A stretch of 39,425 nucleotides of DNA from an uncultured Erysipelotrichaceae bacterium (GTDB taxonomy: Bacteria; Bacillota_I; Bacilli_A; RFN20; CAG-826). A program made the translations under genes and the position numbers. The stretch is from contig CACZZG010000006.1 in assembly GCA_902785645.1 (NCBI GenBank), positions 1-39,425 of the forward strand, in the 5' to 3' direction. Within the stretch, counting starts at the first letter, position 1; each line of letters begins with the position of its first letter. This document shows, in pieces, positions 1 to 39,425 of the stretch. A model generated the notes under the pieces. That model saw only the letters and a program-made list of their open reading frames with translations. It was not told where the DNA came from and did no database searches.

Positions 1-27
1 ACGGGCATTTATGCTGTACATTAAGAA

Positions 28-104
28 TGGGGCGGATGATCAGACTTGAACTGACGAATGCCTGGTTCACAGCCAGGTGTGTTAACCCCTTCACCACATC
101 CGCC
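28..104 (-). tRNA. tRNA-His (GTG)
   Basis: The minus strand folds as a tRNA with anticodon loop CTGTGAA, giving anticodon GTG (His). The acceptor stem has the extra G(-1) opposite C73 that is diagnostic of histidine tRNAs. The 3' CCA is encoded at 28-30. It lies downstream of the aminopeptidase gene on the same strand, separated by that gene's terminator. Confidence 0.95.
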
Positions 105-155
105 ATAAACAGCGATATTTATATTATAGGAAGGATGCGGTTTTGTAAAGAAAAA

Positions 156-175
156 GTCTCCACATTTGTGAAGAC
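156..175 (-). terminator. Intrinsic terminator after the aminopeptidase gene
   Basis: On the minus strand an 8-bp stem (GTCTTCAC with GTGGAGAC, one G-T pair) with loop AAAT is followed by a run of T. It lies 18 bases past the aminopeptidase stop. Confidence 0.8.
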
Positions 176-192
176 CTTTATAAATAAAACTA

Positions 193-1566
193 TTAAGCAA
201 TAAGGAACGCTAAGTAAGCGCGATATGCTTCATAGACATCAGCTTTACTGACAATTTCCATTGGTGCATGCATATTGAGTACAGGTATACCAGCATCAAT
301 AACATTCATATTGTAATTGCCTAAGATGTAAGCGATTGTTCCTCCGCCACCTTGGTCAACCTTACCAAGTTCAGCATTTTGCCAGTTAACATTAGCTTCA
401 TCCATAACTTTTCTAATGAAAGCATAATATTCTGGGTTAGCATCATTAGATCCAGATTTGCCACGGCTACCAGTATATTTGTTAAAAACAATACCTAAGC
501 CAAAGTATGCAGCATTCTTTGGGTCATTAACTTGTGGGTATAATGGATCGAAACCAGCAGAGACGTCGGATGATAACATATAACTATTTTGCATGGCTTT
601 TCTGGCGGTAAATAAGGCATCTTGATTACCTAATAAAGCCGCTAATTCAGCAATAGTATTTTCAAAGAATAATGAATGAGCACCGGTTGCGCCAACAGAG
701 CCGATTTCTTCTTTATCAACTAAGATACAGCAAGCAGCATAGCTAACCTTCTTTGCATCAGTATCTAAAATGGCTTTTAAGGATGTATAAGCGCAACTTC
801 TATCATCGTGTCCATAACCAGCTATCATACTCTTATCTAGACCATAGTCTCTTGCTTTACCAGCAGGAACTACTTCGATTTCTGCAGACACGAAGTCTTC
901 TTCTTCAACATCATATTTTTCTTTTAATAAGCGCAAAACGTTAGCTTTTACAGCGTTTTTCTCGTCTTTATCCACTGGAATGCTTCCTAAAGTGACATCA
1001 AGATTTTCACCAGTAATAGCTTTGGCTAATGGTAATGCCATTTGATCTGCGGATAAGTGAATTAATAAATCTGTAATGCCGACGATTGGATCGTTTTCAT
1101 CTTCACCGATATTGACATCGATTACACTACCATCTTTCTTGCAGACAACACCATGTAAAGCAAGAGGAATGGTTGTCCATTGATACTTTTTGACACCGCC
1201 ATAATAATGTGTGTCACCTAAAGCAAAACCATTCTTTTCATAGATTGGATGTTCCTTTAAGTCAAGTCTTGGTGAATCGATATGAGCGCCTAAAATTCTA
1301 AGGCCTTCTTCAAGTGGCTTTTCACCAATAATGAAAGCACAGACATTTTTCTTTTTGTTAATGAAATAAACTTTGTCGCCTTTCTTCACTGATTTTAAAG
1401 AAGCAGCATTTTTGAATCCGTGTTTTTCTAATAATTCAATGGATTCTTTTGTCACTAGTCTTTCGGTTTTTCCAAAGGATAAGAATTCTTTATATCCTTC
1501 CGCAAAATCCATGACTTGTTTCTTTTCTTCTTCGGTATATTTCAACCAAGCATTTTCACGATACAT
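193..1566 (-). CDS. M18 family aminopeptidase (aspartyl aminopeptidase-like)
   Basis: Cytosolic dinuclear-zinc exopeptidase that trims N-terminal, often acidic, residues from peptides. The 457-aa length suits the family. Family motifs are in order: GAHIDSP with the metal histidine near residue 95, GHDDR near 253 with the bridging aspartate, EEIGS near 286 with the catalytic and metal glutamates, a further metal aspartate in SSDVS near 334, and the C-terminal NMHAPMEIVS with His433. The start is fixed by AGGAGGAC just upstream. The serine dehydratase gene ends 33 bp upstream with no terminator between, so the two are probably co-transcribed as an amino-acid catabolism pair. The bacterial subgroup is usually called apeA or apeB; I cannot choose. 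Confidence 0.93.
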   Translation of the reverse strand: MYRENAWLKYTEEEKKQVMDFAEGYKEFLSFGKTERLVTKESIELLEKHGFKNAASLKSVKKGDKVYFINKKKNVCAFIIGEKPLEEGLRILGAHIDSPRLDLKEHPIYEKNGFALGDTHYYGGVKKYQWTTIPLALHGVVCKKDGSVIDVNIGEDENDPIVGITDLLIHLSADQMALPLAKAITGENLDVTLGSIPVDKDEKNAVKANVLRLLKEKYDVEEEDFVSAEIEVVPAGKARDYGLDKSMIAGYGHDDRSCAYTSLKAILDTDAKKVSYAACCILVDKEEIGSVGATGAHSLFFENTIAELAALLGNQDALFTARKAMQNSYMLSSDVSAGFDPLYPQVNDPKNAAYFGLGIVFNKYTGSRGKSGSNDANPEYYAFIRKVMDEANVNWQNAELGKVDQGGGGTIAYILGNYNMNVIDAGIPVLNMHAPMEIVSKADVYEAYRAYLAFLIA

Positions 1567-1599
1567 AACAGTCCTCCTATATATAAATGTAATTGTGAT

Positions 1600-2796
1600 C
1601 TATTTTTTAACAAATCTGGCTAAGCCAGCTTCTGAAGTTTCACGATATCCACTTTGTAGATCTCTACCAGTTTGATACATCGTTTTTAATATATCATCGT
1701 AACTAACTTTTGCAACTCCCGTAGGGATTAGTTTTGCAAGTGTTGCAGCATTAACGGCTTTAAGAGCAAACATAGCACATCTTTCGATACATGGAATTTG
1801 AACATATCCTTGAACTGGGTCACATGTCAATCCAAGTGAATGTTCAAGAGCAATTTCTGCGCATTCAGCTATATCTGTATTTGTAAATCCTTCGGAAGTA
1901 CCACATAACGCTGCGCCCATCGCGCATGCAACGCCAATTTCGGCTTGGCAACCACATTCTGCACCACTAACTGAGGCATTTGTTTTGGCTAATATTCCAA
2001 ATAATCCACCGACTAACAAGCCATTAATAATGCTTTCATGGCTCATTCCTTTCATCTCACAATATGTAATAACTCCAGGAATAACGCCAGCAGAACCACA
2101 TGTTGGGGCGATAACAACAATACCACCGGCGGCATTTTCTTCCGCAACAGCAAATGAAGAAATGGCCATCATCATATCGATATCATTAGTTCCGCCTTCG
2201 ATACTTTGCGCGGTTCTATACATGTAATTAGCTTTTCTTTTAACATGAAGATTTCCAGGAAGTTCACCTGTAGCTTCAATTCCACGTTTGATGCAATCCT
2301 TCATTGAGGAATATATATTTTCAATATATGGTTTAATATCTTCGCCTTCAAAACGTAAGACATAATCCACTAAATCAATATGCTCTTCTTCGCAATATTT
2401 TAAGATATCTTTGAGTTTGCTATGAGGATAAATATCATTCTTTTTAGCAATTGGATTATCTTTAGTAAGAATTGTTCCACCACCTACAGAAATAACGTTT
2501 TCACGATATGTTTTACCATCGTTGTCTTCAATGGTAAAAATCATTGTGTTTGGATGTCCAGTTTTGCGACGGGTATTAAATTGTATGACATGAGGAATTC
2601 CTTTTAATTTCATTTCAATGATGTAATCGGATAAATGACCTTTGCCGGTTAAAGCTAAAGAACCATACAAGGTAACATTAATGAATTTAGCGTTTGGATA
2701 CTTCTTTAAGATATAATCGCAAGCAAAAGCCGGTCCCATTGTATGGGATGAGCTAGGACCATGACCGACGACATATATTTCTCTAATAGAACGCAT
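1600..2796 (-). CDS. sdaA: L-serine dehydratase, single chain, iron-sulfur dependent
   Basis: Converts L-serine to pyruvate and ammonia with a [4Fe-4S] cluster as Lewis acid. Residues 1-150 form the beta domain with GPSSSHTMGP at 13-22; the alpha domain follows with TCGSAGVIPG near 232-241. Cys283, Cys325 and Cys336 have the same spacing (42 and 11 residues) as the cluster ligands of characterised enzymes. Many Firmicutes split this enzyme into SdaAA and SdaAB; here both domains are in one 398-aa chain, shorter than the roughly 455-aa E. coli form. A GAGGT ribosome site precedes the ATG, and a TATAAT box lies 22 bp upstream. Confidence 0.95.
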   Translation of the reverse strand: MRSIREIYVVGHGPSSSHTMGPAFACDYILKKYPNAKFINVTLYGSLALTGKGHLSDYIIEMKLKGIPHVIQFNTRRKTGHPNTMIFTIEDNDGKTYRENVISVGGGTILTKDNPIAKKNDIYPHSKLKDILKYCEEEHIDLVDYVLRFEGEDIKPYIENIYSSMKDCIKRGIEATGELPGNLHVKRKANYMYRTAQSIEGGTNDIDMMMAISSFAVAEENAAGGIVVIAPTCGSAGVIPGVITYCEMKGMSHESIINGLLVGGLFGILAKTNASVSGAECGCQAEIGVACAMGAALCGTSEGFTNTDIAECAEIALEHSLGLTCDPVQGYVQIPCIERCAMFALKAVNAATLAKLIPTGVAKVSYDDILKTMYQTGRDLQSGYRETSEAGLARFVKK

Positions 2797-2818
2797 AATT
2801 ACCTCATATTGAAACGTT

Positions 2819-2824
2819 ATTATA
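2819..2824 (-). promoter_or_regulatory. -10 box of the serine dehydratase gene
   Basis: A perfect TATAAT on the minus strand lies 22 bases before the sdaA ATG, in the 33-bp gap after plsC. I see no convincing -35 element; upstream sequence is the end of plsC. Confidence 0.5.
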
Positions 2825-2829
2825 TCATA

Positions 2830-3642
2830 TTATCTTTCACCAAAATATTTCATATATTTGTTTTCGCATAAAGTTGCGAGTTCACCAGCGGTTTTTTCTT
2901 TATATTCTTCTGGCTGAATAACATCAAAAAGTTCAACTTGAACTTTAGACAGCCTACCTTTTTCTTTTCTTAGTGCCTCATTCATTCCTTTAAATCCCAC
3001 CAAAGCAATAGGACATTTGCTTCTTGTGGCGATATTAAAACCACCATGTTTAAAAGGCAAAAGCCTTCCTGTGGTATTTCTTGTTCCTTCAGGTGCGATA
3101 GCAACACTTGTATTTTTATTGGTGATATATTCAACCGCGTCATCAACCATCTTGCGATTTAATTCTGAATTATTATTATCAACATATAATGTTCCAATCG
3201 ATGAAGCTAAAGATCTAACCATGGGGATATTTCTTAAAGCATATTTCCCGACAAAAGCATATCTGCCACCCATCACTTTAAACATAATCCATGGATCAAA
3301 ATCAGAAACATGGTTAAAGATAATTAGGCATGGTTTCTTGGGCATATTTTTAAATCCTTTTCTTTTTACCAAAATACCATTTAGTAAAACACAAAAAGAC
3401 GCCACCATTCTGACATTTAATAAATTCCATTTATTGACCTTACCAGGAAATGCATTTTTGTAATATGGAACAATAGAAATTAGAACTATTAACCAGTAAA
3501 CATTTAAATACAAAACAAAATAAGCAACGATAAACGCTAATATCAAAAATAAATACCAAGGAGATTTATCAAATAATCCAATGCCCCAATAAGTAAGTAT
3601 TGAGCAAGGTATGGAGATAAGCATTCCTATAAATATAAGCAT
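2830..3642 (-). CDS. plsC: 1-acyl-sn-glycerol-3-phosphate acyltransferase (PlsC family)
   Basis: Membrane enzyme that acylates lysophosphatidate to phosphatidate in phospholipid synthesis. Two or three hydrophobic segments fill residues 1-60, then the acyltransferase domain has the HX4D pair His111/Asp116 (NHVSDFD) and the substrate loop PEGTR at 184-188 followed by FKHGGF. Length 270 aa is normal for forms with an N-terminal membrane part. There is no ribosome site: a TATCAT box ends six bases before the ATG, so the message may be leaderless. A strong terminator isolates it from degV upstream. Confidence 0.92.
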   Translation of the reverse strand: MLIFIGMLISIPCSILTYWGIGLFDKSPWYLFLILAFIVAYFVLYLNVYWLIVLISIVPYYKNAFPGKVNKWNLLNVRMVASFCVLLNGILVKRKGFKNMPKKPCLIIFNHVSDFDPWIMFKVMGGRYAFVGKYALRNIPMVRSLASSIGTLYVDNNNSELNRKMVDDAVEYITNKNTSVAIAPEGTRNTTGRLLPFKHGGFNIATRSKCPIALVGFKGMNEALRKEKGRLSKVQVELFDVIQPEEYKEKTAGELATLCENKYMKYFGER

Positions 3643-3648
3643 GTAAGA

Positions 3649-3654
3649 ATGATA
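3649..3654 (-). promoter_or_regulatory. -10-like box six bases before the plsC start
   Basis: TATCAT on the minus strand, then six bases, then ATG. A start point at the usual +7 distance would be the ATG itself. No purine-rich ribosome site exists between. It is one of several genes here with this geometry. Confidence 0.45.
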
Positions 3655-3676
3655 TCACATTATTTTTTGTAAAAAA

Positions 3677-3694
3677 AGAATGGCGAACCATTCT
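3677..3694 (-). terminator. Intrinsic terminator after degV
   Basis: On the minus strand AGAATGG, loop TTCG, CCATTCT, then seven T. The perfect 7-bp stem with a UUCG tetraloop and T run lies six bases past the degV stop. Confidence 0.92.
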
Positions 3695-3700
3695 AATTTT

Positions 3701-4570
3701 TTATCGATGTATACCGTGGAAACAAACACCAATGCAATCAGGACCACAGTGACCGCCAATAGTTGGGTTAACTTCCACTATTTCAATATTAAGTTTGTTA
3801 TCAAATTGCTTTTGAAGCATATCTTCCATTTCTTTAGCGAGTTCCATAGCATCAGTATGTCCGATGATTACTCTATGGCTCTCAATATCATCTTGGAGTT
3901 TAACAACGTAATCAACAATCTTCTTTAAAGCAGCCTGTCTTCCACGTCCTTTATCGATGCTGACCATCTTACCTTCACTAGAGACATGAATGATTGGTTT
4001 AATACCGACTATGCCACCCATAAAAGCTTTAAATCCGCTAACACGTCCGCTTTTTGCAAAGAATTTTAAGTTATCTGCATAGAAATAGATTGGGAATTTG
4101 TCCACTTCTGTTTCGGCCCATTTTTGAATTTCTTCAATGCTCTTGCCAGCTTTATACATTTCACAAACTTCAATTACAACTCCATAAGATCCAGCGGTAA
4201 TAGATTTTGTATCAACGGTAAATACTTGTCTTTCAGGATATTTTTCTTTTAGTTCTTCAAGAGCGAGTCTCATGGAATTAAATGTTCCACTCATAGCGCT
4301 AGAGAAATGAACATAAAGAATATCATTTCCCTTTTTGAATTCAGGTTCAAAAGCATCGATATATGCTTGAGGTGGCAATGCACTTGTTGATGGCAAAACA
4401 CCTTTTCTTAAAATGTCATAAAACTCTTTTCCATTAAAGACTTCAAAATCTTCATAAGGTCTAACTTCTTTGTCGTTAATGGTGTATGGCATGATGATTA
4501 AATGAGCGCCATATTTTTTACATAACTCAGGAGTCATATCAGAGTCTGTGTCTACGAATAATGAATACAT
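3701..4570 (-). CDS. DegV family fatty-acid-binding protein
   Basis: DegV proteins (fatty-acid kinase FakB type) present a bound fatty acid to the kinase FakA so that exogenous fatty acids can enter phospholipids. The 289-aa chain has the N-terminal VDTDSDMTPE motif of the family, the STSALPP segment near residue 60 that forms part of the lipid pocket, and a C-terminal GGHCGPDCIG in place of the usual GPG-type loop. Start supported by AAGGAG. No fakA is in the window. Standing next to plsC, it fits lipid assembly, but each has its own transcript. Ligand is not predictable. Confidence 0.9.
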   Translation of the reverse strand: MYSLFVDTDSDMTPELCKKYGAHLIIMPYTINDKEVRPYEDFEVFNGKEFYDILRKGVLPSTSALPPQAYIDAFEPEFKKGNDILYVHFSSAMSGTFNSMRLALEELKEKYPERQVFTVDTKSITAGSYGVVIEVCEMYKAGKSIEEIQKWAETEVDKFPIYFYADNLKFFAKSGRVSGFKAFMGGIVGIKPIIHVSSEGKMVSIDKGRGRQAALKKIVDYVVKLQDDIESHRVIIGHTDAMELAKEMEDMLQKQFDNKLNIEIVEVNPTIGGHCGPDCIGVCFHGIHR

Positions 4571-4652
4571 ATTTATCTCCTTCGGCTCTTTTACTTTAAA
4601 TTAATGACTTAATTTCAACAATACAGCTTATATTTACAAAACTATGTAATTG

Positions 4653-5582
4653 TCACTCACTAGCTTTTTCTTCTTCGTTTGGAAGTAGTTTTCTCACAAT
4701 AATCTCGTTAGCGATATAGAAGAAAACGATGGTTAATAAAGCACCCATGCAGGTATCAGTTAAGAAGTGAGCGCCAACAAGCATTCTGGAGAACATCACT
4801 ACTAATCCCCAACCGAATGCGATATAGAACATAAGGATTTGATATTTCATCCATTTCTTGTTGAGTAATGGCATAACCACCATTGTGATTAAGCCGACCA
4901 TTGCCGCACCGCTATGTCCACTTGGGAATGATTTAAATTCTTCTTTTGTTAAAACATCTGGGTGAGCGCTAATGATATCTTTATAGTCTTTGCATGGTTC
5001 CCACCAATTATGGAAATCAACACCATATTCATGAATCGCAATACGATATCTTGGACGATGCATAATAGCTTTAAATAAGGAAACGCCAGGAACTAACGCC
5101 ATAAAGATTGCGGCAGCTAAAACTAAAATAATGATCCACATTTTTGGGTTTTCGTTCTTTTTTCCAAGGAAAAATCCACCAACAAATACTGGAACCATAA
5201 TGGCAAACATAATTAGGTAACCTAACCATTTGTGTAATTCCGGATTATAAAAACCATTAATTGAGAAAACGTCTTTTCCTAAGAAATAAACGCTGATGCC
5301 AAACATTGCTGCGGATAAAACATAGAAAATAATTCTAAGCCAAACTTTAAAATCCTTATTTTTGAATGATATAGAGAATAATGCTCCACCTAATAAAGCT
5401 AGACAACCATATCCAGGTATCATACCGAAGGAAGAAACGATTAAACCGAAAACATTATTTCTATCAAATATCGCTTCATTAATTTGTAAATCCAAAGCCA
5501 CCCCATGAATTGGAAGTGAACCAATAAGAAGACCGATTAATAAAATGCCGGCCACAATGTAAAAATGATAACGTTTTTTCAT
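4653..5582 (-). CDS. PAP2 superfamily membrane phosphatase
   Basis: Likely dephosphorylates a lipid phosphate such as undecaprenyl pyrophosphate or phosphatidate at the outer face of the membrane. The three catalytic motifs are intact: KAIMHRPRYR at 171-180, PSGHS at 220-224 and SRMLVGAHFLTD at 265-276 with the nucleophile-activating histidine. About seven or eight hydrophobic helices; 309 aa is longer than minimal PAP2 enzymes, with extra N-terminal helices. Its only ribosome-site-like sequence, AGGAT, lies inside the 3' arm of the terminator ending the upstream trpB gene. Confidence 0.9.
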   Translation of the reverse strand: MKKRYHFYIVAGILLIGLLIGSLPIHGVALDLQINEAIFDRNNVFGLIVSSFGMIPGYGCLALLGGALFSISFKNKDFKVWLRIIFYVLSAAMFGISVYFLGKDVFSINGFYNPELHKWLGYLIMFAIMVPVFVGGFFLGKKNENPKMWIIILVLAAAIFMALVPGVSLFKAIMHRPRYRIAIHEYGVDFHNWWEPCKDYKDIISAHPDVLTKEEFKSFPSGHSGAAMVGLITMVVMPLLNKKWMKYQILMFYIAFGWGLVVMFSRMLVGAHFLTDTCMGALLTIVFFYIANEIIVRKLLPNEEEKASE

Positions 5583-5589
5583 AAATAAA

Positions 5590-5624
5590 AATCCTGTCTC
5601 AATAATTATAAATGAAGCAGGATT
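5590..5624 (-). terminator. Terminator after the trpB-like gene, overlapping the PAP2 ribosome site
   Basis: On the minus strand AATCCTG pairs with CAGGATT, with a further 4-bp inner stem after a mismatch, followed by TTTATTT. The 3' arm carries the only candidate ribosome site (AGGA) of the PAP2 gene, whose ATG is seven bases past the hairpin. Confidence 0.75.
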
Positions 5625-5634
5625 AGTTTATCAA

Positions 5635-7050
5635 CTAACGTTTTAGATAGTGTGGATACTTGGAAATCATGAAATCAAGATCTTTATCGCCCCTACCAGA
5701 GAGGTTGACTAATATGCTTCCTGATTTCATTCTCTTAGCACATTTAATGGCATAAGCTAAGGCATGAGCGCTTTCGATTGCAGGAATGATTCCCTCTAAT
5801 CTTGATAATAAGAAGAAGGCTTCCGCAGCTTCATCATCGGTAACAGTTTCATATTTAACTCTACCGATCTCATGCAAAAATGCATGTTCTGGGCCAACAC
5901 CTGGATAATCTAAACCAGAGGCAATACTATATGCATTTGCAGGAGTTCCATCTTCATTCGTTAATACTAAAGTATTAAATCCATGTAAAATTGTTTCCTT
6001 ACCAAATGTTACACTTGCAGCATTATTGCCAATTTCTTTTCCTTTGCCCATTGGTTCGACACCGACAATATTAACTGGTTCTTCAAGGAATGCTTCAAAC
6101 ATACCAATAGCATTAGAACCACCGCCAACACAAGCACAAACGATATCAGGTAATTCACCTGTCATATCTAAGAATTGCTGTTTGGCTTCTCTACCAATTA
6201 TTTCTTGGAAGTCCCTAACGATAAGTGGATAAGGATGCGGTCCAACAGCTGAGCCTAAACAATAGAATGCAGTCTTATATTCTTTGGCGTAAGCATTAAA
6301 TGCAGCATCTACTGCTTCTTTAAGTGTTTGAGTGCCTTCATAAACCGGAATAACTCTTGCACCTAAAACTCTCATTCTATCAACATTGGGTGCCTGTTTT
6401 TCCATGTCAACAGCGCCCATGTAAATGTCGCACTCTAATCCGAAATATGCGGCTGACATAGCAACCGCTGAACCATGACTACCCGCGCCTGTTTCAGCGA
6501 TGAGTTTTTTCTTTCCTAAATATTTTGCTAATAAGGCTTGACCCATTGCGTTATTTAACTTATGCGCACCACCGTGATTAAGATCTTCTCTTTTTAAATA
6601 GATTTGAACTTTTCCAAAATGATTGGATAAGTTTTGGCAATGGTAAACAGGAGTTGGTCTGCCTTGATAATTTTTACGAATTTCACGCAATTCAGCGATA
6701 AATTTCGCACTTTTTGCGATTGTTAAGTATCCAGCATAGATTTCTTGCATGGCCTTTTGAAGCTCTTTAGGAAGATAACTTCCACCATATCTTCCGAAGA
6801 ATCCATCAATACTTGGATAGAGTTTTCTATAATTTTTAAAATCAATATTTACACTTTTAAGAGGCGAGTCCTCAAAACATCTTTGTCCTTTAATTCTACG
6901 ATCCAAGGGCTTTGAAGCATCAGAAGGAATCATGTATTTATGTTTTTCATAAATTGCTCCTTCAATACGGTTTTCCGCTAATAAAGCGCGTACTCTTCTT
7001 TCATTAATTCCCCATTTTTTAGAGACTTGAGCAACAGATAAATATTTCAT
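5635..7050 (-). CDS. trpB: Tryptophan synthase beta chain with N-terminal HTH-like domain
   Basis: TrpB condenses indole and L-serine to L-tryptophan with pyridoxal phosphate. The beta-chain core starts at FGRYGG (residues 85-90) and has the PLP lysine Lys164 in HKLNNAMGQ, catalytic Glu186 in AETGAG, the phosphate loop GGGSNAIG at 309-316 and the C-terminal LSGRGDKD. The usual GAGQHG reads GAGSHG. At 471 aa it is about 70 longer than normal: residues 1-51 look like a helix-turn-helix of MerR/excisionase type ([25 protein letters not shown]) with an [12 protein letters not shown] tail. No trpA or other trp gene is present; the gene has its own promoter and terminator. It may salvage indole. 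Confidence 0.92.
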
Positions 7051-7074
7051 ACCGATAACTTCCCTTCGGTATAA

Positions 7075-7103
7075 ACTTTATTCCATTATTGTTTTAAAGT
7101 CAA
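7075..7103 (-). promoter_or_regulatory. Promoter of the HTH-trpB gene
   Basis: On the minus strand -35 TTGACT (7098-7103) and -10 TAAAGT (7075-7080) are separated by 17 bases. This is the best-spaced promoter seen upstream of a minus-strand gene here. Between it and the ATG a GAAGGGAAG ribosome site is flanked by short complementary ACCGA and TCGGT, which could form a weak hairpin. Confidence 0.6.
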
Positions 7104-7110
7104 TATTTTG

Positions 7111-7893
7111 CTATTTTATTCGATAGTTTCTATCAAAATCTAAATTTACTGCTTTTAAAAACTCTTCTGCTTTATCAAGTTCAGATTGATTGAAATCATC
7201 TGGTGAATGAGCATCCATACCAATGACCAATTTAAGATTATAGTCTTTTACTAATTTAAAAAATTCATAATTAGGATAGCTTCTATGATAACCATCATAT
7301 GTTTTTCTTCTAGTTCCACACAAATTATATTCAATTGGAATATTACATTCTTCGCATGCTTTTAAAAGTCTTCCACCTTCCACTTCTAGGTCTTTATTCC
7401 AATTGTCTTGTGAACTCATAAATAAATCAGGATGGCATAAATATGTAAATAGACCTGTTTTAATTCCTTCGATTACACAATCAACGTAGCGTCTAACATC
7501 TTCAATTCCAGAATCTTTATTGAAATGCCAATGGCAGATTCCGTCTTCCATATATAAATGTTGACCAAGTATTAAATAATCAATCTTATCTTTAAGCAAA
7601 GATTTGTAATAATCTAAAACACTTGGAATGTATTCCGCTTCAAATCCAACAAGTATTTCTATTTGATCTTTATATTTTTCTTTTAAGTGTTTAATTGAAG
7701 AAAGATAATCGTCTAATTGATCAAATCTTCCTCTTATTCCTAAACCATCTACGCCTTCAGGTAGAATGACGTGATCAGAAAAACCTAAACGCTTAATGCC
7801 TAAAGCAATCGCATGTATTACGTATTCTTCATCCGTGCCACGTGCGTGTCCGCATCTATATGTATGCGTATGATAACAATAATCTAATCTCAT
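7111..7893 (-). CDS. PHP-family phosphatase, histidinol-phosphatase-like
   Basis: PHP-fold metal-dependent phosphoesterase. Metal ligands appear in order: YHTHTYRCGHA with His8, His10 and His16, SDH at 39-41, a central HWHF, CHPD, and GMDAHSP near the C-terminus. It resembles HisJ/HisK histidinol-phosphatases in length (260 aa) and motif order, but no histidine-biosynthesis gene is nearby, so the substrate may be another phosphomonoester. Its ATG overlaps the tcdA stop (ATGA), so it is translationally coupled. It ends the CDF-tcdA-PHP operon. Confidence 0.85.
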   Translation of the reverse strand: MRLDYCYHTHTYRCGHARGTDEEYVIHAIALGIKRLGFSDHVILPEGVDGLGIRGRFDQLDDYLSSIKHLKEKYKDQIEILVGFEAEYIPSVLDYYKSLLKDKIDYLILGQHLYMEDGICHWHFNKDSGIEDVRRYVDCVIEGIKTGLFTYLCHPDLFMSSQDNWNKDLEVEGGRLLKACEECNIPIEYNLCGTRRKTYDGYHRSYPNYEFFKLVKDYNLKLVIGMDAHSPDDFNQSELDKAEEFLKAVNLDFDRNYRIK

Positions 7894-8597
7894 TTTATTA
7901 AATCCTTAATAACTTCAGAGGCTATTAATAAGCCAACTGCAGATGGAACAAATGCGTTGCTTCCAGGAATAACTTTACCAGTTGTTTCATCCTTGATTTC
8001 TTTTAAAGGCTTTAAAGGTTCCTCTTTAGAATATGCAACTTTAACATTTTTAATGTTACGTTTTCTTAATTCCGTGCGAATTGTTTTCGCTAATGGATCG
8101 ACTTCTGTTTTTGAAATATCACAAATCATAAATCCCATAGGATTCAATTTATTGCCCGCCCCCATGGAACAAATAATAGGTGTGTCTGTTTCTTTGCATT
8201 TGACAATCAAAGATATTTTGGCTTTGACTGTATCAACTGCATCGATAACATAATCATATTGAGCAAAATCAAATTGTTCTTCTGTTTCGGGTAGATAAAA
8301 GATATTTTTGGTTTCAACTTTGGCATTTGGATTTATTGAAAGAATTCTTTCTTTCATGACATCCACTTTGTATCTTCCAATCGTATCCATCGTAGCGATG
8401 ATCTGACGATTTAAGTTAGTTAAAGAAACAACATCGTGGTCAATCAATGTAAAATGACCGACACCGCTTCTTGCTAATGCTTCACATACGTAACCACCAA
8501 CACCGCCTATACCAAAAATAGCAACATGACTGTTTGCTAATTTGTCCATCGCTTGTTCGCCTAAAAGCATTTCGGTTCTTAAAAACATATTTTCCAT
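7890..8597 (-). CDS. tcdA: tRNA threonylcarbamoyladenosine dehydratase (ThiF/E1-like)
   Basis: ATP-dependent enzyme that cyclises t6A37 of ANN-decoding tRNAs to ct6A. The adenylation domain shows GIGGVGGYV at 29-37, an acidic IDHDVVSLTNLNRQ stretch that binds ATP, and VIDAVDT; a C-terminal segment GSNAFVPSAVGLLIASE closes the chain. 235 aa is typical. It overlaps its neighbours on both sides (TAATG upstream, ATGA downstream). A second in-frame Met three residues in (MFLRTEM) is an alternative start. Confidence 0.9.
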   Translation of the reverse strand: MENMFLRTEMLLGEQAMDKLANSHVAIFGIGGVGGYVCEALARSGVGHFTLIDHDVVSLTNLNRQIIATMDTIGRYKVDVMKERILSINPNAKVETKNIFYLPETEEQFDFAQYDYVIDAVDTVKAKISLIVKCKETDTPIICSMGAGNKLNPMGFMICDISKTEVDPLAKTIRTELRKRNIKNVKVAYSKEEPLKPLKEIKDETTGKVIPGSNAFVPSAVGLLIASEVIKDLIK

Positions 8598-9730
8598 TAG
8601 CTCAATGAATAATCCTTATCAATTTGGATGATGAAAATAAAGTTACTGTATTTCTCTTTTAATTCTTTGTTAATCTCATTTACTCTGGCTTCAGGCTCTT
8701 TTTCTTCAAAGGAAAAGACCAAATCGAAATTACACACTTTTGTGGCAAAATCGACGTAAAAACCATGTATTTGTATGATATTTGGGCATTTTTTAATGAT
8801 TTGTCCAACGGTATTACGCATCTCAATTACCTCTGGAGAATCATCAACTTCTGCGTAAATGCCAACAGTCATAATGATGTTATATTTTTGGTACATGATT
8901 GCGGCGATATTTCTTTCGATGGTTTGAATTTCATACGCTTTCAGGTTCCCTTTAACACCAATATGAACTGAACCGATGTTCTTGTTGTGTCCATAATTAT
9001 TGATGATTAAATCATAAGCACCCAAAACACCAGGAACAGCGAGGATATCTTTTTGAATAGCTATAATTTCTTCCTTGTCATGTCTTTCACCAATAATTAA
9101 AGAGAATGACTGAATAAGGATTTCGATGCCTGATTTAAGAATGAAAATACCAATGATAATACCTAAATATCCTTCAACGTACCATCCAAGTGTATAGGCA
9201 AATATCGCGCCCACTAAAGTAGCTGTGGATAATATGGCGTCAAACAATGCATCTGTACTAGAAGCAAGAAGAGTTCCGCTTTGAACTTTTTTGCCTTGAA
9301 TCTTATATAAGATTGCGATGCCTAATTTAATTGCGATAGCAACACCAATAATGATTAATGAATACAATTCAAATTTAGGTGTTTCTTTAGTTTGAAAGTA
9401 ATTAACGATGGATATAATGGATTCATAAATCGCGATTCCACCTGCAACTAAAATTAATAAAGCTACAAGAACAGATGCAATGTATTCCACACGACCATGA
9501 CCAAACGGATGTTTTCTATCTGGTTTTTTGTTTGATAATTTTGTGCCGACAATTGTAATGACGCTTGATAAAGCATCGGTTAAGTTATTCACCGCATCCA
9601 TAATCACGGAAATAGAATTAGCCAAAATACCAACAAAGGCTTTAATGGCCACTAAAAGAACATTTCCTATAATTCCAAGGATTGAGGTTCTAACAATTGT
9701 TTTCTCTCTTTTTTGTTCACTAATTTCCAT
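8597..9730 (-). CDS. Cation diffusion facilitator transporter
   Basis: Proton-driven efflux of divalent metal from the cytoplasm. Six membrane helices are expected, followed by a cytoplasmic ferredoxin-like domain from about residue 215. The metal site reads Asn48-xxx-Asp52 in helix 2 and Asp160-xxx-Asp164 in helix 5, a pattern fitting manganese-type more than zinc-type members, which usually carry His there; this assignment is inference. The HPFGHGR loop is at 74-80. It is the first gene of a coupled operon. No ribosome site is obvious. It is divergent from gpmA, sharing a 67-bp gap. Confidence 0.9.
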   Translation of the reverse strand: MEISEQKREKTIVRTSILGIIGNVLLVAIKAFVGILANSISVIMDAVNNLTDALSSVITIVGTKLSNKKPDRKHPFGHGRVEYIASVLVALLILVAGGIAIYESIISIVNYFQTKETPKFELYSLIIIGVAIAIKLGIAILYKIQGKKVQSGTLLASSTDALFDAILSTATLVGAIFAYTLGWYVEGYLGIIIGIFILKSGIEILIQSFSLIIGERHDKEEIIAIQKDILAVPGVLGAYDLIINNYGHNKNIGSVHIGVKGNLKAYEIQTIERNIAAIMYQKYNIIMTVGIYAEVDDSPEVIEMRNTVGQIIKKCPNIIQIHGFYVDFATKVCNFDLVFSFEEKEPEARVNEINKELKEKYSNFIFIIQIDKDYSLS

Positions 9731-9766
9731 AATACGTTTTTTATTTTATAACAATTAATTAAATAG

Positions 9767-9772
9767 TATAAT
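9767..9772 (+). promoter_or_regulatory. -10 box of gpmA
   Basis: Perfect TATAAT in an AT-rich gap between divergent genes, 25 bases before the gpmA ATG. The -35 region is only T-rich. Confidence 0.55.
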
Positions 9773-9797
9773 TACTTTGTTATACGGAGGAAGCAAT

Positions 9798-10544
9798 ATG
9801 CATAAATTAGTTTTGATTAGACACGGCGAATCAGAATGGAATAAACTCAATCTATTTACCGGATGGACCGATGTTGAATTAAGTGAAAAAGGTGTTGAAG
9901 AAGCACATCGTGCTGGTAGAACCCTTAAAGAAAAAGGATACGACTTTGATGTCGTTCATACCTCTTTATTAAAAAGAGCCATCCACACAATGAACAATGT
10001 TCTCTTTGAATTAGATAGAGAATGGTTACCAGTTTATAAATCATGGAGATTAAATGAACGTCACTATGGCGCATTACAAGGATTAAATAAAGCCGAAACC
10101 GCTGCTAAATACGGCGAAGAACAAGTGAAGATTTGGCGTCGTTCATATGACTGCCCACCTCCAGCATTAGATAAAGATGATCCAAGAAATCCTGCTTTAC
10201 AAGCACAATTCAGAGATGTCGATCCAAAGGATCTCCCATTAAATGAATCATTAGAATTAACAGTTAAACGTGCAGTTCCATATTTCGAAGAAGTTATCAA
10301 ACCAGAAATGGAAGCCGGCAAAAGAGTCTTAGTGGTTGCTCATGGTAACTCCTTAAGAGCCTTAGTAAAATACTTCGACAATATGAAAGATGAAGAAATC
10401 GTCGGTGTTAATATTCCAACCGGTGTTCCACTTGTCTATGAATTCGATGACAATATGAAAGCCGTTAAACACTATTACTTAATGGATGAAGAAGAATTAA
10501 GAAAACAAATGGAAGCCGTCGCCAACCAAGGCAAAGCTAAATAA
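9798..10544 (+). CDS. gpmA: 2,3-bisphosphoglycerate-dependent phosphoglycerate mutase
   Basis: Interconverts 3- and 2-phosphoglycerate in glycolysis. The N-terminus has the phosphohistidine motif [10 protein letters not shown] (His9), then [11 protein letters not shown] with the acid residue, and [10 protein letters not shown] with the second active histidine. The 248-aa length is standard. The reading frame is open back to a TTG at 9777, but GGAGG seven bases before ATG 9798 and the family's usual first residues set the start. Codon use is highly expressed-like. Enolase, the next glycolytic enzyme, is also in the window but on a separate transcript. Confidence 0.97.
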
Positions 10545-10562
10545 TTATCTTAAAAAGATAAA

Positions 10563-10580
10563 GGGCACAATTAAGTGCCC
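10563..10580 (+). terminator. Intrinsic terminator of gpmA
   Basis: GGGCAC, loop AATTAA, GTGCCC followed by six T. It also separates gpmA from the convergent metal exporter gene. Confidence 0.95.
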
Positions 10581-10592
10581 TTTTTTCTTATC

Positions 10593-11456
10593 TTAGAATC
10601 CTACAATTAAACAGGTTATATATCCAGCGGATACCGCTACTAAGAAACAAATTAATATGATCCATAAAATGTTTTTCGCGGATTGTCTATTTCTTAATAG
10701 GACAAACATTCCTAATCCAGAATTGACTAATAGACCGGCGAGCAATGCACCGAAGGATAAATTACCTTGAATGAATAATTCGCTCAGCAACAAACTGGAT
10801 GCACAGTTAGGAATTAATCCAATAATTGTGGAGAATAAAGGCGTGAGATATTTATTCATTAATAAGAAGTTTGCGAAGTTTTCTTCTCCTACCGCGGCAA
10901 TAATTAATCCTAAAGAGAAATTAATCACCAAAACATACGCAAATATTTCTAATGCATGAATTAATGGGTGAATCAAATGTTGATGAACTTTTGTGTTATG
11001 AACGTGATGTGTATGACATTCATGTTCTTCTTCAACGTGCTCATCGATCAGTTCTTGTTTTCTAAATATTAAATCGGTAAGCATACCAAAAACGAAACCG
11101 AGAACAAATTTGATACCGATAAGTGGTAACACCATGAGCATCTTGTCACCTCTACCAGAAGTTAATATGGCAATAAATGCTTCATCACTACATGAGAGGA
11201 AAATAGCCACTAAAGTACCAATGGATATATATTTTCTAATATATAAGTCAGCACCCATGACGCTTGTTCCACATTGAGGAACTAAACCAAATAATGCGCC
11301 AAATAATGTGCTGGTTTTTCTTCTTTTAACCAAGAAATTAGATAATCTATTTTCGACAAAAGAAAGCAAAATATGAATGAGAAAAACAAATGCAAAGACT
11401 AATGCACTATCAAGGAGTGAATCTAGAAAAACATCCAAAACTATTTCCCAAGTCAT
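10593..11456 (-). CDS. Putative heavy-metal exporter (ArsP_2-like, about 10 TM)
   Basis: Integral membrane protein, 287 aa, resembling the putative 10-TM heavy-metal or manganese/arsenic efflux family. It has an internal duplication: GLVPQCGTSVMGADLYIRK in the first half matches GLIPNCASSLLLSELFIQG in the second, each with a conserved cysteine after a proline. Between the halves, residues about 140-165 form a histidine- and glutamate-rich loop (EEEHECHTHHVH) that could bind metal. AAGGA precedes the ATG. With the nearby cation efflux gene it suggests local metal handling, but the substrate is unknown. Confidence 0.75.
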   Translation of the reverse strand: MTWEIVLDVFLDSLLDSALVFAFVFLIHILLSFVENRLSNFLVKRRKTSTLFGALFGLVPQCGTSVMGADLYIRKYISIGTLVAIFLSCSDEAFIAILTSGRGDKMLMVLPLIGIKFVLGFVFGMLTDLIFRKQELIDEHVEEEHECHTHHVHNTKVHQHLIHPLIHALEIFAYVLVINFSLGLIIAAVGEENFANFLLMNKYLTPLFSTIIGLIPNCASSLLLSELFIQGNLSFGALLAGLLVNSGLGMFVLLRNRQSAKNILWIILICFLVAVSAGYITCLIVGF

Positions 11457-11515
11457 TTTCTTTTTTCCTTACCGGTAGTCATTATATTTATTAATGATTA
11501 AAAAGCAACAAAAAA

Positions 11516-11533
11516 GGCAATCAATCGATTGCC
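11516..11533 (-). terminator. Intrinsic terminator after the ABC permease gene
   Basis: On the minus strand GGCAATC, loop GATT, GATTGCC, then six T, seven bases past the permease stop. Confidence 0.93.
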
Positions 11534-11540
11534 CCGTTTA

Positions 11541-12422
11541 CTATTTGACATCTCTCTTAGAGAAGATCAGCATACCGAATCCGAAGAATATTCCAGTATA
11601 AATAATGTTATTAATTATCTCAGCGATAAATGCATCGTTTTTAATTTGAATAATGTTATCTTCACTAGTCCACGCAATCAATGAGTGGAATGGATTTAAT
11701 ATCTTGAGTGCGGTATTGATGTTTTTGATTGGCTCAGAAATTTCTTCCGCTCCTAGAGTCGCCAAATTACCAAATATAGTTGATGACATGTAGAAGATGA
11801 AAATCAAGATAATGACTACTGGGATACATGGCCCAATATTTCTTAATAATGTTCCAAAGAAGATGGTGAATGATGTAATAACAACATATGCTAGCAAAGC
11901 TAGAACAATTATTTTCCAGAAGAATTCTGGATTGATTCTGCCATTGTTTAATCCAGCGATTTGACCGTTAATGTCAAATCCTTCTTTGAATGATCCATTA
12001 CCAATCGCACCACAGATAGTGCCGAGGAGTAAGGATAATAAGGAATAGACTGTGATTAAGGAAATTGTGAATACCAATCCGCTTAAGAATAAGCTGGCAT
12101 AGATTTTTGGTTTGGAATTACCAGCGATAATCTTATTTCTAATTGTGCCTTGAGTGAACTCTAAGACAGTAAATGTAATAAGGTTAACTGGAATAGCGAT
12201 ACCAAAGTTTTGCGCTGGTGAGAAGGAATTGATGAATAAGTTTTGTCCGGTTGCGAATAAGAACTTATAACCCGCCTCACCGACAAGGTTTTTCGCTGCT
12301 AAATCAATAAATAGATAGATAACAGTTAATAAGACGGCGACACCCGCACCAACGATAAGAGTAATTCTGAAGGTGAGGTCTTTTCTAAGCTTAAAGATGA
12401 AGGCTTTAAATAAATTCCACAT
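11541..12422 (-). CDS. ABC-2 type transporter permease
   Basis: 293-aa membrane protein with six predicted helices: one near residues 20-45, one near 75-90, then paired segments to the C-terminus, with a large extracytoplasmic loop after helix 1 and another around 140-165. This is the usual layout of the permease partner of BcrA-type ATPases. It follows the ATPase gene with one base between stop and ATG, with the ribosome site inside the ATPase end. The substrate cannot be read from sequence; relatives move peptides or act in antimicrobial-peptide defence. Confidence 0.85.
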   Translation of the reverse strand: MWNLFKAFIFKLRKDLTFRITLIVGAGVAVLLTVIYLFIDLAAKNLVGEAGYKFLFATGQNLFINSFSPAQNFGIAIPVNLITFTVLEFTQGTIRNKIIAGNSKPKIYASLFLSGLVFTISLITVYSLLSLLLGTICGAIGNGSFKEGFDINGQIAGLNNGRINPEFFWKIIVLALLAYVVITSFTIFFGTLLRNIGPCIPVVIILIFIFYMSSTIFGNLATLGAEEISEPIKNINTALKILNPFHSLIAWTSEDNIIQIKNDAFIAEIINNIIYTGIFFGFGMLIFSKRDVK

Positions 12423-12423
12423 A

Positions 12424-13335
12424 TTATTGAGCCTCCTTAACTAACTTAAGGTAGTAATCTTCCACTGTTTCTTCTGTTGAATGAATTGCGGAAATCCTAA
12501 TTCCGGCTTTGGAAATCTTACTAACGATATCTCCGATATCGACCTCACTATAAATTTTGATTTCACCATTTGATGAAGATTTAAAGTCGTCGATTTTGTT
12601 TTTCTTTAATAATTCTTCAGTTTTTTTCACATCATCAACGGTGATATTGAGTGATTTTCTTCCTTTATCTTGAAGTTCTTCAACGGTCAATTCTTCGATG
12701 ATTTTTCCATGAGAAATAAAACCATAATGTGAAGCAATCTTTTCAAGTTCAGAAAGAATATGAGAAGAAATTAAAACGGTAATTCCTTCATTTTGATTGA
12801 GTTCAATAAGTAAATCTCTGAGTTCAGCAATACCTTGAGGGTCTAAACCATTCATTGGTTCATCTAATAACATTAATTTAGGATGATTCATTAAAGATAA
12901 GGCAATGCCTAATCTTTGTCTCATACCTAATGAGAAGTTTTTGACTTTCTTATTACCAACGTTTTCGAGGTGAACTTTTGCTAAAAGAGCATCTCTTTCT
13001 TCGTTGCTTAATTTGATACCAAGATATAATTCTTGATATATCATGTTTTCTTTTGCGGTCATTGTCGGAACTAAAGAAGTCACTTCCACGATTGCGGACA
13101 TATCTTTTCTAGCTTGATAAATACGATGATCTTTATTTGAAATACCAAACAAAGAATAGCCGCCTTCATTAGGTTCCGCTAAACCGGTTAATAAACGCAT
13201 AATTGTGGTTTTGCCAGAACCATTTTCTCCGACGAAACCATAAATGGTTTTTTCTGGAATGTGCATGTTGACATGATCAACCACAACACGGCCAGAATAC
13301 TTTTTGGTTAAGTTGTTCGTTTCAATTAAATACAC
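12424..13335 (-). CDS. ABC transporter ATP-binding protein (BcrA/YtrB-like)
   Basis: 303-aa nucleotide-binding subunit. Walker A GENGSGKTT at 36-44, signature FSLGMRQRLG at 134-143 (LGMRQ in place of LSGGQ, common in drug/bacteriocin exporters), Walker B LMLLDEP at 154-160 and the switch histidine in ISSH. A C-terminal domain of about 80 residues ends in EETVEDYYLKL, typical of this family. It starts with GTG, preceded by AAGAGGTGA. It is encoded between a DUF4097 lipoprotein upstream and its permease downstream, all apparently one operon. Confidence 0.92.
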   Translation of the reverse strand: MYLIETNNLTKKYSGRVVVDHVNMHIPEKTIYGFVGENGSGKTTIMRLLTGLAEPNEGGYSLFGISNKDHRIYQARKDMSAIVEVTSLVPTMTAKENMIYQELYLGIKLSNEERDALLAKVHLENVGNKKVKNFSLGMRQRLGIALSLMNHPKLMLLDEPMNGLDPQGIAELRDLLIELNQNEGITVLISSHILSELEKIASHYGFISHGKIIEELTVEELQDKGRKSLNITVDDVKKTEELLKKNKIDDFKSSSNGEIKIYSEVDIGDIVSKISKAGIRISAIHSTEETVEDYYLKLVKEAQ

Positions 13336-13346
13336 ACTATCACCTC

Positions 13347-14270
13347 TTATTTGATATAAAGGGAACCGCTGGTGAATTTAACATTAAATTCGGTTCCACC
13401 TTCACCGATATAATATACACCATCAGCAGGATGTCTTGCTTCTTTTTCGCAATGAACATCGCCTGATGATTTACTTACATAAAATGTGGCATTAGTGCCA
13501 ACGGTAATTTCCGCTTTTCCAGAAGAGAATTCAATATTCACTTTTTCAGTTGTTTGAGCGACAAAGGATTTAAATAATCCGCTGGTCATTTCAATATCAG
13601 CTTCCTCTGCGTAGAGTTGACCGATTTTAAGTGAACCAGAAGTTTGCTTGCTCTCAAACTTCTTAGTTTTGAGTTCTCCGCTCACATGAATATTGCCGCT
13701 GGTCATTTCAAGTTCAGCTTCATCGGCAAAAAGACGCTCAATGGTAAATTCACCAGAACTTTGTTTATATTCAAATCTCTTAGTATTGAGTTCACCTAAG
13801 TGAACTTTACCACTAGTGATTTCGATTTTTGCTTCTTCGGCAGTAATATCAGCATGATAATTAAAACTGCCGCTTGTTAATTTGATATTTAGTTTTTCAA
13901 AAACATAACTAGTAGCCGAGATGGTAAGATTCTTTGAACTGGAATTTGGAAGTATTGAAGAATAACCGGATTTCCAGAATTTAACATCTAAAATTCCATC
14001 GTGAAAATAAGTTCTTACTTTTTGATTTTCTAAAAGTGAGTCGTCTTCCCAAAAACTAATTCTATTACATTCACCACATGTATCATCTTGTAATTGGATT
14101 TTTCCGACTCTCCAATCGATGTTTAGTTCTTTAACAACACCTTCATAAGTCTGGCTTCCAATAAGATATTTATCTTCTTCGGCATATTCTTGATAAGAAA
14201 CGTTGCTTACACAAGAAGATAAAGACACTGCTAATAAAGGTAATAAAATGTATTTCCAAAACTTTTTCAT
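13347..14270 (-). CDS. DUF4097-type beta-repeat lipoprotein
   Basis: 307-aa predicted lipoprotein: residues 1-20 are a signal with lipobox SLSSC (Cys20). The rest is a string of about 20-residue beta units, each carrying a TSG or SSG turn (for example KLTSGSFNY, EITSGKVHL, QSSGEFTI, EMTSGNIHV, QTSGSLKI, EFSSGKAEI). This is the pattern of DUF4097 proteins, thought to form a single-stranded right-handed beta helix; function unknown. AGAAGG ribosome site. It is 11 bp upstream of the ABC ATPase, so it may be an outer-surface partner or stress sensor for that exporter (inference). Confidence 0.8.
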   Translation of the reverse strand: MKKFWKYILLPLLAVSLSSCVSNVSYQEYAEEDKYLIGSQTYEGVVKELNIDWRVGKIQLQDDTCGECNRISFWEDDSLLENQKVRTYFHDGILDVKFWKSGYSSILPNSSSKNLTISATSYVFEKLNIKLTSGSFNYHADITAEEAKIEITSGKVHLGELNTKRFEYKQSSGEFTIERLFADEAELEMTSGNIHVSGELKTKKFESKQTSGSLKIGQLYAEEADIEMTSGLFKSFVAQTTEKVNIEFSSGKAEITVGTNATFYVSKSSGDVHCEKEARHPADGVYYIGEGGTEFNVKFTSGSLYIK

Positions 14271-14313
14271 AAAACAAACCTTCTAAATAAATATAGCATT
14301 AATTAACATTTAG

Positions 14314-14979
14314 TTAATTCTTTTTTGGCCAAACAAATGTGTTATTCAGATTATATTCGCCATTATCAATTAATAAATCCTGTCCTGACATCGACTTATT
14401 AGTGAGTGTTAAAAAGATAGCCCAATCAGCAACTTCATCTTCACTCATCCATTTTTTCATAGGAGTGGCATCCATGACTTCTTCCCATAAATCACTGTCG
14501 TTATAAATTGATTCGTTACTTTCAGTATAAACACCGCCTAACGAGATGGAATTAACAGTTACTTGGGATTCTGCTAATAAAGATGCGATGTGTTTCATGT
14601 ATCCAACAATACCAGCTTTAGAAGCGACATATTCTGGAAATTCAAATCCACTTCTCGCGGATGCACTAGCGTTAAACAAAATCGATTTAATAGAATCGGT
14701 TAAACCATATTTCTCAACAGTGTTAATCGCGCCTTTTAAATTGTTGGTAATATCATCTTCACTATTTTGCTTTCCAGCGTTAACAAAGAGTATTTCTACA
14801 CCATCTATTTCCGGTAAATCTTCTTTATCAGAGACATCACAAATAAAGTGATGATATCTATCATCAAATATAGATTGAGGCAATAAGTCTAGACCATATA
14901 CTTCGTGGCCTAATTGTAAAAACCTTTTAGCGACGGTTAAGCCAATTCCACGACTAGTTCCCGAGATTAACACTTTCAT
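14314..14979 (-). CDS. Short-chain dehydrogenase/reductase
   Basis: 221-aa NAD(P)-dependent oxidoreductase. The Rossmann motif SGTSRGIG is at residues 5-12 (TGxxxGIG type), the VNAG motif appears as FVNAG, and the active-site YVASK follows a serine in NASASARSG. The substrate is not evident; length and motifs resemble FabG-like reductases. I choose ATG 14979 over an in-frame ATG at 14994, because GGAG (14989-14992) overlaps the latter and is correctly spaced for the former. The start lies within the end of the upstream transporter gene (26-bp overlap), so they are co-translated. Confidence 0.87.
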   Translation of the reverse strand: MKVLISGTSRGIGLTVAKRFLQLGHEVYGLDLLPQSIFDDRYHHFICDVSDKEDLPEIDGVEILFVNAGKQNSEDDITNNLKGAINTVEKYGLTDSIKSILFNASASARSGFEFPEYVASKAGIVGYMKHIASLLAESQVTVNSISLGGVYTESNESIYNDSDLWEEVMDATPMKKWMSEDEVADWAIFLTLTNKSMSGQDLLIDNGEYNLNNTFVWPKKN

Positions 14980-15730
14980 TGTTTTTTTCTCCATTTATGT
15001 AATCAAAATATACCTTGCCCACTTCTTGTTTTTTCCAGTTTTTGCACACTAAATATCCAATTGGTGAGAAGACTATTTCTAAGACTAATTCTAAAGCCGC
15101 ACCTATTAGAGAACAAGTCACACATTGGATAAATGTCCAATGGAAACCATCCCAGAATATCGGAGCAAAGATCATAAAACATAAAATTGCAAAGATTAAA
15201 TTGTCAAAGAATTGTCCAATAAATGTGGAAACATAACTTCTTGTCACAAAAGCTAGTTTTCCATCTGGGTTCTTTTTAAACATCTTTCCAATTAAAAAGT
15301 TCAAGACATTATTGATAATAGCCGAGCAGAGGAACGCAATTGTGGAACTAAGTAAGATGAACCATGTTCCGCCAAAAATCTCATTAAACTTGCTATAATC
15401 GTCCGCTTTTGAAGGAATAATGCTAGCGACAAAGAAGATTAAACAGGCTAATAAATTAACACCGATTGCAAAGATTGATAATCTTGTCGATGCTCTAGGG
15501 CCATAGTGTTTGGTGACAATATCCATACATAAGAAGGATAACCATGACACCAAAATGCCACCATCAATGGCTAAGTAAGTTGTTTGGACTAAGGTTTTGT
15601 TTGCTAATAAGTTCATCGTGATGACGCTAATTACAAAAAGAGCCACCACCACGGATGGAATATTTCTTAATAACAAAACTGTTTCCTTAAACCATCTCGT
15701 TAAGAAACGAGGTTTAGGGTTGTTGCTCAT
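14954..15730 (-). CDS. Queuosine precursor transporter (VUT/YhhQ family)
   Basis: 258-aa membrane protein with about six helices. The family imports 7-cyano- or 7-aminomethyl-7-deazaguanine used for queuosine in tRNA. Visible family traits are the N-terminal helix ending NLLANKT, LAIDGGILVSWLSFLCMDIVTKHYGPRAS and the C-terminal YLVCKNWKK. The frame is open upstream to 15838, but AAGGAG sits just before ATG 15730 and the extra 36 residues look unstructured. I see no tgt or other queuosine gene in the window. Confidence 0.85.
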   Translation of the reverse strand: MSNNPKPRFLTRWFKETVLLLRNIPSVVVALFVISVITMNLLANKTLVQTTYLAIDGGILVSWLSFLCMDIVTKHYGPRASTRLSIFAIGVNLLACLIFFVASIIPSKADDYSKFNEIFGGTWFILLSSTIAFLCSAIINNVLNFLIGKMFKKNPDGKLAFVTRSYVSTFIGQFFDNLIFAILCFMIFAPIFWDGFHWTFIQCVTCSLIGAALELVLEIVFSPIGYLVCKNWKKQEVGKVYFDYINGEKNNESVNLGN

Positions 15731-15824
15731 AAAAAAATTCTCCTTGGTTTTATTTTCTATAGCGAAGGATTTAGAGGCCGAACTTCGCTTGCTTAGATAT
15801 ATTATCACTTTATAAATAAAAAAA

Positions 15825-15852
15825 CATTCATTATCCAAACGAATGATGAATG
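15825..15852 (-). terminator. Terminator after folA
   Basis: On the minus strand CATTCATCAT pairs with ATAATGAATG (one mismatch) followed by a T-rich stretch. It lies 12 bases past the folA stop and separates thyA-folA from the transporter gene. Confidence 0.85.
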
Positions 15853-15864
15853 CTTATTTATTGT

Positions 15865-16377
15865 TTAGTGAATGTTTTGTTTGTTTTTGTTTTTATAAAC
15901 CACAAATTTAATTGTGTAGTCACCATCTTGAACTGGATCGCTTTCACTGACCACTTCGAAGTTCTCATCCTCATCGATGTTCACGAAGAACACTTCAGCG
16001 TGTCCAACTGCATCCACTTTAGTGAGATAGACATAATCAACATATGGAAGCATTTGGCGATACATAGAAGCCCCACCGATGATATAGACATCTTCTCTTT
16101 TGGAATAGTTATCAACAACATTCAAGAATTGTTGGAAATCATGAACGTTGATGACATCTTCATAGTTATGAGTAAAGTCACTTGATAGAACAATATTGGT
16201 TCTATTTTTTAATGGTTTTTGATTTGGGAAAGATAATAAAGTATTTTCTCCCATCGCCACGACATGGTTAAGGGTGGTTTTTCGAAAATAACGCATGTCT
16301 TCTTTTAATTCGAAAAGAAGTCCGTTTTTCTTACCAATTCCATATTCTTTGTCGCAATTTAAAATTGAAATGATCAT
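15865..16377 (-). CDS. folA: Dihydrofolate reductase
   Basis: Reduces dihydrofolate to tetrahydrofolate with NADPH, regenerating the cofactor oxidised by ThyA. 170 aa. MIISILNCDKEYGIGKKNGL gives the usual N-terminal strand and Met20-type loop; the active-site acid is in LKEDMRYFRKTT; GENTLLSFPNQKPL and NIVLS follow; VYIIGGASMYRQ is the NADPH-binding glycine motif. The common LPW is LLF here, so a phenylalanine replaces the conserved tryptophan. It starts two bases after the thyA stop, with no separate ribosome site, so translation is probably coupled. Confidence 0.93.
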   Translation of the reverse strand: MIISILNCDKEYGIGKKNGLLFELKEDMRYFRKTTLNHVVAMGENTLLSFPNQKPLKNRTNIVLSSDFTHNYEDVINVHDFQQFLNVVDNYSKREDVYIIGGASMYRQMLPYVDYVYLTKVDAVGHAEVFFVNIDEDENFEVVSESDPVQDGDYTIKFVVYKNKNKQNIH

Positions 16378-16379
16378 AA

Positions 16380-17210
16380 TTACACCGCCACAGGAATCTT
16401 CTTATCTAATTTTTCGTATTCGTAATCAATGAGTTCAAAGTCTTCCACTTTAAAGTCATAGAAGTTTTTCACATTAGGATTGATCTTGAGTTTTGGGGCT
16501 TTGTGTTGTGGTTTAGCAATCACTTCTTTCACAAGGTCAACATGTCTATCATAGATGTGTGCATCCGCGATAACATGAATGAGTTTTCCAGCTTTTAAAC
16601 CAGAAACTTGAGCAAACATCATCAATAACAATGAGTATTGCAAAACGTTCCAGTTATTCGCGGTGAGCATATCATTACTTCTTTGATTCAAAATGCCGTT
16701 TAAAGTATCGCCAGTGACATTAAATGTCATGGAATAGGCACATGGATATAAATTCATCTCGTGTAAATCTTCAAAGTTATAGATATTAGTCATGATACGA
16801 CGGGATTGAGGATTGTGTTTTAAATCAAACAAAACACGATCAACTTGGTCGAATTCACCTTCGGGATAAATCGCTTTTTTCGCTAATTGGTAGCCATAGG
16901 CTTTACCAATAGAACCGTTTTCATCCGCCCAAGAATCCCAAATGTGAGAATGGAGATCATGGATATTATTGGATTTCTTTTGCCAAATCCAAAGGATTTC
17001 ATCTAAGCATGATTTGAAGGCGGTTCTTCTAATGGTTAATATTGGTAATTCTTCTTGTAAATCATAAACATTCACAATGCCGAATTTTTTAATCGTATGA
17101 GCGGGAGTGCCATCTTCCCAACGTGGTCTAACTGGTAAATCTTTATCAGAAAAACCATTTTCTAAAATATCTTTCATATTTTGGATGAAGATTTCATCTG
17201 CACGAGACAT
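16380..17210 (-). CDS. thyA: Thymidylate synthase
   Basis: Methylates dUMP to dTMP with methylene-tetrahydrofolate. 276 aa. The nucleophile is Cys157 in LYPCAYS (usually PPC), and the phosphate-binding QRSND is at 176-180, followed by MLTANNWNV in place of the common LGLPFNIA; this variant is known in a Firmicutes subgroup. SRRIMTNIYNFEDL and IHVIADAHIYDRH complete the family motifs. GAGGAT ribosome site. First gene of the thyA-folA pair. Confidence 0.95.
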   Translation of the reverse strand: MSRADEIFIQNMKDILENGFSDKDLPVRPRWEDGTPAHTIKKFGIVNVYDLQEELPILTIRRTAFKSCLDEILWIWQKKSNNIHDLHSHIWDSWADENGSIGKAYGYQLAKKAIYPEGEFDQVDRVLFDLKHNPQSRRIMTNIYNFEDLHEMNLYPCAYSMTFNVTGDTLNGILNQRSNDMLTANNWNVLQYSLLLMMFAQVSGLKAGKLIHVIADAHIYDRHVDLVKEVIAKPQHKAPKLKINPNVKNFYDFKVEDFELIDYEYEKLDKKIPVAV

Positions 17211-17239
17211 AAAATATCCTCACTTTCTTTTCCTAAAAC

Positions 17240-17265
17240 ATTATCTCTTATGTTAAGAGAATAAT
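17240..17265 (-). repeat. Inverted repeat in the thyA leader
   Basis: ATTAT-TCTTA and TAAGAGAATAAT pair around TGT with one bulged base, 30-55 bases before the thyA ATG. It could be an RNA hairpin in the thyA leader or an operator. There is no T run, so it is not a clear terminator. Confidence 0.4.
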
Positions 17266-17348
17266 CATTATTTTTCTAATACATTTTCTCTATGGATAAA
17301 AAAACTATAGACAAAACCACTATTTCTATATGATAATAAATGAAATGA

Positions 17349-17375
17349 TTGAAAAATCGTTTTACAATTTTTCAA
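17349..17375. repeat. Perfect 9-bp inverted repeat upstream of lipase-like gene 1
   Basis: TTGAAAAAT and ATTTTTCAA separated by nine bases, 57-83 bases before the ATG at 17432. Symmetry suggests an operator or RNA hairpin. Confidence 0.5.
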
Positions 17376-17385
17376 AACCAACAAT

Positions 17386-17411
17386 TCTCATTGAGATAAC
17401 ATTAATGTTAT
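17386..17411. repeat. Two adjoining palindromes before lipase-like gene 1
   Basis: TCTCATTGAGA (17386-17396) abuts ATAACATTAATGTTAT (17396-17411), both perfect palindromes, ending 11 bases before the AGGAGGGGG ribosome site. They may be regulator binding sites; no regulator is assigned. Confidence 0.5.
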
Positions 17412-17431
17412 TATTGAAATAGGAGGGGGAA

Positions 17432-18751
17432 ATGAAAAAGCCATCAATACTTTCTATATTATCTATCGCTTTGTTAGCTACTTCTTGTAACGGAAATAAC
17501 AACGCTAAAAAAACTGTCAGCGTTAATATGAACGCGATGGTAAACGCAAATGCAAAGCAATATAAAGTCAAGGCTGAATACCAAGACGGTTTTTTCACTA
17601 AGTCTTCAGAAAGTTTAAATAAAGATTTGGCAATGGTTTCTTATTTAGGAACATTTGCTGCTTCCAATGAAAATGATGCCGAATCATTTTATTCTCAATT
17701 AGGTTTTGAAAAATGCTATGCCTCCACTGCTTATTCCGCGACTGAAGTTGACGAAAACTCTATCGCTTATTATGTCGCACATAAAGTAATCAAAAAGACC
17801 GATACATTTGTCTTATCTCTTAGAGGATATAATTACAACCAAGAATGGTCTAATAACTTCTATCTCGGTTCAGAAGGAGATCATGCTGGTTTTACTCAAG
17901 GAGCAAATCTCATCTTGGATGAATTCTCTAAATATTTACAAGAGAATTACAAAAGCAAATCAATTAAGCTTTGGATTAATGGCTATTCACGTGCTGGCGG
18001 AATCGCTAACGTATTAGCGCATAAGATTATCTCTTCAACCACTTTACCAGTCAAAGATGAAAACCTCTTTGTTTATACATATGAAGCCCCACAAGGATTA
18101 GAAAAATCTAACGCTATTAAATATAAAAATGTCTTTAACTTTGTTAATGGAGCAGATTTAATCACAAGAATTGCCCCAACAGTATATGGATTCGCCAGAT
18201 GCGGGCAAGATATTGATATCTATAATTCGAAAGTTGATGGTTTATTAAATAACTTAGACAAAGATGCTTATTTACCACATCTTAAAACTTCTGATAATTA
18301 CAAAAACGACATCCAATTAGCGGAATATATTATTGAATCATTAACCAAAGAAAACGGTGACAAAACCATGACTTTGGAAAATCGCCACTACTATGTCGCT
18401 AATTATCAAGAAGGCATTAGATATATGCTTAAAATATTCTTCTCGTTCTCTGAACAAGCCAAGAATAACATGATGAATAAATTCAACAAAATGACTCTTA
18501 TTGAGAAGTTAGCACTTATCAGTAAAGATGGCGTCTATAACTTCATCAAACCATTCATTGATGCTGATGGAATTCCTTATGATGATAGTAAACTACACAC
18601 AAGCTGTGACAAGATTAACTTGTTTCTCACTGGACCTGGCTATGATTTAAGAACAATTCTTATGAGCGATCCTAACACGCTGATGCGCGCTATATCAATG
18701 CACTACACAGAAGTGAATTACGTCTTGCTCAACGATTATCGACCACAATAA
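17432..18751 (+). CDS. Lipase-like alpha/beta-hydrolase lipoprotein 1
   Basis: 439-aa predicted lipoprotein with lipobox LATSC (Cys19). A class 3-like lipase core follows: FVLSLRGYNYNQEWSNNF (126-143) for the strand and oxyanion region, then WINGYSRAGG with nucleophile Ser186 in GYSRAG. The acid and histidine cannot be placed with certainty. It is probably tethered outside the membrane and acts on lipids or other esters. The second lipoprotein at 23050 has the same motif set and order (RGGNYDAEWASN, then GYSRA), so they are paralogs. AGGAGGGGG precedes the ATG. Followed by a terminator. Confidence 0.78.
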   Translation: MKKPSILSILSIALLATSCNGNNNAKKTVSVNMNAMVNANAKQYKVKAEYQDGFFTKSSESLNKDLAMVSYLGTFAASNENDAESFYSQLGFEKCYASTAYSATEVDENSIAYYVAHKVIKKTDTFVLSLRGYNYNQEWSNNFYLGSEGDHAGFTQGANLILDEFSKYLQENYKSKSIKLWINGYSRAGGIANVLAHKIISSTTLPVKDENLFVYTYEAPQGLEKSNAIKYKNVFNFVNGADLITRIAPTVYGFARCGQDIDIYNSKVDGLLNNLDKDAYLPHLKTSDNYKNDIQLAEYIIESLTKENGDKTMTLENRHYYVANYQEGIRYMLKIFFSFSEQAKNNMMNKFNKMTLIEKLALISKDGVYNFIKPFIDADGIPYDDSKLHTSCDKINLFLTGPGYDLRTILMSDPNTLMRAISMHYTEVNYVLLNDYRPQ

Positions 18752-18773
18752 AAGGACTGATTAATCAGCCCTT
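18752..18773 (+). terminator. Terminator of lipase-like gene 1
   Basis: AAGG-A-CTGAT, TA, ATCAG-C-CCTT, then TTTTTATTTTT. It separates two convergent genes. Confidence 0.85.
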
Positions 18774-18791
18774 TTTATTTTTCATTTTCAA

Positions 18792-19460
18792 TTATCTAAT
18801 GACGATAGTTAAAACTAAGGCAACCGCTGCCATTGAGGAAGCAAATGCTGGATGGTAAATAACTTTTTTAATGCCATCGAAGTTCCAGTTATATTTAACC
18901 GCTAAAACTTTAAAACCACAAAGAATTGCACCAACCACAAATGTATAAAGGATAGCGATGCAATTAAGTGTTAAAGCATAATGGGTAATGTTATCCAACA
19001 CCATTGATGCGGTTGAACGAGTGACATCAAGTCTGATGAATGTTGCGACTAATAAATACAAAGTATTTGCGATAATAAATGTTCCTAAACCCTTAAATGA
19101 TAGAACTTCTTTTGGTCTGATGACTAATAAAGCAACACCCATCATAGAAGCTTCTAAAAGCATATAGAAGACTGGGTTAAATGACATATGGAAGATTAAA
19201 CAAGAAATGGTTTTAATCGCTGAAGCAAATAAACCCATATAAAGAACACTTCTAAATGTTCCGGTTCTCTTATAGCAAACACCCATTAAGAAATAAGCGA
19301 TTGGCACTAAGATTGTTGTGGAACACAAGAACATTGTGTCTTTGATAATTGGACCATGGAACAAAGTTCCAAGTGTGGCTTCAATAATACCCCAAAGACC
19401 GCCGAATAATAAAACGCTAAAAAGGATAACTAAATGTTTGTTGTTCTTTCTTTCTTCCAT
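18792..19460 (-). CDS. Membrane protein of unknown function, six to seven TM
   Basis: 222-aa hydrophobic protein. A helix carries LLFGGLWGIIEATLGTLFHG near residues 16-35, then several helices with the pattern seen in small transporter S-components, and a final helix with AAVALVLTIVIR. I do not recognise the family with confidence; ECF-type or similar transport is only a guess. AAGGAG sets ATG 19460 rather than an upstream in-frame ATG at 19484. It follows a small lipoprotein gene by 48 bp on the same strand, suggesting a shared transcript. Confidence 0.7.
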   Translation of the reverse strand: MEERKNNKHLVILFSVLLFGGLWGIIEATLGTLFHGPIIKDTMFLCSTTILVPIAYFLMGVCYKRTGTFRSVLYMGLFASAIKTISCLIFHMSFNPVFYMLLEASMMGVALLVIRPKEVLSFKGLGTFIIANTLYLLVATFIRLDVTRSTASMVLDNITHYALTLNCIAILYTFVVGAILCGFKVLAVKYNWNFDGIKKVIYHPAFASSMAAVALVLTIVIR

Positions 19461-19508
19461 AACATTCTCCTTGATAAATCTCATTTATTTTACACCATTG
19501 CCTTTATT

Positions 19509-20048
19509 CTATAAAGAGAAAACAATAGTCACACTATAGATGCCTGGTTTATTGAATTCAGTCATGTTTTTAATCATCCAACCTGTTGAATTGATTGGAT
19601 ATTCATACACCATTCCACCATCGCTAGAATCTTCAGGTTGTACTGTAGATTCGTGATAGGCAATTTCTTCACCTGTTCCATCACTATTAGCAAATACTCC
19701 AAAATTGATACCCTTTTTACCAAAGAAATCGATAATTAGTTTATCAACTTTATATTCACTACCAGATTTGATATACGCTCCTGGCTTAATGATGAATTCA
19801 TTTGCCTTATTAGACAAATAACAAGGTGCACCAATTTTGACATCGTAAGTCGCTTCTTTACCATCCACTTTTAGGGAAGCTGTTATTTCTTCTACTGATT
19901 CAGAATTATCTATCGGAAGCCCACAATTAGCTTTTGTTAGTTTGACTTGAACTAAATCATCACCACTTGGTTCTAATGATGGTTTTGGTTCTGGCTGACA
20001 CGAAACAAGTAATGCTAATACCGGTAGAACAAATAATGCTTTTTTCAT
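19509..20048 (-). CDS. Small lipoprotein of unknown function
   Basis: Predicted lipoprotein of 179 aa from ATG 20048, with lipobox LLVSC (Cys17) and a proline-rich linker (QPEPKPSLEPSGDD). The remainder is polar and beta-rich with no motif I recognise. An in-frame ATG lies four codons upstream; neither start has a clear ribosome site. It precedes the membrane protein at 18792 on the same strand, so it may be the extracytoplasmic partner of that protein. Divergent from xdhC. Confidence 0.7.
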   Translation of the reverse strand: MKKALFVLPVLALLVSCQPEPKPSLEPSGDDLVQVKLTKANCGLPIDNSESVEEITASLKVDGKEATYDVKIGAPCYLSNKANEFIIKPGAYIKSGSEYKVDKLIIDFFGKKGINFGVFANSDGTGEEIAYHESTVQPEDSSDGGMVYEYPINSTGWMIKNMTEFNKPGIYSVTIVFSL

Positions 20049-20180
20049 AATTGAGGTCATTTTTACACAACTTTTATGAATAAAAAAGTATTAAATTTTG
20101 CCTCGCGCACACAGTCATTAACCTTGAATGACGCGCACATAAATAATATTTTTTTGCTATATATTGAAATTTGTTTTCAT

Positions 20181-20186
20181 TACAAT
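20181..20186 (+). promoter_or_regulatory. -10 box six bases before the xdhC start
   Basis: TACAAT, then six bases, then ATG 20193, with no ribosome site. This geometry suggests a leaderless transcript. Confidence 0.45.
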
Positions 20187-20192
20187 ATTCGT

Positions 20193-21047
20193 ATGGTCGA
20201 TATTTATCAAAAACTCCACGAATTAAGAAGTCAAGGTAAGGATGTTGTCATCGTTACTGTCACTGAAAAAGAAGGCATGGGCCCCGCTGATGTCGGTAAG
20301 AAAATGATTGTCAGCGAAGGTAATGTTGCTTTTGGCACTGTCGGTGGAGGAGCTATTGAATATTACGCTAGAGAAAAATGTAAAGAAGTATTAAAAAACA
20401 GAACTTCATTTACTGAAAAATATGTTTTAAATGACCGCGAAGTTCTTGTTGATGACGGTTCGATAGTTTTACCAATGGCTTGTGGCGGAAGAGTGACGTT
20501 GTTCTATGAGTTTTTAGGACCAAAACAATATGTTTATATCTTTGGTGCCGGTCATTGTGGAGCGGCTCTTGCCAGAGTACTTAAACCTTTAGGTTTCTTC
20601 ATCACTATTATCGATGAAAGAGACTATGTCATAAATTCTTTAGATGATTCAGCAGATATCAAAGTTAACGAAGGGTTTGTGGAATATATTGAAAAGCACG
20701 GTTTGCCAAATGATCGATATATCGTTGTTTGTACACCAAGTCACACCAATGATTACAACGTCTTAAACAAAATATTAGAACTTAAGATTAAACCCAAGTA
20801 CTTCGGTATGCTCTGTTCTAAAAAGAAAATTGGAGATTATCTAGAACAAGCTTATAAGGTTTATGGAAAAGATATTGATTTAACAAACTTCTATTCCCCG
20901 ATTGGTTTACAAACCGGAGGAGATTCTCCAGAAGAAGTCGCTATATCCATTGCGGGAGAAATATTATCCGTCTATTACGGTAAGGAAAACATCAATTCTC
21001 ACATGAGAGATTTGGTGGACTCCAATAAGAAATATTACAAAAAATAA
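20193..21047 (+). CDS. XdhC/CoxI family protein
   Basis: 284-aa protein of the family that inserts or sulfurates molybdenum cofactor for xanthine dehydrogenase-type enzymes. An N-terminal domain reads VVIVTVTEKEGMGPADVGKKM then FGTVGGGAIEYYAREKC; a C-terminal Rossmann domain has VYIFGAGHCGAALARVL and IDERDY. The frame is open to 20076, but residues before MVDIYQKL do not match the family. There is no ribosome site; TACAAT ends six bases before ATG. No molybdoenzyme or cofactor gene is in the window, so its partner is elsewhere or its role has changed. Confidence 0.87.
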   Translation: MVDIYQKLHELRSQGKDVVIVTVTEKEGMGPADVGKKMIVSEGNVAFGTVGGGAIEYYAREKCKEVLKNRTSFTEKYVLNDREVLVDDGSIVLPMACGGRVTLFYEFLGPKQYVYIFGAGHCGAALARVLKPLGFFITIIDERDYVINSLDDSADIKVNEGFVEYIEKHGLPNDRYIVVCTPSHTNDYNVLNKILELKIKPKYFGMLCSKKKIGDYLEQAYKVYGKDIDLTNFYSPIGLQTGGDSPEEVAISIAGEILSVYYGKENINSHMRDLVDSNKKYYKK

Positions 21048-21067
21048 TACACACTGATGTGTGTATT
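21046..21067. terminator. Bidirectional terminator between xdhC and the XRE membrane gene
   Basis: AATACACAC, loop TGAT, GTGTGTATT, perfect 9-bp stem, with a T run on the plus side and TATTTTTT on the minus side. It serves the two convergent genes. Confidence 0.93.
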
Positions 21068-21069
21068 TT

Positions 21070-23013
21070 TTATTCTTTTATATCGCCAATGATGAATGAT
21101 TGTTGATTGTTTGGTGTGTATTTACAAAGGAGAATGAATGGGATTAAGAACAAGATCCATTCATTTCCATCTATTCCTAAATAATAGGCATATTGATTTT
21201 TTACAAAGAACATATCGATAATCGCTGCGATCAAAATCAAAATCGCACATATGCCGTTTTCAATTAATGTATATCTATCTCCATAGAAGAAGAATTGTGC
21301 TTTGTGTAAGCCAAATTTTCTTTCGTAAAACAAACGTAAAGCGAAAATTAAATACATGAAGAGAATGGACACAAGAGATAAAGATAAGAATCCATTCGGG
21401 AACCAGAATGTTAAGAATATATTCGCTCTAACACCATATTTAAATGCATAAGCATTTGAGACAAAGTAGGCAGTGATTAAAAACGCCAAAGGAATAAGCG
21501 AAAGGCTATGCCAAATAATGCGGATATGTTTTTTATTCTTTGCTAAGAATGATGGTTGGAAGAACAAGAATAAGAAGATGAGATAATGAACCGCGACTAC
21601 TTGATAAACATTTCCTGGAATGTAATTAAAGATAATTGATGCAAAATCATATCCCCAAGCATTAGTGATGCTAATAACGACCGTTTCTAATGTCGCAATA
21701 AATAGGAAAAATCCAAGATTATAAACTATTGCGTTAAATAACGTGGTCGCCTTTTTAATGCGATTCATCATAATGAATTGTTCAAGGAATATACCTGCGA
21801 GCAATAAGATTTTTAATGTGGTTAGGAATGTGTTATTGCCCATAAATGCAGGCAATGGCAAACCAAGCTTTGCTAAGAATGCCACTATAAATAAAGTCAT
21901 TGAACCATACTGCATGATTTTTGAAGCAATGATGACAAACATATCAGGAATGCCGAACTCAATCTTCAAATCCTTTGGAAGTGGCTCATATTTATTGGAT
22001 TGTTTTTCTGGTTCAGTGTTCACTAAACGTGGTTTGATATTTGCAATCATTGCATAAACAAACATGCTAAAAACTATGAAAAACGCCACTATTCCACTCA
22101 AAATTAAGATTAATCCGACAATTTGGAGAGCAAAATTAATCTTTCTTCCTTGTTCTCTATCTGGCAAGAAATTATCAGAAAATGACACTTCACGTCCTAT
22201 GTAATCACTTAGTAACTTAGACATTAAAGACTCAACATTACTAAGTCTGCTGTTGACGATTTGAGTAGCAATATCTTTATCAACTTCAGTTCCTCCATCG
22301 ACGAGAATTTTGAAGTTTTTGATCTCGTCAATGTGTTCACTGTTATATGTTAAATAGCAACTGAAAGAAGTACCTGTTGACCAGTTACCATAGGTGAATT
22401 TAGTGTTAAAAGAATTAACTGTTAAGTTTGAGCCAAATTGGAAATGGTATCTTTCAATACCTTTTTCTGTCATCGTGGTAATGGAATAAGTGCACTCATT
22501 GAAATAGAGCATACTTTCTTTTTCATAGAAAGTCATCATCGCGGTGCCACCACCATTTGAATCTGTCACATAGTGATACTCTAATGAAGTCACTAAATCA
22601 TGTCCGATGGCGCCTTCTTGTTCAACGGCTTTTTTCATCTCGTTATATGTTTGACCATAGAATGAACTAGAATTACTGACTGATTTAACAAATAAACCAG
22701 TGCCAACACCAATTGACGCTAATAAAGCGGCGGATAAAGCACCGAGGACAATGCGCTTAACAAACAAAGATTGTTTTTTACTTTTAATTTCTTTTTCTTT
22801 TGTTGGCGCGGGATAAGCATCTTCACCTTCTAAAGAAATCTTCTCACCATAAAACTTTTCTAGTTTTTCTAGACTTCTTTTGTGTGGTCTAAAATAACCG
22901 TTCTCATAAAAGTATAAAGACCAGTGATGAATTCCAATTTCTTTCGCGGCTTGTTTAAGTGATAAACCACGATTCTTTCTCAAGTTTTCTAGGTGAGTGT
23001 TGTAATTATTCAT
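21070..23013 (-). CDS. XRE-type HTH protein fused to a large multi-span membrane domain
   Basis: 647 aa. Residues 8-55 are a Cro/C1-type helix-turn-helix (LRKNRGLSLKQAAKEIGI, then HHWSLYFYENGYFRPHKRSLEKL). A linker leads to one membrane helix at 86-110, an extracytoplasmic domain at about 111-295, another helix at 296-323, a loop, and then seven or eight hydrophobic helices from about 356 to the end. This is a one-component membrane-bound regulator layout in which the membrane part could sense a signal for the DNA-binding head. I do not recognise the membrane domain. It is divergent from lipase-like gene 2, sharing a 36-bp gap, so that gene is a likely target. Confidence 0.72.
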   Translation of the reverse strand: MNNYNTHLENLRKNRGLSLKQAAKEIGIHHWSLYFYENGYFRPHKRSLEKLEKFYGEKISLEGEDAYPAPTKEKEIKSKKQSLFVKRIVLGALSAALLASIGVGTGLFVKSVSNSSSFYGQTYNEMKKAVEQEGAIGHDLVTSLEYHYVTDSNGGGTAMMTFYEKESMLYFNECTYSITTMTEKGIERYHFQFGSNLTVNSFNTKFTYGNWSTGTSFSCYLTYNSEHIDEIKNFKILVDGGTEVDKDIATQIVNSRLSNVESLMSKLLSDYIGREVSFSDNFLPDREQGRKINFALQIVGLILILSGIVAFFIVFSMFVYAMIANIKPRLVNTEPEKQSNKYEPLPKDLKIEFGIPDMFVIIASKIMQYGSMTLFIVAFLAKLGLPLPAFMGNNTFLTTLKILLLAGIFLEQFIMMNRIKKATTLFNAIVYNLGFFLFIATLETVVISITNAWGYDFASIIFNYIPGNVYQVVAVHYLIFLFLFFQPSFLAKNKKHIRIIWHSLSLIPLAFLITAYFVSNAYAFKYGVRANIFLTFWFPNGFLSLSLVSILFMYLIFALRLFYERKFGLHKAQFFFYGDRYTLIENGICAILILIAAIIDMFFVKNQYAYYLGIDGNEWILFLIPFILLCKYTPNNQQSFIIGDIKE

Positions 23014-23035
23014 TTTTATCTTTTACATAAGATAG

Positions 23036-23041
23036 TATATT
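23036..23041 (+). promoter_or_regulatory. -10-like box before lipase-like gene 2
   Basis: TATATT ends eight bases before ATG 23050, with no ribosome site between. On the other strand a TATACT box for the XRE gene overlaps the same few bases, so the two promoters are face to face. Confidence 0.4.
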
Positions 23042-23049
23042 ATTTTCTC

Positions 23050-24825
23050 ATGAGAATTAAATTTAAATTTCTTCTTTTATTACCATTTCTTTTCACAAGT
23101 ATTGGTTGTTCAAAATCTGACAAGATTACTTTTAAAAGCGGGGATTTTGAATTTGAAACATATTATAACGACAAATATTTCTTATTAGATAATCGTGAAT
23201 TACATGAAGAAATCGCTTTAGCCTCACATGCGATGGCTTTAGCCACTTTTAATGGAAATAAAGATTATTCTTTAAGAGGAACATATTTAAAACAACTTTG
23301 GAAAGCCGAACACTTTGAAAATATGTGGCTCAACGAAGGTTTTTATAATAAACCAGAAACCGATTCTATTGGTTATGGCATCGCTAGTAAAAAGATTCAA
23401 GACTTTACACTTCTTGCAATTGCGGTTAGAGGTGGAAACTATGATGCCGAATGGGCGAGTAATCTAACTATTGGTGCGGAAGGTGACGCTCAAGGTTTTA
23501 ATGAAGCCAGCAATAAAGTTGTCGAAGGATTAATCAGATTTATTGATGTTTATCAAATAACTGGTCATGTCAAAGTATGGATATCCGGTTATTCACGTGC
23601 GGCTATTACAAGTAATATGACCGCGGGAAAACTATTAAATAGAATCAACGCAAATAATCTTACTAGTAAAAACGTTAGTTGTACCGCTGATGATATTTAT
23701 GCATATTGTTTTGAACCTCCAATGGGTGTTCAAGTGTTATTGGAGGAAGCCAGAAGCGATTTATACCATGGCATTCATAATTTTATTAACTATAACGATC
23801 CCGTGCCTCTCGTGGCTCCTTATGAATGGGGATTTACTCGTTATGGCACAGACCACTACTATCCAGATCGTTTAAATGATATTTATTTTGATGAAAGTGA
23901 AAGAGAAAAGATCATCACTTTATATCATTTCACTTATGGAGCGCAAAACTTTGCTCACTACTCAGTTGATGAATGGAAATTCTTTGATGTTGGCGAAGAA
24001 TACGCAAAAGAAAATAACTTACCAAGAGAAAGTGTTAATCCTTCCCAAGGAAGATTTGTTCATGCTTTCATTCATGAACTCGCAAATACCGGTATTCAAA
24101 GTCGTGAAAACTATGCAAACTTTGTCCAAAAAGGTGTTAGAGACATCATGGCGGCAGTTATGGGTGCTAATAGCAAAATCGAAAAAATCGATTTGAAAAA
24201 CCTTGTACAAATCATCTTTGAATATGACTTTATTAAAACTTTAATCATGGAACTTGAAGAAGACCAAGGTCCACAATTCGCTATGGACGTTGAGATGCTA
24301 TTTTTACAAATCTTTGGTGCAAATAAAGATAACTTCGAAGAAGTGAAGAATTTATATGAAGAAAACTTTATGTTCTTCAATATGTTCGCGGAAGCTTTTA
24401 AAATTCGTAAAGATATCATGACACAACTTCTCTTTAGAGATAACGCTATGGGAATTATCATTGGACATATACCAGAAGTTAGCTACTCCTTCTTGTCATC
24501 CTGTGATTCAAGATTTATGGGCAAGAAAGCATGCAAATTCAATGATGGCACTTATGATGTTCTCCATATTGAGAAACCAACATCATTCACACTTATTGAA
24601 AAGAACATCAAAAAAGAAGTCTTCTCTTATAAAGATGGAGTGATGAAAAGCTCACATCTGGCTGCAGAAAAGATGGCGGATGGAAGTATCGATATCTATC
24701 TTCCAAGAAACGGAGAATACGAATATATTTCCGATTCATTAGGATTATCTCTTGGTGTGGTAGATCCACTTCAAGGAGAAACAATTGCAAGCACAAATCT
24801 TCCACAAAAGGGTGAAATAAATTAA
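23050..24825 (+). CDS. Lipase-like alpha/beta-hydrolase lipoprotein 2
   Basis: 591-aa predicted lipoprotein with lipobox TSIGC (Cys20). The hydrolase core matches lipoprotein 1: AVRGGNYDAEWASNLTIGAEGDAQGFNEA (125-153) and WISGYSRAA with nucleophile Ser182. A long C-terminal part of about 300 residues has helical and then beta-rich segments not present in the shorter paralog. The upstream in-frame ATG at 22993 would overlap the divergent XRE gene; MRIKFKFLLL gives a proper signal peptide, so ATG 23050 is chosen. Start lacks a ribosome site. Likely a surface lipid or ester hydrolase. Confidence 0.77.
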   Translation: MRIKFKFLLLLPFLFTSIGCSKSDKITFKSGDFEFETYYNDKYFLLDNRELHEEIALASHAMALATFNGNKDYSLRGTYLKQLWKAEHFENMWLNEGFYNKPETDSIGYGIASKKIQDFTLLAIAVRGGNYDAEWASNLTIGAEGDAQGFNEASNKVVEGLIRFIDVYQITGHVKVWISGYSRAAITSNMTAGKLLNRINANNLTSKNVSCTADDIYAYCFEPPMGVQVLLEEARSDLYHGIHNFINYNDPVPLVAPYEWGFTRYGTDHYYPDRLNDIYFDESEREKIITLYHFTYGAQNFAHYSVDEWKFFDVGEEYAKENNLPRESVNPSQGRFVHAFIHELANTGIQSRENYANFVQKGVRDIMAAVMGANSKIEKIDLKNLVQIIFEYDFIKTLIMELEEDQGPQFAMDVEMLFLQIFGANKDNFEEVKNLYEENFMFFNMFAEAFKIRKDIMTQLLFRDNAMGIIIGHIPEVSYSFLSSCDSRFMGKKACKFNDGTYDVLHIEKPTSFTLIEKNIKKEVFSYKDGVMKSSHLAAEKMADGSIDIYLPRNGEYEYISDSLGLSLGVVDPLQGETIASTNLPQKGEIN

Positions 24826-24953
24826 CGAAACCAAAGCAAAGCAAAATAGACAATATGAGCAATATTATTATTCCACCCACTAAAAATGAGATGCCATAAA
24901 TGATCATATTTTCTTTATTAAATAGTACCTTTTTATTTTATAAAAGATACACT

Positions 24954-24959
24954 TATGAT
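24954..24959 (+). promoter_or_regulatory. Possible -10 box of the structured RNA
   Basis: TATGAT in an AT-rich run directly before the GC-richer structured segment. No good -35 is seen, so this is tentative. Confidence 0.3.
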
Positions 24960-24965
24960 AAAGTA

Positions 24966-25290
24966 AAGTTACTCATACATTTAGACCACGGGCGCTATGA
25001 ACTAGCTAATACCAAAGTCGACCATACGCAGGGATACTGAGGTCAATGGATATGTGGGCTATCACACTACGTGTTAGGGTGTGGTAATAGGGAAAGTATT
25101 GCCCATTAATATTATTTAATCTAGGAACGTTCCGTAAATCCGGGGTCTAGAGAGAATCTTATTATGCGCTCCCTACAATTATTAATTTAATTGAGCATGT
25201 GGCCATCACAATGATGATGTAACACCAGTAGTTACGGGGCTTAGTCGATAACTACAAAAGGTGTTTTTATTATGGTGATGGCTTTTATTA
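24966..25290 (+). ncRNA. Candidate structured RNA upstream of a small gene
   Basis: About 325 bases without an open frame but dense in complementary arms and richer in GC than the flanks. Pairs seen: GACC 24984-24987 with GGTC 25041-25044; GGGC 25056-25059 with GCCC 25101-25104, enclosing ATCACAC 25061-25067 with GTGTGGT 25079-25085; TCTAG 25120-25124 with CTAGA 25147-25151 around GGAACGTTCC; and a three-tier hairpin at the 3' end. I cannot match it to tmRNA, RNase P, 6S, SRP RNA or a riboswitch I know. The ends are estimates from the promoter-like box and the terminator-like hairpin. It may be a cis-leader of the gene at 25340 or an independent RNA. Confidence 0.55.
25202..25289 (+). terminator. 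Three-tier hairpin with terminator-like end
   Basis: GCCATCAC 25202-25209 pairs with GTGATGGC 25275-25282; inside, AACACC 25221-25226 pairs with GGTGTT 25260-25265; inside that, GTAGTTA 25228-25234 pairs with TAACTAC 25249-25255. The outer arm is followed by TTTTATT. Twenty-one nested base pairs without a mismatch are strong evidence for a real RNA structure; termination itself is inferred from the short T run. Confidence 0.6.
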
Positions 25291-25291
25291 T

Positions 25292-25329
25292 CTCCTTTTA
25301 AAGACACCATTAACGTTTATAGAAAGGAG
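25292..25329 (+). promoter_or_regulatory. Hairpin covering the ribosome site of the small gene
   Basis: CTCCTTT 25292-25298 is perfectly complementary to AAAGGAG 25323-25329, the core of the ribosome site AAAGGAGG ten bases before ATG 25340. The 7-bp helix would block translation until opened. CTCCTTT directly follows the terminator-like hairpin. Confidence 0.55.
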
Positions 25330-25339
25330 GAAAGATTTA

Positions 25340-25669
25340 ATGCAATCTAAATATCATTTTAGAAGATATAGGTTATCACAAAATCATCCATTTCTAGTTG
25401 CGCTCGTAACTGAAGAAAAAGATGAGAATGGAAAAGTATTAATTTCTGGTTTTAATATGACTAGATCTATTACCTATGTATTAAGCAGGCCAAACAAATT
25501 CATTAGAATTGATAATCCAAATCCATTGGATGATGCCGAATGCTACATTTGTGTTGATGCTTTAAAAGATAAACCATTGAAGTATTTCTCAAAGCCATTA
25601 AAGGATTGGGCATTATCTGAAGAAGACGAAATAGTTATTGATGAATTAGTTAAACAAAAGCTTAAATAG
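25340..25669 (+). CDS. Small protein of unknown function
   Basis: 109-aa soluble protein I do not recognise. It starts basic (SKYHFRRYRLSQ), then HPFLVALVTEEKDENGKVLISGF with alternating hydrophobics suggesting strands, FNMTRSITYVLSRP, FIRIDNPNPLDDAECYICVD with two cysteines, and a helical acidic tail LSEEDEIVIDELVKQ. No signal peptide or membrane helix. The compact beta-rich pattern loosely recalls SH3-like small barrels, which is speculation. The ribosome site AAAGGAGG is strong but can be covered by an upstream hairpin. It is preceded by a structured RNA and followed by a 16-bp terminator stem, so it forms an isolated unit. Confidence 0.75.
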   Translation: MQSKYHFRRYRLSQNHPFLVALVTEEKDENGKVLISGFNMTRSITYVLSRPNKFIRIDNPNPLDDAECYICVDALKDKPLKYFSKPLKDWALSEEDEIVIDELVKQKLK

Positions 25670-25680
25670 TCGCTTCAAAA

Positions 25681-25737
25681 AATAAAAGCACTTCCTGTGA
25701 TAGCTAATGACTACCATTATGAGGAAGTGCTTTTATT
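25681..25737. terminator. Long perfect terminator stem shared by both strands
   Basis: AATAAAAGCACTTCCT 25681-25696 pairs perfectly with AGGAAGTGCTTTTATT 25722-25737, a 16-bp stem with a 25-base loop. On the minus strand it is followed by TTTTTT, so it fits a terminator for the minus-strand tRNA-Trp/structured segment as well as for the small plus-strand gene. Confidence 0.85.
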
Positions 25738-25741
25738 ATGC

Positions 25742-25837
25742 GCAAGCCCTCACTCGTCCCAACCAGTAAAGCCTTAGGCTTTAATTAAGGTGCTTGCTAT
25801 CTTCAGGAATGCTATTTAGCATTGGGAACCTGTAAGA
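25742..25837 (-). ncRNA. Candidate structured RNA between tRNA-Trp and the terminator
   Basis: Two hairpins can be seen. One: GCAAGC 25742-25747 with GCTTGC 25792-25797, enclosing AAAGCC 25768-25773 with GGCTTT 25777-25782. Two: TCTTCAGG 25800-25807 with CCTG 25829-25832 and AAGA 25834-25837, topped by AATGCT 25808-25813 with AGCATT 25818-25823. TCCCAA 25757-25762 could also pair with TTGGGA 25822-25827, linking the two as a pseudoknot. The minus strand is preferred because transcription from tRNA-Trp would run through it into the terminator with the better T run. I do not recognise the family. Confidence 0.45.
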
Positions 25838-25871
25838 ATCTGTTGAATTGTATTATTAAATAATACAAATT

Positions 25872-25945
25872 TGGCAGGGGTGACAAGAATCGAACTCGCA
25901 TCAGCGGTTTTGGAGACCGTTGCACTGCCATTGTGCTACACCCCT
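25872..25945 (-). tRNA. tRNA-Trp (CCA)
   Basis: Minus-strand cloverleaf with acceptor AGGGGTG/CACCCCT, anticodon loop CTCCAAA giving CCA, and encoded 3' CCA. The anticodon stem has an A-C mismatch at its base (27-43). An anticodon of CCA reads only TGG, consistent with TGA acting as a stop in this genome. Confidence 0.95.
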
Positions 25946-25960
25946 ATTCGCAATTTAGCA

Positions 25961-26383
25961 TTATAAACCACGAACTATTTGGCTGACAAGAGACATATCC
26001 ACTCTTCCAGCAAAATTCATCTTGAAGTGCTTCATAACACTCGGCATAGATTTATCATCTAGCTTATTAATTTCTTCGATAATTTCCTCTCTGGATAGTT
26101 GTTTTGGAAGATAAGCTTTAATGACTTCTTCTTGATGCTCAATAGAGCTCACTCTTTCAGTGTTATTGACTTTCTTATAGCCTTCTTTTTCATCGGATAA
26201 TTCTTTTAGAACTTTTTGAATTACTTCTAATACATTACTATCTTGGAACTCTTGACCTTTTGCGTTGAATTCCACGATTTGAAGTTGGCATTTTGTTAAA
26301 ACAACAGAGATCACACTTCTAGCATCTTTGTCTTTATTTTTCATTGCCTCAATGTTGGCTTTTTTAAGATCATCTAATAACAT
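25961..26383 (-). CDS. yqeY: GatB/YqeY domain protein
   Basis: 140-aa cytosolic protein of the YqeY family, related to the tail domain of amidotransferase subunit GatB and thought to bind tRNA or assist amidotransferase function. The N-terminal helix LLDDLKKANIEAMKNKDKDARSVISVV and the region VIKAYLPKQLSREEIIEEI are typical, as is the C-terminal GRVDMSLVSQIVR. AAGGAG ribosome site. A TATAAT box and an adjoining palindrome lie upstream. tRNA-Trp follows 15 bases later. Confidence 0.9.
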   Translation of the reverse strand: MLLDDLKKANIEAMKNKDKDARSVISVVLTKCQLQIVEFNAKGQEFQDSNVLEVIQKVLKELSDEKEGYKKVNNTERVSSIEHQEEVIKAYLPKQLSREEIIEEINKLDDKSMPSVMKHFKMNFAGRVDMSLVSQIVRGL

Positions 26384-26403
26384 AAAATAGTTCTCCTTAA
26401 TGT

Positions 26404-26426
26404 ATTATACTCAAATTTATTTGAGT
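26404..26426 (-). promoter_or_regulatory. yqeY -10 box with abutting palindrome
   Basis: TATAAT on the minus strand at 26404-26409 is adjoined by the palindrome ACTCAAAT-TT-ATTTGAGT at 26409-26426, in the spacer between -10 and -35. It could be an operator; as a hairpin it lacks a T run on the minus strand, so termination of the upstream hydrolase is less likely. Confidence 0.45.
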
Positions 26427-26434
26427 GTCATCTA

Positions 26435-27334
26435 TTATTTTCTCACCTTTTCAAGGAAATTCATCATCGCATCGTTGACTTTTTTACCAAGTGGATGTTC
26501 TGGATGAAGAACATTATGAACATGCCCAATTCCTTTTTCATCACTATTAATATCTACAAGTTCAAAAACGTTACCTTTTTTCTTTATATCATCTTGAAGC
26601 ATAAAGCTTTGGGCTCTTAAGAAATCTTGCTTACATGTCGATGTAAATACTGGACAGGTTAATGATTCTAAATGGACTTTAGGACATAAGTCTTCAAATG
26701 ATTTCAAATCCTTATAGTTAGGACCAAACATTCTCTTCATTCCACTTCTAGATAATGAACCATCACCGATATGAGCGAAGTTATAAACAGGGCAATTTAC
26801 TAAGCATGCAACAAGATTTGTTTTAGGAAATTCATATCCTAAATATTTTGCGTATTCTTTGTCTAATAAAAGTTCAGATAATAACAACGCAAAGTGACCA
26901 CCGGCAGAATCGCCTGTTAAAGCCACGCAATCATAATCAATGCCCAATTCTTCTTTATGATTTAAAACATAATTAATGCATTTGACTACGTCATCCACTA
27001 AATCTTTAGTGTCCAATGTGCCATCATTTGGCTCATAGTCAACCGTGACCACATCATAGCCTTGTTCCACAAAGACATAAGCAAAACTATAGTTATCTTG
27101 ATGTTCACCAAAAATATATGCACCACCATGTATGTCAAAGATTAAGCAATTCTTTTTATTGTCCTTATTCGCGTAATAAATATCGAAGGAATGTTGAGGA
27201 TTACCATCATCGATGTATGGAACATTGATTCTCTCTTTAAATACTCCGTGTGGAGGATAAATCTTTCTTCTTTTTAATGTGCTTTTGTATGAGTTTCTTT
27301 TCAAAATATTGACAATAAAACGTACAATTTTCAT
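26435..27334 (-). CDS. Alpha/beta hydrolase (HSL/esterase type)
   Basis: 299-aa esterase-like enzyme. Oxyanion motif HGG at 69-71 (FDIHGGAYIFG) and nucleophile Ser143 in TGDSAGGHFAL; the histidine is probably in GHVHNVLHPEHP near the end. This HGG plus GDSAGG pattern belongs to the hormone-sensitive-lipase/carboxylesterase group. N-terminal residues 1-25 are basic and could associate with the membrane, though no signal peptidase site is clear. GGAGG ribosome site. It follows the NUDIX gene by 12 bp and is likely co-transcribed. Substrate unknown. Confidence 0.85.
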   Translation of the reverse strand: MKIVRFIVNILKRNSYKSTLKRRKIYPPHGVFKERINVPYIDDGNPQHSFDIYYANKDNKKNCLIFDIHGGAYIFGEHQDNYSFAYVFVEQGYDVVTVDYEPNDGTLDTKDLVDDVVKCINYVLNHKEELGIDYDCVALTGDSAGGHFALLLSELLLDKEYAKYLGYEFPKTNLVACLVNCPVYNFAHIGDGSLSRSGMKRMFGPNYKDLKSFEDLCPKVHLESLTCPVFTSTCKQDFLRAQSFMLQDDIKKKGNVFELVDINSDEKGIGHVHNVLHPEHPLGKKVNDAMMNFLEKVRK

Positions 27335-27346
27335 AGCAAACCTCCA

Positions 27347-27793
27347 CTATTTGATTATTTTTACGAGTTTTTTGCCCGAATATATCAATGTTAACTTAAT
27401 GTCTTTTTTGCCTTCAATGAGTAAGGGAAGAAATACTTTATCTCCCTCCCATAAATTAAGGTTCATAATATCTGTCTTTTTAACCCAATGAAGTTCTCCC
27501 TCATCACATGGTTTCATTTCACCTAAGAAATCATCGGAAGTATATAAATACATTACTTCTTCATAATCATCGTTTTTAAAGATTATCTCACCATGATAAG
27601 TGAATGAACGGATATCAAGATTGGTTTCCTCTTTAATTTCTCTTTTTAAAGCATCCTCTTTGGTCTCGCCTTTTTCGATATGACCACCAACACCAATCCA
27701 TTTGCCTTCATTTAAATCATTCTCCTTCTTGTTTCTATAAAGAAATAAGTAGGAATCATTCTTTTGTAAATAACAAAGTACGGTCTTATCCAT
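27347..27793 (-). CDS. NUDIX hydrolase (MutT-like)
   Basis: 148-aa enzyme. The Nudix box GGHIEKGETKEDALKREIKEETN at residues 37-58 has the GX5EX7REUXEEXGU form, with Asn where the last Gly usually is. It hydrolyses a nucleoside diphosphate derivative; 8-oxo-dGTP is possible since it resembles MutT/YtkD proteins, but the substrate is not certain. No ribosome site: TAGAAT ends six bases before the ATG. Divergent from licD. Confidence 0.88.
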   Translation of the reverse strand: MDKTVLCYLQKNDSYLFLYRNKKENDLNEGKWIGVGGHIEKGETKEDALKREIKEETNLDIRSFTYHGEIIFKNDDYEEVMYLYTSDDFLGEMKPCDEGELHWVKKTDIMNLNLWEGDKVFLPLLIEGKKDIKLTLIYSGKKLVKIIK

Positions 27794-27799
27794 AAAAAT

Positions 27800-27805
27800 A
27801 TTCTA
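27800..27805 (-). promoter_or_regulatory. -10 box six bases before the NUDIX start
   Basis: TAGAAT on the minus strand, six bases, then ATG, with no ribosome site. Confidence 0.5.
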
Positions 27806-27857
27806 CAATTTATTTATATAAAAAGATAATTGTTAATTGTGTTAAGATAAAAGCAAC

Positions 27858-28760
27858 ATGCAAGAGAATAATTTCATCATTGACAATCACCCATATGATT
27901 TAGGTAAAGACATCTATGGCAAACACCACGACGTTAGAGAAGTTCAGCCTATTCTTTTAAAGATGATTTTAGAACTCGATAGGGTGTGTAGAAAAAACAA
28001 TATCCCTTATGCTCTATCATTCGGCAGTGCTTTAGGTTTATATAATTATGGCGGTTTCATCCCTTGGGATGATGATATGGACGTCGCTATCGATTATTTT
28101 GATGTCCCTCGACTCGTAGAGGCATTGAAAAACGATTTAGGTGAAGAATTCTCTTTTGACTGTTATGAAGATAACAAAAAATTCAATGTCATGATCCCGA
28201 CATTTAAAATTCGTTATAAGAATTCATATATTAAGGAAAAGTTCTACTACACTCTTCCTAATAGATGTGGAAACGGAGATGGTATCTTCATTGACGTCGT
28301 TGCGTTTATGGGTGTCCCAGAAGATAAAAAACAACATCGAAAGCTTCTTAAGTATGCGAAAAGGAGAATGATTAGTTACTCAATTCTTGATGCATTCTTT
28401 AGAATACATCCATATAAATACAAAACACAATTGAAGTTATATGAGAATCTTGTCGCAAATGAATATAAAGACTCAAACACGGTTTCACAAACCGTTATTA
28501 TTCCTTTCCAAGACTGGGCCGAGAAAAAAGAAAACTTGGCATATCCAAGAGATGTTATCTATCCGTTTAAAGAATATGATTTCTTAGGGCATAAGATTTA
28601 TTCCTTCAATAAATTAGAGGAATTCTGCAAATTGTGCTATGGAGAAAAATCTCTCAAGGTATTAAAAAATGGCGAGTGGATTGACCCTCTACCAATGAAT
28701 AAAAGAAAAGCTAAACACAATTTAACTTATAACTTAACTAGTGATCAAAAGAAGAAATAA
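27858..28760 (+). CDS. LicD family phosphotransferase
   Basis: 300-aa member of the LicD/fukutin-type nucleotidyltransferase-fold family, which transfers phosphocholine or another phosphoalcohol to surface glycans such as teichoic acids. The signature lies at residues 56-78: GSALGLYNYGG followed by FIPWDDDMDVAI, with the metal-binding aspartates at 71-73. NNIPYALSFGS before it is typical. No choline uptake gene is nearby. The 3' end overlaps the convergent hydrolase gene by 23 bp. No good ribosome site; a weak -10-like AT box lies just upstream. Confidence 0.9.
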   Translation: MQENNFIIDNHPYDLGKDIYGKHHDVREVQPILLKMILELDRVCRKNNIPYALSFGSALGLYNYGGFIPWDDDMDVAIDYFDVPRLVEALKNDLGEEFSFDCYEDNKKFNVMIPTFKIRYKNSYIKEKFYYTLPNRCGNGDGIFIDVVAFMGVPEDKKQHRKLLKYAKRRMISYSILDAFFRIHPYKYKTQLKLYENLVANEYKDSNTVSQTVIIPFQDWAEKKENLAYPRDVIYPFKEYDFLGHKIYSFNKLEEFCKLCYGEKSLKVLKNGEWIDPLPMNKRKAKHNLTYNLTSDQKKK

Positions 28761-29820
28761 ATTCTTCTTCAATCATATTCAACAAGTCAGTGTTCACTTC
28801 ACTGGCTTTGTTTTTATCTATCGTTTCATTAAAGGCCACTATTTCTTCTTTTGGAACTTTGTTGTTATATTTTTGTTTCAATAATTCCACCTTTGGATAG
28901 ACTTCGTTGATGATATAATCACTAGCTTCTTGAGTATTCCATAAATATGAATGAGTGAATCCTTTTAATAACAACATCTGGGCATTTTCATATCCTTTAT
29001 TTTCGATGTGTGCATATGTTGAATACTTTTTTAGTGGAACAGTTTCATCTTTATCACCATGAATAACGATATATTTGATATCTTTGTTATTTTTAATAAC
29101 ATTAGATGCAGAGAAGAAACCTTTTTGTCCTTCTAAAATAGAGATGGAGAAATCTAATGCTGGTTTAGTAAGTATAACTGCAGAAGAGACAAAATGCTCT
29201 GCGAATCCATACATTGCTTCCGCAGGTTGATCAAATCCCGCAAAAGAGACAACCGCTTTGACATCCTTTTTATCAGATGCGGCAACCACACCATAAGCAC
29301 CCCAAGAATGGCCAATTAAATAAATCGGCAAATCTTTTGTGGTTTCATAGTTTTGGACTGTCTTTATCGCTTCCTCGACACAGAATCTTGATTCCGCTAA
29401 AGAGACCATGCCTTTTCCTTCACTTCTGCCACATCCAATCATGTCGAAAGAAAAAACATCCCATCCTTTATTAACAAAGTAATCTTGATAATGAGAATGA
29501 TTGCTATCCGCGAATGAGTTAACACCGTGTGCGGAGATTACAATCCCTTTGGGATTTTCTACTTCATAAAGATAACCTTGGAGATTTGTCTTTTTATATT
29601 TGAATTGAATAAGAGTTCTATCTTTTAAAGATTCATAATCATTTCTGTTCTTTTGAATGTTCCAGCCAATTTCATTAATTGAATCAATTGTGCTTCCACG
29701 AACATTTATGGTTTTATCAGAAACAACTTTTGTGGCAATTAAGCCACCCGCAAAATACGTCACTACCGCGGACAATAATGACAATGAAACGATTAAGATA
29801 ATCTTCTTTCTTTTTTTCAT
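28738..29820 (-). CDS. Membrane-anchored alpha/beta hydrolase
   Basis: 360 aa. Residues 1-35 form a basic head and one membrane helix with no lipobox, so the enzyme is probably anchored with its catalytic part outside. Fold motifs: oxyanion region ISAHGVNSF near 96, nucleophile Ser172 in IGHSWGAYG, acid in HGDKDETVP, histidine in GFTHSYLW. It resembles monoacylglycerol lipase/serine aminopeptidase S33-type hydrolases. TATAAT lies eight bases before the ATG and there is no ribosome site. It is the fourth alpha/beta hydrolase in the window. Confidence 0.85.
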   Translation of the reverse strand: MKKRKKIILIVSLSLLSAVVTYFAGGLIATKVVSDKTINVRGSTIDSINEIGWNIQKNRNDYESLKDRTLIQFKYKKTNLQGYLYEVENPKGIVISAHGVNSFADSNHSHYQDYFVNKGWDVFSFDMIGCGRSEGKGMVSLAESRFCVEEAIKTVQNYETTKDLPIYLIGHSWGAYGVVAASDKKDVKAVVSFAGFDQPAEAMYGFAEHFVSSAVILTKPALDFSISILEGQKGFFSASNVIKNNKDIKYIVIHGDKDETVPLKKYSTYAHIENKGYENAQMLLLKGFTHSYLWNTQEASDYIINEVYPKVELLKQKYNNKVPKEEIVAFNETIDKNKASEVNTDLLNMIEEEFISSFDH

Positions 29821-29828
29821 GTAATTTA

Positions 29829-29834
29829 ATTATA
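29829..29834 (-). promoter_or_regulatory. -10 box of the membrane-anchored hydrolase gene
   Basis: Perfect TATAAT on the minus strand, eight bases before the ATG, so the leader could be only one or two bases long. Confidence 0.5.
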
Positions 29835-29889
29835 CGTTAATTAAATAAAAGAAAAAGGACTGACTATGTCAATCCTTCAAAATCCGAGA

Positions 29890-29966
29890 TGGTGACCCAT
29901 ACGGGATTCGAACCCATGAATGCATGCGTGAAAGGCATGTGAGTTAAGCCACTTCTCCAATGGGCC
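29890..29966 (-). tRNA. tRNA-Glu (TTC)
   Basis: Minus-strand cloverleaf with acceptor GGCCCAT/ATGGGTC, anticodon loop CTTTCAC giving TTC, T loop TTCGAAT and encoded CCA at 29890-29892. Three bases separate it from tRNA-Asn, so they are processed from one transcript. Confidence 0.95.
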
Positions 29967-29969
29967 ATC

Positions 29970-30045
29970 TGGCGCCTACCATAGGACTCGAACCTATGAC
30001 CGATCGGTTAACAGCCGATAGCTCTACCGACTGAGCTAGGTAGGC
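29970..30045 (-). tRNA. tRNA-Asn (GTT)
   Basis: Minus-strand cloverleaf with acceptor GCCTACC/GGTAGGC, discriminator G, anticodon loop CTGTTAA giving GTT, T loop TTCGAGT and encoded CCA. The first tRNA of the pair. Confidence 0.95.
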
Positions 30046-30106
30046 AGCTTTGGGTGCGCTTAGCGCAAGAAAGATATTAGCATAAAGCTTTATTTTACAC
30101 AAGAAA

Positions 30107-30331
30107 TTATTTGACTTTTCTTTCAATCAAATTCACGACGTCTTTTAATGTTGATAAATTGGCAATTTCATCGCTTGTAAACTCGACGCCTAATTCATCT
30201 TCAATTTGAAGCATTATCTCCACTAAATCGAGAGAATCTAAGCCTAAACTAGTTAATGAATCTTCTTCTTTTAATTTAGAGACATCGACTTTGGTTGATA
30301 AAATCTTTTTAACTGTTTCAATAGCGTTCAT
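30107..30331 (-). CDS. acpP: Acyl carrier protein
   Basis: 74-aa acidic carrier of acyl chains on a 4'-phosphopantetheine arm. The attachment Ser33 lies in LGLDSLDLVEIM, and ELGVEFTSDEIANLSTLKDVVNLIE matches helix II-IV of the family. GAGGT supports ATG 30331; the frame extends upstream but through the terminator of the pilus-like operon. No other fatty-acid synthesis gene is adjacent, so it could serve fatty-acid synthesis or another carrier role. Confidence 0.92.
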   Translation of the reverse strand: MNAIETVKKILSTKVDVSKLKEEDSLTSLGLDSLDLVEIMLQIEDELGVEFTSDEIANLSTLKDVVNLIERKVK

Positions 30332-30384
30332 GTTTTTTACCTCATAGCAATTATAAATACTTTTTATTTTTTTATTAAGTAAAA

Positions 30385-30406
30385 ACGATCCCCGAGAAGG
30401 AATCGT
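30385..30406 (-). terminator. Terminator of the Tad-like operon
   Basis: On the minus strand ACGATTCC, loop TTCTC, GGGATCGT (one G-T pair), then TTTT. It lies just after the last small gene of the operon and before the ACP gene. Confidence 0.8.
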
Positions 30407-30413
30407 CCTTATT

Positions 30414-30578
30414 TTAAATACTAGAAGTGCTTGAATTATCAAAGTCCACGACTTCACTGACTTTACTCTCCACTGAGTTAGTCATGTTTGTGAATATCGC
30501 TGTTAAAGCAACAGAGACTGTAAGGAATATCGATAAGACAAGGATAATACCTAGTAATTGTCCTTTTATTTCAGACAT
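30414..30578 (-). CDS. Pilin-like small membrane protein of the Tad-like operon
   Basis: A 54-aa open frame starting MSEIKGQLLGIILVLS and ending with TSSI. A short polar head ending in KGQ is followed by a hydrophobic helix of about 22 residues and a polar, charged tail (VESKVSEVVDF). This is the layout of Flp-type or archaeal-like type IV pilins, where a peptidase cuts at the glycine; GQ at 6-7 would be the cut site (inference). AAAGGAA ribosome site seven bases before the ATG. It ends the operon just before the terminator. Confidence 0.6.
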   Translation of the reverse strand: MSEIKGQLLGIILVLSIFLTVSVALTAIFTNMTNSVESKVSEVVDFDNSSTSSI

Positions 30579-30592
30579 ATTAATTCCTTTCT

Positions 30593-30934
30593 TTAATGGT
30601 AATAGCCAATCACAGTTGTTCTTTTTAAAGAAACTTTCATATCTTTATTAGACATAATCAAAGGATGATAGTCTTTTGCAATAACATATGTCACCTCGTC
30701 GCCGTAAAGTGGTGAATAATTATCCGCAGAAACAAAATCGATATTATATCTATCTTCAATATATGAAAGAAAAGGTTTATCCAAAGATCCATGTTTGCTT
30801 ATTAAATAGGAAATGTTCACGCTTTTCGCATCTAAATCAGAATAGATGTGTTGAAGACAAATCATGTCCCCGGCAAAAAGGAAAAACATCGCCACAAACA
30901 CCATCGATAAGATAAAGCTTATTTTATAAGACAT
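30593..30934 (-). CDS. Pseudopilin/TadE-like small membrane protein
   Basis: 113 aa with a single N-terminal membrane helix (ISFILSMVFVAMFFLFAGDMICL) and an extracytoplasmic domain of about 85 residues, beta-rich in its second half. No family is recognised. Its start lies within the end of the tadC-like gene (11-bp overlap), and the 54-aa pilin-like gene begins 14 bp downstream. Position and shape match the minor pilin slot of Tad operons. Confidence 0.6.
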   Translation of the reverse strand: MSYKISFILSMVFVAMFFLFAGDMICLQHIYSDLDAKSVNISYLISKHGSLDKPFLSYIEDRYNIDFVSADNYSPLYGDEVTYVIAKDYHPLIMSNKDMKVSLKRTTVIGYYH

Positions 30935-31595
30935 TAATCATTTCCCCCATCAAATGGATAATTGCAAAAGTGATTAGAACAGTTAATGAACCAGCACCTA
31001 TTAAAGGCAAAGAAGATAAAGATGACATCCTTTTATCTTGATTATCAATCAAAGACTTTTGTTGATTCTTATTAATCTCAGAAAATAGAGACTCAAATTG
31101 AATCATGTGGACATCATCCTCTCCCTCGTCCACCATGTGGTAGATAGCAAGCATAATGTTTTTGGCAATTCCAATAGAGAACTTATCCGCAAAACTAATG
31201 AATGGTTTAACACTCTTATCGTGGTCAATTTCTTGCAAAAAAGTGTCAATTTGCTCACTTAAATAAGAACTGCTATATGGAACAAGGGCTTTAAAAGCTT
31301 GATAGACGTTATAAGAATTTGTGATGAAAAAACGGAAATATCCAATTAAAGTAATAAATTCCTGGTCTCGGTTATTAATGATAGCTTTCTTCCTATTTGT
31401 AAATGCGCTAAAAAGGAAATAGTTAGAAACAACTAGCATTAATAAAGATGCAAAAACAATCATGATGTTCTTTAAAAATATAAAAGCCACGACCGCCGCA
31501 ATAATTATTAATAAATTAATAACTATAATCTTAATAAACTCAATCTTCTTATTTGCACCAATAAAATCTAATAGATCAATAAACTTCTTATACAT
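30924..31595 (-). CDS. TadC-like type II secretion F-domain membrane protein
   Basis: 223 aa. Two close membrane helices at about 22-65, a cytoplasmic helical region at 70-185, and a C-terminal membrane segment at about 195-220. This is the layout of T2SSF/TadC inner-membrane platform proteins, which couple the ATPase to pilin assembly. It overlaps tadB upstream by 8 bp and the next small gene downstream. Sequence is divergent; the assignment rests on layout and order. Confidence 0.65.
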   Translation of the reverse strand: MYKKFIDLLDFIGANKKIEFIKIIVINLLIIIAAVVAFIFLKNIMIVFASLLMLVVSNYFLFSAFTNRKKAIINNRDQEFITLIGYFRFFITNSYNVYQAFKALVPYSSSYLSEQIDTFLQEIDHDKSVKPFISFADKFSIGIAKNIMLAIYHMVDEGEDDVHMIQFESLFSEINKNQQKSLIDNQDKRMSSLSSLPLIGAGSLTVLITFAIIHLMGEMINVL

Positions 31596-32292
31596 CGTCC
31601 CACCCCTTAATCTTTAGGCTGGTATATTTGATAATGGCAAAGTGAATAGATAATAAGCAAAAAACATCAATCAACAAGATGCCTATAATGAAGAACAATT
31701 GCTTGGAAATATTTTGGAAAAAAGATGATAAGGCAAATCTCATAAAAACCATAATCACATAAGTGAGCACCCATAAAATGGCAAATTCGGTCATCTTTCT
31801 TTTACTAATTAAGGTTCCTTCAGAGATATATTCCTCATTAAGCCTTAATTCCTCTAATAGATATTTAGATTGCTCTAGGATGTTTCCGCCCTGTTCTTCA
31901 TTGATGTTGATTAAATCGATGAACAAAGAGAAGATGTGAAACTTGAAATACTTATTTAAATGATTCAGCCAATCATTAATTTCAAATGAATCGATTGTTT
32001 CCAGTTCTTTAACGTGTTCTTTATCAATAGTTAATATCGCAGTTTCGTAGGCAGAAGAAAGTGATGATTTTATGCTTAAAGAAACAATAAATGTGTTAAT
32101 AAAGTGATAGCATTCATAAAATCGCACAATCTTTGTTTGATATTTATTAAATATCTTTCGAGCAAATATCAAGAAATACAGTAGATAAATAACTAATGCA
32201 ATGATCGCGATAATATAATTATTACTCGCTAAAAAAGTAATAACTCCAATAACCACTGATATAACAATGCTAATTAATAAAAACGATGACAT
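31588..32292 (-). CDS. TadB-like type II secretion F-domain membrane protein
   Basis: 234 aa. N-terminal helices at about 5-45, a cytoplasmic helical domain at 50-165 with NINEEQGGNILEQSKYLLEEL (the T2SSF-like E-GG region), and two C-terminal helices at about 168-225. It starts at the ATPase stop (TAATG overlap). Together with the TadC-like protein it would form the membrane platform. Confidence 0.72.
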   Translation of the reverse strand: MSSFLLISIVISVVIGVITFLASNNYIIAIIALVIYLLYFLIFARKIFNKYQTKIVRFYECYHFINTFIVSLSIKSSLSSAYETAILTIDKEHVKELETIDSFEINDWLNHLNKYFKFHIFSLFIDLININEEQGGNILEQSKYLLEELRLNEEYISEGTLISKRKMTEFAILWVLTYVIMVFMRFALSSFFQNISKQLFFIIGILLIDVFCLLSIHFAIIKYTSLKIKGWDDV

Positions 32293-33347
32293 TATTTCTT
32301 CCTCACATAATACTTTTGAAACAAAACATCATCTTGATAATCAAGAAGCAATAAAGTCTCCGGAAGAAAACAACTAGTAAAGATTTTTCCGTCCTTATTT
32401 AAATAGATTGTGTTCTTCTTTCCGCCTACATCAAATTCAGATATTTCTTCAATAAATCGATGAACTCTTCCCTCGCGATCGATTGTTCTTTTTAAAAAGA
32501 CATAGATTTTGAAATAGTAAAAGATGTCTTTCATTAATGATGAATAATTTTCAGCTTGCCCATTCATTAATATCAATCTCGCTATACGAGAAGGCATGGT
32601 TTCATTATCGAAAGCGTGAATTGTGGTAATTACTGGATGTCCTGTCATTGCCGAATTAAATATCTCCAGCATTTCTTTACCACGACTTTCCGCAATAATT
32701 ATCCAATCGGGATTGCTTCTTAGAGAAACTTTTATCAAATCCTGCAATGAGATGTTGAGATTTCTTTCATCACTTTGCCACATATTAAAATCAACATCCT
32801 CATTCGCACTCATTCGACCAAGTTCAAGTGTATTATCGATTATCACTACGCGTGTATTTTTAGGCATTTTAGATAAAAGATATTTTTGGAATTCAGTTTT
32901 ACCACATCCAGTTTGACCGCCAATAATAATCGAAATCTTTGATTGTAAGAGAACTTTGAATAAACATATTAATTGGCCATTTAGAAAAGTAGACTCATCG
33001 GTGATTACAGGGCGGTCTTTGGAAATACGCAAAGAAAAAGTAATACATTTTTCTCCATCAACACGCGCAATGGATTGGAAAACCGCACTCAAACGGAAAT
33101 GACCGATATATAAATCAAGATAAGGATTTTGAATAGAGAATTGCTTCTCGCACATATTTGCGATTTGTCTAATAAAATCTTTTACTTCATCTTGGGAAAC
33201 AAAAATATCTGACTTTTTTCTACCAAAAAGATTATGAAGATAGAAAATAGATTTCCCGTTATAAGTGATATCCGTAATATCTGGATCTAAAAATAAAGGC
33301 GATAAAAATGATTGGTTAATGTAATCGATAGTTTTTGAATTATCCAT
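32292..33347 (-). CDS. tadA: Tad/CpaF-type secretion ATPase
   Basis: 351-aa ATPase of the CpaF/TadA subgroup that powers pilus assembly or secretion. Counting from the ATG: N-terminal domain 1-125, Walker A GGQTGCGKTE at about 143-152, Asp-box VVIIDNTLEL, Walker B region SLRSNPDWIIIAESRG at about 208-223, and His-box TGHPVITTIHA. The Walker B form AESRG replaces the usual GEVRG. An in-frame TTG at 33398 is possible, but ATG 33347 overlaps the upstream stop and fits translational coupling. It is shorter than typical CpaF proteins. Confidence 0.9.
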   Translation of the reverse strand: MDNSKTIDYINQSFLSPLFLDPDITDITYNGKSIFYLHNLFGRKKSDIFVSQDEVKDFIRQIANMCEKQFSIQNPYLDLYIGHFRLSAVFQSIARVDGEKCITFSLRISKDRPVITDESTFLNGQLICLFKVLLQSKISIIIGGQTGCGKTEFQKYLLSKMPKNTRVVIIDNTLELGRMSANEDVDFNMWQSDERNLNISLQDLIKVSLRSNPDWIIIAESRGKEMLEIFNSAMTGHPVITTIHAFDNETMPSRIARLILMNGQAENYSSLMKDIFYYFKIYVFLKRTIDREGRVHRFIEEISEFDVGGKKNTIYLNKDGKIFTSCFLPETLLLLDYQDDVLFQKYYVRKK

Positions 33348-33729
33348 TGTGTTCAATAAAAAATCTAGATACTTTGTGATACTTGTTAAATAGATCAAAT
33401 CTCACATCGATTGAGATTTCAAAAGCTGAGCAATAATTTGATTTACAATACGTGTAATTATCTTGATTATAGTAATAGATTTGGAATGAGTAGGATTTGG
33501 AATAAGGTTTAATACTATTCTCAAAATAGTAGGTTAGGTTAAAATTGAGTTGTTTCTTATCGAAATAAGGACGAAATTCATTATTGTTTTGAACAAGCGG
33601 AATACTTGTTTCAATTACAGATAATGGGATATTAGTAAAAGCACGGTTAACGGAAATAATGCGATAAGATAAAGAGAATAAATAAAAGGAAGAAATTGCT
33701 AAAGCTAGACACATAATAATGTTACTCAT
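33340..33729 (-). CDS. Small membrane-anchored protein with cysteine pair, pseudopilin-like
   Basis: 129 aa. One N-terminal helix (NIIMCLALAISSFYLFSLSYRI), then an extracytoplasmic domain rich in Tyr, Asn and Phe with YCKSNYC (cysteines four residues apart) that could form a disulfide. The family is not recognised. It overlaps the upstream secreted-protein gene by 8 bp. Its position before the ATPase suggests a minor pilin or assembly factor. Confidence 0.6.
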   Translation of the reverse strand: MSNIIMCLALAISSFYLFSLSYRIISVNRAFTNIPLSVIETSIPLVQNNNEFRPYFDKKQLNFNLTYYFENSIKPYSKSYSFQIYYYNQDNYTYCKSNYCSAFEISIDVRFDLFNKYHKVSRFFIEHNG

Positions 33730-34717
33730 TAACTAATTCTCCTTTCACGCAGTATTCGCTATTAGAGCAATCTCCAATTAACGTACGATTAGTCAAATAT
33801 CTCATGTCCCAAGAAAAACTCGTTTTGCCATAGCCAAAGGAATCAAAATGGAGTGTGAAAATTTGATCTATTAACTGTTCACTTTTATTAAGAGGAAAAT
33901 AGAAATATCTTGTTTTTATAAAACCTTTAATTGGCCTAAAAGACATTTGTAAAGTTTGAGAATTAACGAACATTTGCCACGAAAATTCAAATTTTATAAG
34001 GTTATTTACCATTTTTGCGACAATTGGAATATCAAAATATGGAACCTGTTCATTATTATCTAAATATGGAAAAATGCGATAGTAATCATAGAAGCGAATA
34101 TACCCTGTTTGATCGACATAATCATACATCGATGCATACATCATAGATAGGTCATCAATATTCAAGCGATAATAATAATCAACATTGATATAATCAGGAA
34201 AGTTTAAAAACATAAATCTCTCCGAAAATGAATGCGGATAATAATCAGGATCGATGATTATATCATGAAGTTCGTAATAATCATTCGTATAATCTTTTGG
34301 ATCAATTGTTTCATGCCTGATAGGCGATAGATTAAACATATATTCTTGATGGACATTTTTGTCATAATCCATGAAAAGAATTCTCACATTGATGCCATCG
34401 CCATAAAGAACGTCATGAAGTGGAAGTTTGAAGGTTAAGTCATATTGTATGTCTTTTACCACTCCATGCCAAGGGGTCATAAAGGCACTATAGGGTGAAC
34501 CATCGCGATAATTGAAATAGACAATTTCTCTTAACATGTCAAAATCTTCGTGGGGTGTCACCACTCCCTTTAATTGATAATCATTATCTCCTTCAATAAA
34601 GGGGCCAATAATAGGAAAATTGGCTTCGATCTTTGGACCATTATACCTATTGGTTTGATTACTTAATAAAGGTGTTATTAAAGATAAGACCAATAGCAAA
34701 AGTGAATGATTACTCAT
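33722..34717 (-). CDS. Secreted protein of the Tad-like operon
   Basis: 331 aa with an N-terminal signal peptide (SLLLLVLSLITPLLS). The mature part is rich in Tyr, Asp and Phe, beta-like, and ends in GDCSNSEYCVKG, a cysteine pair resembling that in the next gene's product. No lipobox, and no obvious membrane anchor at the C-terminus. Function unknown; probably exported and part of, or carried by, the pilus-like machine. Overlaps the preceding and following genes by 8 bp. Confidence 0.65.
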   Translation of the reverse strand: MSNHSLLLLVLSLITPLLSNQTNRYNGPKIEANFPIIGPFIEGDNDYQLKGVVTPHEDFDMLREIVYFNYRDGSPYSAFMTPWHGVVKDIQYDLTFKLPLHDVLYGDGINVRILFMDYDKNVHQEYMFNLSPIRHETIDPKDYTNDYYELHDIIIDPDYYPHSFSERFMFLNFPDYINVDYYYRLNIDDLSMMYASMYDYVDQTGYIRFYDYYRIFPYLDNNEQVPYFDIPIVAKMVNNLIKFEFSWQMFVNSQTLQMSFRPIKGFIKTRYFYFPLNKSEQLIDQIFTLHFDSFGYGKTSFSWDMRYLTNRTLIGDCSNSEYCVKGELVNE

Positions 34718-35003
34718 TTATAAACGCCTCCTTAAAATCATTCATGCTTTTGCTTCTTAAACGATAATATGTAGCTTTCGAATAAATAGACGTCCACCAG
34801 AAAGGATAATCTTCATAAAAGAAATCGTTATTAATTACCTTCTTTTCGGTTTCATTTAAAGATTCAAAAGCGGTATTAACTCGTTTAATAAAGTCTTTTG
34901 CCCTATCACTATCATCTTTTAAGGCTTGAAAATATAGTTCAGATATTCTCGCCAAAAGCGAACTAAGCGATAAAGAGTTAACATCAATATCAAATGATTT
35001 CAT
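34710..35003 (-). CDS. Small helical protein, first gene of the Tad-like operon
   Basis: 97 aa, soluble and mostly helical. The second half, SLNETEKKVINNDFFYEDYPFWW then SIYSKATYYRLRSKSMNDFKEAF, recalls the region-4-like helix-turn-helix of small sigma-like or ArpU-like regulators (a Y-S-K-x-T-Y-Y-R-L-R recognition helix), so it may control the operon. This is inference from pattern only. Strong TAGGAGGAAAT ribosome site. Confidence 0.6.
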   Translation of the reverse strand: MKSFDIDVNSLSLSSLLARISELYFQALKDDSDRAKDFIKRVNTAFESLNETEKKVINNDFFYEDYPFWWTSIYSKATYYRLRSKSMNDFKEAFINE

Positions 35004-35101
35004 TATTTCCTCCTACCAACTAATAGGGAAATAACTTCAAAATTTTGTCACATTTTTTTATTTATACTTTTTATTTTCTACGAAAATAGATTGCATAAAA
35101 A

Positions 35102-35127
35102 AATCTACCGGAGTGATCCGATAGATT
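35102..35127 (-). terminator. Intrinsic terminator of enolase
   Basis: On the minus strand an 11-bp stem, AATCTATCGGA with TCCGGTAGATT (one G-T pair), loop TCAC, then seven T. Confidence 0.95.
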
Positions 35128-35147
35128 ATTTATATTGATAGGAGAAA

Positions 35148-36458
<1,311 letters not shown>

Positions 36459-36474
36459 TTATAGACCATTACAT

Positions 36475-36502
36475 ATTATACTAAATTAACTATAAAAGTT
36501 AA
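36475..36502 (-). promoter_or_regulatory. Enolase promoter
   Basis: Minus-strand -35 TTAACT (36497-36502) and perfect -10 TATAAT (36475-36480), spacing 16, about 29 bases before the ATG. The ribosome site lies between. Confidence 0.65.
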
Positions 36503-36533
36503 CTAAAATAATAGAAGTGAAACAATTTCTAAC

Positions 36534-36561
36534 TTTACTAAAATAAGATTTTTTTTATAAT
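36534..36561 (+). promoter_or_regulatory. Promoter of the guanylate kinase-like gene, leaderless type
   Basis: -35 TTTACT (36534-36539), 16-base spacer, perfect TATAAT (36556-36561), then six bases to ATG 36568. There is no ribosome site, so transcription would begin at the start codon. Confidence 0.6.
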
Positions 36562-36567
36562 AGGGTT

Positions 36568-37116
36568 ATGATTGTACTAGCTGGAGCAAGCGCGAGCGGA
36601 AAAACAGAAGTTGCTAAAGAATTAGCGAAGAAATATGGAATTACTAAAGTAATTACCACCACTACAAGAAAGATGCGTGTTGGTGAAACAAATGGTAAGG
36701 ATTATTTCTTTGTGAGCAAAGAGAAATTCGAGCTCATGCTTCAAGAAGGACGTTTTGTAGAACACACTTTGTATAATGAGAATCTCTATGGTTCCACTAA
36801 AGACCAAATCATGCCAAATAGATGCGTCGTTATCGATCCAGCGGGATTACGTGCCTATATCGCGCTTAATGACCCCACCATTGTTACCTTCTTCTTGGAC
36901 AGCAACGAAGAAACAAGATTTAAAAGAATGCTCCTTAGAGGAGACAAAGAAGAAGATGCCAAAAAACGTGTCACTCATGACCGTTTAGCCTTTAGACCAG
37001 AAAACATCGCTGATGTTGACTTCCACATCAATTCTGAAACCCATTCAGTGGAAGAAGTCACTGATGATGTATATAACAAATATATTGAAACTCTAAAGAA
37101 AAGAGGATTGAAGTAA
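36568..37116 (+). CDS. Guanylate kinase-like P-loop kinase
   Basis: 182-aa nucleoside monophosphate kinase-like protein. P-loop GASASGKT at 6-13, the guanylate kinase signature TTTTRKMRVGETNGKDYFF (SxTTRxPRxGExxGxDYxF type), YGSTKDQI, and a lid with arginines RFKRMLLRGDKEEDAKKR. It could be the housekeeping Gmk or a paralog; the canonical VVIDPAG stretch differs from the usual DIDVQG. No other gmk is in the window to compare. The transcript may lack a leader. Followed by a terminator. Confidence 0.82.
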   Translation: MIVLAGASASGKTEVAKELAKKYGITKVITTTTRKMRVGETNGKDYFFVSKEKFELMLQEGRFVEHTLYNENLYGSTKDQIMPNRCVVIDPAGLRAYIALNDPTIVTFFLDSNEETRFKRMLLRGDKEEDAKKRVTHDRLAFRPENIADVDFHINSETHSVEEVTDDVYNKYIETLKKRGLK

Positions 37117-37130
37117 GCAGTTAACTGCTT
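37115..37130 (+). terminator. Terminator of the guanylate kinase-like gene
   Basis: AAGCAG, TTAA, CTGCTT, then ATTTTTTT. The stem begins inside the stop codon. Confidence 0.85.
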
Positions 37131-37136
37131 ATTTTT

Positions 37137-38411
37137 TTATTCTTCATCCTCTTCTGGAATTTTAGTAATTAACATCTTTTCCACGGTATATTCATCCGCT
37201 TCTAAGATTCTAAAGTGATAATGAGAGAAATCAAACTCATCATCTTTTTTCGCGAATCTATCAAGTACATCCTGACAGAAACCACCTGCGGTTGAATAGT
37301 CTGTATCATATTCATCAAGATCTAAACCTAATAGTTCAAAGAAATCATCAATATTCATTGAACCATCAACAATATAAGAGCCTTCTTTAGTGATGATATA
37401 TTCTTCTTCCACTTCATCAGTCTCATCAAAGATGTCGCCGACAATTTCTTCTAAGACGTCTTCCATAGTGATAATACCTTCGGTACCACCATACTCATCA
37501 ATAACAACCGCAACATGAATTCTCGATTGTTTAAATTCTTTTAATAAATCTAGTATTTGGTGATTTCTAGGAATGATAAGAGGTTTATACATCAAAGCCT
37601 TAACATCAACCTTTTCGTGTTTGAATAAGGCTTTAGCAACTGATTTGATTGGTAAAATACCAATAATGTTATCAATTGTGTCTTGATAAACAGGAATACG
37701 AGAATGCTTAAAGATTTCTCCTTCTTCGATAATCTCATCAATATTATCTTCGATATCAATCGCAAAGACATCGACACGTGGAGTCATAATTTCGTATGCC
37801 TGGATATCGTTTAAATCAATCGCGTTTCTGACGATTTCCGCACCATTTTCTTCTAAGTCACCAGACTCTTCGATTTCATCAACCATTTCATTTAAGACGT
37901 CTTCATCGATGACATCTTCTTCTTTGGATTTCTTTTTGAAAAGTTTAGCAATAAGTTCAAAGAACTTAGAAATTGGCCAAACAAAGATAAAGAATAAGAT
38001 TTCAAAGAATCTCACTGGATAAGCAAAACTTAATGCGAATTTATAATTAAATCTTTTAGCGAATGCCTTAGGCAAGAATTCACAGAATATGATAATTACC
38101 ACAGTCATAATGATTGTCGATAATGTTGTCGCATATGTCGCACCATATTGTTTTTCATAATATACTGCAATAGCAGCCACTAAAGATGAAGCTAAAACAT
38201 TAACGACATTATTCGAGAATAATATTGTTGCAATAGAGAACTCATATTTCTTAGCTAAAGACAAAGCTAATTTCGCTCTTCTACTACCTTTATCCGCGGC
38301 TTTTTGTAATTTATTTTGATCAACTAATGAATACACCAAATCAGCAGCGGAAAAGAAAGCACTAAAGATGCCGCACACGCCAATAATGATCCAATACCAC
38401 CAGTACTGCAT
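37137..38411 (-). CDS. CNNM/CorC-type transporter with DUF21, CBS pair and CorC domain
   Basis: 424 aa. Four membrane segments in a DUF21 domain (1-about 160), an acidic linker (DVIDEDVLNEMVDEIEESGDL), a CBS pair at about 205-330 (IMTPRVDVFAID, then GIITMEDVLEEIVGDIFDE) and a C-terminal CorC/HlyC domain with GGFCQDVL. Family members are linked to magnesium efflux or haemolysin-like roles; substrate is not certain. The ATG overlaps the stop of the upstream paralog (TAATG). Likely magnesium or cobalt export. Confidence 0.88.
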   Translation of the reverse strand: MQYWWYWIIIGVCGIFSAFFSAADLVYSLVDQNKLQKAADKGSRRAKLALSLAKKYEFSIATILFSNNVVNVLASSLVAAIAVYYEKQYGATYATTLSTIIMTVVIIIFCEFLPKAFAKRFNYKFALSFAYPVRFFEILFFIFVWPISKFFELIAKLFKKKSKEEDVIDEDVLNEMVDEIEESGDLEENGAEIVRNAIDLNDIQAYEIMTPRVDVFAIDIEDNIDEIIEEGEIFKHSRIPVYQDTIDNIIGILPIKSVAKALFKHEKVDVKALMYKPLIIPRNHQILDLLKEFKQSRIHVAVVIDEYGGTEGIITMEDVLEEIVGDIFDETDEVEEEYIITKEGSYIVDGSMNIDDFFELLGLDLDEYDTDYSTAGGFCQDVLDRFAKKDDEFDFSHYHFRILEADEYTVEKMLITKIPEEDEE

Positions 38412-39425
38412 TATGCCTTCCTCGCTTTCAAGGCGTTAGGTTCACTAATACCTTCAACGATTTCTTCTAAGACGTCTTCCATAGTTACCATACCAATGAC
38501 TTTCTTGTCTTTGTTACGGACAATCGCTAAATGGCTATGGTGTTTTTTGAAACCATTAAAAAGATCATCAATCATAATTTTGCTGGAGACAAAATATGGT
38601 TTTTGAAGCATCTTTCTTATTGGTGTATTTGGATTATCAATATATTGTTTTATATAGGTTTTTATCAGCAAAACACCGATAAAATTATCAAATTCCTTCT
38701 CATATATCGGTATTCTTGAATAATTTGTTTCTAATAAGATTTGCTGTAATTTTTCATGAGTTAAACCGCGAATATCTAACGCAAACATCTTTTCTCTTGG
38801 AGTCAAAACTTCTTTGACGTTTGTGTCCTCAAACTCTAATGCAGATTGAATAATATCGCCTTGTTCTTCCTCTAGGATACCTTCATCTGTAGTTTGTTCA
38901 ACGATAGTTTCAAAGTCTTCTTCGGTAAACTCTTCATCCTGACTAGTCTTAAAGATTTTATCGATGAGTTTAGCGAACATCTCAAAGATAATAGAGATAG
39001 GAGTCAAGATGATAAGAATAATATATAAAGGCCAGGCAAATATCATAGATATAGTATCTGGAATTTTTCTCGCGATAGTTTTAGGTAAAATATCACCTAA
39101 GATATAGATGACAAAAGTCACGGCGATAGATGAAATGAGCGGGACATAAGGATCGAGTTCTGGTTTACCCACAAAAGCACTATAAAACATCACGGTAGCA
39201 ACCGTAGACATGACGATTGCTGAGACGTTATGTGTGACTAATACTGTAGATATTGTTCGATCATAATGATCGCATATTTTTAATAATATCTTCGCGGTTT
39301 TTTTGCCATCATCTGCTTTAACTTGAAGTTTAAAGCGATTGACTAAACCAATGGCGGTCTCACAGGTTGAAGAAAAGAAACTGATAACGATACAAATTCC
39401 AATTATCAACCACGATATAGGATCA
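38411..39425 (-). CDS. CNNM/CorC-type paralog, no CorC domain, cut by the window edge
   Basis: At least 338 aa in frame to the right edge; the true start is outside. A TTG at 39409 is an internal codon: the frame stays open to the edge and aligns with the first residues of the neighbouring paralog. DUF21 membrane domain (ICIVISFFSSTCETA, then PKTIARKIP), then a CBS pair ending MVTMEDVLEEIVEGI. The chain stops 15 residues after the CBS pair, so the CorC/HlyC domain of its neighbour is absent. The pair is coupled, suggesting they act together. Confidence 0.85.
   Translation of the reverse strand, partial: DPISWLIIGICIVISFFSSTCETAIGLVNRFKLQVKADDGKKTAKILLKICDHYDRTISTVLVTHNVSAIVMSTVATVMFYSAFVGKPELDPYVPLISSIAVTFVIYILGDILPKTIARKIPDTISMIFAWPLYIILIILTPISIIFEMFAKLIDKIFKTSQDEEFTEEDFETIVEQTTDEGILEEEQGDIIQSALEFEDTNVKEVLTPREKMFALDIRGLTHEKLQQILLETNYSRIPIYEKEFDNFIGVLLIKTYIKQYIDNPNTPIRKMLQKPYFVSSKIMIDDLFNGFKKHHSHLAIVRNKDKKVIGMVTMEDVLEEIVEGISEPNALKARKA

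What the first reader, a model, noticed from the sequence alone, without database searches (positions are those of the whole stretch)
24954..25670. Structured RNA, terminator and ribosome-site hairpin before a small orphan gene
Seen: about 325 bases with many complementary arms and no frame, ending in a three-tier perfect hairpin plus T run, then a helix covering the ribosome site, then a 109-aa gene. Family knowledge: promoter, RNA, terminator, small protein is also the layout of type III toxin-antitoxin loci and of riboswitch leaders. Inference: either a cis-regulatory RNA with two control points or an RNA acting with the small protein. The RNA lacks the tandem repeats of known type III antitoxins and I cannot match it to a known family, so it is the best candidate here for something new.
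Basis: partly seen in the sequence, partly recalled or inferred. Interest (0 to 1): 0.75.

Follow-up and report, generated by a model that had tools for sequence, protein, structure and literature searches.

The report
Shared RNA switch before swappable toxin-like genes
A roughly 325-base structured RNA with its own promoter sits in front of a small toxin-like gene, and near-identical copies sit in front of unrelated toxin or phage-defence genes in related bacteria, so it looks like a common RNA on/off switch for interchangeable defence genes.

Summary
In detail: a structured leader, terminator hairpin, ribosome-site hairpin and 109-aa gene are all at 24954-25669. The 3' third (25165-25264) is the Rfam family RF02941 'COG3943 RNA' (81 bits, cut-off 71.8), so the RNA is not wholly unknown. 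Comparison of 94 relatives shows that Rfam models only a fragment. The conserved RNA is about 325 nt, starts just after a fixed -10 box, and is supported by strong covariation, including a long-range helix that joins the Rfam part to the unmodelled 5' domain.

The same leader precedes unrelated toxin-like or defence-candidate genes: DUF1016/YhcG nucleases, RhuM-Fic, BrnT/BrnA, KilA-N, and the 109-aa family (predicted MazF/PemK fold). Leaders 98% identical within one genome precede different families. At one chromosomal site sister species carry different genes between the same leader and flank. The RNA is therefore not a gene-specific (type III) antitoxin.

The best reading is a cis-acting switch: a terminator versus a competing hairpin (three-way covariation), plus ribosome-site sequestration. 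The RNA was found only in this bacterial order.

The parts
24954..24959 (+). -10 promoter hexamer TATGAT, just 5' of the RNA
   Evidence: In 45 relatives with enough upstream sequence the best TATAAT match beside the first helix has 0 mismatches in 24 and 1 in 21, versus mostly 2 in a background window
24966..25290 (+). Full conserved leader RNA (5' end inferred from the -10 box, 3' end from the terminator)
   Evidence: Alignment A2 of 42 leaders, covariation count
24974..25056 (+). P1 (24974-24981/25049-25056) enclosing P2 (24989-24999/25023-25039): 5' domain, replaced by other helices in other leaders
   Evidence: 7 of 8 P1 pairs have two-sided changes; alternative 5' domain types
25060..25086 (+). 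P3 hairpin (25060-25068/25078-25086) with nearly invariant loop GUGUUA (25071-25076)
   Evidence: 8 of 9 pairs with two-sided changes; loop conserved in nearly all loci
25088..25175 (+). P4 long-range helix UAGGGA (25088-25093)/UCCCUA (25170-25175); its 3' strand is unpaired in the Rfam model
   Evidence: 100% paired in A2, with GC/AU and UA/GC/CG/AU exchanges
25165..25264 (+). Rfam RF02941 COG3943 RNA match, full model
   Evidence: 81.0 bits, gathering score 71.8, E 2.9e-13
25204..25219 (+). Local hairpin CAUCA/UGAUG, candidate antiterminator
   Evidence: Shares its 5' strand with the terminator; three-way covariation in 70 of 88 loci; part of the best fold before the terminator 3' arm is made
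25201..25289 (+). Terminator-like hairpin (25201-25209/25275-25283, inner 25221-25226/25260-25265) and U tract 25283-25289
   Evidence: fold; outer stem at or below the 5th percentile of shuffles in 96% of loci
25260..25308 (+). Alternative helix GGUGUUUUUA (25260-25269)/UAAAGACACC (25299-25308), exclusive with the terminator inner stem
   Evidence: Kept in most loci with compensating sequence changes; 76% at or below the 5th percentile of shuffles
25291..25330 (+). Ribosome-site hairpin UCUCCUUUU (25291-25299)/GAAAGGAGG (25322-25330)
   Evidence: 71% of loci at or below the 5th percentile of shuffles
25340..25669 (+). 109-aa gene, predicted MazF/PemK fold, putative toxin
   Evidence: AF2 pLDDT 88.5, pTM 0.78; best PDB matches nearly all MazF, prob 1.00, TM 0.6-0.66, E about 0.03-0.1; no Pfam or NCBIfam family
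25681..25737 (+). Terminator-like hairpin after the gene
   Evidence: Inverted repeat AATAAAAGCACTTCCT/AGGAAGTGCTTTTATT read directly from the sequence
25872..25945 (-). tRNA-Trp gene next to the cassette; variable site in relatives
   Evidence: ARAGORN; site compared in relatives

Best explanation
The locus is a cis-regulatory RNA leader plus an exchangeable cargo gene. The leader is transcribed from its own promoter and folds into a sensor-like 5' domain (P1-P4) and a switching 3' domain. In the OFF state GGCCAUC pairs with GAUGGC (with the AACACC/GGUGUU stem inside), which ends transcription near 25285-25290; any read-through mRNA has its ribosome site held by CUCCUUU. In the ON state the CAUC strand pairs locally with GAUG, AACACC is freed or held by the P3 loop GUGUUA, and GGUGUUUU pairs downstream with AAAACACC, so the terminator cannot form and the ribosome site can open. 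The cargo is a single toxin-like or defence-candidate protein, here a MazF/PemK-fold one, so the leader keeps a costly gene silent until a signal appears. Shown by sequence: the full RNA, its helices, the competing pairings, and the cargo variety and swapping. Inferred: termination, the switching, which state is default, what signal is sensed, toxicity and a defence role.
For: Covariation: 98.9% of cells paired, 25 of 56 pairs with two-sided change, covariation score 0.403 versus 0.152 shuffled and 0.05-0.085 slid. The + strand is the one folded: 265 G-U against 10 A-C cells. The -10 box abuts P1. The 5' core and RF02941 go together in 90 of 92 loci, and the 42 exact core-pattern matches in 279 genomes sit on contigs with RF02941 hits. 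Terminator and local hairpin share a strand and co-vary three ways: 36 AC/GT/GT, 25 AA/TT/TT, 8 GA/TC/TC, 1 AT/AT/AT of 88. Terminator state about -51 versus alternative about -41 kcal/mol. Cargo starts a median 73 nt after RF02941, same strand, and is 49 DUF1016, 18 of the 109-aa family, 17 RhuM and 5 BrnT of 94. PADLOC lists DUF1016, RhuM-Fic and KilA-N as PDC-S02, S23/S05 and S22. Leaders 98% identical in one genome precede different families, and cargo is exchanged in place beside tRNA-Pro.
Against: No expression, termination, ligand or toxicity data. The U tract is short. The P3 loop/AACACC pairing is nearly invariant, so it has almost no covariation, and a match of 6 nt or more is common by chance (27% of shuffled loops). 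Rfam files the family as an sRNA gene, not cis-reg. The MazF resemblance is structural only (E about 0.03), with no sequence hit, and His16 of the invariant HPF seems to replace the MazF arginine. The cargo genes also exist without the leader.
Confidence: 0.66

Rival explanations
1. The RNA is an independent trans-acting sRNA or ribonucleoprotein RNA, ending at the terminator, that travels with defence genes; the gene downstream is only co-located or read through.
For: Rfam types RF02941 as 'Gene; sRNA'. The size, conserved core and exchangeable peripheral helices resemble large structural RNAs. There is a promoter at the 5' end and a terminator before the gene.
Against: The cargo almost always starts 45-110 nt downstream on the same strand, and the ribosome-site helix and alternative helix past the terminator are kept. 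Leader copies without a following toxin-like gene are hardly seen.
Confidence: 0.14
2. Type III toxin-antitoxin module: the RNA binds and inhibits the MazF-like protein.
For: Layout promoter-RNA-terminator-small protein; predicted MazF-like fold, with ToxN (2xd0, 7d8o) appearing low in the fold list; no protein antitoxin gene beside it.
Against: The same RNA precedes DUF1016, RhuM-Fic, BrnT and KilA-N genes. No tandem repeats were seen in the RNA. The gene also occurs without the RNA.
Confidence: 0.05
3. A cassette-exchange element: the leader region acts mainly as DNA, a recombination site by which toxin or defence genes are swapped, with the folded structure serving recombination as integron attC sites do.
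For: In-place gene exchange between the same leader and 3' flank, near-identical leaders in one genome, tandem leader-gene units (G228:C51, G188:C17), closeness to tRNA genes in 34 of 91 loci.
Against: Pairs use G-U, not A-C (265:10); promoter, terminator and ribosome-site features are kept; junctions lie at the gene, not inside the folded part. Ordinary homologous recombination between leaders could explain the swaps.
Confidence: 0.1
4. A leader whose structure limits expression constitutively, without sensing anything (fixed attenuation of toxic genes).
For: The terminator state is predicted far more stable, and no ligand class is known.
Against: A constant attenuator would not need a conserved 200-nt 5' domain with a long-range helix, nor three-way covariation that preserves the competing hairpin.
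Confidence: 0.05

Closest known systems
Rfam RF02941 COG3943 RNA motif
   Same: The 3' 100 nt match the full model above the curated score; some relatives precede RhuM genes (RhuM is COG3943, from memory), which fits the motif's name.
   Different: The real RNA is about three times longer. The model lacks P1-P4 and the competing pairings, and leaves the 3' strand of P4 unpaired. RhuM genes are a minority of the cargo.
Terminator-attenuation leaders and riboswitches (e.g. T-box, metabolite riboswitches)
   Same: Own promoter, structured sensor-like domain, mutually exclusive terminator and antiterminator strands, ribosome-site helix, gene downstream.
   Different: No match to any known class in Rfam 15 in 20 diverse leaders; output is toxin or defence genes of unrelated families; no ligand known.
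Type III toxin-antitoxin systems (ToxIN, CptIN, TenpIN)
   Same: RNA, terminator, then a small protein with a MazF-like fold.
   Different: No tandem repeats; RNA shared by unrelated proteins; protein not in a type III toxin family by Pfam.
MazF/PemK toxins
   Same: Predicted fold of the 109-aa protein; invariant Thr41 in the T-x-S motif is placed like the MazF threonine (judged by eye).
   Different: No sequence-level match; HPF where MazF has a catalytic arginine; no adjacent MazE-like gene.
Integron gene cassettes
   Same: Conserved element with exchangeable genes, near-identical elements within one genome.
   Different: Each unit has its own promoter and RNA switch; no integrase was looked for or seen at the swap site; structure is kept on the RNA strand.

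Membership tests
RF02941 COG3943 RNA | Score above the curated gathering cut-off over the full model | tested here: met
   81.0 versus 71.8 bits, model 1-108
Riboswitch or attenuator leader | Mutually exclusive terminator and antiterminator pairings conserved across relatives | tested here: met
   Three-way covariation in 70 of 88 loci; alternative helix
Riboswitch or attenuator leader | Signal- or ligand-dependent change of expression | not testable with these tools
   Needs expression or binding experiments
Known riboswitch class | Match to a known riboswitch class | tested here: not met
   Only RF02941 in the leaders of 20 diverse loci and nothing else credible at E up to 5 in the window
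Type III toxin-antitoxin | RNA antitoxin of tandem repeats | tested here: not met
   No tandem units in the 42-leader alignment, by inspection; tandem-repeat programs were not run on it
Type III toxin-antitoxin | RNA specific to its cognate toxin | tested here: not met
   Leaders 98% identical precede unrelated proteins
Type III toxin-antitoxin | Toxin of the ToxN/CptN/TenpN families | tested here: not met
   No Pfam or NCBIfam hit; ToxN only weakly in the fold search
Type III toxin-antitoxin | RNA inhibits the toxin by binding it | not testable with these tools
   Needs co-expression
MazF/PemK toxin | MazF-like fold | tested here: inconclusive
   Consistent top matches, prob 1.00, TM 0.6-0.66, but E 0.03-0.1
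MazF/PemK toxin | Catalytic Arg and Thr (Arg28/Thr51 in Klebsiella MazF, PMC8086154 abstract) | tested here: inconclusive
   Thr41 invariant; position of the Arg appears to be invariant His16; equivalence judged by eye
MazF/PemK toxin | RNase activity and growth arrest | not testable with these tools
   Needs expression in a laboratory strain

The most novel reading that the evidence does not exclude
A dedicated class of large RNA sensor that serves as a common trigger for interchangeable single-gene defence systems: one conserved RNA detects a shared danger signal (for example phage infection or translation collapse) and releases whichever toxin or nuclease gene currently sits behind it, with the genes swapped under the fixed switch.
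Probability: 0.33. Interest if true: 0.9.

Novelty: new variant of a known kind. Interest (0 to 1): 0.68.

Why it matters
Known control of toxin and defence genes is mostly by proteins or by gene-specific antitoxin RNAs. A single structured RNA placed before many unrelated defence-candidate genes, with genes exchanged in place under it, would be an RNA counterpart of shared defence regulators, and its 5' domain would point to a signal that marks infection or stress. It also corrects a database family: RF02941 is a fragment of an RNA about three times as long, better described as a leader than as an sRNA. The leader can be used to find new single-gene defence candidates, such as the 109-aa MazF-fold family.

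Tried and rejected
Type III antitoxin: rejected because the RNA is shared by unrelated genes. Known riboswitch, T-box, raiA, ROOL, GOLLD or OLE: no Rfam match besides RF02941. Phage or plasmid origin: no match of the RNA or protein in IMG/VR, phage or plasmid records. Wide distribution: RF02941 was seen only in this order in phylum and class samples. Sequence relatives of the 109-aa protein in Pfam, NCBIfam, PHROGs and PDB: none convincing. Literature: no open paper naming RF02941 or a COG3943 RNA motif was found, and the 2017 motif paper is not held. The first attempts at P4 counting used patterns that missed or shifted the register; nine of 90 loci are still read one base out of register, so the column counts are the ones to rely on. 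A 6-bp match of the P3 loop to UAACAC is not significant on its own, so it is kept only as an idea. The exact site of exchange was not resolved beyond 'between the leader and the start codon' and 'at the stop codon'.

Full report
WHAT IS THERE. The window carries, on the + strand, a -10 box (TATGAT, 24954-24959), a structured region without a reading frame, a three-tier hairpin with a short U tract, a helix over the ribosome site and a 109-aa ORF at 25340-25669. Folding of 24954-25293 is more stable than all 100 shuffles (z = -2.41). A terminator-like hairpin (25681-25737) follows the gene, then tRNA-Trp on the other strand.

KNOWN FAMILY. cmscan finds one RNA family in this stretch: RF02941 'COG3943 RNA', 25165-25264, 81 bits against a cut-off of 71.8. 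Nothing else in the stretch is credible even at E up to 5.

THE RNA IS LARGER THAN THE FAMILY MODEL. RF02941 occurs in 66 of 279 genomes of the order, and in phylum and class samples it was found only there. I fetched all 94 hits. Upstream of RF02941 a second conserved core (GTGTTAGG...GGAAAGTATYGCCCA) is present in 90 of 92 loci. All 42 exact matches of that core in the order lie on contigs that also carry an RF02941 hit, and none of the reversed controls match. An alignment of 42 leaders gives a consensus structure in which 98.9% of cells are paired and 25 of 56 pairs have two-sided changes. The covariation score is 0.403, against 0.152 in shuffles and at most 0.085 when partners are slid. 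One helix, P4, joins the 5' core (UAGGGA in the window) to UCCCUA at 25170-25175, which the Rfam model leaves unpaired; it is paired in every aligned sequence. G-U cells outnumber A-C cells 265 to 10, so the + strand is the folded one, as expected of an RNA and not of a DNA structure on the other strand. A TATAAT-like box with at most one mismatch lies near the start of P1 in all 45 tested loci. The outer part of the 5' domain exists in several different forms, and no other Rfam family is found in the leaders of 20 diverse loci.

COMPETING PAIRINGS. The 5' strand GGCCAUC can pair with the terminator arm GAUGGC or with a local GAUG. Both are preserved when the strand changes: of 88 loci, 36 have AC with local GT and terminator GT, 25 have AA with TT and TT, 8 have GA with TC and TC, and 1 has AT with AT and AT. 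GGUGUUUU, which closes the inner stem of the terminator with AACACC, is also complementary to AAAACACC beyond the terminator, with compensating differences between loci. In the window the terminator fold is about -51 kcal/mol and the alternative about -41. Before the terminator arm is transcribed the local hairpin is part of the best fold. The P3 loop GUGUUA is complementary to UAACAC, giving a 1-2/3-4 versus 2-3 scheme as in classic attenuators. This contact is almost invariant and not significant on its own, so it is an idea. The ribosome site is complementary to CUCCUUU in most loci. That these pairings switch is inference; that they compete for the same strands and are conserved is shown.

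THE CARGO. The gene after the RNA starts a median of 73 nt after RF02941. Of 94 loci, 49 have DUF1016/YhcG PDDEXK proteins, 18 the 109-aa family, 17 RhuM (the one tested has a Fic domain), 5 BrnT, and singletons include KilA-N. PADLOC lists the DUF1016, RhuM-Fic and KilA-N proteins as PDC-S02, PDC-S23/S05 and PDC-S22, which I take from memory to be single-gene defence candidates. The 109-aa family has no Pfam or NCBIfam match. Its AlphaFold2 model (pLDDT 88.5) matches MazF structures at prob 1.00, TM about 0.6-0.66 and E about 0.03-0.1, and PemK-like proteins among viral models. A ribonuclease-like toxin is therefore likely but not proven. Thr41 is invariant, but the catalytic arginine known from MazF (PMC8086154) seems replaced by invariant His16.

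RNA AND GENE ARE UNCOUPLED. Leaders 98% identical in one genome precede a DUF1016 and a RhuM gene (G205, G215). In one genus, at the same site beside a tRNA-Pro cluster, sister species carry a DUF1016 gene of one subfamily, a DUF1016 gene of another, or a RhuM gene. Leader and flanks are conserved, the junctions lying between the leader and the start codon and at the stop codon. The 109-aa family also occurs without the RNA, including a second copy in this genome (G000:C42) with a different ribosome-site hairpin, and by my count about 22 of some 50 YhcG genes in 32 leader-bearing genomes have no leader. This excludes a gene-specific RNA antitoxin and fits a shared cis-acting leader.

MECHANISM AND LIMITS. 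The best-supported account is a leader that keeps a toxin-like or defence gene off by termination and ribosome-site sequestration, and turns it on when the 5' domain favours the alternative pairing. I put this at about 0.66. The signal, the toxicity of the cargo and a role against phages are unknown. The strongest rival is an independent sRNA or RNP RNA (Rfam's own label).

NOVELTY. The 3' third is known. The full RNA, its switching architecture and its use before interchangeable toxin/defence genes were not found in the papers held; the original motif paper is not held, so what it said about gene context could not be checked. I rate it a new variant of a known kind (attenuator-type leader RNA), with an open possibility that it is a defence-wide RNA sensor.

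Noticed in passing
window 25872-26383; L150 2230-3249: The tRNA-Trp/YqeY neighbourhood is conserved in relatives, but the space beyond the tRNA-Trp is variable: here the RNA cassette, in G009 a RhuM-like gene, in others unrelated genes. It looks like an insertion hotspot.
   Followed up: partly
L200 (G000:C42): The window's own genome has a second MazF-like gene of the same family, without the RNA but with a strong hairpin (AGCTCC...GGAG) closing over its ribosome site.
   Followed up: partly
L083/L095 (G228:C51), L116/L120 (G188:C17): Two leader-plus-gene units stand in tandem about 1.6 kb apart, like a small cassette array.
   Followed up: partly
L081, L083: A 60-aa ORF (MRNPNRIPK...) lies between the leader and the MazF-like gene in two genomes; a possible antitoxin, no Pfam family above cut-off.
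   Followed up: no
L145 (G011:C3:53270-53369): The most divergent RF02941 copy (45.8 bits) precedes a 119-aa protein without Pfam match, followed by a BrnA-like gene, as if a BrnA partner were paired with a new toxin.
   Followed up: no
L123 (G003:C10), L014: A MazF-like cargo gene interrupted soon after its start, followed by ORFs that look like IS3-type transposase parts, with the leader still present.
   Followed up: no
L057 332-407 (-): A c-di-GMP-I riboswitch lies in the flank of one swap site (50.1 bits).
   Followed up: no
window 17432-18751 and 22993-24825: Two ORFs that look like lipoproteins of a common lipase-like kind by a shared GYSRA motif; the second lies just upstream of the RNA.
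   Followed up: no
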